Shown here: positions 1-43,820 of the stretch, in pieces
Position numbering within the stretch: the first letter of the stretch is position 1
Layout: every line of letters begins with the position of its first letter
NCBI GenBank assembly: GCA_020072805.1
Contig: JAIQGC010000035.1
Span: forward strand, 1 to 43,820
DNA length: 43,820 nt
Direction of reading: 5' to 3'
Source: Terriglobia bacterium
Lineage (GTDB): Bacteria; Acidobacteriota; Terriglobia; Acidiferrales; UBA7541
Translations under genes and position numbers: made by a program
The notes under the pieces: model-generated
The model's input: only the letters and a program-made list of their open reading frames with translations
Database searches by the model: none
What the model was told of the DNA's origin: nothing

Positions 1-243
1 GCCTGCTTTGCAGAGATGGGAAATAACGTTATATGCGTGGATGATGACGTGCGTAAAATAGAAGGCCTGAATAAGGATGTGCTACCCTTTTATGAGCCGG
101 GCCTGCAAGGTATGGTACAACAGAACGTAACCAGAGGCAGGCTGTCTTTCGCGGCTAGTATAGAGGAAAGTATTGGCGGATGCGAAATCATTTTCATTGC
201 CGTGGGGACACCTTCTACAAACAACGGGAAATCCGACCTGAGA
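1..243 (+). CDS. UDP-glucose 6-dehydrogenase N-terminal fragment, joined in frame to purH
   Basis: The frame is open from base 1 and encodes part of the NAD-binding Rossmann domain of the UDP-glucose/GDP-mannose dehydrogenase family. Seen in order: ACFAEMGNNVICVDDD (end of the first beta-alpha-beta), a YEPGL motif near residue 30, and the FIAVGTPS motif followed by a DLRWV stretch near residues 65-85. The glycine-rich start of the family lies upstream of the window. The family oxidises UDP-glucose to UDP-glucuronate, but this fragment lacks the catalytic cysteine domain and cannot be active. By hand count it is about 49% GC, far below the DNA that follows. At about base 240-250 the protein becomes PurH with no stop. 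The junction most likely reflects a chimeric assembly or library artefact at a contig end. Confidence 0.8.
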
Positions 244-1425
244 TGGGTGCGCTCGGCGGCAAAGAATTTCGAAAGCGTGACGGTCGTGACCGATCCGGCG
301 GATTACCAACGCGTGGCGGGGGAGTTGGAGGCGGCGCAGGAGACGACGGTGGCGACGCGGCTGGAGCTGGCGCGCAAGGTGTATGCGACGACTTCGCGCT
401 ACGACGGCATGATCACCATGGAACTGGAGCGGCTCTCCGCGGCGGCGGGGCACGTGGCGCTGGGAGAAAAGGCGGCGCTGCCGGAGCGGCTGCATCTGGC
501 GCTGCGGCGGGAGATGCCGCTGCGCTACGGAGAAAATCCGCACCAGGCGGCGGCGCTGTACGTGCCAGCGGGGCGCGCGGCGGCGGGGCTGGCGGCGGCG
601 AAGCAACTGCAGGGCAAGGAGCTTTCCTACAACAATTACGTGGATTTGGAGGCGGCGCGCAGCCTCGTGGCGGAATTCGCGCGGCCCGCGGCGGTGATTA
701 TCAAGCACAACAATCCGTGCGGGACGGCGGAGCAGGAAACGCTGCGGGAGGCGTATTTGAAGGCCTACGCCTGCGATTCGGTGTCGGCGTTTGGAGGAGT
801 GCTGGCGTTCAACCGCGTGGTGGACGGGGAGACGGCCGAGGAAGTGGCCAAGCTTTTCGTGGAGTGCATCGCCGCGCCCGGATTTGATGAGCGCGCGCTG
901 GCAGCATTCGGCACGAAGAAGAATCTGCGGCTGCTGGTGCTCCCCGCGGACGGGCTGGCGGCGGAACGCGCGCCGCAGTTGAAACAGATTTCCGGCGGGG
1001 TGCTGGTGCAGCAGCCCGATCTGGGAGAGCTGGAGGAAGGGGAACTGAAGGTGGTAAGCAAGCGCGCGCCGACGGCGGCGGAGATGGCCACGATGAAATT
1101 CGCCTGGAAAGTGGCCAAGCACGTGAAGTCCAACGCCATTGTGTTCGCGCGGGACGGGCAAACGCTGGGAGTGGGCGCGGGGCAGATGAGCCGCGTGGAT
1201 TCGGTGAAGATCGCGGTGATGAAGGCGCAGACGCCGCTGGCGGGGACGGTGGTGGCTTCGGACGCGTTTTTTCCGTTCGCCGACGGAGTGGAAGAAGCGG
1301 CCCGGGCGGGAGCCACGGCGGTGATCCAGCCGGGCGGGTCGGTGAAGGACGAGGACGTGATCGCGGCGGCCGACCGGCTGGGGATGGCCATGGTGTTTAC
1401 GGGGATGCGGCACTTCTTGCACTGA
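244..1425 (+). CDS. purH: PurH, 5'-truncated: AICAR transformylase / IMP cyclohydrolase
   Basis: PurH catalyses the last two steps of IMP synthesis: formyl transfer to AICAR and ring closure. The surviving part begins at VRSAAKNFESVTVV, the end of the IMP cyclohydrolase (MGS-like) domain. It then carries the whole AICAR transformylase domain: YGENPHQ, KELSYNNYVDLEAA, KHNNPCG (catalytic Lys-His region), SAFGGVLAFNR, GAGQMSRVDS, DAFFPFADG and the C-terminal MVFTGMRHF. About 390 residues remain of the usual 510-530, so roughly the first 125 residues (most of the cyclohydrolase domain) are missing, replaced by the dehydrogenase fragment. As drawn, the gene could not provide cyclohydrolase activity. 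A GTG-initiated gene follows 27 nt downstream, probably in the same operon. Confidence 0.93.
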   Translation, partial: WVRSAAKNFESVTVVTDPADYQRVAGELEAAQETTVATRLELARKVYATTSRYDGMITMELERLSAAAGHVALGEKAALPERLHLALRREMPLRYGENPHQAAALYVPAGRAAAGLAAAKQLQGKELSYNNYVDLEAARSLVAEFARPAAVIIKHNNPCGTAEQETLREAYLKAYACDSVSAFGGVLAFNRVVDGETAEEVAKLFVECIAAPGFDERALAAFGTKKNLRLLVLPADGLAAERAPQLKQISGGVLVQQPDLGELEEGELKVVSKRAPTAAEMATMKFAWKVAKHVKSNAIVFARDGQTLGVGAGQMSRVDSVKIAVMKAQTPLAGTVVASDAFFPFADGVEEAARAGATAVIQPGGSVKDEDVIAAADRLGMAMVFTGMRHFLH

Positions 1426-1452
1426 GGCGGAGCGGGCGGAGGCTAAATCCAG

Positions 1453-2181
1453 GTGCGCTACTTCAACGATGCGGGCGTCGAGGTGCCGGCGATAAACGCG
1501 GAGCAGATGCGCGAGCTGGTGCGCGTGGCCATCGGGGAGGTGGGGATCGAATGGCCGCAGATGATCGCGAGCGCGGGGCGCAGCGCGGCGCTGCTGGCGC
1601 TGGACTGCCTGGGCGAACACTGGCATGGGGCGAATGTAGTGGTGCTGGCGGGCGGGGGCGGCAACGCCGCGGCGGGAATTTGCGGCGCTCGGCATCTGGC
1701 CAACCGGGGCATCGCGGTGCGTCTGTGCCTGTCCGAACCGGAGCACCTCGAGGAGATGGCTGCGCGGCAGCGCAAGAGTTTTTCGTTCACGGCGGGGAAG
1801 GAAGTGGAGCCGGAAGGGCTGGAGAGTCCGCGGCCGGACCTGATCGTGGATGCGCTGATCGGATATGGATTGAGGGGAGCTCCGCAGGGACGCGCGGCGG
1901 AACTGATCCAGTGGGCCAACGGGTCGGGTGTGCCGATTCTTTCCCTGGACATGCCCTCGGGGGTGAATGCCACAACGGGGCATGCGCCGGGAGTCTTTAT
2001 CCGGCCGCACTGGACCCTGCTGCTGGCGCTGCCCAAGACGGGGCTGACCAGAGAAAACTGCGGGGAGCTGTATCTGGCGGACCTGGGGATACCGCCGGCG
2101 GCGTTCCAGCGGGCAGGATTGAAGTATCAGAGTCCGTTTGGGGCGCTGTTTTTTATACGGTTGCTGGCGCGGGATGAGTAG
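1453..2181 (+). CDS. NAD(P)H-hydrate epimerase-like (YjeF N-terminal domain), altered motif
   Basis: This is a 242-residue single-domain protein of the YjeF-N/NnrE fold, which normally epimerises damaged (R)-NAD(P)H hydrate for repair by a dehydratase. GTG start 1453 is chosen because a GGAGG Shine-Dalgarno sits at 1438-1442 with 10-nt spacing. Family features seen: the strand VVVLAGGGGN with ARHLANRG near residues 60-85, DALIGYGLRGAP near 137, LDMPSGVNATTG near 163, and LPKTGL near 195. The signature loop GPGNNGGDG is replaced here by GGGGNAAAG, so the acidic residue and second glycine pair are lost. The C-terminal dehydratase half of bifunctional Nnr is absent. The protein may therefore be a repair enzyme with a changed phosphate loop or a diverged ligand-binding relative. 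It lies behind purH. Confidence 0.7.
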   Translation: MRYFNDAGVEVPAINAEQMRELVRVAIGEVGIEWPQMIASAGRSAALLALDCLGEHWHGANVVVLAGGGGNAAAGICGARHLANRGIAVRLCLSEPEHLEEMAARQRKSFSFTAGKEVEPEGLESPRPDLIVDALIGYGLRGAPQGRAAELIQWANGSGVPILSLDMPSGVNATTGHAPGVFIRPHWTLLLALPKTGLTRENCGELYLADLGIPPAAFQRAGLKYQSPFGALFFIRLLARDE

Positions 2182-2280
2182 AAGTTTTCTTGTTTTTATT
2201 TCTATTCGTTTTCTTATCCTAATGACAACTCAAATTCGCCGCAGGCAAGATCTGTCCCTTCCCACCGCCCCGGAAATCCT

Positions 2281-2336
2281 GTCAGTTCGACCGGAGGGAC
2301 GGCGCTTTTTGCCGTCCCGGAGCGGAGAAATCTCTC
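2281..2336. repeat. Dispersed inverted-repeat element, copy 1 (with hairpin insert)
   Basis: The sequence begins GTCAGTTCGACCG and ends AGCGGAGAAATCTCTC (2321-2336). Between them is a hairpin, GGGACGGC (2296-2303) / GCCGTCCC (2311-2318), with a T-rich 7-nt loop. The same flanks occur at 37907-37936 with a single base in place of the hairpin, and a larger relative is at 20871-20985. The element sits between the convergent ends of the NnrE-like gene and arsC and may also act as a terminator. Confidence 0.65.
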
Positions 2337-2355
2337 TGCTACTTCGGATCTCAGA

Positions 2356-2787
2356 TTAAGCAGTTGCGGAGGGATTGAGGAAGCCGCGGAGAAGCGTGGA
2401 GAGGGAGTCGCGGACCTGGCGGAAGGCGGCGAGTTTTTCGGCGGGGGTGCCGGGGACGGCGGCAGGATCGGGAAGGCTCCAGTGAATGCGCTGGGGAGCG
2501 CCGGGGAAGACGGGACAGGATTCGGCGGCGCTGTCGCAGACGGTGATGACGGTGTCGAAGCGCTGGCCGGAGAATTCCTCCACGGATTTGGAGCGCTGGG
2601 CGGAAATGTCCAGGCCGATTTCGCGCAGGGCTTCGACGGCGAGAGGGTTGAGGCCGGCGGGCCTGGTTCCGGCGCTGTGAACTTCGACGGCGGCGCCGGC
2701 CAGATGGCGGAGGAGCCCCTCGGCCATCTGGCTGCGCGCGGAATTGCCGGTGCAGAGGATGAGGACGCGGCGCGGGATGGTCTTCAT
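2356..2787 (-). CDS. arsC: Arsenate reductase ArsC, thioredoxin-coupled (LMW phosphatase fold)
   Basis: ArsC reduces As(V) to As(III) in the cytoplasm. From the start at 2787 it is 143 residues, normal for the low-molecular-weight phosphatase type. The P-loop CTGNSARS holds the nucleophile Cys12. The redox pair Cys84 and Cys91 lie in CDSAAESC with the spacing of the thioredoxin-dependent class, and Asp107 in the DP motif is the expected general acid. The second P-loop cysteine often seen (NSCRS) is alanine here; it is not part of the catalytic relay. Starts at 2805 and 2829 are also open, but 2787 places the first strand at the usual distance. It is the last gene of the ars operon, 28 nt after the AhpD-like gene. 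Confidence 0.92.
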   Translation of the reverse strand: MKTIPRRVLILCTGNSARSQMAEGLLRHLAGAAVEVHSAGTRPAGLNPLAVEALREIGLDISAQRSKSVEEFSGQRFDTVITVCDSAAESCPVFPGAPQRIHWSLPDPAAVPGTPAEKLAAFRQVRDSLSTLLRGFLNPSATA

Positions 2788-2815
2788 GGATTTTGTGGAA
2801 GCCATTTTGCTGCGA

Positions 2816-3115
2816 TCACTTGTGGTCATGATCCGCCGTTTCCTGCGGTCTGGAGCGGGCGCGGGCTTCGCGAAACTGGGCGTTTACCCGGCCTGCTGAA
2901 ACGGCCATTACGATCGATTCGAGAACGCCCATTTCTTCTCTGGTGACCCCGATTTCTTTGGCGACGCCAAAGTAGTAGTCCATTCAGGGAATGCAGCCCA
3001 AGGCCATGGCGGAAGCCAGGTGAATCATCAGCGTGACCTTGGGGTCGAGGATGTCATTGTTGCGCACCGAATCGTAAAACGCCGAATAAGCCTGGGCTTG
3101 TTTTGCGGGAAGCAT
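2816..3115 (-). CDS. AhpD-like / carboxymuconolactone decarboxylase family protein, probable selenoprotein
   Basis: ATG 3115 has a clear AAAGGA ribosome site 7-8 nt upstream. Forty-three codons lead to an in-frame TGA (2984-2986), after which the same frame continues for 55 codons (MDYYFGVAKEIGV...) to a TGA at 2816-2818. With TGA read as selenocysteine this is a 99-residue protein whose residues 41-44 are C-I-P-U, aligned with the CxxC redox motif of AhpD-like proteins. The parts before and after the TGA form one continuous alpha-helical CMD domain. The histidine that follows the second cysteine by four in classical AhpD is tyrosine here. A 7-bp hairpin with a GUC loop begins 11 nt after the UGA. 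Likely role: thiol/selenol peroxidase or disulfide reductase serving ArsM or ArsC. A sequencing error in a TGC codon is the main alternative. Confidence 0.75.
2956..2972 (-). promoter_or_regulatory. Candidate bacterial SECIS element
   Basis: On the mRNA strand, CUUUGGC and GCCAAAG form a perfect 7-bp stem closed by a GUC triloop. The loop starts about 18 nt after the UGA at 2984-2986. That matches the described bacterial SECIS pattern: a short stem, a small apical loop with G in its first two positions, and a loop 16-37 nt from the UGA. Caution: the coded peptide FGVAK favours such a palindrome, so chance is not excluded. Confidence 0.55.
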
Positions 3116-3178
3116 GTTGGATTCCTTTCTCGCCGCAGAATGGACCCCGCCGCAAAGCCGCGAGCGGCGCGCCACTGC

Positions 3179-4051
3179 TCAACCGCAGCAGGAAGAAGAT
3201 TTTTGGGCGGCTGGCTGCGCAACGGCCGTGGCGGGTTTGACGGCGCGGACGAAGGCGCTGATGAATTTGCCGTCGATCTGCGGAGCGACGGCGTCAACGT
3301 CCATACCGGAGTGGGTGAGGAATTCGCGGGCTTCATCGAGGGTGTAGATGCGCGTGGGCTCGACGGTGATCGAGGAGAAGCCGGCGCGGGCCAGCTTTTC
3401 GCGGTATTCGTTTTCTTCAAGGGCTCCGGCGACGCAGCCGGCCCACAGTTCCATGTTGCGGCGGATATCGGCAGGGACTTCGCCGCGCACCACGACGTCC
3501 GAGACGGCGAAACGTCCGCCGGGTTTGAGCACGCGGAAGGCTTCGGCCAGGACGCGGTCTTTGTCGCCGGAGAGATTGATGACGCAATTGGAGATGATGA
3601 CGTCCACGGAGTTATTGGGCAGAGGAATATTTTCGATGGCCCCCTTGAGGAATTCGACGTTGGTGGCGCCGGCCTTGCGCTGGTTTTCGCGGGCCAGGGA
3701 AAGCATCTCGTCAGTCATGTCCAGGCCGTAGGCTTTGCCCGTGGGGCCGACGCGGCGCGCGGAGAGCAGGACGTCAATACCGCCGCCGGAGCCGAGATCC
3801 AGAACGGTTTCGCCGGGGCTGAGCTGGGCGAGAGCGGTGGGGTTTCCGCAGCCGAGCGAAGCGGCCACGGCATCGGCGGGCAGGGAGCCCTTCTGCGATT
3901 CGTCGTAGAGATTGGTGGTGATGGGGTCGCAGGCGCTGAGTTCCGCGCCGCCGCCGCAGCAGGCAGCTTTGCCGCTGGTGACCTGGCGGGCGGCGGCCGC
4001 GTACTTCTGTTTCACGGCTTCCTGGATATTGACTGTGCTGTTCTCGGACAT
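3179..4051 (-). CDS. arsM: Arsenite S-adenosylmethionine methyltransferase ArsM
   Basis: ArsM methylates As(III) stepwise to volatile or less toxic methylarsenicals using SAM. Start 4051 (MSENST) is chosen over 4069 because AAGGAG lies 7 nt upstream; this gives 290 residues. The SAM site VLDLGSGGG is at residues 83-91. The three cysteines that bind arsenite in the family are present as Cys68 (SLGCGNP), Cys156 (SNCVINL) and Cys206 (WAGCVAG). An extra Cys pair near residue 31 and a C-terminal SSSCCG tail may help shuttle arsenic. It lies 30 nt after arsR and 63 nt before the AhpD-like gene, which could supply the reductant ArsM needs. Confidence 0.95.
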
Positions 4052-4081
4052 ATGTTTCTCCTTTTTCAAATGCGCGTCCTT

Positions 4082-4447
4082 TCAGGAGGACGGGCGAAAA
4101 GCAATCTGGTTCAAGGGCACGATGGCCTCCGGAGCGACGGCCTGGTTGCGCGTGCAGCACTCGTCATAGAGGAATCCGAGCAGCTCGCGCAGCGCGGCGC
4201 TTTCGGCGGCGTACCAGAGAAACTGGCGGTCGCGGCGGACGGAGACCAGCCCCACCTGCTTGAGCTTTTCGAGGTGGTGAGAGAGCGTCGAGGCGGGGAT
4301 GGCCAGCTCGTTCTGAATGTCTCCGGCGCACAACCCGGCGGGATGGGCGGAAAGAAGCAGGCGGACAATCTGCAGGCGTGGCTCGGCGCCGAGAGCGGCA
4401 AAGCGGTCGGCGCAGCGGGTGACCAGGAGTGGATGGGGCTTGCTCAT
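4082..4447 (-). CDS. arsR: ArsR-family metalloregulator
   Basis: This is a 121-residue winged-helix repressor of the ArsR/SmtB family, expected to release its operator when As(III) binds. The helix-turn-helix is around residues 40-65 (IQNELAIPASTLSHHLEKLKQVGLV), followed by the wing (SVRRDRQFLWYAA). Adjacent Cys97-Cys98 near the C terminus, with Cys12 and Cys40, are candidate arsenite ligands. The position resembles the C-terminal Cys sites of some ArsR branches rather than the N-terminal ELCVCDL site. It is first in the ars operon and has a promoter and an inverted repeat immediately in front of its ATG, which points to autoregulation. Confidence 0.92.
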   Translation of the reverse strand: MSKPHPLLVTRCADRFAALGAEPRLQIVRLLLSAHPAGLCAGDIQNELAIPASTLSHHLEKLKQVGLVSVRRDRQFLWYAAESAALRELLGFLYDECCTRNQAVAPEAIVPLNQIAFRPSS

Positions 4448-4482
4448 ATTTCGATAGTTGCGGAAATAAGGAAATATGTCAA
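4448..4482 (-). promoter_or_regulatory. arsR promoter with overlapping operator-like inverted repeat
   Basis: On the minus strand there is a perfect -35 TTGACA (4477-4482), 17 nt of spacer and a weak -10 AACTAT (4454-4459), only 6 nt from the arsR ATG, so the mRNA would be nearly leaderless. The inverted repeat ATTTC (4448-4452) / GAAAT (4463-4467) covers the -10 and start site, where a repressor would block transcription. Confidence 0.6.
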
Positions 4483-4569
4483 GGGCTTTTTTTCGGAGCG
4501 TCCCAGGCGGGCTGGAAACCCTCCCCCGGTTCCCTTACACGGGCTGCGGAAACTTTCTCGACTTCATTT

Positions 4570-4599
4570 TTGACCGCGCTTCGGCTCGCATGGGATACT
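4570..4599 (+). promoter_or_regulatory. Promoter of the TPR gene
   Basis: TTGACC (4570-4575), 18-nt spacer, GATACT (4594-4599), then GGAG 8 nt further on and the ATG at 4617. The hexamer matches and spacing fit a housekeeping sigma factor. It is divergent from the arsR promoter about 90 bp away. Confidence 0.45.
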
Positions 4600-4616
4600 T
4601 TCATTTTGGAGCGTCC

Positions 4617-6758
4617 ATGAACCTTTTTTCCAGGATTTCCATGCGCATAGACATCGAGAAGGGCCGGCGGGCGGGAGGGGCGGTGGCGGTTGTATTGCTT
4701 TGCTTCCTGGGGCTGAGCGTGGCGGCAAAGGCGCAGACGACGTCGGGAAAGGGCGCAGCGGCGCGCGTGCGGGAAGAGAAGGCGCCGAGCTCAGCGACCG
4801 GGACGGAGCGGTCGGAGGCATATTACAGCTTTGCCATGGGACATATCGCGGAGCTGCTCTTTGAATCCACGAACCGGGAGGAGTACGCCTCGCAGGCGCT
4901 GAATTATTACAAGCGGGCCTACGGGCTGGACCCAAAGTCCACGGTGATCGGCGAGCGGCTGGCGGAGATGTACTGGAAGACGCAGAGGATCAAGGAGGCG
5001 GTGCAGGAGTCCGCGGAGATATTGAAGCGCGATCCCAGCAGCCTGGCGGCGCGGCGCTTGCTGGCGCGGATTTATCTGCGCAGCCTGGGGGATTTGAACG
5101 CGGCCTCGGGGCAGACGGAGGCGCTGGAGCGCGCGGCGGAGCAGTATCGGGAAATTTTGCGGCTGGATCCCACGGATACGGAGTCGGGGCTGTGGCTGGT
5201 GCGGCTCTACCGTCTGCAGAACCAGAATGAGAAGGCGGAAGAGGTGCTGCGCGGGCTGCTGCGCAACGAAACGGGAGAGGAAGCGGTGGCGGAGCAGTTG
5301 TCGCAACTGCTGCTGGACGAAGGTAAGACCGGGGAGGCCGTGCAGTTGCTGGAGGGACTGACGCAGGACGGAACTTCGGCGGACCTGCTGGAACTTCTGG
5401 GAAATGCCTACACGCAGGCGGGAGACCTGGGCAAGGCCGAAGGGGCCTATCGCAAGGCGGCGGAGGCGGAGCCGGCGGACCGGGGCCGCGCGCGGGGGCT
5501 GGGGCAGACGCTGTTTTCGGAAGGAAAGTTCGCCGAAGCGCTGGAGGTTTACAAACGGCTGGCGGAAGCGGAGCCGGCGGATGCGGAAGTGCATCTGCGG
5601 CTGGCGCAGATTTACCGGGAATTGCACCAACTGGATAAAGCGGAGAACAGCCTGCTGAAGGCGCGGCAGTATGCCCCGAACAATCTGGAGGTGCAGTACA
5701 ACGAAGCGCTGCTTTATGAAGCGCAGGGGCGCTTCGATGATGCTATTCGAGTGCTTTCGGGAGCGGTGGCGGGGCTGAAGGGAAGTGGCGGGAACGCGGA
5801 GGGACAACATACGCTGGCGGTTCTTTACCAGCAATTGGGAATGCTCTACCGCGAGGTGCAGAACTATTCCGCGGCAGTCTACAGTTTCGAGGAGATGAAA
5901 CATTTTGGCGAGGAAGAGGACCGGCGGGCGCGGCTGCTGCTGATGGATACGTGGAGGATCGCGCGGAACATGCCGCGGGCGCTGGAAGAGGCGCGGGCGG
6001 CGGCCGAGAAGTATCCCAACGACGGCGCGGTGCGGGCCAGCCAGGCGCTGCTGCTGAGCGAAAACGGGCAAGTCGAGCAGGCGGCCAAGCTGCTGGAGAG
6101 CCACATGACCGGAACGGCGGCGGACCGGGAGAACTACATCAATCTGGCGCAAGTGCGCGAGCGGGCGCGGCAGTATAAACAGGCGGAAGAGTCGGCGCGC
6201 AAGGCCGAGTCGCTGGCGGGCGGGCCGGGGGAGAAGGAAGCGGCATGGTTTCTGCTGGGGGCCATCTACGAACGGCAAAAGATGTTTGGGCGCGCGGAGG
6301 AAGAGTTCAAGAAGGCGCTGGCGGTGAATCCGCGCAACGCGGCGGTATTGAATTATTACGGCTACATGCTGGGGGAACAGGGAGTGCGCCTTGAGGAAGC
6401 GCACGGGATGGTGCAGCGGGCGCTGGCCGAGGAGCCTTACAGCGGAGCCTATCTGGACAGCCTGGGCTGGATTTATTACAAGCAGAACAAGCTGGTGGAG
6501 GCCGAAGAGGCGTTGCACAAGGCGCTCGAGCGCGAAAGCCACGACCCGACGATCCACAGCCACCTGGGGGACGTCTATTTCCGCGGCGGGCACAAGGAGA
6601 AGGCCGTCGGGGAATGGGAAAAGGCGCTGGCGGAATGGCGCGCGGAGCTTCCCGCGGAGGTCGAAGGGGAAAAAGTCGCGGAGCTGGAAAAGAAGCTGAG
6701 CGACGCGCGGCGGCGCGTGGCGGCGCACAAGCCGGCCGCGCGGGAAGCGAAGCCGTAG
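4617..6758 (+). CDS. Exported tetratricopeptide-repeat protein
   Basis: A 713-residue protein with an N-terminal signal or anchor (about residues 17-41: AGGAVAVVLLCFLGLSVAAKAQ) followed almost entirely by TPR helical pairs. Repeats are visible as A-x3-Y/L-x5-P pairs, for example ALNYYKRAYGLDPKS, YRKAAEAEPADRGRARGLGQ and LHKALERESHDPTIHSHLGDV. Start 4617 is chosen for the TGGAG site 5 nt upstream; the open frame further 5' has no ribosome site. TPR proteins scaffold protein complexes, in the periplasm if the signal works. No enzymatic domain is visible. It is 7 nt upstream of ispE and probably cotranscribed with it. The charged C-terminal tail (about 50 residues, Lys/Glu/Ala-rich) may be coiled. 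Confidence 0.85.
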   Translation: MNLFSRISMRIDIEKGRRAGGAVAVVLLCFLGLSVAAKAQTTSGKGAAARVREEKAPSSATGTERSEAYYSFAMGHIAELLFESTNREEYASQALNYYKRAYGLDPKSTVIGERLAEMYWKTQRIKEAVQESAEILKRDPSSLAARRLLARIYLRSLGDLNAASGQTEALERAAEQYREILRLDPTDTESGLWLVRLYRLQNQNEKAEEVLRGLLRNETGEEAVAEQLSQLLLDEGKTGEAVQLLEGLTQDGTSADLLELLGNAYTQAGDLGKAEGAYRKAAEAEPADRGRARGLGQTLFSEGKFAEALEVYKRLAEAEPADAEVHLRLAQIYRELHQLDKAENSLLKARQYAPNNLEVQYNEALLYEAQGRFDDAIRVLSGAVAGLKGSGGNAEGQHTLAVLYQQLGMLYREVQNYSAAVYSFEEMKHFGEEEDRRARLLLMDTWRIARNMPRALEEARAAAEKYPNDGAVRASQALLLSENGQVEQAAKLLESHMTGTAADRENYINLAQVRERARQYKQAEESARKAESLAGGPGEKEAAWFLLGAIYERQKMFGRAEEEFKKALAVNPRNAAVLNYYGYMLGEQGVRLEEAHGMVQRALAEEPYSGAYLDSLGWIYYKQNKLVEAEEALHKALERESHDPTIHSHLGDVYFRGGHKEKAVGEWEKALAEWRAELPAEVEGEKVAELEKKLSDARRRVAAHKPAAREAKP

Positions 6759-6765
6759 AGCCGCC

Positions 6766-7674
6766 ATGAGCACCTCCGCGCGAGAAGTCCGCATTGCGGC
6801 GTTTGCCAAGATCAATCTGCGGCTGGACGTATTGGGGAAGCGCGCCGACGGCTATCACGAGCTGCGCACGATTTTTCAGACGGTATCTCTGCACGATGAT
6901 CTGCGGCTGCGGGCCGGCGGGAAGCGCGGCATTGCGCTGAACATTCGCGGCAACGAAGGGTTATCCCGGGAGCCGGTGGAGCGCAATCTGGTCTATCGCG
7001 CGGTGGCGGCCTTGCAGAAGGAGCTGAAGCTGCGCGGGGGCGTGGAGATCGAGCTGCACAAGAGGATTCCCTCGGGCGGAGGATTGGGCGGGGGATCGAG
7101 TGATGCGGCGGCGGCGCTGGTGGGCTATCTGCGGCTGACGGGGCGGAGGGTGCCGCTGGAGCGACTGGTGGAGTTGGGGGCGGGTCTGGGGGCGGACGTG
7201 CCCTTTTTCCTGCTGGGGGGAAGGGCCCTGGGAGTGGGCAAGGGCGACGAGATTTATCCGCTGCCGGAACTGCCGCGGAGGACGGTCGTGATCGTGGCGC
7301 CGCGGGACGTGCGCGTGCCCACGGTGGAAGCCTACAAGTGGGTAGGCGCGCCGGCATTGACAAAAACGGGGATACCGCCTAAACTTTGGAGGTTCTGTGC
7401 TCTCTCCTGGAGCGCGCAGGGAAGCGGCCTCGGCAATGATTTCGAGGGACCGGTGTTCCGGCGCTACCCCCGTCTTGAGAAGATCAAGAAGGGTTTGCTT
7501 CGAGACGGAGCCGCAGAAGCCTTGCTGGCGGGTAGCGGTTCGGCGGTGTTTGGAATATTTCCGAGCCCAGCAAAGGCGCGCCGAGCCGTTTGCGGATTTC
7601 CGAATGACCAGACCTTCGTCTGCGAAACTCTCTCCCGGGAGAGGTATCTGCGCCTGATGAAACGGCCTGTTTAG
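6766..7674 (+). CDS. ispE: 4-diphosphocytidyl-2-C-methyl-D-erythritol kinase IspE
   Basis: IspE phosphorylates CDP-ME in the MEP route to isoprenoid precursors. The 302-residue length is normal for this GHMP kinase. The N-terminal AFAKINLRLDVLGKRADGYHEL motif carries the substrate-binding Lys/Asn and Tyr-His. The ATP-binding PSGGGLGGGSSDAAAAL loop is near residues 102-118, GADVPFFLLGGRALG near 144, and the C-terminal LLAGSGSAVFGIF motif near 250. The section around residues 195-220 (GIPPKLWRFCALSWSAQGSG) is less conserved. The gene starts 7 nt after the TPR gene. ispD and ispF of the same pathway are 9.6 kb downstream on the same strand. Confidence 0.95.
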   Translation: MSTSAREVRIAAFAKINLRLDVLGKRADGYHELRTIFQTVSLHDDLRLRAGGKRGIALNIRGNEGLSREPVERNLVYRAVAALQKELKLRGGVEIELHKRIPSGGGLGGGSSDAAAALVGYLRLTGRRVPLERLVELGAGLGADVPFFLLGGRALGVGKGDEIYPLPELPRRTVVIVAPRDVRVPTVEAYKWVGAPALTKTGIPPKLWRFCALSWSAQGSGLGNDFEGPVFRRYPRLEKIKKGLLRDGAAEALLAGSGSAVFGIFPSPAKARRAVCGFPNDQTFVCETLSRERYLRLMKRPV

Positions 7675-7748
7675 ACCGCAACGGTTCCCGAGTGTCCTCC
7701 CGCCTGTAGAACAGCGAATACCCGAAGGCCCTTTGGAGCGAATACGCC

Positions 7749-8693
7749 GTGAATGACGAGCGATTCAAGATTTTTTCAGGGACCGCGAACCTGCCGCTGG
7801 CGGAAAACATCTGCCAGAATTTCGGGATGCCGCTGGGCAAGTCGGCGCTGGGAAAATTCAGCGACGGCGAGATTTATTTTCAGATTCTGGAAAACGTGCG
7901 CGGGGCGGACGTTTTCGTGGTGCAGCCGTGCACCTATCCGGTGGATTACCACCTGATGGAGCTGCTGCTGATGATTGACGCGTTCAAGCGGGCCTCGGCG
8001 TGGCGCATTACCGCGGTGATTCCGTATTACTGCTACGCGCGACAGGACCGCAAGGACAAGCCGCGGGTGCCGATCTCCGCCAAGCTGGTGGCGGATTTGC
8101 TGGAGACGGCGGGAGCCAGCCGGGCGCTGACGCTGGACCTGCATGCGCCGCAGATTCAGGGTTATTTCAACGTGCCGGTGGACCATTTGTACGCTTCGCC
8201 GGTGCTCGTGGAGCATTTCCGGCAGCAGAAGCTGGAGAATCTGACGGTGGTATCGCCGGACGCGGGCGGAGTCGAGCGGGCGCGATTTTTCGCCAAGAAG
8301 CTGGATGCGCCGCTGGCCATCGTGGACAAGCGGCGGGTGGACGTGGACGTGAGCGAAGTGATGCACCTGATCGGAGACGTGCGCGGGCGCACCACGCTGA
8401 TCGTGGACGACATCATTGATACGGCGGGAACGCTGGTGAAGACGGCGGAAGCGCTGAAGAAGGAAGGGGCCACCAAGGTGTACGCGGCATGCACCCATGC
8501 GGTGTTGTCGGGCCCGGCGGTGGAGCGCATCGCCAAGTCGGAGATTACCGAAATTGTGGCCACGGATTCGGTGCCGCTGACCAAGAACGGCAGCGAACTG
8601 AAGAAGATCAGGATTTTGAGCGTGGCCAATTTGCTGGCGCGCGGGATTCGCTCGATTCACGAGGAGACCTCGATCAGCGAGCTGTTCATGTAG
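7749..8693 (+). CDS. prs: Ribose-phosphate pyrophosphokinase (PRPP synthase)
   Basis: Makes PRPP from ribose-5-phosphate and ATP for nucleotide, His and Trp synthesis. It is 314 residues, typical for class I. Visible: SDGEIYFQILENVRGADVFVVQ (regulatory and ATP loop), the flexible loop PYYCYARQDRKDKPRVPISAKLVADLL, DLHAPQIQGYF (metal and ATP site), VVSPDAGGVERARFFAKKL, and the PRPP-binding VDDIIDTAGTL at residues 219-229. GTG 7749 is used with a GGAG at 7735-7738; an overlapping ATG at 7753 is out of frame. Two changes from the common consensus (R-Y-A-Y/C to Y-C-Y-A and C-terminal SISELFM) look like lineage variants. Confidence 0.96.
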   Translation: MNDERFKIFSGTANLPLAENICQNFGMPLGKSALGKFSDGEIYFQILENVRGADVFVVQPCTYPVDYHLMELLLMIDAFKRASAWRITAVIPYYCYARQDRKDKPRVPISAKLVADLLETAGASRALTLDLHAPQIQGYFNVPVDHLYASPVLVEHFRQQKLENLTVVSPDAGGVERARFFAKKLDAPLAIVDKRRVDVDVSEVMHLIGDVRGRTTLIVDDIIDTAGTLVKTAEALKKEGATKVYAACTHAVLSGPAVERIAKSEITEIVATDSVPLTKNGSELKKIRILSVANLLARGIRSIHEETSISELFM

Positions 8694-8748
8694 AGTTTTC
8701 CGCCGTCCCGGAAGCCGGGGCGGCAGGTGAAGGAAGGACGAAGAAAGT

Positions 8749-9441
8749 ATGGCACAAATTATTGTTGAAGGATCCCCCCGGACGGCGCGGGGCAGAAACG
8801 AAGCGAAACGGCTGCGGGTGACCGGCCAGATTCCGGCCGTGATGTACGGCGGGAAGGGCGAAGCGGTCAGCCTGGCGGTGAACACGAAACAGGTGGGAGC
8901 GATCCTGCGCTCGGAGTCCGGGCACAACACCTTGTTCAAGGTGAACTTCGGCGGCAAGAGCGAGCCGGCCATCGTCAAGGCCTGGCAGGTGGACCCGGTC
9001 AGCGGGAACCTGCTGCATGTGGACTTGCTGCGGGTGGCCATGGACGTGCGCATGAAGGTTCGCGTGCCGGTGCACACGTTTGGCGAGCCGGTGGGCGTGA
9101 AGACGCAGGGCGGAGTATTCGAGCTGGTGACGCGCGAAGTGGAAATCGAGTGCTTGCCGGCGGAGATCCCCACCGAGTTCAAGGTGGACGTGAGCGGCCT
9201 GATGCTGGGCCAGCAGTTCCGCGCGTCGGAGCTGCCCATTGACCCGGCCAAGATGAAGCTGCTGACCGAACCGGAGCGCGTCCTGGCGCACGTTGTGGCC
9301 CTGCGCGTCGAGGAAGAGAAGCCCGCGGAAGCGGCGGCGGCGGAAGCGGTCGCGCCGGCGGAGCCGGAAGTCATCAAGAAGGGCAAGAAGGAAGTGGAAG
9401 GCGAAGAAGGCGCAGAGGCCAAGCCGGAGAAGAAGAAGTAA
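8749..9441 (+). CDS. rplY: 50S ribosomal protein L25 (general stress protein Ctc)
   Basis: A 230-residue L25 of the long CTC form. The N-terminal domain (about 1-92, VEGSPRTARGRNEAKRLRVTGQIPAVMYG...) binds 5S rRNA. The C-terminal TL5/CTC beta domain spans about 95-185 (VPVHTFGEPVGVKTQGGVFELVTREVEIECLP...). Beyond residue 190 is a low-complexity Glu/Ala/Lys tail not needed for the fold. A GA-rich ribosome site (AAGGACGAAGAAAGT) precedes the ATG. It lies between prs and pth, the usual neighbours of L25 in many bacteria. Confidence 0.95.
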   Translation: MAQIIVEGSPRTARGRNEAKRLRVTGQIPAVMYGGKGEAVSLAVNTKQVGAILRSESGHNTLFKVNFGGKSEPAIVKAWQVDPVSGNLLHVDLLRVAMDVRMKVRVPVHTFGEPVGVKTQGGVFELVTREVEIECLPAEIPTEFKVDVSGLMLGQQFRASELPIDPAKMKLLTEPERVLAHVVALRVEEEKPAEAAAAEAVAPAEPEVIKKGKKEVEGEEGAEAKPEKKK

Positions 9442-9462
9442 CGCACGGGAGCGTGGCGTCCG

Positions 9463-10053
9463 ATGCGGCTCATTGTGGGGCTGGGAAATCCAGGCATCGA
9501 GTATCAGTGGACGCCGCACAACCTGGGATTCCTGGCGGTGGATGAACTGGCCAGCCGCTGGGGAATCCGGGTGGAGCGTCCGGAAGGCAAGGCGCTCACC
9601 GGGCGGGGAACGTTCGGCGGGGAAGAAATCGTGCTGGGCAAGCCGCAGACGATGATGAATCTGAGCGGATTTTCGGTGCGGGACCTGCTGGCGAAGTACG
9701 AACTGGAAGCGAAGGGACTGGTCCTGATCTATGACGATGTGGCGCTGCCCTGGGGCACGCTGCGCATCCGGGAGCGGGGCAGCGCCGGAGGACACAACGG
9801 CGTGAAGTCGGTGATCGGCACGCTGGGCACGGAGGAGTTCTGCCGGGTGCGCCTGGGAGTGAGGCCGGATCACCCGGTGGGCGACCTGGCCGAATATGTG
9901 CTGCGGCCGATGAAGAAAGCGGCGCTGGAAGAGGCCGCCGGAGAAATCGGCGAAGCCGGGGATGCGGTCGAGCGGGTTTTGCGGGAAGGCGTGGCCGCGG
10001 CGATGAATCAGTACAACCGCCGCAACGCGCTGCCGGGGGAAGAACCGGCGTAA
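9463..10053 (+). CDS. pth: Peptidyl-tRNA hydrolase
   Basis: Releases peptides from prematurely dissociated peptidyl-tRNA. The 196-residue length is normal. The N-terminal GLGNPGIEYQWTPHNLGF holds the catalytic His19 and substrate-binding Asn9; the usual Arg before this His is Pro18 here (TPHN rather than TRHN). The catalytic Asp lies in LIYDDVALPWG near residue 91, MNLSG near 64, and the GSAGGHNGVKSVIGTLGTEEFCRVRLGV core near 105-130. It starts 21 nt after rplY, with a GGGAG site, and precedes rpsF, consistent with one translation-linked operon. Confidence 0.95.
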   Translation: MRLIVGLGNPGIEYQWTPHNLGFLAVDELASRWGIRVERPEGKALTGRGTFGGEEIVLGKPQTMMNLSGFSVRDLLAKYELEAKGLVLIYDDVALPWGTLRIRERGSAGGHNGVKSVIGTLGTEEFCRVRLGVRPDHPVGDLAEYVLRPMKKAALEEAAGEIGEAGDAVERVLREGVAAAMNQYNRRNALPGEEPA

Positions 10054-10129
10054 GGGATTCGAGAAGAGATTCCCGGGGCCGCGCCGAAGAAATCGGCGCA
10101 AGCGCCCGGAGAAGGAAACAGAGGGAACC

Positions 10130-10558
10130 ATGGAAGAACGTCTGTATGACCTGATCTTCATCTGCCGCCCGGCGACGCCGGAAGAGGACGTGAAGAAGCT
10201 GGTGACCGCCGTCGAACAGGTGTGCGCGGAAAAGGGCGGGAAAATCGAAAAGACCGAGCTGTGGGGAACGAAGAAGCTGGCCTACCGCGTGGCCAAGCAC
10301 CGCGAAGGCATTTTCGTATATTCGCAGATCCGCACCAATCACGGTGAGCTGATTCTGGAGCTGGAACGGCGGCTGGGCGTGCAGGACGCGGTGATCAAGT
10401 ACATGACCATCCGCCTGGACGAGGATATGAAGAGGCAGAAGAAGTTCGGCAAGAAGCGCGAGAAGCGCGCGGCGCGGCGTCCGCGCCGCAACGTGGCGCC
10501 CGCGGCGGCTGCACCGGCAGCGCCGGCGGCGGCCGGGGAACAGTCCGCGGTTGGCTGA
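10130..10558 (+). CDS. rpsF: 30S ribosomal protein S6
   Basis: S6 binds S18 in the central domain of 16S rRNA. Residues 1-95 are the ferredoxin-like core (YDLIFICRPATPEEDVKKLV..., WGTKKLAYRVAKHREGIFVYSQI). The remaining 45 residues form a basic patch (KKFGKKREKRAARRPRRN) and an Ala-rich tail, making 142 residues against the usual 95-135. AGAGG lies close upstream. It is followed 82 nt later by rpsR, its binding partner, as in most bacteria. Confidence 0.95.
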   Translation: MEERLYDLIFICRPATPEEDVKKLVTAVEQVCAEKGGKIEKTELWGTKKLAYRVAKHREGIFVYSQIRTNHGELILELERRLGVQDAVIKYMTIRLDEDMKRQKKFGKKREKRAARRPRRNVAPAAAAPAAPAAAGEQSAVG

Positions 10559-10639
10559 GCCGGAGCGCGGAGCGGAAACGGGTAAGAGGAATTTGGCCGC
10601 ACAGGCCAGAGATTCGCAACAGGAGAAAGGCAGGATCGT

Positions 10640-11161
10640 ATGTCCGAGGAACAGAAACCAGCAGCTCCGGCCGAGCAAGCGGCGCCAGCGGCAGCACCGG
10701 CGCCAGCAGCGGCGGCTTCACCCGCGCCCACGGGCGCGCCGAGTCATGGCGGACCGAGTCACGGCGGGGGGCCGCGCCGCGAAGGCGGGCCACGCCGCGA
10801 AGGCGGACCCGGCGGACCGGGCGGGCCGGGAGGGCCGCGGCGCGGAGGCAAGCGCCAGTTCTTCCGCAAGAAGAAGGTGTGCAAATTCTGCACCGAGAAG
10901 ATGGACTACATCGACTACAAGAAGGCCGAGATTCTCGCTCCCTTCGTGCAGGAGCGGGGCAAGATCATGCCGCGGCGTCTGACCGGAACGTGCTCGCGGC
11001 ACCAGCGCTGGCTGGGCGTGGCCATCAAGCGGGCGCGCAACATCGCCTTGCTGCCCTTTGCCGGGCACACGCCGGGCGCGGGTTCTTCCGCGCCACATCG
11101 CTTCAGCGAACGCGGGGACCGCGGCGATCGCGGAGATCGTGGTGACCGGGGAGACCGCTAG
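10640..11161 (+). CDS. rpsR: 30S ribosomal protein S18 with long N- and C-terminal extensions
   Basis: The S18 core is residues about 70-145 ([29 protein letters not shown]... [28 protein letters not shown]). It keeps the CxxC pair and a third Cys (GTCSRHQ) of the zinc-binding C+ type. At 173 residues it is about twice the usual 70-90. The first 68 residues are Ala/Pro-rich, then Gly/Arg/Pro-rich ([16 protein letters not shown] duplicated, GGPGGPGGP). The C terminus ends in five tandem GDR triplets. The extensions are probably disordered and could contact rRNA. The repeats in the DNA are prone to length change, so they may vary between strains. Confidence 0.93.
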
Positions 11162-11246
11162 CGCGGCGAGTTTGCGCGCAACTTAAGGGCGCCCAGGCTG
11201 GCCTCGATCTAATCGGGGCGGGCGCGAAGATGGAGAGAGGAAATTT

Positions 11247-11693
11247 ATGCAGATTATTTTACAGGAAGATATCGAGAAGCTGGGCCACCGCGGCGACGTG
11301 GTGGAAGTGAAGGCCGGCTACGCGCGCAATTACCTGCTGCCGCAGAAGCTGGCCATCGAGGCCACCAAGGGCAATATCAACGCCATCGAGCGCATTCGCG
11401 CGTCCATGGCCAAGAAGACGGCCACCGAGCAGGCCGCCGCGGAAAAGCAGGCGGAACTGCTCAACGGCGTCACCCTGAACTTCACCCGCAAGACCGGGGA
11501 AAACGACCAGATGTTCGGCTCGGTGACCTCCGGCGACGTGGCCGAAGGCCTGGCCGCGTTGAAGTTTTCCGTGGACAAGCGGCAGGTGCAGCTGGCCGAA
11601 CCTATCAAGGCCCTGGGCGAATATCCGGTGAGCATCAAGGTGTTCCGCGACGTGGTTGCCAGCATCAAGGTGATTGTCGCCAAGGAAGAGTAG
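11247..11693 (+). CDS. rplI: 50S ribosomal protein L9
   Basis: A 148-residue L9 with the N-terminal domain (about 1-50: MQIILQEDIEKLGHRGDVVEVKAGYARNYLLPQKLAI), the long connecting helix (about 50-80) and the C-terminal domain starting near LNGVTLNFTRKTGENDQMFGSVTSGDVAEGL. The length is normal. A GAGAGGAAATTT site precedes the ATG. A strong terminator follows, closing the run that began upstream with prs or rplY. Confidence 0.96.
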   Translation: MQIILQEDIEKLGHRGDVVEVKAGYARNYLLPQKLAIEATKGNINAIERIRASMAKKTATEQAAAEKQAELLNGVTLNFTRKTGENDQMFGSVTSGDVAEGLAALKFSVDKRQVQLAEPIKALGEYPVSIKVFRDVVASIKVIVAKEE

Positions 11694-11723
11694 TTTCCGC
11701 GGCTTCTTGCCGGAGAGTTCTTG

Positions 11724-11767
11724 CGCCGCTGCGCGTGCCGACTTTGTGCAGCGGCGTTTTCTTTTCT
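11724..11767 (+). terminator. Rho-independent terminator after rplI
   Basis: CGCCGCTGC (11724-11732) pairs perfectly with GCAGCGGCG (11748-11756) and is followed by TTTTCTTTTCT. It separates the ribosomal run from dnaB. Confidence 0.85.
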
Positions 11768-11904
11768 GTCAAGCGCACCGCCGCCTGTTTTCCACTGTTT
11801 GAAACTTTTGCACATTCCGGATGATTGACCCGCGCGCGATTTCCCCGCACAATCCCCCCTCGTCCTGCCCCGGTGGCTGGGAAATTATTTGGATCTTGAA
11901 GTAC

Positions 11905-11934
11905 TTGTCCCGCGGGCGGGATCTGTGCTATTTA
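11905..11934 (+). promoter_or_regulatory. Candidate dnaB promoter
   Basis: TTGTCC (11905-11910), 18-nt spacer, TATTTA (11929-11934), 21 nt before the dnaB ATG, just downstream of the rplI terminator. The -10 match is only moderate. Confidence 0.4.
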
Positions 11935-11955
11935 TAGCGAAGGAAAAGCGAACAT

Positions 11956-13323
11956 ATGCCGGCTGACAGCTCCATCGAACGTCCCCTCCCGCAGAGCCTC
12001 GACGCCGAGCGCTCCATCCTCGGCGCCATCCTGCTGGACAACAATGCCCTGAACTCCGCTCTCGAAAATATCCGCGTCGAGGATTTTTTTCTCGATCAGC
12101 ACCGCCGCGTTTTCCAGCGCATGATGGACCTGGGGGAGAGTCAGCAGGGCATTGACCTGATTACCCTGACGGAGGAACTGCACCGCCGCGGCGAGCTGGA
12201 ATCCTCCGGCGGCGCGGCGTATCTGGCGTCGCTGGCGGACGGGCAGCCCAAGGTCGCCAATATCGAGCATTACGCGCGGATTGTGAAGGAAAAGGCGCTG
12301 CTGCGCAACCTGATCCACGCTTCGCATGGAATCCAGCAGCGGGCCTTCGACGGGGAAGATCTCGCGGACGCGATTCTGGATAACGCGGAGTCGTCCATTC
12401 TGGCGCTGGCTGAGGACCGCATTCGCGCGGGCCTGGTGCCCATGAAGGAGATCGTCCAGCAGAATTTCGACCGCCTGGAAAAGATTTTTCGGGAAGGGAA
12501 GAGCATCACCGGGGTGCCCACGGGCTACAGCGAGCTGGACAAGCTGACCAGCGGCTTGCAGCCTTCGGAGCTGCTGATTCTGGCGGCGCGGCCCTCGCAG
12601 GGGAAAACGGCGCTGGCGCTGAACCTGGCGGAAAATATTTCGGTGCGGGCGGGGCTGCCGGTGGCCATCTTCAGCCTGGAAATGTCCAAGGAGTCGCTGC
12701 TGCAGCGCCTAGTGGCCAGCGTGGCCCAGGTGGACGCGCACAAATTCCGCACGGGGCATCTGGGCAAGGACGACTGGAGAAGAATGACCGGGGCGCTGGG
12801 CGAGATCGCTTCGGCGCCGCTGTGGATCGACGATGCGGGTTCGATCAGCGTGCTGGAGATCGGGGCCAAGGCGCGGCGGCTGAAGCGGGACAAGGGACTT
12901 TCCCTGCTGATCGTGGACTACCTGCAACTGATCACTGCGCGGGGACGCTTTGGCAACCGCAACGAAGAAGTATCCAGTATTTCACGAAGCCTGAAGGCGC
13001 TGGCCAAGGAGCTGCAAATCCCCGTGCTGGTGCTGAGCCAGTTGACGCGCGCTCCCGAGCGCGAAGAGCGCGGGCCGCAGCTCTCCGACCTGCGCGAATC
13101 GGGCGCCATCGAACAGGACGCGGACGTGGTCATGTTCATCTACCGGCCGCATTTTTTCAAACTGGACTCTCCGCCCGAGGAGCGCGATCAGGCCGAAGTG
13201 CTCATCGCCAAGCAGCGCAACGGCCCCACCGACAAGGTCAAATTCGTTTTCCGCAGCCGCCTGACGCGCTTTGAAGAGGCCGCGCCTGATGCGTTCTCGC
13301 AGTTCGCGCAGGACCAGGCCTAG
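11956..13323 (+). CDS. dnaB: Replicative DNA helicase DnaB
   Basis: DnaB unwinds DNA at the replication fork as a hexamer. It is 455 residues with no intein. The N-terminal primase-interacting domain is about 10-115 (LPQSLDAERSILGAILLDN, DFFLDQHRRVF), then a linker, then the RecA-like motor. The motor carries Walker A (RPSQGKTALALNLA, near residue 212), FSLEMSKESLLQRL near 240, Walker B (LLIVDYLQLI near 320), SRSLKALAKELQIPVLVLSQL with the sensor Gln, and DLRESGAIEQDADVVMFIYR near 375. AAGGA lies about 11 nt upstream of the ATG. It forms its own unit between the rplI terminator and alr. Confidence 0.97.
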   Translation: MPADSSIERPLPQSLDAERSILGAILLDNNALNSALENIRVEDFFLDQHRRVFQRMMDLGESQQGIDLITLTEELHRRGELESSGGAAYLASLADGQPKVANIEHYARIVKEKALLRNLIHASHGIQQRAFDGEDLADAILDNAESSILALAEDRIRAGLVPMKEIVQQNFDRLEKIFREGKSITGVPTGYSELDKLTSGLQPSELLILAARPSQGKTALALNLAENISVRAGLPVAIFSLEMSKESLLQRLVASVAQVDAHKFRTGHLGKDDWRRMTGALGEIASAPLWIDDAGSISVLEIGAKARRLKRDKGLSLLIVDYLQLITARGRFGNRNEEVSSISRSLKALAKELQIPVLVLSQLTRAPEREERGPQLSDLRESGAIEQDADVVMFIYRPHFFKLDSPPEERDQAEVLIAKQRNGPTDKVKFVFRSRLTRFEEAAPDAFSQFAQDQA

Positions 13324-13409
13324 GCGACGCGCGTCCGCTTTTTGCCCAAACCATTCGCTCCTTTGCCACCGCCGGCGCTGTTGCCTGAAACGGAGCAGCC
13401 GCGCGGGAA

Positions 13410-13454
13410 TTCGCCCGGGACGCCTGCAATGTCGTAAACTCATTGCTTGCAGGC
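13410..13454 (+). promoter_or_regulatory. alr promoter-like motif and leader hairpin
   Basis: TTCGCC (13410-13415), 19-nt spacer, TAAACT (13435-13440), 27 nt before the alr ATG; the same layout and distances occur before ispD. A perfect 8-bp inverted repeat, GCCTGCAA (13422-13429) / TTGCAGGC (13447-13454), brackets the -10 and could be an operator or an RNA hairpin. Confidence 0.4.
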
Positions 13455-13467
13455 AAGCCGGGGGAGC

Positions 13468-14688
13468 ATGGCCACGAAAAAACAGTCATCACAGGTGAAA
13501 TGGAGCGGGCGGCCCGTGTGGGCCGAGGTGTCCCTGGGGGCGCTGTGCGCGAATTTCCGGGCCATTCGCGCCCACGTGAATCCGCCGGGAGAAAAGCGCA
13601 AAAAGCCCCGCCAGGTGCTGGCCATCGTGAAGGGCAACGCCTACGGGCATGGCGGGCCGGCGGTGGCCCGGGCGCTCGAAAAGGCCGGCGCGAAATGGTT
13701 CGGGGTGACCTGCGCGGCCGAAGGGATGGAAATGCGCCGGGCGGGCTTGCGCGGCAATATTCTGGTGCTGACCAGTTTCACGCCCGGAGAAGAAAAGCAG
13801 ATTCTCGAAGCCAAGCTGATTCCCGTGGTGATTCGCATCGAGCAACTGGAGCAACTGGAGCGGGCCGCGGCGCGCCGCGCGAAGAACGTGCGCCGGGCTG
13901 CAGTTCCTTTTCACTTGAAGATTGATTCGGGGATGAACCGCCTGGGAATTGCGCCCGGCGAAGTGACCGCTTTCGCGCAGCAACTGGCGCGCTGCCCGCA
14001 TCTGCGCCTGGACGGGGTCTTTACCCATTTCGCGTCTTCGGGCGTTTTCGATGATTCTCCCGTGGGGCGGCAGACCCGCGCGCAGGAAGAGGAATTTTAC
14101 GCGGCCATGGAGCGCCTGCGCGGGATGGGAGTGGACCCCGGAATCGTGCACATGGCCAACAGCGGCGCCATTACGGCGCGGCCGGAGACCTGGGCGGACA
14201 TGGTGCGCCCCGGGGCGCTGCTCTACGGCTACCATCCGGGGTACGCTCCGGCGGAGCGCCGCGCGGAGATGGAAGCGCGCCTGCCTCTGCGCCCGGTGAT
14301 GAGCCTTCGTTCGCGCATCATCAGCCTGCGGGAGGTTCCCGCGGGCGCCGGGGTCGGTTACGATTCGTCGTACCTCACCAAGCGTCCTTCGCGCATCGCG
14401 GTGATTTCCGCCGGCTACGGAGACGGGCTGCATCGCTCGCTGGGAAATCGCGGGAAGGCGCTGGTGCGGGGCTGCTTCGCGCCCATTGCCGGGATTGTTT
14501 CGATGGACGTGTCCATGGTGGACGTCACCGACGTGCCCGGGGCGGCGCTGGGAGATGTGGTTACGATCTACGGCACGGATGGTGAACAGAAGCACCCCGC
14601 CAATCTGGTGGCGCGCAGCATTGGAACAGTAACTTCGGACCTACTGTGCGCGGTGAGTCATCGAGTGCCGCGAATTTATCTCGCCTAG
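13468..14688 (+). CDS. alr: Alanine racemase
   Basis: A PLP enzyme that makes D-alanine for peptidoglycan. It is 406 residues from ATG 13468; a TTG at 13447 is in frame but has no ribosome site. The PLP lysine lies in AIVKGNAYGHG near residue 47 (the usual A of VKANAYG is G). Barrel motifs include HLKIDSGMNRLGI near 150, GVFTHFASSG near 185, IVHMANSGA near 225 and VRPGALLYGYHPG near 245. The second catalytic base Tyr is in GVGYDSSYLT near 300, with MDVSMVDVTD near 350. A GGGGGAG stretch ends 1 nt before the ATG, too close for an ideal Shine-Dalgarno, so the true start is slightly uncertain. Confidence 0.95.
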   Translation: MATKKQSSQVKWSGRPVWAEVSLGALCANFRAIRAHVNPPGEKRKKPRQVLAIVKGNAYGHGGPAVARALEKAGAKWFGVTCAAEGMEMRRAGLRGNILVLTSFTPGEEKQILEAKLIPVVIRIEQLEQLERAAARRAKNVRRAAVPFHLKIDSGMNRLGIAPGEVTAFAQQLARCPHLRLDGVFTHFASSGVFDDSPVGRQTRAQEEEFYAAMERLRGMGVDPGIVHMANSGAITARPETWADMVRPGALLYGYHPGYAPAERRAEMEARLPLRPVMSLRSRIISLREVPAGAGVGYDSSYLTKRPSRIAVISAGYGDGLHRSLGNRGKALVRGCFAPIAGIVSMDVSMVDVTDVPGAALGDVVTIYGTDGEQKHPANLVARSIGTVTSDLLCAVSHRVPRIYLA

Positions 14689-14744
14689 AGTCAATCACAG
14701 ACTCAATTGACAGAAAAAGAATAAACGACCTGCGTGTCTGGTAA

Positions 14745-14760
14745 TTCAACATTTGTTGAA
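14745..14760. promoter_or_regulatory. Perfect 16-bp palindrome, candidate operator
   Basis: TTCAACA (14745-14751), TT, TGTTGAA (14754-14760). It ends 8 bp before the -35 hexamer at 14769, the position expected for an activator site or an upstream repressor site. The binding protein is unknown. Confidence 0.5.
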
Positions 14761-14768
14761 ATGTTCTC

Positions 14769-14797
14769 TTGACGGCGTGAGCGCCAGATAATATAAG
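14769..14797 (+). promoter_or_regulatory. Strong sigma70-type promoter
   Basis: TTGACG (14769-14774), 17-nt spacer, TATAAG (14792-14797). Both hexamers match five of six consensus bases. Transcription would begin near 14804, giving a leader of about 186 nt before the PIN/TRAM gene. Confidence 0.7.
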
Positions 14798-14989
14798 TCA
14801 GAAAGTAACAGCGCAAGATATAGGAATACTAGGACTGCACGTCGGAAATGTAAATAGACGTGCAAGTTACTAGAGTTTGCATGATTATGGGCGTTTTGGC
14901 ACAAGGGCGCGGAGCTCGGTTTTGACGGAGTTCCGAATCTTTTACTTTATGGAAAACATTGCCTGAAATTCGGGTATCCGGGGTGGGGC

Positions 14990-16210
14990 ATGGGTGACGT
15001 GGAAGAGACGAAAATACAACCTCAGAGGTCTTTTACCATTTTTCGGGCTTCCCTGCTGATGCGCCTGTGTTTTATGGCTGGGGGGATACTGCTCTGCGTG
15101 GGGCTTGCTCCGCTGGGAAACCGGCTGCGGAGTGATCTGGCGTTGGGCGTGGCCATTACGGCGGTGGTTCTCCTGGCCGAAGCGGGCCTGGAGCGCAGCG
15201 GAGTTCGCGCGCGGATCAGCACGTTTGCAGGGGCGCTGGGCGGGCTGCTGGCGGCCTTGCTGTTTGCGCTGATCGTGACGCGGGCCGGAGGGAGCGAGCC
15301 GCTCAAATCGTTCCTGTCCTACATGGGGCTGTATGTTTTCGGCTACCTGGGGGTGGCCATGGGGCTGCGCGTCGGGCAGCAGTTCAAAGGAGGGGCGTTC
15401 GAGAACGAGCGCAGGGCCGAAGCGGCGGGTGGCGACGGGGCGGCCCAGGGAAAGCTGCTGGATACCAGCGTGCTCATCGACGGGCGGATCGCGGAGATCT
15501 GCGAAGCGCAATTTTTGGAAGGGGTGCTGATCGTGCCGCAGTTTGTGCTGCGCGAGCTGCAGATGGTGGCCGATTCGAGCGACGCGCTGAAGCGCCAGCG
15601 GGGGCGCCGCGGGCTGGAAGTCCTGCAGCGGATGCAGAAGATGGCCGGGGTGGAAGTGCGCGTGGTCGAGGAGGATGCGCCGGGCGCCAGGGACGTGGAC
15701 CAGAAGCTGCTGGAAGTGGCCAGCCGCCTGAAGGCCAAGCTGGTGACCAATGATTTCAACCTGAACAAAGTGGCCGCGGTGCGCGGCATTGCCGTGCTCA
15801 ACGTGAACCATCTGGCCAGTGCCCTGAAACCGGTCGTGCTGCCGGGAGAGCCCATGCACGTCTTCATTCTGCGGGAAGGCAAGGAGCAAAACCAGGGAGT
15901 GGCCTATCTGGACGACGGCACGATGGTGGTGGTGGATGGGGCGCGGCGGTTCATCAACAAGGCCGTGGACATCAACGTCACTTCGGTGCATCAGACGCCG
16001 GTGGGAAAAATGATTTTTGGGCGGCTGGATGAGCGCGGAGAAGCTGCCTTGCCGCTCTCGCGGGGCGCGGCGGCCGCTACGGGCCCCGGAGTGCTCCCCA
16101 GCCCAAGCCCCAACGCTGGGGGCGGGACCTCCCATTTTCCCGATGGACCCACGGGCGGGCCTGCGGCGAAGCGCCCGACCTTTTCCGACCCGGACTCCGA
16201 AACCCGCTAA
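14990..16210 (+). CDS. Membrane-anchored PIN/TRAM domain protein (YacL family)
   Basis: A 406-residue protein. Four hydrophobic segments occupy about residues 20-130 (LMRLCFMAGGILLCVGLAPL, DLALGVAITAVVLLAEAGL, AGALGGLLAALLFALIV, SYMGLYVFGYLGVAMGL). A PIN nuclease domain follows at about 150-275 with the acidic residues of the active site in LLDTSVLIDGRI, RDVDQKLLEV and LVTNDFNLNKV. A TRAM domain (about 280-345: GKEQNQGVAYLDDGTMVVVDGARRFINK) should bind RNA. The family is membrane-bound with unclear targets. The last 60 residues are Pro/Gly/Ala-rich and unconserved. It is placed between alr and the isoprenoid genes and has its own promoter region. Confidence 0.9.
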   Translation: MGDVEETKIQPQRSFTIFRASLLMRLCFMAGGILLCVGLAPLGNRLRSDLALGVAITAVVLLAEAGLERSGVRARISTFAGALGGLLAALLFALIVTRAGGSEPLKSFLSYMGLYVFGYLGVAMGLRVGQQFKGGAFENERRAEAAGGDGAAQGKLLDTSVLIDGRIAEICEAQFLEGVLIVPQFVLRELQMVADSSDALKRQRGRRGLEVLQRMQKMAGVEVRVVEEDAPGARDVDQKLLEVASRLKAKLVTNDFNLNKVAAVRGIAVLNVNHLASALKPVVLPGEPMHVFILREGKEQNQGVAYLDDGTMVVVDGARRFINKAVDINVTSVHQTPVGKMIFGRLDERGEAALPLSRGAAAATGPGVLPSPSPNAGGGTSHFPDGPTGGPAAKRPTFSDPDSETR

Positions 16211-16228
16211 GAAGGCCTGAGCAAGGGA

Positions 16229-16255
16229 GGGCGCGACCCGGCCGGGGTAGCGCCC
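16229..16255 (+). other. GC-rich hairpin after the PIN/TRAM gene
   Basis: GGGCGC (16229-16234) / GCGCCC (16250-16255) encloses a smaller palindrome CCCGGCCGGG. There is no U-run after it, so it may be an RNA stabiliser or a weak terminator rather than a classical one. Confidence 0.35.
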
Positions 16256-16293
16256 TGATCACTTCCGATTCGCGCCTCGCTCCCGATTTGATG

Positions 16294-16299
16294 TAAACT
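16294..16299 (+). promoter_or_regulatory. ispD -10 element (TAAACT)
   Basis: TAAACT, 27 nt before the ispD ATG, preceded by TTCGCG (16269-16274) at 19-nt spacing. This is the same arrangement as before alr and is part of the TANACT series in this window. Confidence 0.4.
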
Positions 16300-16326
16300 C
16301 TTTTCTCCCAGAGGCTTGGGGGTCCT

Positions 16327-16988
16327 ATGAAACGTATTGCCGCCATTTTGCCCGCTGCCGGTCTCGGCACCCGTATGGGCGCCGATAAGCCGAAGCAGTT
16401 CCTGGAACTGGAGGGAGTGCCCATTGTGGTGCACACGCTCCGACGCATCGCCTCATGCCCGGCGATCACGGATATCTACGTGGCCACGCGGGGCGACGAA
16501 GTGGCCTGGCTCGAGGAGCAGATCCAGGGCGAGAAATTTCCGCAGAAGGTGCGGGTGGTGCGCGGGGGAGACACGCGGCAGGATTCCGTGGGGCAGGCGC
16601 TGCGCGAGGTACCCGCGGACACGGAGCTGATACTGGTGCATGACGCGGTGCGGCCGTTCGTCACGCGCGAGCAGATCGAACGCGTGATCGAAGAGGCCCG
16701 GCGCTGCCAGGCGGCCATCCTGGGCATTCCGGCGATGGACACGATCAAGGAAGTGAAGCGGGCCAGCCTGCCGGAGGATGTGGCGCTGATTACCGCGACG
16801 GTCCCGCGCGAGCTTGTGGTGCTGGCGCAGACCCCGCAAGTGTTCCAAGCGGCGCTCTTCCGCGAAGCCTTCGCCCGCGGCACGATGTACACGTGGTGCA
16901 GGGCTCCGAGCGCAACATCAAGATCACCCGCCCCGCGGACATGGACCTGGCGCGCTTCTACCTGGAACTGGAGCGGCGCGGAGCATGA
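16327..16988 (+). pseudogene. ispD: IspD (CDP-ME synthase) with internal deletion and frameshift
   Basis: IspD joins MEP and CTP, the third MEP-pathway step. The first 185 codons are intact: AAILPAAGLGTRMGADKPKQF (CTP-binding loop), RGGDTRQDSVGQAL near 80, VHDAVRPFV near 105, and TPQVFQAALFREAFARG near 172-188. The frame then fails. From about 16888 another frame continues the protein correctly (VHVVQGSERN, KITRPADMDLARFYLELERR) and stops at 16986-16988. Between the two parts about 20 residues that normally hold the TDEAS motif are missing. The phase change requires a loss of 3n+1 bases (for example 58, 61 or 64) near 16878-16892. The TGA overlaps the ispF ATG. An assembly error is likely, because the pathway is normally essential. 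Confidence 0.85.
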
Positions 16989-17464
16989 GCGTGCGCTGCG
17001 GCATCGGCTACGATTTGCACCGCCTGGCGGAAGGGCGCCCGCTGGTGATCGGCGGCCTCGTGGTGCCTTTTGAAAAAGGCCCGGTGGGCCATTCCGACGG
17101 AGACGTGCTGGCGCATGCCATCTGCGACGCGCTGATGGGAGCGGCGGGCGCGGGCGACATCGGCACGCATTTTCCGGACAGCGACCCCAGGTGGAAGGGC
17201 GCGGCCAGCCTGCAATTTCTGGAGCACGCGCGGAAGCTGCTGGATGAGCGCAAACTCGCGATCGAACACATTGACGCGGTGGTGATCCTGGAGCGGCCCA
17301 AGCTGGGGCCGCATTTTCCGAAAATGCGCGAGCTGCTGGCGCGGGCGCTGGGCGTGCCCGCCGAGCGCGTGCACCTGAAGGCCAAGACCAACGAAGGCGT
17401 GGACGCGGTGGGGCGTGGCGAGGCCATTGCCGCCCACGCGGTCGCCACGCTCTCCTCCCGCTGA
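16985..17464 (+). CDS. ispF: 2-C-methyl-D-erythritol 2,4-cyclodiphosphate synthase IspF
   Basis: Cyclises CDP-ME-2-phosphate in the MEP pathway as a zinc-dependent trimer. The start at 16985 overlaps the ispD stop (ATGA), showing translational coupling; this gives 159 residues, the usual length. Zinc ligands Asp10, His12 (GYDLHRL) and His44 (GHSDGDVLAHAICDAL) are present. DIGTHFPDSDPRWKGA follows near 60, and the C-terminal KAKTNEGVDAVGRGEAIAAHAVATL holds the cytidine-binding Thr and the Glu. The gene looks intact although ispD just upstream is broken. Confidence 0.96.
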   Translation: MSVRCGIGYDLHRLAEGRPLVIGGLVVPFEKGPVGHSDGDVLAHAICDALMGAAGAGDIGTHFPDSDPRWKGAASLQFLEHARKLLDERKLAIEHIDAVVILERPKLGPHFPKMRELLARALGVPAERVHLKAKTNEGVDAVGRGEAIAAHAVATLSSR

Positions 17465-17478
17465 ACGAGAACCTCGCC

Positions 17479-18030
17479 ATGCCACCTGAAGAGACCTCCG
17501 AGGCTCACGACGCCCCGCGCAACAATCCCTTTACCGCCGCCGACGTGGCCGCGATTCTGCTCGAACACGGCTGGCGGGCCGAGGAATGTTCGGAAGCGCA
17601 GCAGGCCTGGTGCGAGAGGGCGGCGGCGATGCTGGGGAGGCATCCGGCGGAGCGCGCAGGGCTGGCCGAACTGCTGGGGCTGATTTTTCACTACGACGCG
17701 CGCGAACTGCTGAGCCAGGTGGAAAATCATGCGGTGCTGGCGCACTACGGGGCGCGCGAGGTGATCCGCGAGCTGGCGTTGTTGCTGCTCGATGGGCAAT
17801 CTCTTGATTCGGACCGGCTTAAAACGGTGATTACCGCGCTGAAAGAAGGTTTACAGTTGCGCGGCCGCGATCTGTTTTATCCGCTGCGTCTGGCGCTGGC
17901 CGGGCGGATTGGCGATGGCGAGCTGGACCGGGTGATCCTGCTGCTCGATAGCGGAGCCGCGGCGGGATTTGCGGGCACAATCAAGCGGGCATCCGAGCGC
18001 ATCCTGGAATTCTGCGCGGCGCTGGACTGA
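17479..18030 (+). CDS. Free-standing protein resembling the GluRS C-terminal (anticodon-binding) domain
   Basis: An all-helical 183-residue protein. The section about 120-180 (ALKEGLQLRGRDLFYPLRLALAGRIGDGELDRVILLLDSGA) resembles the last helical domain of glutamyl/glutaminyl-tRNA synthetases, where the pattern is KGKxLFxPLRxALTGxxxGPEL. The N-terminal part (FTAADVAAILLEHGWRAEECSEAQQAWCERAAAML) has no HIGH or KMSKS motif, so there is no catalytic core. It starts 14 nt after ispF and is followed by rlmB, a tRNA/rRNA setting. It may help a synthetase or bind RNA; the function is inferred only from this similarity. Confidence 0.55.
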   Translation: MPPEETSEAHDAPRNNPFTAADVAAILLEHGWRAEECSEAQQAWCERAAAMLGRHPAERAGLAELLGLIFHYDARELLSQVENHAVLAHYGAREVIRELALLLLDGQSLDSDRLKTVITALKEGLQLRGRDLFYPLRLALAGRIGDGELDRVILLLDSGAAAGFAGTIKRASERILEFCAALD

Positions 18031-18063
18031 AGCCCGCGCGCCGGGGATGCGGATGCGCCCGGC

Positions 18064-18092
18064 TTTCAACTCTCCACGGTCGGCGGTAGACT
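18064..18092 (+). promoter_or_regulatory. rlmB promoter, probably leaderless
   Basis: TTTCAA (18064-18069), 17-nt spacer, TAGACT (18087-18092), only 9 nt before the rlmB ATG. No Shine-Dalgarno is present, consistent with a leaderless message. Confidence 0.45.
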
Positions 18093-18101
18093 GGTACCTC
18101 C

Positions 18102-18848
18102 ATGGACAAACTCACAGGAATTAATGCGGTGCGCGAGGCCCTCGAAGCCGGGCGGGCCATTGACCGGATCGTGATCGCCAAGGGGCGGCAGGATACGCGC
18201 GTGGAAAAAATCGTGCAACTGGCGCGCGAGCGGGATGTTCCGGTGCGCTTTGAAGACCGCGGGCAGCTGGACCGCCTGGCTTCGACGCAGGACCACCACG
18301 GCGTGGTGGCGCTGGTGGCTGCGCGGGCCACCGTGACGTTCGAGGACGTGATGGCCAAGGCCGCCGCGGACACCGCGCGCAAGGGGCTGCTGGTGCTTCT
18401 CGATGGCGTCGAGGACCCCCACAATCTGGGGGCGATCATCCGCACCACGCTGGCCACCGGCGCGCACGGCGTGGTGGTGCCGGAGCGGCGTGCGGCGGGG
18501 CTGACGGACACGGTGGCGCGGGCTTCGGCGGGCGCGCTCGAGCACCTGTCGGTCGCGCGGGTGAAAAATCTGGTGCGCGCGATGGAAGAGATGAAAGAGG
18601 CGGGGTACTGGCTGGTGGGACTCGACGAGCACGCGGAGAAGAGCTACACCGAGGCCGACTATACTTCGCCGGTGGGCATTGTGCTGGGGGGCGAAGGCAA
18701 GGGGCTGCACGAACTGACGCGCAAGCGCTGCGACTTCCTGGTTTCCTTGCCGACCACCGGGCCGATCCGCTCGCTAAATGTTTCCGTGGCCGCGGGCGTG
18801 GTGCTTTTTGAAGCGCTGCGGCAGCGGCGGGGCAAGGCAAATTCGTAG
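18102..18848 (+). CDS. rlmB: 23S rRNA 2'-O-ribose methyltransferase, TrmH/RlmB family
   Basis: A 248-residue SPOUT-fold enzyme, most like the one that methylates G2251 of 23S rRNA. The N-terminal substrate-binding domain (about 1-80, GINAVREALEAGRAIDRIVIAKG... LDRLASTQDHHGVVALV) is followed by the knotted SAM domain. The latter shows LVLLDGVEDPHNLGAIIRT near 95-113, GIVLGGEGKGLHELTRKRCDFLVSLP near 190-215 and the motif 3 section IRSLNVSVAAGVVLFEAL. The last GEGKGL and SLNVS motifs hold the SAM loop and catalytic Asn/Ser. A strong terminator follows. Confidence 0.92.
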   Translation: MDKLTGINAVREALEAGRAIDRIVIAKGRQDTRVEKIVQLARERDVPVRFEDRGQLDRLASTQDHHGVVALVAARATVTFEDVMAKAAADTARKGLLVLLDGVEDPHNLGAIIRTTLATGAHGVVVPERRAAGLTDTVARASAGALEHLSVARVKNLVRAMEEMKEAGYWLVGLDEHAEKSYTEADYTSPVGIVLGGEGKGLHELTRKRCDFLVSLPTTGPIRSLNVSVAAGVVLFEALRQRRGKANS

Positions 18849-18873
18849 CAAAAGCGAAAGCGCTCAACAAAAA

Positions 18874-18906
18874 AGTGCAAACGCCCGATGGCGTTTGCGC
18901 TTTTTC
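18874..18906 (+). terminator. Bidirectional terminator between rlmB and apt
   Basis: AGTGCAAACGCC (18874-18885) / GGCGTTTGCGCT (18890-18901) form a 12-bp stem (one G-U) with a CGAT loop. It is flanked by an A-run before and a T-run after, so it can serve both rlmB (+) and apt (-). Confidence 0.85.
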
Positions 18907-18961
18907 CTTTCAACTTTTAACTGTCAACTTTCAACTCTCTCCCACAACCAAAACGCACTTC

Positions 18962-19483
18962 CTACTTGTCATACTGAATCATCGTAAAAATATCGAGCCC
19001 GTCGAGTTTCTTCCTGCCGCTCAGGAAAGTCAGTTCGACGGCGAAGGCCGCTCCATCCACCACGCCACCCAGCTTGCGGATAAGCTGCACGGCGGCCGCG
19101 GCGGTGCCGCCAGTGGCCAGCAGGTCGTCGCAGAGCAGGACTTTCTGGCCCTTCTGCACGGCGTCTTCGTGAATTTCCAGCGTGTCCGTGCCGTACTCGA
19201 GGGCGTAGGAGACGCTGGCGGTCTTGGCGGGCAGCTTCTTGGGCTTGCGCACGGGGACGAAGCCGGCGCCCAGGCGGTAGGCCAGCGCGGGAGCGAAGAT
19301 AAAGCCGCGGGCTTCGATGCCGGCGACCAGATCAATGTGGTGATCCTTGTAGTGGTCGCACAGGCGGTCAATCAGGGCGTGAAAACCCTTCTTGTCCTTG
19401 AGCAGGGTGGTCACGTCGTAGAAGAGAATTCCCGGTTTGGGATAGTCAGGGATTTCCCGGATCAGCTTTTTCAGCTCATTCAT
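18962..19483 (-). CDS. apt: Adenine phosphoribosyltransferase
   Basis: Salvages adenine to AMP using PRPP. The 173-residue length matches the family. Seen: [23 protein letters not shown] (N-terminal motif), [35 protein letters not shown] near 50-85, and the PRPP loop [21 protein letters not shown] near 115-135. AGGAG precedes the ATG. It lies 12 nt downstream of acyP and is probably cotranscribed with it. It consumes the product of prs, which is elsewhere in the window. Confidence 0.96.
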
Positions 19484-19495
19484 GCAGTGCTCTCC

Positions 19496-19789
19496 TCAGG
19501 AGTTCGTGAGAATTGAGAACGTTTTATCGTACCGCATTTCCGGGCTGGCGTGCTCCTCGATCACGGTGGTGACCTGAGATCCCAGCGGGCCCTTCTTGAG
19601 GGCCGCGGAAAAGGCCGCCAGTTGCTCGGGAGCGCCCACGGCGTAGGCCTCGACGCGGCCATCCTCGAGATTGCGGACATAGCCGGCCAGTTCCAGCTTT
19701 TGCGCGGCCCGCTGCGCGTAGTAGCGATAGCCCACGCCCTGCACGATTCCGGAAATGAAGTAGCGCCGCGGTTGTCTGGATGTGGACAC
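19496..19789 (-). CDS. acyP: Acylphosphatase
   Basis: A 97-residue enzyme hydrolysing carboxyl-phosphate bonds. The catalytic Arg is in SGIVQGVGYRYYAQRAA near residues 14-30 and the catalytic Asn in GYVRNLEDGRVEAYAVG near 40. GTG 19789 is the only start close to the conserved region. A TAAACT -10-like hexamer lies 26 nt upstream (19816-19821 on the plus strand). First gene of an acyP-apt pair. Confidence 0.93.
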   Translation of the reverse strand: MSTSRQPRRYFISGIVQGVGYRYYAQRAAQKLELAGYVRNLEDGRVEAYAVGAPEQLAAFSAALKKGPLGSQVTTVIEEHASPEMRYDKTFSILTNS

Positions 19790-19935
19790 AATTATCTTTG
19801 CCTGCCTCGCATCCGAGTTTAACAGATGCGCGTGGGCGGGCGCGCGAGCCGGAGGCGCAAAGGTTCACGGGTGGCCGCGAAAGGGTAGTACACTGAGCGG
19901 AAACGCGGAGGGTTCGGGCCGCATCTAAGATTTTG

Positions 19936-20835
19936 ATGAAAATACACGACCAGAAGACTTTCTTTTTCACCGGCGTTCGCGCGGCGCTCGGGCTTGCTCT
20001 TTTTTCCGGCTTTTTGAGCGGCGCGGTTCCTCTGCGCGCGCAAGACTCCCGCCCCGGTCCCATGGCTCCCCCTCCCGCGGACAAGGCCGTCCGCCGCGTG
20101 GGCAATGCGGTGGACCCGGACGTTCCCCTGCCGGCGGCCCCCGAGGAGATCATCCGGAAGTTCACGGAGAAGGAAGAGCGTTACGTCGAGGCGCGCACCC
20201 ATTTCTGGTATCGCAAGACGCTGCGCCTGCAGGAGTTCGGCGGCGACGGCAAGCCCGCGGGGCAGATCGAGATCACCACGGAGCCGGCCATCACCGCGGA
20301 CGGAAAAGCCTACAGCAGGATCGTGGGGCAGCCGGTTTCCACGCTGAAAAGCCTGCGGCTCGAGCCGGAAGACCTGGAATCGCTGGCGCTGATCATGGCC
20401 TATCCGGTGACCGCCAGCCTGCGCGCGAAATACGATCTGCGCTACGCCGGCAAGGAGCAGCTCGACGAAATCAGCTGCTACGTTTTTCAGGTGCATCCGA
20501 AAGCGGTCGAACGCGGGCGGCCGTATTTCGATGGAATCCTGTGGGTGGACGATAAATATCTGGAAGTGGTGAAGACCTACGGGAAGTGGGTGACGGACCT
20601 GGGGCCGGTGCATTCGCCGACGCTGCCCTTCACCATGTTTGAAACGTACCGCGAAAATGTGGAAGGGAAGTACTGGTTTCCGAACTACGCCAGCTCCGAC
20701 GATACCCTGCATTTTAAGTCCGGTGACATGCCCGTCCGCCTGACCATCAAGTGGACCGCCTACAAGCGCATCTCACCCCCCGCTCCGGAGAAGCCCGCGG
20801 CTCCGCCCGCGGCGCCCGCCAAACCCAAGCCGTGA
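19936..20835 (+). CDS. Secreted protein with LolA-like (outer-membrane lipoprotein-sorting) fold
   Basis: A 299-residue protein with a signal peptide (about residues 9-36, FFFTGVRAALGLALFSGFLSGAVPLRA, then QDS). After a Pro-rich linker come beta-rich sections, EERYVEARTHFWYRKTLRLQEF, YDLRYAGKEQLDEISCYVFQVHP, PYFDGILWVDDKYLEVVKTYGKWV and KYWFPNYASSDDTLHF. They resemble the half-barrel of LolA/LolB-type proteins common in Acidobacteriota. The C terminus is a Pro/Ala/Lys tail. ATG 19936 is preferred to the adjacent TTG 19933. A TTCACG-N19-TACACT promoter-like motif ends 41 nt upstream. Ligand unknown. Confidence 0.6.
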   Translation: MKIHDQKTFFFTGVRAALGLALFSGFLSGAVPLRAQDSRPGPMAPPPADKAVRRVGNAVDPDVPLPAAPEEIIRKFTEKEERYVEARTHFWYRKTLRLQEFGGDGKPAGQIEITTEPAITADGKAYSRIVGQPVSTLKSLRLEPEDLESLALIMAYPVTASLRAKYDLRYAGKEQLDEISCYVFQVHPKAVERGRPYFDGILWVDDKYLEVVKTYGKWVTDLGPVHSPTLPFTMFETYRENVEGKYWFPNYASSDDTLHFKSGDMPVRLTIKWTAYKRISPPAPEKPAAPPAAPAKPKP

Positions 20836-20870
20836 TGCTCTAACCGGTTGCGGAACACTAAGACAAAGCG

Positions 20871-20985
20871 GTCATCCTGAGGCCCCGATGTTTTTTATCG
20901 GAGCCGAAGGATCTCAACTGTAAGTTTCAGTGAAACGAGAAGTTGAGATTCTTCACCCATCCTCATCGGATGGGTTCAGAATGAC
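20871..20985. repeat. Dispersed inverted-repeat element, full multi-hairpin copy
   Basis: Nested inverted repeats: an outer stem GTCATCCTGA (20871-20880) / TCAGAATGAC (20976-20985), hairpin CCGAT/ATCGG around T6 (20885-20901), an inner stem GAAGGATCTCAACT (20906-20919) / AGTTGAGATTCTTC (20941-20954) capped by palindrome GTTTCA-G-TGAAAC (20924-20936), and hairpin CCCATCC/GGATGGG (20956-20974). Read as RNA it forms a cloverleaf-like multi-branch. Shorter copies are at 2281 and 37907. It resembles a MITE or REP-type element. Confidence 0.75.
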
Positions 20986-21009
20986 AAGTTTCTTTTGTTT
21001 GGCAGCTTG

Positions 21010-21663
21010 TCAGGCGAACTCGCGCAGGGCTTGCGGCAGGCGCGCGAGATTTTCCAACAGGAGGTCCGGCCGCGCGGCGCGCAGGCGCATTTCGGTGGGA
21101 AAAGGTCCCAGCACGCCGATGGCGCGGACGCCGGCGCGGCGGGCCATTTGCAGGTCTTCGGGCGAATCGCCCACGTAAACACAGAAACTGGGATCGAGGC
21201 GCATCCTGCGCAGAGCGAGCTGCAGCGGGGCGGGATGCGGCTTGCGCTGTGGCGTGTCCCCGCCGCAGACCCGCGCGCCAAAGAGGGTGGTGAGGCGGAA
21301 CTCGCGCAGTTGCCGCGTGACGCGCGAGCGGTCGCCGCTGGTCACGAGGCCGAGCCGGTGCCGGCGGCCCAGCGCGGCAAGGACGCGGCGCACTCCGGTG
21401 ATGAGCCGGGGCTTGTGGTGGGCGTAGTGCTCGCGCCAGGTGCGGTCGGCTTCGTCCCAATGCCTGCGCGGCAGCCCCGCGGCGCGATAGACGCTGTACC
21501 AGTCCGGCGAATAGTGCTCGGTCAATTCGGCAATGCCCCAGTCAATCCCCATCTTCCGGAACAGCGCCAGGTAAGCCTGCGAATCGGCGTGGTAGGAGTC
21601 CAGCAGCGTCCCGTCCCAATCGAAGAGCACGGCGCGAATTTCGTTTCTTCCGTTTTTCTCCAT
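21010..21663 (-). CDS. HAD-superfamily phosphatase (phosphoglycolate phosphatase-like)
   Basis: A 217-residue HAD hydrolase. Motif I AVLFDWDGTLLDS (nucleophile Asp near residue 16 and acid Asp two on), the helical cap about 20-90, motif II LGLVTSGDRS (near 105), motif III Lys in PQRKPHPAPL (near 142) and motif IV YVGDSPEDLQMARRAG (near 165) are all present. The cap type and length fit the Gph/beta-phosphoglucomutase group, but the substrate cannot be told. A TACTCT hexamer 8 nt before the ATG (21672-21677 on the plus strand) suggests a leaderless message. Confidence 0.85.
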   Translation of the reverse strand: MEKNGRNEIRAVLFDWDGTLLDSYHADSQAYLALFRKMGIDWGIAELTEHYSPDWYSVYRAAGLPRRHWDEADRTWREHYAHHKPRLITGVRRVLAALGRRHRLGLVTSGDRSRVTRQLREFRLTTLFGARVCGGDTPQRKPHPAPLQLALRRMRLDPSFCVYVGDSPEDLQMARRAGVRAIGVLGPFPTEMRLRAARPDLLLENLARLPQALREFA

Positions 21664-21700
21664 CGCTTACAAGAGTAGCAGAGATTTTGGCTTGCGGGGC

Positions 21701-21736
21701 GCTTGCGGCCGCGGGCCGGGCAAGCTCGGCCCCTAC
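21701..21736. repeat. Degenerate GTAGGGGC/GCCCCTAC palindrome element
   Basis: GCTTGC (21701-21706) / GCAAGC (21720-21725) and GGGCCG / CGGCCC inverted repeats, ending CGGCCCCTAC. The right edge matches the arm of the perfect 30-bp palindrome at 39846-39875, while the left arm is eroded. Confidence 0.4.
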
Positions 21737-21739
21737 AAG

Positions 21740-21771
21740 AAAAAAAGGGGGCGCTGTGGCGCCCCCTTTTT
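21740..21771 (-). terminator. Terminator of the TonB receptor gene
   Basis: GGGGGCGC (21747-21754) / GCGCCCCC (21759-21766) with a TGTG loop, flanked by A7 on the left and T5 on the right. On the minus strand it is followed by a T-run directly after the receptor stop; it can act in both directions. Confidence 0.85.
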
Positions 21772-21796
21772 GGAAAATTCCCCTTGCGGGGGAGAG

Positions 21797-24700
21797 TTAG
21801 AACGTGAGCCGCAGAGCGAACTGCGCCTGCCGCGGATCGCCCACGCCCACGCGCAGAAAGCCGTTGAAGTCGAACAGGGCCGGCGTGGTCAGCGGGTTCA
21901 CGTTGTTCTTGTTGTTGAAGGTGTTGAACATCTCAAAGACCGGAATGAGCTGCATGCGCTCGTTGATGTGGAAGGGCCGTTCGATGCGCCAGTCCATGGA
22001 GAAGAAGGCATTGTCCTTGCGCAGAGTGTTGCGGCCCAGGTCCACGCCGTTCTGCACGCGGGTTTCGGGAGTGATGGGTTGTGCCGAATGGCCCTGCATG
22101 CGGATGTTGCCGGTGAAGCCCTTGGGCAGTTCGAAGTAGGTGTAGAAGTTGACGCGGTGGCGCTGATCGCGGTCCGAAAGTCCGTAATCCTTGGACAGGT
22201 CGAAGCGGTTGAAAGTGCGGTCGGTGAAGGGGTCGCGCTCGTTGGAGTCGTCGTCCATGTCCTTCGAGACGGTGTAGTTGGCCTCCATCTGCCACTTCTG
22301 GCTGAAGCGCTTGCGGACTCCGAAGGTGACCCCGCGATAGAGCGATTTGCCGGCGCTGGAGGTGATGAAGACATCACCGAGGTACGGGCCATAGAGGCCC
22401 GGGCCGGTGTAGATGACGGTATCTCCGTTGACGGGCATCACGGTCGGACCAGAGCCGTTGTTGGCGTTGTAGAAGCGGGTCATGTGCACGCCCTTGGAAA
22501 GGGTGAAGTCGGCATAGACGGCGACGTTGTGGCCGAGGTCCTGCTCATAACCCACATTGGTCGTGTAAATGCGCGGGTTCTCGTAGTCCTTGCTGAAGGC
22601 GCGGATTCCGGTAAAGCAGGGGAATGGATTGGAGATGCACGAAGAGATCCCCGGAACCACGGGGAAGGGATTGGGCCAGACGGGCCCGCCGCCGAAGGCG
22701 GATACGGTGTAGATGGTGCTCTGTTGTACCCCGTTGGTGGTGATGGAACCCACCTGGCTCAGCATGTTCTGGCGGCCGTAGTATACGCCCCAACTGGCGC
22801 GCAGGACCGACTTGTGGCGATTGGCGACATCCCAGGCAAGGCCCAGGCGCGGCTGGAGTTCTTTCTTCGGGCTGTGCTCGGTGCCGTCGGTGGGGAATCC
22901 GGGGGTGCTCAGGAACATGGCGTAAGCCGTCTGTGATGGAGGGACCACAGTGTTCGGGAATATCTGGGCTTCCCAGCGCAGGCCGTAGTTCAAGGTCAAA
23001 CCGGGCCGGACCTGCCAGCTGTCCTGGGCGAAGAGGCCATAGTCTTCGTTCTTGATGCGCGAAGCGCCCGGAGCAGGAACATTGGGAAGTCCGGTGGGAA
23101 CACCGTCCTGCAAGAAAAAGATCAGCGGTCCTCCCGTGAAGGCAGAAGCGTCAGGACAGAGACCTGCCACGACCAGCGAGATGTCCGTATAGGCCCCGCT
23201 CGCGCACTCCGCCGCCGTTGGACCGAAGCCCGCACCGAGGGCCGCGGGGGAGGCATAGTGCAGGAAGCTCACAGGGCTGTCGAAGATGTAGCGGCCGGTG
23301 AAGAACCCGCGGAAGACCTGGTCATTGAGGGTGTGCAGCCATTCGCCGCCCACCTTGAATGTATGCTTGCCGTGGACGACGGATATGCTGTCGCGAATCT
23401 GCGTGCGCCAGATGGTTTCGTCCACGTTGGGATTGAGGAAGAACGGCGAGCCGAAGCGGAAGGTCGGCCCAAAGCCCATGGCCGTATCCGCGGGGATGTT
23501 GGAAGGCACCGCGGAGCGCGGGCGGATTTCGCGGGTGTAGCTGAAGTGGGCGACATTGATCATGGTCGGAGAGATGGTCGTGGACAAGTCCCCGTTCAAC
23601 GTATGGACTTTGGACGGACCCTCGATTCCATTGGCGGAATTGCCGTAGGTGCCCACGTCGAAGGTCTGATTGGTGTTCTTGGAATAGTCAAAGTTATAGG
23701 AGACAAAGAGCTGGGTTTTTTGCGACATATTCCAGTCGATGCGCCCAAGCAGGGCGGAGTTGCGCACCGGATGCTCGACGGGCAGTCCGTCATTCTGCCC
23801 CACGGAACTCTGCAGGAAATTGAGCAGGGCCAAGCGCTGGCATTCGGGGAAGGCTCCGATCTGCGCATCGGTGATGTTGGAATTGAAGACCGGGTTCGAA
23901 ACCGGGCAGGGCGTCGCATCAATGGGCGCGCTGAGGTTGTCGCGGGTCAGAGTTTCGCGGACGTGCTCAAAGGCGCCGGCGAACCACATTTTGTCCTTCC
24001 TGATGGGGCCGCGCAGCGTGCCGCCGAGCTGCTCACGGTGGAATCCGTTGAGGGGCTTGCCATCGGACGTATTGGAGGTGAGTGCCTTGAGCCGCTGGAA
24101 ATAGAAGGCGCTGCCGTGCACTTCGTTGGTTCCGGACTTGGTGATGACGTTGACCACGCCCCCGGCCGTGCGCCCGTATTCGGCGTTGGCGCCGGAAGCC
24201 ACCACCTGGAACTCCTTGACCGCGTCCAGGGTGATATCAATGGCCGCGCGCTGCCCGCCCATCTGCTCGCCGAAGAAACCATTGTTGTAATCGCCGCCAT
24301 CCAGGCTGATGTTGTTAAAGACGCCGCGCTGACCGTTGAAGTTGATTTCGTCACCGTCGGGTCCCTGCACCACGCTGACACCGGGGGTGAGGGTGAGCAG
24401 GTCTTCAAACTTGCGTCCAAGCACGGGGGTCTGTGAGATGGAAAGCTCGTTGAGCGTGGACGAGGATTCGGTCTTGGTGAGTTCCACCAGGGGCACTTCG
24501 GACACCACCACGCGCTCGGAAACCGCGGAGATTTTCAGAGAGATGGACAGGCTGATCTGCTGCCCGACGGTCAGGTTGATGTTCTGCTGCTCGACGATGG
24601 AAAAGCCCTGCTTGGTCACGGTGAGGGTGTAGCGGCCCGGGGGCAGGTTTAAAAATGCGAAATGGCCGTCGGAGGAAGTCTTTTCCGAGCGAGTCACGTT

Positions 24701-24868
24701 GGTATCCAGATTGCGAATCTCCGCGCTGGCGTCGGGAATGCTGCCGCCTTTTTCGTCGGTGACGTCGCCCTGCACGGTTCCGGTGGTGATTAACGACTGG
24801 CTCCAGCTGTTTGTGGCACACAACAACGCAAATGACAGCACAAAAAAAGCACACAGAATTTTTCTCAT
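21797..24868 (-). CDS. TonB-dependent outer-membrane receptor with carboxypeptidase-regulatory-like domain (Oar type)
   Basis: A 1023-residue receptor. The signal peptide is about 1-23 (ILCAFFVLSFALLCATNSWSQ). An Ig-like CarboxypepD_reg domain spans about 30-110 (GTVQGDVTDEKGGSIPDASAEI... LPPGRYTLTVTKQGF). ERVVVSEVPLVEL near 120 may be a TonB-box-like strand. The plug covers about 130-245 (LLTLTPGVSVVQG, NNISLDGGDYN, GRTAGGVVNVITKSGTNEVHGSAF). The rest is a beta barrel ending in an aromatic strand (AQFALRLTF), as outer-membrane proteins do. Such receptors take up large substrates such as oligosaccharides or peptides; the ligand is unknown. AGGGGAAAA lies just before the ATG. It is monocistronic, with a terminator behind it. 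Confidence 0.93.
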   Translation of the reverse strand: MRKILCAFFVLSFALLCATNSWSQSLITTGTVQGDVTDEKGGSIPDASAEIRNLDTNVTRSEKTSSDGHFAFLNLPPGRYTLTVTKQGFSIVEQQNINLTVGQQISLSISLKISAVSERVVVSEVPLVELTKTESSSTLNELSISQTPVLGRKFEDLLTLTPGVSVVQGPDGDEINFNGQRGVFNNISLDGGDYNNGFFGEQMGGQRAAIDITLDAVKEFQVVASGANAEYGRTAGGVVNVITKSGTNEVHGSAFYFQRLKALTSNTSDGKPLNGFHREQLGGTLRGPIRKDKMWFAGAFEHVRETLTRDNLSAPIDATPCPVSNPVFNSNITDAQIGAFPECQRLALLNFLQSSVGQNDGLPVEHPVRNSALLGRIDWNMSQKTQLFVSYNFDYSKNTNQTFDVGTYGNSANGIEGPSKVHTLNGDLSTTISPTMINVAHFSYTREIRPRSAVPSNIPADTAMGFGPTFRFGSPFFLNPNVDETIWRTQIRDSISVVHGKHTFKVGGEWLHTLNDQVFRGFFTGRYIFDSPVSFLHYASPAALGAGFGPTAAECASGAYTDISLVVAGLCPDASAFTGGPLIFFLQDGVPTGLPNVPAPGASRIKNEDYGLFAQDSWQVRPGLTLNYGLRWEAQIFPNTVVPPSQTAYAMFLSTPGFPTDGTEHSPKKELQPRLGLAWDVANRHKSVLRASWGVYYGRQNMLSQVGSITTNGVQQSTIYTVSAFGGGPVWPNPFPVVPGISSCISNPFPCFTGIRAFSKDYENPRIYTTNVGYEQDLGHNVAVYADFTLSKGVHMTRFYNANNGSGPTVMPVNGDTVIYTGPGLYGPYLGDVFITSSAGKSLYRGVTFGVRKRFSQKWQMEANYTVSKDMDDDSNERDPFTDRTFNRFDLSKDYGLSDRDQRHRVNFYTYFELPKGFTGNIRMQGHSAQPITPETRVQNGVDLGRNTLRKDNAFFSMDWRIERPFHINERMQLIPVFEMFNTFNNKNNVNPLTTPALFDFNGFLRVGVGDPRQAQFALRLTF

Positions 24869-24903
24869 TTTTTCCCCTCTCGATTTCCCCTACCCCTGGG
24901 GCG

Positions 24904-24942
24904 GCGGAAGTGAGGTGCCCAAGTTACCCGGGTTACTTCCGC
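24904..24942. promoter_or_regulatory. Nested palindromes upstream of the TonB receptor
   Basis: GCGGAAGT (24904-24911) / ACTTCCGC (24935-24942) is a perfect 8-bp inverted repeat. It encloses an 18-bp near-palindrome AAGTTACCC|GGGTTACTT (24921-24938, one mismatched pair). It lies 36-74 nt before the receptor ATG and could be an operator or a 5'-UTR hairpin. Confidence 0.45.
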
Positions 24943-25044
24943 AGCATTAGCTGGGTGAGTTTAGGTCAGGTAATAAGAAAAGAGCAAGATTAAAGCTGTG
25001 GAAAAAATGAGGATTTAGGAAGAAAGGGTCCCGTGGCAAGCCGG

Positions 25045-25581
25045 TCAGCGCGGCGCGCCCATCCACGGCAGGCCGTCATCGCGGCCGAATTCGACATCGG
25101 AAAACTTGGCGGCCACGCCAAACCACCCGGGTATGGGGGAAGGCTCGACTCTGCGCACCAAGGCCTGGGAAACGACGGTGACGTTGCCGAGTCCCATGGG
25201 GCGGCTGACCAGGACGATTTCCAGTTCGATCATGGCGCCCACGGCGATATCGCGCGGGGAGAGGAAAAAGACGCCCGTGGAGCTGATGTCCCGTGTGACC
25301 AGGGACACCGGAAAATCTTCCTGGCGGCCATCCACGCTCTTCAGGCGCAGAGGCAGCTTCAGGGAAGCGCGGGGATATTCGCGCTGCTCGGGGAAGACGC
25401 CGACGGCGTGCGTGGGCACGCGGACAAAGCGCCGCGGCCCGCTCTGCGGCATCAGCGGGCGCACTTTCAGTTGCGGCTGCCAGCCGGTCATGGCCGGCGC
25501 GAGTCCCTGCTTTTTCTCTTCCGCGGCTTCAGCGACCGGCGGAGGCAGCTTCAATGGATTTAGCTTTTTAACGACGCTCAT
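25045..25581 (-). CDS. PilZ-domain protein
   Basis: A 178-residue cytoplasmic protein from the internal start MSVVKKLN (25581); the open frame extends to 25677 but lacks support. The C-terminal PilZ domain (about 80-170) carries the c-di-GMP signature: REYPRASLKLPLRL (RxxxR-type loop) and, about 25 residues later, TRDISSTGVFF (D/NxSxxG). The N-terminal 75 residues are Pro/Lys-rich and poorly conserved. PilZ proteins read c-di-GMP to steer motility or exopolysaccharide; the partner is unknown. Divergent from the DMT transporter gene. Confidence 0.8.
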   Translation of the reverse strand: MSVVKKLNPLKLPPPVAEAAEEKKQGLAPAMTGWQPQLKVRPLMPQSGPRRFVRVPTHAVGVFPEQREYPRASLKLPLRLKSVDGRQEDFPVSLVTRDISSTGVFFLSPRDIAVGAMIELEIVLVSRPMGLGNVTVVSQALVRRVEPSPIPGWFGVAAKFSDVEFGRDDGLPWMGAPR

Positions 25582-25724
25582 TGCAGTCCCAAAGACGCCC
25601 ACAGCCCGCATCCAAATCCCACGGCAAAAACCAGAGGAGCGGGTGGCTAAGATGACATCCGCAAGGGTTATCGTCAATCGGGGGAAAACAGGCGAAGTGC
25701 CCTAAATTCAAATACTTGGTCCTA

Positions 25725-25747
25725 GTACCGGAACGAATGGCCGGTAC
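25725..25747. promoter_or_regulatory. Inverted repeat between divergent pilZ-type and eamA genes
   Basis: GTACCGG (25725-25731) / CCGGTAC (25741-25747), a perfect 7-bp inverted repeat with a 9-bp spacer, in the gap between two divergent genes. A candidate operator; no regulator is encoded next to it. Confidence 0.35.
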
Positions 25748-25823
25748 CTTTGTTCCTTCATCCAATATGGCGCTGGACAGCCGTGCGGGGAATGCCTAAC
25801 TTCTATGCCAGGCAAAAAAATTC

Positions 25824-26819
25824 ATGTCCAACACAGCGTCCACGACGGCTTCCCCGCCGGCTAAATCCGCGCCAGTGCATGGAGGCGACAGTTCCGCCGG
25901 GGTGCTGGTGGCCTTCGCGGCGATTTATCTGGTGTGGGGCTCGACGTATTTCTTCATCCGCATCGGGCTCGAATCTTTCCCTCCGCTGATTCTCGCCGGG
26001 CTGCGCCATCTGCTCACGGGGTTGATCCTCTATCCGATTCTGCGCTGGAAGACGGGGATTCGCCCCTCCGCCGAGCACTGGAAGGCAGCGGCCATCACCG
26101 GATGCCTGCTGCTGTTCGTGGGCAACGGCGGGGTATGCTGGGCGGAGCAGACGGCGCCTTCGGGGATTACCGCGCTGCTGGTGGCCACGGTGTCGCTCTG
26201 GCTGGTACTGATCGAATGGCTGCGGCCGGGAGGCACGCGGCCGCGAATGCAGGTCAGCGCGGGGCTGCTGCTGGGATTTGCGGGGCTGGTGCTGCTGATT
26301 GGTCCGGCGCATCTGGCGGGAGCGGAGCGCGTGCCGCTGGCGGGTGCGGGCGTGCTGATTTTCGCCTCGTTCTGCTGGGCGCTGGGCTCGGTGTACTCGA
26401 AGCACAGCGCGCATCCCGTCTCGCCTCTGCTGGGAGTGGCTATGCAGAGCTTTGCCGGAGGAGTGGCCCTGTGCCTCGGCGGCTTCTTCCTGGGGGAATG
26501 GAGGACGCTGCATGCGGCCACGATCACGCCGCGCGCGCTGGTGGCGCTTGGCTATATCATCGTTTTCGGGTCGGGCATCGGCTTTACCGCTTATCTTTAC
26601 CTGCTGAAGAAGACCTCGGCGTCGCGCGTGGGCACCTACGCCTTCGTCAATCCCGTGGTGGCCCTCTTTCTGGGATGGAGCTTCGCCGGCGAAGTGGTGA
26701 CCCTGCGCACGTGGCTCGCCGCGGGAATCATCCTCACCGCGGTTATCCTGGTGATCAGCGCCACCGGAAGGGTTCCCGGCCATCAGGAGGACGCCATCCC
26801 CACGCCGGGCGAAGCCTGA
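25824..26819 (+). CDS. EamA/DMT-superfamily transporter (YedA-like)
   Basis: A 331-residue inner-membrane protein with two EamA repeats and ten predicted helices. The first repeat starts VLVAFAAIYLVWGSTYFFIRIGLESFPPLILAGLRHL (about 27-65), with the WGSTYF motif usual in this group. The second begins near residue 170 (GAGVLIFASFCWALGSVYSKH). A loop NGGVCWAEQTAPSGITALLVAT is typical of YedA-like exporters of small metabolites. The N-terminal 25 residues are polar and cytoplasmic. Direction and substrate cannot be read from the sequence. Confidence 0.88.
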   Translation: MSNTASTTASPPAKSAPVHGGDSSAGVLVAFAAIYLVWGSTYFFIRIGLESFPPLILAGLRHLLTGLILYPILRWKTGIRPSAEHWKAAAITGCLLLFVGNGGVCWAEQTAPSGITALLVATVSLWLVLIEWLRPGGTRPRMQVSAGLLLGFAGLVLLIGPAHLAGAERVPLAGAGVLIFASFCWALGSVYSKHSAHPVSPLLGVAMQSFAGGVALCLGGFFLGEWRTLHAATITPRALVALGYIIVFGSGIGFTAYLYLLKKTSASRVGTYAFVNPVVALFLGWSFAGEVVTLRTWLAAGIILTAVILVISATGRVPGHQEDAIPTPGEA

Positions 26820-26901
26820 TTTTTTTGCATTTTACTTTTTTACTTTGGCGCACGTTTGCGGATAGATTTCTCGCGGCGCATGCGCTACTTTGACCCTGCC
26901 C

Positions 26902-27975
26902 ATGAAACAGAGTGCTTCCAATCCATCCGCCAGCCGCTCCACGGAACAATTGTGGCACGCGGTGCTGCGCCGCGACGCACGCTGGGACGGCCGCTTCGTT
27001 CTGGCGGTTTTGAGCACGGGCATTTACTGCCGCCCCTCCTGCCCCGCGCGGAGACCGCTGCGCCGCAACGTGAGATTTTTCACGCGGCCGGAGGAAGCCG
27101 AACGCGCCGGCTTCCGTTCCTGCCTGCGCTGCCGTCCCAAGGAGGTCCACGGCGCGGCCGCACTGGTGGAGCGAGCGGCGCGCCATCTGGCCCGGCACGC
27201 GGGCGGGGACGAGGAAAAACTTTCCGAACTGGCCGCGGCCCTGGGCACGAGCGCGGGTGCGCTGCGCCGGGCCTTCCGCAGCGCCACGGGGCTGGCGCCG
27301 CGCGAATTTGCCGCGGCGGCGCGCGTGGCGCACTTCAAGAAAGAATTGCGCGCGGGGAAAAGCGTGACCGAGGCGCTCTATGCGTGCGGCTACGGTTCGC
27401 CGAGCCGCGTCTATGAACGCAGCAACGCGCATCTGGGAATGACGCCGGCGGCCTACCGCCGCGGAGGAGCAACAATGAAAATACGTTATGCGATTGCCGA
27501 TTCGACTCTCGGAAAAGTGCTCATCGGCTCGACCGAGCGGGGAATCTCCGCCGTCTATCTGGGCGCAGAGGAAAAGAAGCTGCGCGGAGAGCTGCGCAAG
27601 GAATACCCGCGCGCGGAGATCTTTCCCGGAAACGATACCTTTTCAAAGTGGGTGCGGGAGATTGTCGAACGCATCGCCGGCCGCCCGCCGCGCCTGGATC
27701 TGCCGCTGGACGTGCAGGCCACGGCGTTTCAGCGGCGCGTGTGGCAGGAATTGCAGAAGATTCCCTTCGGCGCGACGCGCACCTATACGCAGATTGCGCG
27801 GCAACTGGGTAAGCCCAGGGCGGTGCGCGCGGTGGCGCGGGCCTGCGCCACCAACCCGGTTTCCATCGTGGTGCCCTGCCACCGGGTGATCCGCGCGGAC
27901 GGGAGCCTGGCCGGATACCGGTGGGGCCTCGAACGCAAGCAGAAATTACTGGCGAGGGAAAAAGAAGCGGGCTGA
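26902..27975 (+). CDS. ada: Bifunctional Ada: methylphosphotriester sensor, AraC-type regulator and O6-methylguanine-DNA methyltransferase
   Basis: A 357-residue full-length Ada. The N-terminal zinc domain has Cys43, Cys47, Cys74 and Cys77 with the spacing of E. coli Ada (C-x3-C-x26-C-x2-C), in GIYCRPSCPARRPLRRNVRFF; one of them accepts methyl from DNA phosphotriesters. An AraC-type helix-turn-helix follows (about 90-185: LSELAAALGTSAGALRRAFRSATGLAPREF). The C-terminal methyltransferase has the acceptor Cys326 in VVPCHRVIRADGSLAGYRWGLERK. So it should repair and also activate its own alkylation response. ATG 26902 is preferred to TTG 26890. It follows the DMT gene after 82 nt. Confidence 0.95.
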   Translation: MKQSASNPSASRSTEQLWHAVLRRDARWDGRFVLAVLSTGIYCRPSCPARRPLRRNVRFFTRPEEAERAGFRSCLRCRPKEVHGAAALVERAARHLARHAGGDEEKLSELAAALGTSAGALRRAFRSATGLAPREFAAAARVAHFKKELRAGKSVTEALYACGYGSPSRVYERSNAHLGMTPAAYRRGGATMKIRYAIADSTLGKVLIGSTERGISAVYLGAEEKKLRGELRKEYPRAEIFPGNDTFSKWVREIVERIAGRPPRLDLPLDVQATAFQRRVWQELQKIPFGATRTYTQIARQLGKPRAVRAVARACATNPVSIVVPCHRVIRADGSLAGYRWGLERKQKLLAREKEAG

Positions 27976-28003
27976 ATCTCGCGGGCGGGCGAGAGGAAAA
28001 AAA

Positions 28004-28729
28004 TCAGCCGCGGGGCTTGATCAGGGTCACGTCTTTGGGCCAGTTGGGCTTGAAGCGGGATTCGTGGATTTTCAGGTTCAGGGCGATATTCTTGTAGTGA
28101 AAGATGAAAAAGTCGCCGGAGCCGGTTTCGAAGAATTTTTGCTGCACGGGAATCCAGGAAGCCTGGTCAATCCACATCTGAATCTTGGAAATCTGCGCGC
28201 GGACTTTATCGGACTTGGGCGTGAGCTCGATCAGGACGATTTTGCGGTTGTCCAGCGTTTCCTCGCCCAGCACGGTCAGCAGATAGCCCTTTTTCAGGTC
28301 TTCGCCGCGGGTTCCGAATCCCAGGCGAACATACTGGTCCACCAGCGAGCGGTTTTTCCCCAGATCGTATTCCTCAACGCGCTTGATCTTGGGCGTGTAG
28401 ACGAACAGAGAGTCGCCGTTGCGCAATATGGTGCGCGGGTCCGGCTGCAGAATCTCGATGCGCATTTTGTCGTCCTTGCGCACCAGGATGTGCCCGGTCT
28501 CGAGAGAGGTGTCCTTCACCACGTCGGTGTATTTGCTGTGTTCCAGGTCGGCGGTGAGCGTGCGGAACTCCCCCGCGGCGCGGTCCATCTGCTTGAGGAC
28601 GGCGTCCACCGTCCAGCGCGGCTGGTCCTGCGCGGCGCGCGCCGGGAGCGAACCGCCTGGCAAAGCGGCCAGCAGCGGCAAAATCAGGAAAAGAGTCCGT
28701 CGGTCAAGTTTCAAGAGGTTCCTTTGCAT
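28004..28729 (-). CDS. LolA-family outer-membrane lipoprotein carrier-like protein
   Basis: A 241-residue exported protein. The signal peptide lies around residues 7-32 (LDRRTLFLILPLLAALPGGSLPARA, then AQDQ). The mature part has the LolA pattern: WTVDAVLKQMDRAAGEFRTLTADLEHSKYTD, SLETGHILVRKDDKMRIEI, SLFVYTPKIKRVEEYDLGKN, and IVLIELTPKSDKVRAQISKIQMWIDQASWIPVQQKFFE near 155-195. LolA ferries lipoproteins across the periplasm. Start 28729 has GGCGGAAAG just upstream. A TATACT hexamer lies 45 nt before the ATG (28775-28780 on the plus strand), so it may have its own promoter as well as being the last gene of the Lol-like cluster. Confidence 0.75.
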   Translation of the reverse strand: MQRNLLKLDRRTLFLILPLLAALPGGSLPARAAQDQPRWTVDAVLKQMDRAAGEFRTLTADLEHSKYTDVVKDTSLETGHILVRKDDKMRIEILQPDPRTILRNGDSLFVYTPKIKRVEEYDLGKNRSLVDQYVRLGFGTRGEDLKKGYLLTVLGEETLDNRKIVLIELTPKSDKVRAQISKIQMWIDQASWIPVQQKFFETGSGDFFIFHYKNIALNLKIHESRFKPNWPKDVTLIKPRG

Positions 28730-28863
28730 CTTTCCGCCCCAGGACGGCGGATGCGCCGGTGGGCATGCTAACACAGTATAAATCACCCTTAATAGAAGAT
28801 GCGCGGGAGTTCCAGGGCGTTACCCCGGATGGCGCCCTGCGCGCAAAGAGGGAAGGCGCGAAG

Positions 28864-29250
28864 CTAGGGTTGAATCTGCACCTCGTAGCTGTTGACCGTG
28901 CCCTGGTCGTCGAGCACCGGCTTGATGCTCAGAATCTTGAAGCCCTTGCCGCTCAATTCCGGCACGGTGCGCTGCAGGGCCTTGTGCAGATCGTTGGCCA
29001 GTTCAGGGCGCATCGGCGGGGCGATCACCCGGGCATCCACGCGGTAGGTGCGGCGGCCGCCGTCCTCGGAGACCAGAACAACCTGTGCGCCGGAGGAGGG
29101 CAGGCCGGCCGAGGGCTGATCCTGAAACCATCCGCGGGGCGTGGCCAGCACGAAGATAAGAATGGCCACGACGGCCAAGTCGTACTGCCAGGCGCCGCGG
29201 TCGTAGGACCAGAACAGCATGTGCTTGACGATGTTGGCCAGGGCGCGCAT
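28864..29250 (-). CDS. Small one-pass membrane protein of unknown function in the Lol-like cluster
   Basis: A 128-residue protein. An N-terminal amphipathic stretch (MRALANIVKHMLFWSYDRG) is followed by one membrane segment (about 21-40, QYDLAVVAILIFVLATPRGWF). The remainder, a soluble domain of about 85 residues (VVLVSEDGGRRTYRVDARVIAPP... LHKALQRTVPELSGKGFKILSIKPVLDDQG), is presumably periplasmic. I recognise no family. It starts 1 nt after the stop of the ATPase gene, so translation is coupled and it may be a partner of the ABC transporter. Confidence 0.7.
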   Translation of the reverse strand: MRALANIVKHMLFWSYDRGAWQYDLAVVAILIFVLATPRGWFQDQPSAGLPSSGAQVVLVSEDGGRRTYRVDARVIAPPMRPELANDLHKALQRTVPELSGKGFKILSIKPVLDDQGTVNSYEVQIQP

Positions 29251-29251
29251 T

Positions 29252-29941
29252 TCAATCCGTGGGCACTCCGTCGACGATCACCCCATCGCGCATGTGCACG
29301 ATGCGATCGAAGTATGCGGCGGCTTCCGGATTGTGGGTGATCATGACGATGGTCTGGCCCATGTCCTTGTTCAACTGGCGGAGCATGGCCAGGACGATTT
29401 CGGAATTCTTAGTGTCGAGATTGCCCGTGGGCTCGTCCGCCAGCAGGATTTTCGGCTCGTTGATGATGGCCCGGGCGATGGCCACGCGCTGCTGTTCGCC
29501 GCCGGAAAGCTCCGAAGGCTTGTGCTTGAGTCGGCCTTCGAGGCCGAGCATCTTGGTGACCACGTCGAAACGGTGCGGGTCGAAGCCGTCCCCGTGCAGA
29601 TGCTGCGCGATGGCAATATTGCCCTCGGCACTGAGCGTGGGAAGAAGATTAAAGCGCTGGAAGACGAAGCCGATTTTGTGCCGGCGCAGTTTAGTGCGCT
29701 CCGCGTCGCTCATGGTCGAAAGGTCGTTGCCGTCCACCAGCACGCGCCCGCGGCTGGCCTGCGCCAGTCCGCCGATAAGATAAAGCAGCGAGGACTTTCC
29801 GCAGCCCGATGGCCCCATGATGGCCAGAGATTCGCCGGGCAGAACCGCGAGGTTCACCCCGCGCAGCGCCGGAACATCCACCTTGCCGGCGTGGTAGAGT
29901 TTCCAGAGATTCTCGGTCTTCAGGATGGGTTCCAAGCTCAT
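29252..29941 (-). CDS. ABC transporter ATP-binding protein, LolD/MacB type
   Basis: A 229-residue ATPase from MSLEPILK (29941); an upstream ATG at 29998 is also open with an AGGAG site at 11 nt, so the start is uncertain. Walker A is [13 protein letters not shown] (near residue 45), the Q-loop [17 protein letters not shown] near 90, the signature [15 protein letters not shown] near 140, Walker [13 protein letters not shown] near 160, and the switch His in MITHNPEAA near 195. The GNLD after Walker B is typical of the LolD/FtsE/MacB group, which powers mechanotransmission rather than classical import. The partner permease is just upstream. Confidence 0.93.
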
Positions 29942-30038
29942 GGGTCCTGGGATTCTCTCCGTCTCGGGAAGAGTTTGTATTGTATCCGTGAATTGCATCC
30001 CTGCCTAGTCTCCTGCCCGAGTTCCGCTTCGTGGCCTC

Positions 30039-31139
30039 TTAATCATACAAAAGCGCATCCACCGGGTCCTTGCGGCTGGCCATCCACGCCGGATAACTGG
30101 CGCCGAACAGCGCCCCCACCAGGGCGATAGCGGCGGCCTTGAGCAGCCACCCGGCGGTAATCAGAATCGAGAGCGTAGGAAAGGCCGCCAGGAAAGCCGC
30201 GCGCAGGCCGTAGCTCAGCCCCACGCCCAACACGATCCCCGCGCAGCACAGCATGGCCGATTCGGCCAGCAAAGCGCGAATGATGAAGCCCTTGTCCGCG
30301 CCCAGCGATTTGAGCACGCCAATGTCGCGGGTGCGCTCGATCACCGTCGTGTACATGGAAAGAAAAATGACCAGAAGGCCGATGGCCACTGCCAGCGCGA
30401 TCATGGCGTTGATGAAGCCCTCCAGGCCGGGGATATTGGTCGAGGTCATCAGGGAGAGAAAATCCTTGAGCGGGCGGATGGTATAGCCGGGGAGGATGTG
30501 GCGAATCTGCTCGGTGACGTCGCCCGTGTGCTCGGGGCGGGTGCACTTCACCAGAAAAATGGAAGCCTTGTCGCGCGCCCCCACCAGGTCCTGCAATGTG
30601 GCCAGGGGAACGAACAGGCGCGCGCCCTTGCCGTGTTCGACGATGCCCACCACGTTCCATTCGTGTTCCAGGATGCGGAACTTGTCCCCCAGCTTGATGT
30701 GTTTGGCTTTGGCCGCCCAATCGTCCACCAGCAGATCGTCGGGGCCCTGCATGTCGCGCCCTTCCAGGAAAACGAAGCCGCTCGAGACCGCGCGGAAACT
30801 GTCGCGGTCAATGCCGTAGAGAACGTCCACGCCGCCGGAGGAGCTGAACTGCAGCAGCGCGGGGGAGACCGATTGCACGTATTTCATCTCGCGCAGCTTG
30901 TCCGCGATTTTGATGGGCATGGGCGAGCCGCTGAAGCCCAGGAAAATGGAGGCCGCGGGAGGCTGCAGCATGATGTCCGCGCCGATGCCCTCGATGCGCT
31001 TGGCCGTTTCCGTGAGCAGCCCGCTGGTCAGCCCCACGATGAGCACTACCAGGGCCACTTCGACGGCCACCGCGGTCATGCCGATGAGCGTGCGCAGCGG
31101 GCGGTGCAGCAGGTTGCGGTAGACCAGATGGCCCATCAT
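30039..31139 (-). CDS. ABC transporter permease, FtsX/MacB/LolC-E type
   Basis: A 366-residue permease with the four-helix FtsX layout. The first helix is about 16-42 (LIGMTAVAVEVALVVLIVGLTSGLL). A large periplasmic domain follows (about 45-235: ADIMLQPPAASIF..., VDVLYGIDRDSF..., LLVDDWAAKAKHIKLGDKFRI). Three C-terminal helices lie at about 240-355 (FINAMIALAVAIGLLVIFLSMY, LLAESAMLCCAGIVLGVGLSYG, LLKAAAIALVGALFGASYPAW). TVIERTRDIGVLKSLGADKGFI is the conserved coupling helix that meets the ATPase. Its ATG overlaps the stop of the upstream lipoprotein gene (ATGA), so the two are coupled. The first two codons are both ATG (31139 and 31136). Confidence 0.92.
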   Translation of the reverse strand: MMGHLVYRNLLHRPLRTLIGMTAVAVEVALVVLIVGLTSGLLTETAKRIEGIGADIMLQPPAASIFLGFSGSPMPIKIADKLREMKYVQSVSPALLQFSSSGGVDVLYGIDRDSFRAVSSGFVFLEGRDMQGPDDLLVDDWAAKAKHIKLGDKFRILEHEWNVVGIVEHGKGARLFVPLATLQDLVGARDKASIFLVKCTRPEHTGDVTEQIRHILPGYTIRPLKDFLSLMTSTNIPGLEGFINAMIALAVAIGLLVIFLSMYTTVIERTRDIGVLKSLGADKGFIIRALLAESAMLCCAGIVLGVGLSYGLRAAFLAAFPTLSILITAGWLLKAAAIALVGALFGASYPAWMASRKDPVDALLYD

Positions 31140-32059
31140 GGCTTTTTCTCTTCTTGATTCGCGCCCACGCGCACCAGTTCCGTTCCCGGCGGCTGCGGTA
31201 GTTCAAAGCGCTCCGCGGGGATTTCCGTGTTCACCGCCAGTTTGCTGATGTGCAGGTCAATCTGGTAATCATCGTGCGGGCGCGCGATCTGAATTCTTCG
31301 GGGGAAGGCCGCGGGAAGCTCGCCCGCCGCGCTGCCCGCGGATTGTTCGAGAGGCTGCCAGTCCGAAACACGCACGTCGGAAACCAGCGTTCCCCCCGGG
31401 CCGTAGGTGACCAGGCGCGAAGCCTGCAGCGTGGCGCGATCGTACCAGATCTTGCGCGCAATTTCCGGAGTATCCGCTCCGTGCAGCACGGTCAGAATGT
31501 AATATCTTCCGCTCTCGTCGTTAAACTCTTCCAGCAGCACGTGGTCCTTGGGGTCCATCTCTGGCCACAGCAGCGCGTCCAGCAGATGCTGCGGGCGGAG
31601 ATTCTCGATGGGTTTTTTGCTGGAACGTTCCAGGGCGATCGCCCCCACCAGAAACTTCTGTTTCGAGGGGATGTGCACGCGAAAAGTTTCCGCGTTGCTG
31701 GCCATGTCGAAGATGGTCGTGCCGATCACCGGCGCCTGCCCCACCATGCGCACCAGCGCGGGGCGCCGGGCCAGTAGAAACGCCTTCACCTGATGATATT
31801 CCTCGATGACCCCGCTATATTGCGAACCGGTGGTGGGTTGCAAATCCACCGTGGCGTTTACCGTGCCCACTTTGCGGACCATCTCCTGGTACGACGCGAT
31901 CAACTCCTCGCGCGTGGCGTTCCGCACCACCGGCTTGGTTCCGGGAGCCACCACCGTGGTGGTTTTGATGGCGGTGCTGCAGCCGCCGGAAAAAAGCGGC
32001 ACTGTCGCCAGAATCATGCACGGAAAGACCCGCAATCTCATGTGTTTTCGCACTCGCAT
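31136..32059 (-). CDS. Lipoprotein resembling LolB/DUF4292 proteins
   Basis: A 307-residue protein with a lipobox LFSGGC placing the lipidated cysteine at residue 27 (start 32059; ATG 32041 is a close alternative). The mature part is beta-rich with pairs such as ALVRMVGQAPVIGTTIFDMASNAETFRVHIPSKQKFLVGAIAL (about 115-160). This is the pattern of LolA/LolB-like half barrels that handle acyl chains. DYQIDLHISKLAVNTEIPAERFELPQPPGTE near the end is typical of such folds. It is coupled by a 4-nt overlap to the FtsX-type permease. Its role as an outer-membrane acceptor is inferred from fold and context only. Confidence 0.6.
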   Translation of the reverse strand: MRVRKHMRLRVFPCMILATVPLFSGGCSTAIKTTTVVAPGTKPVVRNATREELIASYQEMVRKVGTVNATVDLQPTTGSQYSGVIEEYHQVKAFLLARRPALVRMVGQAPVIGTTIFDMASNAETFRVHIPSKQKFLVGAIALERSSKKPIENLRPQHLLDALLWPEMDPKDHVLLEEFNDESGRYYILTVLHGADTPEIARKIWYDRATLQASRLVTYGPGGTLVSDVRVSDWQPLEQSAGSAAGELPAAFPRRIQIARPHDDYQIDLHISKLAVNTEIPAERFELPQPPGTELVRVGANQEEKKP

Positions 32060-32145
32060 AGGCCAATCTGCAATTTTACAGCCACTTGGCCGCCCGTCAA
32101 ACCGCCAATCGCCGTTTTCTCTCCCCCGATTGCCTGGTCCCGCTC

Positions 32146-32709
32146 CTACTTCGGCCGGACCACCTCGACCTGAAACGCGTCCACCGCGGGCTTCACCCGG
32201 CGGATGATTTCCGCCGGCCACAGGTTCTCGCTCAGCACGGTCATCCAGCCGTCATCCAGTTCGCAGACGGCGCAGAAGGTGTAACGCCCATAAGCCTGCT
32301 GGTAAGCGTCAAGCCCCTTGCCCGACAGCTCGTTTTCCAGCGGCGTATCTCCCTCGCGGGCCGCGCCCCCGGCGCGCATCCCGAAAGTTTCCCCGGCAAA
32401 TCGGCCCAGCAGCGCCTCCAGTTGCTCGGGAAGCGGCTGCGGAATCACCAGGCAGCGGACCGAAGGCTCGTGGAAGGAGATGCCCCTGGCCTGGCAGAAT
32501 TCCCGCACGCGCTCGAGGTGGCTGAAGAAATCCAGCGTGAAAAAATCAGCACCGGCCAGGGCCGGAAAGAGCGCCGCCCAGATGCCCGTGGCCAGTTCAC
32601 CGCGCAGCGGCTCGCGGCTTTCCCGCTCGATCAGCTCGATTCCCGCCGCGCGCGTCGCTTCGCTGAGATCGAGCGCCCCGATTTCCATGACATAAGCGCC
32701 CGTGGCCAT
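32146..32709 (-). CDS. Unrecognised conserved-looking protein
   Basis: A 187-residue soluble protein from ATG 32709, which has GAGGAG a few bases upstream and begins 5 nt after the stop of the preceding gene; the open frame further 5' is only overlap. It is acidic and aromatic, with segments GIWAALFPALAGADFFTLDFFSHLERVREFC, LVIPQPLPEQLEALLGRF and YGRYTFCAVCELDDGWMTVLSENL. There is no signal peptide, membrane helix or known catalytic motif that I can identify. Tight spacing in an operon with mltG and ruvX suggests an envelope or housekeeping role. Confidence 0.6.
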   Translation of the reverse strand: MATGAYVMEIGALDLSEATRAAGIELIERESREPLRGELATGIWAALFPALAGADFFTLDFFSHLERVREFCQARGISFHEPSVRCLVIPQPLPEQLEALLGRFAGETFGMRAGGAAREGDTPLENELSGKGLDAYQQAYGRYTFCAVCELDDGWMTVLSENLWPAEIIRRVKPAVDAFQVEVVRPK

Positions 32710-32714
32710 GGCCG

Positions 32715-33284
32715 CTACTCCTCGATGACGCCGGGTTTGCCGCCGAACTGCTCCTGGTACTCCGGCGATTCCTTGCGGACCTCCAGCCAGTTGAAAAATG
32801 CCTCGGGGGTTTCCAGCCAGATGCGGAACCACGCGGCAATCTCCTGCTTCTCCCTGCGCTTGGCGGCTTCCACTTTCGGATTGCGCGAAATCATTTCAGC
32901 GCGGCGCTTGCCCAGGCGCGCGATTTCCAGCACGCGCGCCACCGCCGCGCGCTCGCCCTTGGCCCGGAATTTGCGGGCTAGTTCATCCAGGCGGGTGAGG
33001 GAAACTTCCGCGTCCTCCAGCGTCTTGAAATGCAGCAAGTCCTCGAACTCTTCCTCGTACTGCAGTTCGGCCTCCACCTGCTGCGCCAGCGCGAGCTTGT
33101 AGCCCGCCTCTTTCAGCACCCCGGAAATATAATCGCCGCTGGTTTTGCCCGCTTCGCCGTAGTCGGCCAGCAATTTCCGGCGCAGCTGCTCGATCTCCGC
33201 GGGTGTGAATCGCGGCGCGCCCAGGGCCTGGGCCGCGCCGAGAATCAGCGCCTTCTTGCTCTTCCCCGTGGGCTTGGTTTTCAT
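32715..33284 (-). CDS. Charged helical protein of unknown function
   Basis: A 189-residue protein that is almost all helix and very rich in Glu, Lys and Ala, with likely coiled coils (VEAELQYEEEFEDLLHF, LDELARKFRAKGERAAVARVLEIARLGKRRAEMI). The first 40 residues are basic (KTKPTGKSKKALILGAAQ, TPAEIEQLRRKLLADYG). Its ATG overlaps the mltG stop by 4 nt, so it is translationally coupled to mltG. No domain was recognised. A role near the peptidoglycan or division machinery is possible only by context. Confidence 0.6.
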   Translation of the reverse strand: MKTKPTGKSKKALILGAAQALGAPRFTPAEIEQLRRKLLADYGEAGKTSGDYISGVLKEAGYKLALAQQVEAELQYEEEFEDLLHFKTLEDAEVSLTRLDELARKFRAKGERAAVARVLEIARLGKRRAEMISRNPKVEAAKRREKQEIAAWFRIWLETPEAFFNWLEVRKESPEYQEQFGGKPGVIEE

Positions 33285-34459
33285 GACGTTGCGCGCCTCT
33301 TGTGCGCGCGGGACGTGGATTTGCTCTTCTGTTTGTTTCCCGCGGCGTGCCGGGAATTCTTGTGCGGCGCCGGGGCCGCGGCAGCGGGCGGCGGCGGTTC
33401 GGGTTCGTCCGGCAGACCCTTGAGCAGCCGGTGGTAGCGTCGCACATTCCAGTTGTGCTCCGCCAGGGTGTTCGAGAAAAAATGGCCGCCCTTGGTGTTG
33501 GCCACGAAATAGAGGTACGAGGAAGTGGCGGGCTCCAGCGCCGCCCGCAGCGCGGCTTCGCCGGGATTGCCGATTGGTCCCGGAGGAAGCCCGCGGTAGC
33601 GGTAGGTGTTGTAGGGGGAATCAATGCGCAGGTCGTCCAGCGTCAGCGTGCCCTGGTAGCTGTCCACGCGCTCCAGCGCGTAGATGACCGTGGGGTCGCA
33701 TTGCAAGAGCATGCGTTTCTTCAGGCGGTTTTCATACACCCCGGCCACCACCGGGCGCTCCTCCGCTTGCGGCGTTTCCCGCTCGACCAGCGAAGCCAGC
33801 GTCACAACAGCCAGTAGCTTCTGCTTCGGCGGGTCTTTCGCGGCGGCTTCCGCGCCCGAATTCGCGCGCTTCGCCGCCCAATCGCTTTGGATGCGCGTCC
33901 ATTCTTCCTTGAATTTGCCGGTCATCGCGCCGGTCACCGCCTCCGCGCCGGGATTGCGCGGAAAGCGATACGTGGCCGGGAAGAGAAATCCCTCGAGCGT
34001 CTGCGCCTCCGGGGCCAGTTCATGAATGGAGGCGGGATCTTCGGCGGCTTTCAGAAAATCCGCGGCGGAGACCATGCGGGCGGCTTCCAGTTCGCGGGCG
34101 ATTTCGAAAATCGTGGTTCCTTCGCGCACCGTGAACTGCTTTTCGAAAATTTTCCCGTTGGCGATGGTCCAGAAAACGTCCCGGCCGCTGGCCGCCTGCT
34201 CGAAGAAATATTCTCCCGCCTGCAGCGAGCGTTTGGGGTGCCTCCGGCAATAGAGCCGGAAAACCAGCCCGCTGCGCACCACTCCTTCCTGCTGCAGCAG
34301 TCGCCCCACCGTGCGGCAGGACGCTCCGTGCGGCACGACGATGAAGACGCCCTCGGAGGGAAAATTGCGGTAGGGCACGGCAATCGTTACCCACAGCCAC
34401 AGCGCCGCGGCCGCTCCCGCCAGGGCCATGATGACAAAAAATAGCGCGGCGCGGCGCAT
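33281..34459 (-). CDS. mltG: Endolytic murein transglycosylase MltG (YceG)
   Basis: A 392-residue inner-membrane enzyme that cuts nascent glycan strands. One N-terminal membrane helix (about 5-28, LFFVIMALAGAAAALWLWVTIAV) is followed by a LysM-like section with FTVREGTTIFEIARELEAARMVS (about 108-130). The catalytic domain has TLEGFLFPATYRFP near 155, the catalytic Glu in LASLVERETPQAEERPVVAGVYENRLKKRM near 217, LQCDPTVIYAL near 255, and SPYNTYRYRGLPPGPIGNPGEAAL near 283. The last 60 residues are a Pro/Ala then Lys/Arg/Ser tail. It starts 1 nt after ruvX, a common pairing. Confidence 0.94.
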   Translation of the reverse strand: MRRAALFFVIMALAGAAAALWLWVTIAVPYRNFPSEGVFIVVPHGASCRTVGRLLQQEGVVRSGLVFRLYCRRHPKRSLQAGEYFFEQAASGRDVFWTIANGKIFEKQFTVREGTTIFEIARELEAARMVSAADFLKAAEDPASIHELAPEAQTLEGFLFPATYRFPRNPGAEAVTGAMTGKFKEEWTRIQSDWAAKRANSGAEAAAKDPPKQKLLAVVTLASLVERETPQAEERPVVAGVYENRLKKRMLLQCDPTVIYALERVDSYQGTLTLDDLRIDSPYNTYRYRGLPPGPIGNPGEAALRAALEPATSSYLYFVANTKGGHFFSNTLAEHNWNVRRYHRLLKGLPDEPEPPPPAAAAPAPHKNSRHAAGNKQKSKSTSRAHKRRATS

Positions 34460-34460
34460 C

Positions 34461-34964
34461 TCAGGCCTTCTCCGTCGCGGTTGCGTTTGTGGTTGCGGTT
34501 TGTTCGAGGTATTCGCGCAAAATCAATGCCGCGGCCAGAGCGTCCACGGAATCTTTCCCTTCCTGCTTCCTATTTTTCCCGCCGGACTGCGCCGCTTCCC
34601 AGCTGGTCAGGCGCTCGTCCACCATCTCCACCGGCAAACCAATCTGCTTGCGAATGCGTTCGGCGAAGCGCCCCGCTTCCTCGGCCATCTCTCCCGGCGT
34701 CCCATCCAGACGCAAAGGCAGCCCCACCACGATCTGGCGCACGCCGTGTTCGCGAATGATTTCGCGCAGCCGGCGCATGTCTTCGTTGCGATTCTTGCGC
34801 GCGATCAGCCCCAGCGGGCGGGCAATGCGCGCGTCCGCGTCGGCCAAGGCCAATCCGATGCGCGCGCGACCGTAATCAAGCGCCAGAATGCGCCGGAGCG
34901 AAGGGTTCGCTGGCGCGGCGCGTTTCGAGGAAACTTTTTGCGGTGCATGAGGCGCTGGCGGCAT
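34461..34964 (-). CDS. ruvX: Holliday-junction resolvase-like protein RuvX (YqgF)
   Basis: A 167-residue RNase H-fold protein (16S rRNA processing or DNA resolution). The N-terminal LALDYGRARIGLALAD holds the first Asp near residue 31. IVVGLPLRLDGTPGEMAEEAGRFAERI is near 80-105 and VEMVDERLTSWEAAQ near 115. KDSVDALAAALILREYL near 140 holds the C-terminal Asp. Start 34964 is used; the frame is open to 34997. A TATACT hexamer sits 7 nt before this ATG (34972-34977 on the plus strand), which suggests a leaderless promoter for the whole ruvX-mltG cluster. Confidence 0.92.
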   Translation of the reverse strand: MPPAPHAPQKVSSKRAAPANPSLRRILALDYGRARIGLALADADARIARPLGLIARKNRNEDMRRLREIIREHGVRQIVVGLPLRLDGTPGEMAEEAGRFAERIRKQIGLPVEMVDERLTSWEAAQSGGKNRKQEGKDSVDALAAALILREYLEQTATTNATATEKA

Positions 34965-35127
34965 CTCTTCCAGTATAGCGTGAAGCGGAAGCGGCAAGCG
35001 GGGGAGCCACGCCGCGTGCGCATGCAGTCAATCGCGGGATGGCCGCCCGGGCCGCGGGGGCCGTTTCCTTCGCCAGGGTTGCTTTGTCCCTTCGCGCTGT
35101 GGTATTGGCTTTCCAGGTAGGTGCCCT

Positions 35128-36132
35128 ATGCGTGGTGTTCTGGCATTCCTGGTCCTGGGGGCCGGTTTTCTACCGGTTTCTTCCGCGCAAGAAGTCCCCT
35201 GCCTCCGCCGCTCTCTGTCCGTGACGGCCGTGGACGCTTCGCGAAAGCCGATACTGGGATTGACGGCGGCGGACTTTGAGGGCAAGTTCCACGGCCAGCC
35301 GGTCAAGATTCTTTCCGTCGCGCCGGACTCTCGCCCGCGCCGCATTGTGATACTTCTCGATTCGAGCGCGAGCATGCGCGGCGAGCATGGAAATTATGAA
35401 TGGCAGATGGCACGCGCAATGGCCGAGCACATCGCCCTCGAGGGCTTGCCCAACACCCAGGTGGCCCTCCTTCTCTTTTCCAACAACGTTACCGAACAGG
35501 TTGATTTCACGCAGGGAAGAAAAGCCGTTGCCGAGCGCCTGGAACAGATTGGCATGCAACGGGACTTCGTCAAAACCAGCGTGCGCGGGCAGACCGCCCT
35601 GCTGGATTCCATTCTCTCCGCGCTGCACCTTTTGGAAACACCTACTTCCGCCGACCTCATTTATGCCATCACCGACGGCGAGGACAATCGGAGTCACGCG
35701 AAAATAAAGGATGTGGAAAGAGCCTTGGAGGTTGCAGGAGTCCGCTTCTATGCGTCGCTGTTCAGCACTGGGTTCGCGGGACCCGGCGTGCGCGTCTCGC
35801 GCCTGCCGGGAATAACCAGTCCGGAAGAGATTGCGGAGATTGCCAGGGCCACCGGCGGAGGAACACTGGGTCTGATTGGAATGACTCCCAGCGGATATGT
35901 AAATTATCAGCTGAGCGACGAACAAAAGCGCGAGTTCTCCGATGCGCTGCAGCGCTTGTATCTGGCGATGATTCAGAACTACCGCGTCGAAGTGCAGCTG
36001 CCCGAGCCGGTGAAAAAATGGCCGGACTGGACGCTGCGCCTTTCCAACGAGAAGCGCAAGCGGTTCAAGGATGCGCAGGTCGGCTACCCTTTGATACTTG
36101 CGCCGTGCGCCGCGCCCGTGGCCCAAGACTGA
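35128..36132 (+). CDS. Secreted VWFA-domain protein (Acidobacteriota VWFA-related family)
   Basis: A 334-residue protein with a signal peptide (about 1-20, VLAFLVLGAGFLPVSSAQ). An N-terminal beta section (about 25-65, SVTAVDASRKPILGLTAADFEGKFHGQPVKIL) is typical of the VWFA-related family. The VWFA domain (about 70-270) has the metal-adhesion site: RIVILLDSSASMRG (DxSxS), the Thr of RGQTALLDSILSAL, and YAITDGEDNRS. The family is abundant and secreted in Acidobacteriota, with a presumed role in protein binding; its partners are unknown. AGGTAGGT lies before the ATG. It is monocistronic and convergent with the M28 peptidase. Confidence 0.88.
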   Translation: MRGVLAFLVLGAGFLPVSSAQEVPCLRRSLSVTAVDASRKPILGLTAADFEGKFHGQPVKILSVAPDSRPRRIVILLDSSASMRGEHGNYEWQMARAMAEHIALEGLPNTQVALLLFSNNVTEQVDFTQGRKAVAERLEQIGMQRDFVKTSVRGQTALLDSILSALHLLETPTSADLIYAITDGEDNRSHAKIKDVERALEVAGVRFYASLFSTGFAGPGVRVSRLPGITSPEEIAEIARATGGGTLGLIGMTPSGYVNYQLSDEQKREFSDALQRLYLAMIQNYRVEVQLPEPVKKWPDWTLRLSNEKRKRFKDAQVGYPLILAPCAAPVAQD

Positions 36133-36138
36133 CGGCGA

Positions 36139-37716
36139 TTACGGTTTGCGCCCGCGCGCGCCGCTTTGCCAGGCTTCCCAATAGCCGCGCGTTTTCATCT
36201 GCGGGGTGAAGCCGGACTCTTCGAACGTGGCGGAAATTTCCGCGTGGGAGAGACGCTTGCCGATGGGCGTCGCCCGGTCGGCAATGCCCCAGGCCGCCAC
36301 GGCGGCAAGGGCCGTGTTGAGCTTCAATTCGCGCAGGTCCACTTTGTCGAAAGTGTCCGAGGCGGCGTGGTAGTTTACAAGATAGTTGGCCACTTCCTGA
36401 TTGGCCACCAGCGTGGGCACTCCCTCCAGCATGAAATCGAAATGGTCCGTGCCCCACTGCATGTCGTAGGTGTCCTGTGTCGCTCCCCAGGAGTCCAGCG
36501 GCTTGAGCGCCTCGCGCACTCCGGGTTCGATGTCGCGGCGTCCGCCGAGGGAGAAGCCGGTGGTGCGGCCGGAGCCGGCGTCGTAAACAATCACACCGCG
36601 AATCTTATCCATCTCCGCGCTGTGCGCCTTCACGTATGCCGCCGAGCCGACCACGTCCTGCTCCTCCCCGCCAAAAAGAATAAAACGAATCGTTCGCCGC
36701 GGCACCAGCCCCGAAGCCTTGATGGCCCGCGCCGCTTCGATCACCAGCGCCGCGTTGCACCCGTTATCCAGCGCCCCCGTCCCCAGCTCCCACGAATCCA
36801 GATGCGCCGCCAGGATCACCACCTCCTCCGGCTTCTCCCGCCCGCGAATCTCCCCAATTACGTTCTCCTGCTCAACCGGCCCGCCCACATGGTTGTTTAT
36901 CGAAAGACGCACGCGCAGATTGCCGTTAGCTGACAGCCGCGCCAACCGCAGCGCGTCCTCGCGCGCCACGATCGCCCCGGGAATTCGTTCCAGCCGCCCG
37001 TCAATTTCGTTGTTGTGCCGGTAGAGCAGCATGCGCTCCCGCGCCGCCGTCCACAAAATCGCCGCCGCCCCGCCCTTGATCGCCCGGCTGATGATCTCCG
37101 GCGGGCGCGTGTACTCCTCGAAGAGGTCGTCCCAGGTGGCTCCAATTCTGCTGTTCACCAGCAGAATCGCGTCCTTCACCGCTCCCGCCCGCGCGAAATC
37201 CGCTTCACTTCCTTCGCCAATGTAAATCAGCCGCGCTTCGATGCCGCCCGCTAGCCCCGATCCGCTCGGGGCGGGAGTTGGCGGGGACATCCCCAGCGAT
37301 ACCAGATGCACCGGAAAGCCCGCCGCCCCTCCAATAATTTCTAGCCGCGTTTCGCCTTCGCTCCAGACGTTGGGCAGCGTGAACTTCTCCGTATGCACGT
37401 CCACCCCGGCCGCGCGGAAGGCCGCCTTGCCCCACTCCACCGCCTTCGCCATCTGCGGCGACCCGCTCACCCGCCCGCCAATCTCGTCCGTCAGCCGCCG
37501 CAAATTTTCCTCCAGCGGCGATGGCCCCAGCACCACGGGCAGAATTTTCGCCGCCGCCTGCTCGCACGCGGAAACCTCCGTGATCGAGCATCCGGCCGCG
37601 CTGGGTGGCAGCTTGGGAAAGATCGAGCCGGGCGGCGGCGGAGGAAGCTGCGCGGAAAGGGAAGAGGTAATGAAGCTAAGAAGTAAGGAGGTAAAGAGAG
37701 TTGAGCGCAGCCGCAT
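36139..37716 (-). CDS. Secreted M28-family zinc aminopeptidase/carboxypeptidase
   Basis: A 525-residue exported metallopeptidase. The signal peptide is about 1-22 (STLFTSLLLSFITSSLSAQ). A protease-associated domain lies at about 150-240 (GGIEARLIYIGEGSEADFARAGAVKDAILLVNS). The M28 core has its zinc ligands in LAAHLDSWE (His), GALDNGCNAA (bridging Asp), FGGEEQDVVGS (catalytic Glu and ligand Glu), VIVYDAGSG (Asp) and NYHAASDTFD (His). This resembles the peptidase Q/glutamate carboxypeptidase group, with an unknown substrate. An array of an 8-bp repeat (37664-37695) lies inside the signal-peptide codons, so that segment may vary between strains. Confidence 0.92.
   Translation of the reverse strand: MRLRSTLFTSLLLSFITSSLSAQLPPPPPGSIFPKLPPSAAGCSITEVSACEQAAAKILPVVLGPSPLEENLRRLTDEIGGRVSGSPQMAKAVEWGKAAFRAAGVDVHTEKFTLPNVWSEGETRLEIIGGAAGFPVHLVSLGMSPPTPAPSGSGLAGGIEARLIYIGEGSEADFARAGAVKDAILLVNSRIGATWDDLFEEYTRPPEIISRAIKGGAAAILWTAARERMLLYRHNNEIDGRLERIPGAIVAREDALRLARLSANGNLRVRLSINNHVGGPVEQENVIGEIRGREKPEEVVILAAHLDSWELGTGALDNGCNAALVIEAARAIKASGLVPRRTIRFILFGGEEQDVVGSAAYVKAHSAEMDKIRGVIVYDAGSGRTTGFSLGGRRDIEPGVREALKPLDSWGATQDTYDMQWGTDHFDFMLEGVPTLVANQEVANYLVNYHAASDTFDKVDLRELKLNTALAAVAAWGIADRATPIGKRLSHAEISATFEESGFTPQMKTRGYWEAWQSGARGRKP
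37664..37695. repeat. Octamer array 1 (GARGTAAN x4)
   Basis: Successive 8-mers GAGGTAAT, GAAGCTAA, GAAGTAAG, GAGGTAAA in register. The array falls inside the signal-peptide codons of the M28 peptidase. Related arrays are at 38667-38706 (minus strand) and 42144-42175. Confidence 0.65.
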
Positions 37717-38071
37717 GGGGAAAACACCTCGGTGGTGAAAAATGACCAGCCGGACGCGCGGCTGGAGCTTGAGCGGGGGATTATAGCGCAGGGGGAGATG
37801 TCCTGCGTGGAGAAGAATGACAGAGGAAAGTGAGAGACCGGCCTGCCCTTGCAGCAGGCGAGTGGCTTTTCCTCAATGAGTCGTCAGAAACGGGGTTCTT
37901 CTGCATGTCATCCCGACCGCAGCGGAGGGATCTCTCTTCGGCATGTTGCACAGCGCGAACAAAGTCAAAACCCGCTCGCTTTGGCTGTAGCAAAACACCC
38001 AAACCTCAGCCCCATTTTCCCGAAGCGTCATCCGTCAGTTTCCGCTATATTCCCAGCAGGGGGCGTGGACG
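37717..38071. other. Gene-free region between the M28 peptidase and DUF488 genes
   Basis: Holds the compact repeat copy at 37907-37936 and a hairpin-like GCCTGC...GCAGGC around 37842-37858. An AAGAATGACA string near 37814 resembles one edge of the same repeat family in the opposite orientation. No convincing coding frame. A GCAGGGGG ribosome-site-like string near the right end serves the DUF488 ATG. Confidence 0.5.
37907..37936. repeat. Dispersed repeat element, compact copy
   Basis: GTCATCCCGACCG, one C, then AGCGGAGGGATCTCTC. Both flanks match the element at 2281-2336 (13-base and 16-base edges with few changes), but the hairpin insert is absent. Also similar to the ends of the element at 20871. 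Confidence 0.6.
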
Positions 38072-38464
38072 ATGCCAATCACGATCGTACGGCTTGGTTC
38101 TCCAAGAAAAACAAAAGAAGGTCTGCGTCTGGGCACGGTTCGCAGGCCGCCCAGAGGCGTTCCCAAGTCCGAATTTGCCAAACGGGATTTTTACGATGTT
38201 TGGTTTCCCAATCTTTCCCCCAGCCCGGCGCTCATGAAGCAAGGCCAGGCGGCCCACGACGACCGCTCGTGGTCTGTCTTTGAACGCAAATTTCGCTCCG
38301 AAATGAACGCCCCGGACGCCGGAAAAATCCTTGATCTCCTGGCCGCTCTCTCCCATCAGACCGATTTTTCGCTGGGATGCTACTGCGAAGACGAGCGCCG
38401 CTGCCACCGCTCGGTCCTGCGCCAGTTGCTCGCCGAGCGCGGCGCCAGTTTCGCCAGGGCCTGA
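38072..38464 (+). CDS. DUF488-family protein
   Basis: A 130-residue protein of the DUF488 family. It shows ITIVRLGSPRKTKEGLRLGTVRRPPRGVPKSEFAKRDFYDVWFPNLSPS at the start and the C-terminal GCYCEDERRCHRSVLRQLL near residues 100-120. In that motif the CYCxxxxxCHR cysteines and histidine are the family hallmark, perhaps a metal or redox site. The biochemical role of the family is not established. AGCAGGGGGCG lies upstream of the ATG. It stands alone between two repeat-rich gaps. Confidence 0.88.
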   Translation: MPITIVRLGSPRKTKEGLRLGTVRRPPRGVPKSEFAKRDFYDVWFPNLSPSPALMKQGQAAHDDRSWSVFERKFRSEMNAPDAGKILDLLAALSHQTDFSLGCYCEDERRCHRSVLRQLLAERGASFARA

Positions 38465-38513
38465 TGCCCCGGCAGGAAGTCTGGAAATCGTTCCCTCTCA
38501 CAGCAGGCCGGGT

Positions 38514-38542
38514 GCCCCAGGCGTCGTTTTTACGCCTGGGGC
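38514..38542 (+). terminator. Hairpin, possible terminator of the DUF488 gene
   Basis: GCCCCAGGCGT (38514-38524) / ACGCCTGGGGC (38532-38542), a perfect 11-bp stem with loop CGTTTTT, 50 nt after the stop codon. No U-run follows, so it is not a classical terminator. The loop style resembles the hairpin insert at 2296. Confidence 0.45.
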
Positions 38543-38605
38543 TATTGCCGTTCCAGCGGATACCCTGGCTATCCCCCGGCAGACAAGCCACTTATCAGTA
38601 TCTAC

Positions 38606-38634
38606 TTGACAAACAGTACTTATAATGCTATAAA
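38606..38634 (+). promoter_or_regulatory. Near-consensus sigma70 promoter with no gene downstream
   Basis: TTGACA (38606-38611), exactly 17 nt, TATAAA (38629-38634); a TATAAT also sits within the spacer (38621-38626). This is the best promoter match in the window. Transcription to the right would run through the octamer and 40-bp repeats and then antisense into the bicupin gene. Confidence 0.7.
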
Positions 38635-38666
38635 TTTCCGTGAATCGCGGCCCTCGCCCCTGCAAA

Positions 38667-38706
38667 CTCCCTTCATTCCCTCGTTATCTCTTTCCCTCAT
38701 TACTTC
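38667..38706 (-). repeat. Octamer array 2 (5 units)
   Basis: On the minus strand: GAAGTAAT, GAGGGAAA, GAGATAAC, GAGGGAAT, GAAGGGAG, in exact 8-base register. Same consensus as the arrays at 37664 and 42144 but more diverged. Confidence 0.55.
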
Positions 38707-38739
38707 CTCCTCCCGCATCAATGTCAAAACACGCCACTT

Positions 38740-38810
38740 TAACCCCCTGCATTTGCCATTCATACAAAAAGTCCCCCGCTAACCCCCTTTATTTGCCACT
38801 CATACGAAAA
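38740..38810. repeat. Imperfect direct repeat with 40-bp period, two copies
   Basis: Copy 1 at 38740-38770 and copy 2 at 38780-38810 share 27 of 31 bases, for example TAACCCCC...ATTTGCCA...TCATAC. Two units only and no CRISPR-like palindrome. Confidence 0.7.
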
Positions 38811-38889
38811 CAACCGGGGTGGGGGTCATCTCTTCCCAATTCGGGAATCGCGCGGGCGCGGATTCAGGATTAAGTTTTTTCGCGACAGG

Positions 38890-39729
38890 TCAGACGTCCT
38901 GTGGCACGGCGAAGTCTGCCGAACTGTGCCCCTTAATTTCGCTGGCAGGAGATTCTCCGCGGATGTCTCGGCCGGTGGGCAGCCAGGTGCACACCTGGGA
39001 GTTGTCCACCCAGATGGTGGTGCAATCGCCGGGAGCGAAAAATTCCGCGAAGACCATCTCTTCGTCCGCTCCCGCGGAAAGATAATGCCGCTCGCGATCG
39101 GGGTAGTAGACCACGTCTCCTTCGCGCACGGGAAAAGGCTGCTCGCTGGCGTAGGCCGTGCCGCGTCCGCGCAGGATGTACATGAAGTGTTCGGCGCCTT
39201 CGTGATGATGGTTGGCGGCGGTGGTTCCCGGCGGGTAGATGATCATTTCGCCCTTAATGGCTTTGGTGCCGAAGAGCTTGGGGGTGACCAGATAGATGCG
39301 CTTGCGCGCGTCATGCTGCGAAGAGAGCACGGGCTCGCGCGTCCAATCCACCACGCGGAATTGCGGCGGATTTTTCTCGAGCGCGGGATCGAAGCGCGCG
39401 GCATTGGGCACTTCGGCGTAAAGCAGCCGCGCGCCGCCGGCGCTGGAAAGTTTTCCCTGAAATCCCGGCGGAAGAAAAACGACATGCGCTTCGGAAAGTT
39501 TTTCCTGGCCGGCGGCGTGAGCAATGACGGCTTCGCCGGAGAGCATCTGAAACCAGGCGAGGCTTTTTACGGGCACGGCGAAATCGAAAGAGGTGTTCGC
39601 GGCGAAGCTCAGGCGGTCGAGCAGAATGTTGGTTCCGGGAACGCGTTCCTGCGTGAGCAGGCGCTGGCGCTCGACGCCGCGGGCGAGCGGTTCGGCGGGC
39701 ACTGTGCTGGCGTTAAACGAGACGGCCAT
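38890..39729 (-). CDS. Bicupin protein (ureidoglycine-aminohydrolase-like)
   Basis: A 279-residue protein with two cupin barrels. Start 39729 is chosen for the GGGAGG site 6 nt upstream; the frame is open to 39792. The first barrel (about 45-125: FDFAVPVKSLAWFQMLSGEAVIAHAAGQEKLSEAHVVFLPPGF) has lost most of the metal histidines. The second (about 155-250) keeps a full motif: NHHHEGAEHFMYILRGRGTAYASEQPFPVREGDVVYYPDRERHYLSAG, with three His/Glu ligands. The two-barrel layout resembles (S)-ureidoglycine aminohydrolase, but no other purine-catabolism gene is nearby, so the substrate is open. Confidence 0.75.
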   Translation of the reverse strand: MAVSFNASTVPAEPLARGVERQRLLTQERVPGTNILLDRLSFAANTSFDFAVPVKSLAWFQMLSGEAVIAHAAGQEKLSEAHVVFLPPGFQGKLSSAGGARLLYAEVPNAARFDPALEKNPPQFRVVDWTREPVLSSQHDARKRIYLVTPKLFGTKAIKGEMIIYPPGTTAANHHHEGAEHFMYILRGRGTAYASEQPFPVREGDVVYYPDRERHYLSAGADEEMVFAEFFAPGDCTTIWVDNSQVCTWLPTGRDIRGESPASEIKGHSSADFAVPQDV

Positions 39730-39845
39730 GTGGAACCTCCCGAAGAGACTGGCAGCAGAAAACGGTGGCGCGACCCGTTTGCAAAAAAGCAATCATTGCG
39801 GGCACGACACCTTCAAATTATCGCAAGTTCGCGCCCAGGGCAATC

Positions 39846-39875
39846 CGTAGGGGCACGGCATGCCGTGCCCCTACG
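39846..39875. repeat. Perfect 30-bp palindrome
   Basis: The left arm CGTAGGGGCACGGCA is followed directly by its exact reverse complement, with no spacer. It lies between the bicupin gene and the next secreted-protein gene (both minus). The GTAGGGGC...GCCCCTAC frame recurs in eroded form at 21701-21736, so it looks like a dispersed REP-type element. Confidence 0.75.
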
Positions 39876-39888
39876 CGAGCATCGCGAA

Positions 39889-40746
39889 TCACGGCTGCGG
39901 GGGACGCGGAAGGCCTGTCTTGCCCAAGGATTTCAGCATCGTGCCAACCGTGGATTGGGCGATGCCGGAGCCCTGGTGGCAATAGAAATAGTCGGGCGTT
40001 TCCAGCCGCTTGCCGCCCTCGCCCAGCGGCTTGCCGTTGGTGCGGAACAGATAAACGCACGTGCTGGCTGCATCGTCGTCGCCGAGTCCGGCGGACGAGA
40101 ATTCATCGCTGGGGGCGCCGCTGGGCAGCTTCCTCCCGGCGCCCGGCCCCAGATCGCTCGACTGCGGCTTGCCGGAGTGGCCGGCATAGTCCTGTATGCG
40201 ATTGGGATCGCCGGAGGAGGAGATGGCCACGCCGCCGGAAATGATCCCGACCGCAAAGACGTAGGTGGCTTTGGCGGAATCGACGCACACGCCGGAAAGT
40301 CTTTTGGGAGCGTTTTTGGCGAACCATTTTTCCAGGTCCTGCCACTGTCTGGCGGGCAAAGCGTGCGCGGCATAGGGCGCGGGATGGCTTTGCGGTGCGT
40401 CTTTTTTGGATTTGTCCTTGCCCTGCGCTCCGGCGCTCCACTTCTTATCGAGTTCCTCCCACTGGCGCGCCAGTTCCTGCGCGCTGGGGCGATCTTTCCA
40501 GGCGGTGACACTGGAGGGCAGATCCCAATTTTGCAATTCCTTGATGCTGGAGTCGGCAAAGGGATTGCGATTGGCGGGGGCGATGGGAGTGGCGAGGAGA
40601 TTCACCACGGCGGGATCGAGCGGCTGCAGGGCGAGATGGAACTCGCAGCCGTCAGGGGCCGGGGCGGAAGTTTGGGCGTGGGAGGGAAGAGTGCAGGACA
40701 AACTCAGCGTAGCAAGTGCGGAGAAAAATGCGGTGAAGCCGCGCAT
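39889..40746 (-). CDS. Secreted protein of unknown function
   Basis: A 285-residue protein with a signal peptide (about 1-24, GFTAFFSALATLSLSCTLPSHA, then QTS). The mature part has no recognised domain. Features: a Trp/Asp/Lys-rich helical section (WEELDKKWSAGAQGKDKSKK), PARQWQDLEKWFAKNAPKRLSGVCVDSAKATYVFAVGIISGGVAI near 135-175, and a C-terminal section with TCVYLFRTNGKPLGEGGKRLETPDYFYCHQGSG. Four mature cysteines (near 34, 154, 231 and 256) could form two disulfides. AGGAGG precedes the ATG. It is upstream of the bicupin gene and downstream of folP, separated by enough DNA to be independent. Confidence 0.65.
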   Translation of the reverse strand: MRGFTAFFSALATLSLSCTLPSHAQTSAPAPDGCEFHLALQPLDPAVVNLLATPIAPANRNPFADSSIKELQNWDLPSSVTAWKDRPSAQELARQWEELDKKWSAGAQGKDKSKKDAPQSHPAPYAAHALPARQWQDLEKWFAKNAPKRLSGVCVDSAKATYVFAVGIISGGVAISSSGDPNRIQDYAGHSGKPQSSDLGPGAGRKLPSGAPSDEFSSAGLGDDDAASTCVYLFRTNGKPLGEGGKRLETPDYFYCHQGSGIAQSTVGTMLKSLGKTGLPRPPQP

Positions 40747-40805
40747 GGAAGGCCTCCTGCTTCGATGGGAAGCGTTGACGGCGCATTATACATCGTTCCG
40801 CGGGG

Positions 40806-41732
40806 TCAAGCGGGTTCGCGGTTGCGGGGGCTGAGGCGGGGGTCGCGGAGGCAGTCGGCAACGCGGGCGAGCTGGGCCATTTCGGCGACGTCGTGGACGC
40901 GGACGACGTGCGCGCCGCCGAGGATGGCGGCGGTGAGCGTGGCGGCGGTGCCCCAGAGGCGCGCTTCGGGCGGGGCGTAGGAAGGATCGGTTGCGCCGCG
41001 AGGGAGGCCGGAGAAGGCGGGGGCCAGCGTGGCGCCGAGGAATCGTTTGCGGGAAGTGCCCACGAGGAGAGGAAAACCGAGGCGGGTGAGTTCGGGGAGG
41101 CGGGCGAGGAGTTCGTAGTTCTGGCGAAAACTTTTGCCGAAGCCGATGCCGGGGTCGAGGATGAGCTGGCTCTTGGGAACGCCGGCGCGGAGGGCGCGGG
41201 CGACGGCGGCGCGCAGGCCGGCGGTGACTTCCTTCATGATGCCGCGGGCGAATGGTTTTGCCTGCATGGTGAGCGGTTCGCCGCGCATGTGCATGAGGAT
41301 GAGCGGAACGCGGTGGCGGATGGAAAGTTCGGCGATGCGCGGGTCGTGGCGCAGCGCGGAAATGTCGTTGATAAGTTCGGCGCCGGCGGCGATGGCGGCT
41401 GCGGCGACGGAGGATTTGCGGGTGTCGATGGAGATGGGAATTTGCAGGCGGCCGCGCAGGCCTTCGAGGACGGGAAGGATGCGGCGGAGCTCTTCCTCGT
41501 CGGGAGTGCCGCGGGAGCCGGGGCGGGTGGATTCGCCGCCGAGGTCGAGAATGTCCGCGCCGTGGAGTTGCAGGGAGAGGGCGTGTTCGATGGCGCGGGC
41601 GGGGTCGGCGAATTTTCCCTTATCGGAGAAGCTGTCCGGGGTGACGTTGAGGACGCCCATGATGAGCGTGCGCGGGCCGAGCAGGAGCGTGCGGGTGGGG
41701 AGTTTGAGGCGGAATGTTTTGTGGGCGGGCAT
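40806..41732 (-). CDS. folP: Dihydropteroate synthase FolP
   Basis: Joins dihydropterin pyrophosphate and p-aminobenzoate in folate synthesis; the target of sulfonamides. It is 308 residues. Seen: IMGVLNVTPDSFSDKGKF near 25-42, ILDLGGESTRPGSRGT near 60-76, ISIDTRKSSVAAAAIAAGAELINDISAL near 100-127, LILMHMRGEP near 145, LILDPGIGFGKSFRQNYELL near 190 and LLVGTSRKRFLG near 220, which are the usual substrate loops. The middle insert (GLPRGATDPSYAPPEARL) is slightly longer than in E. coli. A TAAACT hexamer lies 12 nt before the ATG (41745-41750 on the plus strand). Confidence 0.95.
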   Translation of the reverse strand: MPAHKTFRLKLPTRTLLLGPRTLIMGVLNVTPDSFSDKGKFADPARAIEHALSLQLHGADILDLGGESTRPGSRGTPDEEELRRILPVLEGLRGRLQIPISIDTRKSSVAAAAIAAGAELINDISALRHDPRIAELSIRHRVPLILMHMRGEPLTMQAKPFARGIMKEVTAGLRAAVARALRAGVPKSQLILDPGIGFGKSFRQNYELLARLPELTRLGFPLLVGTSRKRFLGATLAPAFSGLPRGATDPSYAPPEARLWGTAATLTAAILGGAHVVRVHDVAEMAQLARVADCLRDPRLSPRNREPA

Positions 41733-41786
41733 GGTGATGAGGGGAGTTTAGCGCGGAACGGTGCGGGGATTAAAACCCATGCGGAA

Positions 41787-42095
41787 TTAATCGAGGTCGA
41801 AGTCGCGGATGGGTTTGGTGACGGGCTTGTCCTTGGCTTTTTTCATGGCTTCTTCGAATTTCTTGGCGAGGATGTCTTCCTTGTTGGATTCCTGGAACCA
41901 GGAATCGGCGAACTTGTCTTCGCGCTGGCGGGTCTGTTCGGAGAGGATTTTCTGGGCGTTCGAAAGATCCACGTCGGGGCCTTTTTGCGCGGGCTCTTCG
42001 TGCGAGAGGACGATGCCGAGGACAGGGTCCACGGTGAGCTTGGCCTGGCAGCAGGGGCAGGCGATCAGAATCGGTTTTTCGGAATGCTTCGCCAT
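41787..42095 (-). CDS. Small CPCC-motif protein, possible zinc knuckle
   Basis: A 102-residue protein. Near residue 13 is ACPCCQAKLTVDPVLGIVLSHEE, one CPxC-type knuckle as seen in half of a zinc ribbon; no second Cys pair exists, so metal binding would need dimerisation. The rest is highly charged and helical (AQKILSEQTRQREDKFADSWFQESNKEDILAKKFEEAMKKAKDK). A TAAACT hexamer ends 6 nt before the ATG (42102-42107 on the plus strand), again a leaderless-type start. It lies between ftsH (upstream) and folP. No family recognised beyond the knuckle. Confidence 0.6.
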   Translation of the reverse strand: MAKHSEKPILIACPCCQAKLTVDPVLGIVLSHEEPAQKGPDVDLSNAQKILSEQTRQREDKFADSWFQESNKEDILAKKFEEAMKKAKDKPVTKPIRDFDLD

Positions 42096-42143
42096 GAACG
42101 GAGTTTACACGTTTTGGGGAGGAGAAGTGAAGGGGGACGGAAA

Positions 42144-42175
42144 GAGGTAATGAAGTAAGGAGGTAACGAAGTAAG
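42144..42175. repeat. Octamer array 3 (GARGTAAN x4, most regular copy)
   Basis: GAGGTAAT, GAAGTAAG, GAGGTAAC, GAAGTAAG in exact register. The last base of each unit varies. It lies between the ftsH terminator and the CPCC gene. Confidence 0.7.
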
Positions 42176-42217
42176 GAAAAAGAAAAACGGCCCGCCCGAT
42201 TCGAACGGGGCGGGCCG
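42176..42217 (-). terminator. ftsH terminator
   Basis: CGGCCCGCCC (42188-42197) / GGGCGGGCCG (42208-42217), a 10-bp stem. On the minus strand it is followed by TTTTTCTTTTTCC. It begins about 20 nt after the ftsH stop. Confidence 0.85.
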
Positions 42218-42238
42218 GAAGAGGGAATATAAAGTGGC

Positions 42239-43820
<1,582 letters not shown>

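Follow-up and report, generated by a model that had tools for sequence, protein, structure and literature searches.

Selenocysteine (Sec) is already known from several protein families that bear on the locus described here. Excerpts from a review (PMC13188914) list CMD/AhpD selenoproteins with a CxxU motif, ArsM selenoproteins and Sec-containing forms of HgcA and HgcB, and describe a fused ArsM-AhpD selenoprotein with three Sec residues and the motifs UxxG and CxxU. HgcA and HgcB are occasionally selenoproteins (Haft and Gwadz 2023, as cited in passages of PMC13188914 and PMC11588087), arsR and other ars genes are placed near hgcAB in an excerpt from PMC10349881, and CMD-like CxxU selenoproteins (PF02627) appear in passages of marine surveys (PMC1088965, PMC2398784) and of PMC13188914. 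A stand-alone CxxU CMD form linked to arsM or hgcAB was not found in the literature searched, two pertinent Haft papers (PMC12013261, PMC9879109) lying outside the scope of that search. Nor did the search return a paper linking a CMD/AhpD protein with hgcA or hgcAB, except the review whose excerpts table both (PMC13188914).

The window analysed here, meaning the whole stretch of DNA under study, is a complete contig of 43,820 bases (C121) from a 3.98-Mb assembly that is 99.77% complete. On its minus strand it carries a 99-codon gene, for which we coin the name cmdU (2816..3115), that is predicted to encode a CMD/AhpD-fold selenoprotein with Sec at codon 44. The host is characterised as a soil-type bacterium. 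We tentatively propose that cmdU represents an uncharacterised family of stand-alone CxxU CMD selenoproteins, a shared selenol accessory of ArsM and HgcAB, systems whose methylation chemistry differs, that has been captured next to arsM more than once. To our knowledge, the in-cell reductant or metal-delivery step of arsenic and mercury methylation is poorly defined, and our proposal names a candidate partner for both processes that, if true, ties them to selenium supply.

The cmdU gene and the identity of codon 44

The cmdU gene begins at an ATG (3115-3113, minus strand) with GAGAAAGGAA immediately upstream. Its codon 44 is a TGA (2984..2986, minus strand, read from 2986 to 2984) within the motif C41-I-P-U44, and exactly 55 codons follow before the TGA stop at 2818-2816. 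A sequence-only reading of this stretch had pointed to an in-frame TGA in place of the second cysteine of a CxxC motif (C-I-P-TGA) and to 55 codons between it and a second stop, and both observations hold, on the minus strand. It had also anticipated that conventional callers would drop or split the gene; the table-11 open reading frame listing of the window does break cmdU into two pieces, and the gene may therefore escape callers in which Sec is not modelled. The product scores 40 bits against the Pfam CMD family PF02627 (cut-off 23), which places it in the CMD superfamily.

Homologues give a consistent picture of codon 44. In the 58 rows aligned at E 1e-10 that include this site, the codon is TGA in 34, TGC or TGT in 24 and nothing else. 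Four of the 34 TGA rows repeat a copy already supplied by another record, leaving 30 distinct copies from, by our count, about 28 genomes. Homologous frames run past codon 44, and the pattern in which all relatives end there, named by the sequence-only reading as one that would speak against Sec, is absent. Searching 396 phylum genomes gave four further cmdU homologues (47-66% identity), each with TGA at the same place, and a class-wide search of 399 genomes returned the window and its sister genome plus twelve weak, stop-free matches at 27-32% identity. A scan of genome_contigs yielded 50 cmdU-related loci, and the search of viral_contigs found no cmdU relative. The presence of this TGA in further assemblies speaks against a sequencing error. 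The TAG at one locus (L062) is the terminal stop codon of its gene. A WOR-3 genome (L069) carries tandem cmdU copies (5568-5834 and 6001-6267) with TGA in both; the first copy, which bears an additional TAG at codon 8, stayed in the codon, hairpin and pair counts.

Comparison with the sister genome gave a dN of 0.114 and a dS of 0.399 downstream of the TGA (dN/dS 0.29), with a dN/dS of 0.12 upstream. The six codons from 48 to 53 are unchanged between the two, though with only about four synonymous sites among them.

The genome that holds the window encodes selA (449 bits), selB (354.4 bits, cut-off 242.25), selD (347.5 bits, cut-off 125, with one in-frame TGA in its own frame) and the tRNA-Sec gene selC with anticodon UCA (61.1 bits, cut-off 47). 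The sequence-only reading had suggested looking for these four genes and had named a genome devoid of Sec machinery as the outcome to count against it; all four are present, and by gene content the cell can insert Sec. Given its own in-frame TGA, SelD (L010, about 1500-2470) is itself a candidate selenoprotein. A SelA match occurs in 36 of 36 genomes of the genus and is full-length in 34, and judged by these matches the Sec machinery looks old in the genus, unlike cmdU, which is found in two of the 36. In a comparison of 22 genomes of our own choosing, selA was present in 14 of the 15 TGA-form genomes tried (the remaining one, without a match, is possibly an incomplete bin), in none of four Vibrio-like genomes carrying the Cys form and in all three Cys-form genomes of Geobacter or Syntrophobacter type. 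Use of UGA as an ordinary sense codon was considered and rejected, as cmdU itself ends in TGA and both tRNA-Sec and SelB are present.

The hairpin downstream of codon 44

The putative SECIS hairpin, CUUUGGC-GUC-GCCAAAG (2956..2972, minus strand), has a 7-bp stem and a GUC triloop; its stem begins 11 nt after the UGA (2972-2956) and its loop starts 18 nt after it, just as the sequence-only reading had described. That reading had also held the hairpin to fit bacterial SECIS geometry. Set against a bacterial SECIS model given in an excerpt from PMC13188914 (energy limit -7.5, loop spacing 16-37 nt), the stem, loop, position of the G and spacing all agree, and the energy of the bare hairpin (-7.3 kcal/mol; -9.7 for a 42-nt stretch) lies slightly above the limit.

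A single hairpin by itself is weak evidence, and it is conservation across relatives that makes the case. A loose bacterial SECIS model (energy limit -7.25) fits 88 of the 952 UGA triplets in the window, counted on both strands and in any frame, and folding z-scores for three stretches (-0.74, +0.26 and -1.15) are weak. A 7-bp stem with a G-first triloop at the same spacing is rarer, occurring at 40 of 87,490 positions and after two of the 952 UGA triplets, that of cmdU included. Among the homologues, a hairpin whose G-bearing loop begins 17-18 nt past the UGA is present in all 34 TGA rows, while among the 24 Cys rows 22 lack any candidate hairpin and the other two have trivial ones (-2.1 and -0.6 kcal/mol). 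The stem is shortened to 6 bp in four TGA copies, three of which have a five-base loop.

The pairing itself is also maintained. Over the 30 distinct TGA copies (with the second-record pairs L023/L064, L059/L068, L060/L070 and L061/L089 merged before the pair count), 98.1% of helix cells pair, whereas structures slid along the alignment pair in just 20.5-56.2% of cells. Thirteen helix cells are changed on both sides, 11 of them by replacement of UA with CG at the second pair. In a shuffle test that ignores kinship among the copies, none of 500 shuffles matched the observed pairing, the count of doubly changed cells or the covariation score, 22 of 500 matched the count of pairs changed on both sides (3), and 9 of 500 matched the further pair types (7).

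The codons that form the loop encode Gly-Val in 34 of 34 TGA rows and in none of the 24 Cys rows, a distribution from which it follows that the hairpin RNA probably constrains the peptide, and not the reverse. The sequence-only reading had cautioned that the FGVAK peptide makes the hairpin less improbable than it looks; its caution about a lone hairpin stands, but the peptide as an explanation can be reversed, Gly-Val being found at the loop codons only where codon 44 is TGA. Taken with the homologues and the selection on the downstream frame, these features make cmdU almost certainly a selenoprotein gene, in which SelB would decode UGA-44 as Sec at the adjacent hairpin.

Genomic context of cmdU and its relatives

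An arsenic methylation operon had been proposed as the setting of the gene, and the order found is arsR-arsM-cmdU-arsC, all on the minus strand. The arsenite methyltransferase gene arsM (3179..4069, minus strand; PRK11873 type, 374.7 bits, cut-off 263) has no in-frame TGA and is listed from a TTG, its true start possibly being the ATG at 4051. Ahead of it lies a gene for an ArsR-type metalloregulator (4082..4447, minus strand; NF033788, 66.2 bits, cut-off 55). The arsC open reading frame, of LMWP arsenate reductase type (2356..2829, minus strand), scores 71.5 bits against Pfam LMWPc (cut-off 23.2) and 128.2 bits against TIGR02691, below the cut-off of 174.3; its listed start overlaps cmdU, and the ATG at 2787 is the likelier one.

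The segment common to the window and the sister genome, flagged as the same genus (G214, locus L064), spans 2814..3134 (minus strand), a 321-bp stretch of 85% identity that consists of cmdU and the 19 bp before it, with no similarity just outside. An arsM match at E 1e-60 is present in 32 of the 36 genomes of the genus, and among the 20 matches taken, the window's included, none of the 19 other arsM loci has a CMD gene beside it, with an arsC match 22-168 bases downstream of arsM in 17 of the 19. Taken together, these arsM loci lacking cmdU and the bounded 321-bp segment argue that cmdU is an addition to an older arsR-arsM-arsC operon, to which it apparently came as a single-gene segment. At the sister locus a 5' piece of arsC (L064, 771-887; 39 residues, 61.5% identical, E 9e-12) separates arsM from cmdU, with a fuller arsC copy further downstream of cmdU, as though arsC had been the landing site of the cmdU segment. 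The ArsM proteins of Deltaproteobacteria are 41-43% identical to that of the window, and the arsM-cmdU pairing seen here probably arose separately from theirs. This argument draws on the genus comparison and not on the CMD tree, which treats L073 as a separate group and has three changes of the arsM link, at least one of them forced, so that more than one origin is not forced. At the left end of the window, positions 1-300 have a lower GC content (0.51) and an open reading frame at 16-1425 appears to join a sugar-nucleotide-dehydrogenase-like start to a PurH-like protein (names assigned by eye), possibly marking a chimeric contig end.

Neighbouring genes were compared over 33 loci (the window, L062, L064-L093 and L098), with the Vibrio-like clade set aside. 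The count used tblastn with 12 queries at E 1e-5 and is limited to the gene types queried; the window and L063 lie outside the tblastn neighbour database, and the window's neighbours were taken from profile scores. An arsM gene is located upstream, in the same orientation, in 7 of the 33 loci, namely the window and L064 in Terriglobia, L073 in Anaerolineales, L077, L081 and L082 in records titled Deltaproteobacteria, and L079 in Syntrophales; in L081 arsM and cmdU are separated by a second methyltransferase gene. The three ArsM proteins scored besides the window's (L073, L077 and L079) pass the PRK11873 cut-off, and weak ArsM-like matches in L071 and L088, both on the opposite strand and the latter more than 4 kb away, were left out. 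An hgcA gene is found beside the cmdU-family gene in 7 of the 33 loci (L072, L073, L074, L076, L084, L088 and L090), in two of which, L072 and L076, the CMD gene is the Cys form. The two HgcA proteins scored against NF040863 reach 413.6 (L073) and 444.5 bits (L074) over a cut-off of 275, and the five hgcA loci with an NVWCAAGK motif, which are those examined, all have a HgcB-type two-cluster ferredoxin frame after hgcA. The sole locus with both arsM and hgcA, from Anaerolineales bacterium BS150m-G17 (L073, 4631-7870), reads arsR-arsM-cmdU-hgcA-hgcB. An hgcA-hgcB-cmdU arrangement is found in the named strain Geotalea toluenoxydans JCM 15764 (L090), a relative of Geobacter. ArsP-like permeases occur near cmdU in L079 (198.7 bits), L086, L092 and, weakly, L080, and add three loci to those linked to arsM or hgcA.

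At least one of arsM, hgcA and an ArsP-like gene accompanies cmdU in 16 of the 33 loci and none does in 17. These 17 include two records, L091 and L098, whose sequence starts at the gene or no more than 265 bases from it, and one, L068, of just 3.4 kb. By our estimate, assuming about one such gene per ~4-Mb genome and a 12-kb stretch, chance would give ~0.3% of loci, so the excess is large, though related loci are not independent. No arsM or hgcA was found in the 19 Cys-form Vibrio-like loci or in 15 distant CMD loci (flanks of about 1.5 kb), and the four other phylum homologues have no ars genes within about 1.5 kb. The window's own genome gave no HgcA match, and the mercury link concerns relatives only. 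A coupling of the protein to ArsM or ArsC had been put forward in the sequence-only reading; the recurrent gene pair strengthens the former, and the latter finds no support beyond the window operon and the sister genome.

Several further features of these loci were observed in passing. Related MarR-type regulators precede hgcA in L072, L074, L076, L084, L088 and L090 (at about 4000-4490), those of L072 and L076 bearing a CCDECCGEQ cysteine cluster, and a distant MarR-type relative precedes the ArsP-like gene of a Gemmatimonadota locus (L086). In other genomes of the phylum, ArsM-like matches with one or two in-frame TGA codons (L039-L044, L049 and L050) are candidate Sec-ArsM proteins.

Candidate roles and comparison with known systems

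The predicted model of CmdU (pLDDT 88.9) is consistent with a small all-helical CMD/AhpD-fold selenoprotein in which Cys41-X-X-Sec44 sits at the start of a helix. Its best solved match, the CMD protein 3bey (TM 0.74), also ranks first by sequence, and AhpD itself (1gu9) matches the fold weakly (E 0.3). The label AhpD-like is apt at the level of superfamily and fold (PF02627, 3bey) and does not by itself imply a peroxidase activity of the AhpD kind. The proton relay of M. tuberculosis AhpD (Glu118, His132 and His137) presumably corresponds, by simple offset from the CxxU, to Leu29, Pro43 and Tyr48 of CmdU. Membership of the arsenosugar peroxidase-like family TIGR04169 was rejected (23.2 bits, cut-off 120), leaving the suggested arsenic-sugar connection of such CMD proteins unsupported here.

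ArsM binds As(III) through cysteines and requires a thiol reductant, and HgcAB requires reduced conditions and Hg(II) in an exchangeable form. A selenol protein beside both arsM and hgcAB would most simply supply reducing equivalents or exchange metal(loid) ligands. The Cys-X-X-Sec pair would then serve metal(loid) methylation, with CmdU most likely acting as a thiol/selenol reductant, or as a partner in ligand exchange, and thereby holding As(III) in a reduced, labile state for the methyltransferase, and playing the same role for Hg(II) in relatives beside hgcAB; alternatively, it may re-reduce the methyltransferase or the methylated product. The frequent position of cmdU relatives beside arsenic or mercury methylation genes hints at a shared helper for toxic-metal methylation, and we put the chances that CmdU is a selenol accessory of metal(loid) methylation at about even. 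Gene neighbourhood cannot separate a reductant from a ligand-exchange protein.

The 17 loci without an arsM, hgcA or ArsP-like neighbour mean that CmdU may have a role beyond metal(loid)s. One alternative is a selenoprotein of general thiol-redox function or peroxide defence, an AhpD-like adaptor whose ars and hgc placement reflects thiol stress only; it would account for those loci, for the CMD fold with CxxC or CxxU and for the four phylum homologues without nearby ars genes. Adjacency to arsM and hgcAB nevertheless recurs in records titled as several phyla, fused ArsM-CMD selenoproteins exist in NCBIfam and in print, and the residues at the AhpD relay positions, placed by offset, would be Leu, Pro and Tyr; we regard this explanation as somewhat unlikely.

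CmdU could instead be a soft-metal(loid) shuttle or trap, its Cys-Sec pair binding As(III), methyl-As(III), Hg(II) or methyl-Hg and handing it to ArsM, HgcAB or an exporter with no redox turnover. The arsM, hgcAB, Acr3-type and ArsP-type neighbours share a soft-metal(loid) substrate, and the window protein ends in a His/Asp-bearing tail that is conserved in the sister genome; the tail is missing, however, from the five other homologues aligned with these two, and CxxU at a helix start is a classic redox arrangement too. As a full account a shuttle is rather improbable, and it overlaps the ligand-exchange half of the accessory role that we favour. A last reading, in which a Cys gene has acquired the TGA by nonsense mutation or through a sequencing error, or in which the TGA is a genuine stop, and the gene is a broken pseudogene, accords with the standard code and with the rarity of cmdU in its genus (2 of 36 genomes). 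It is contradicted by the recurrence of this TGA in 30 distinct copies (about 28 genomes), by the conserved hairpin and by purifying selection downstream, which leave it with next to no probability.

The accessory role that we favour can be set beside the described selenoproteins. No NCBIfam model reaches its cut-off on the window CmdU or on its relatives in L066, L072, L073 and L095. The ArsM/AhpD-domain selenoprotein NF041537 likewise combines ArsM with a CMD/AhpD domain bearing CxxU, and the window CMD protein matches its C-terminal part; the window, by contrast, has two separate genes with an ArsM that lacks TGA, and neither ArsM (189.2 bits) nor CMD (41.3 bits) approaches the cut-off of 510. 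The ArsM_AhpD_UU model finds a match in all 297 phylum genomes searched and exceeds its cut-off in none, which says little on fusions. The best NCBIfam match of CmdU is the C-terminal part of MduS (NF045649, methyltransferase-domain double selenoprotein; 46.3 bits, cut-off 380), which differs in being one protein that includes a methyltransferase domain. The GSU3128 family (NF041047) also belongs to the CMD superfamily and carries CxxU, and CmdU falls outside it at 30.9 bits against a cut-off of 110. Published CMD-like CxxU selenoproteins, as described in excerpts and including MBW1767730.1 from a table of PMC13188914, share the superfamily and the motif with the cmdU family, a comparison by description only. 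The HgcA and HgcB selenoproteins, again as excerpted, bring selenium into mercury methylation, as may the cmdU relatives beside hgcAB, but in the cmdU case the Sec sits in a separate CMD protein.
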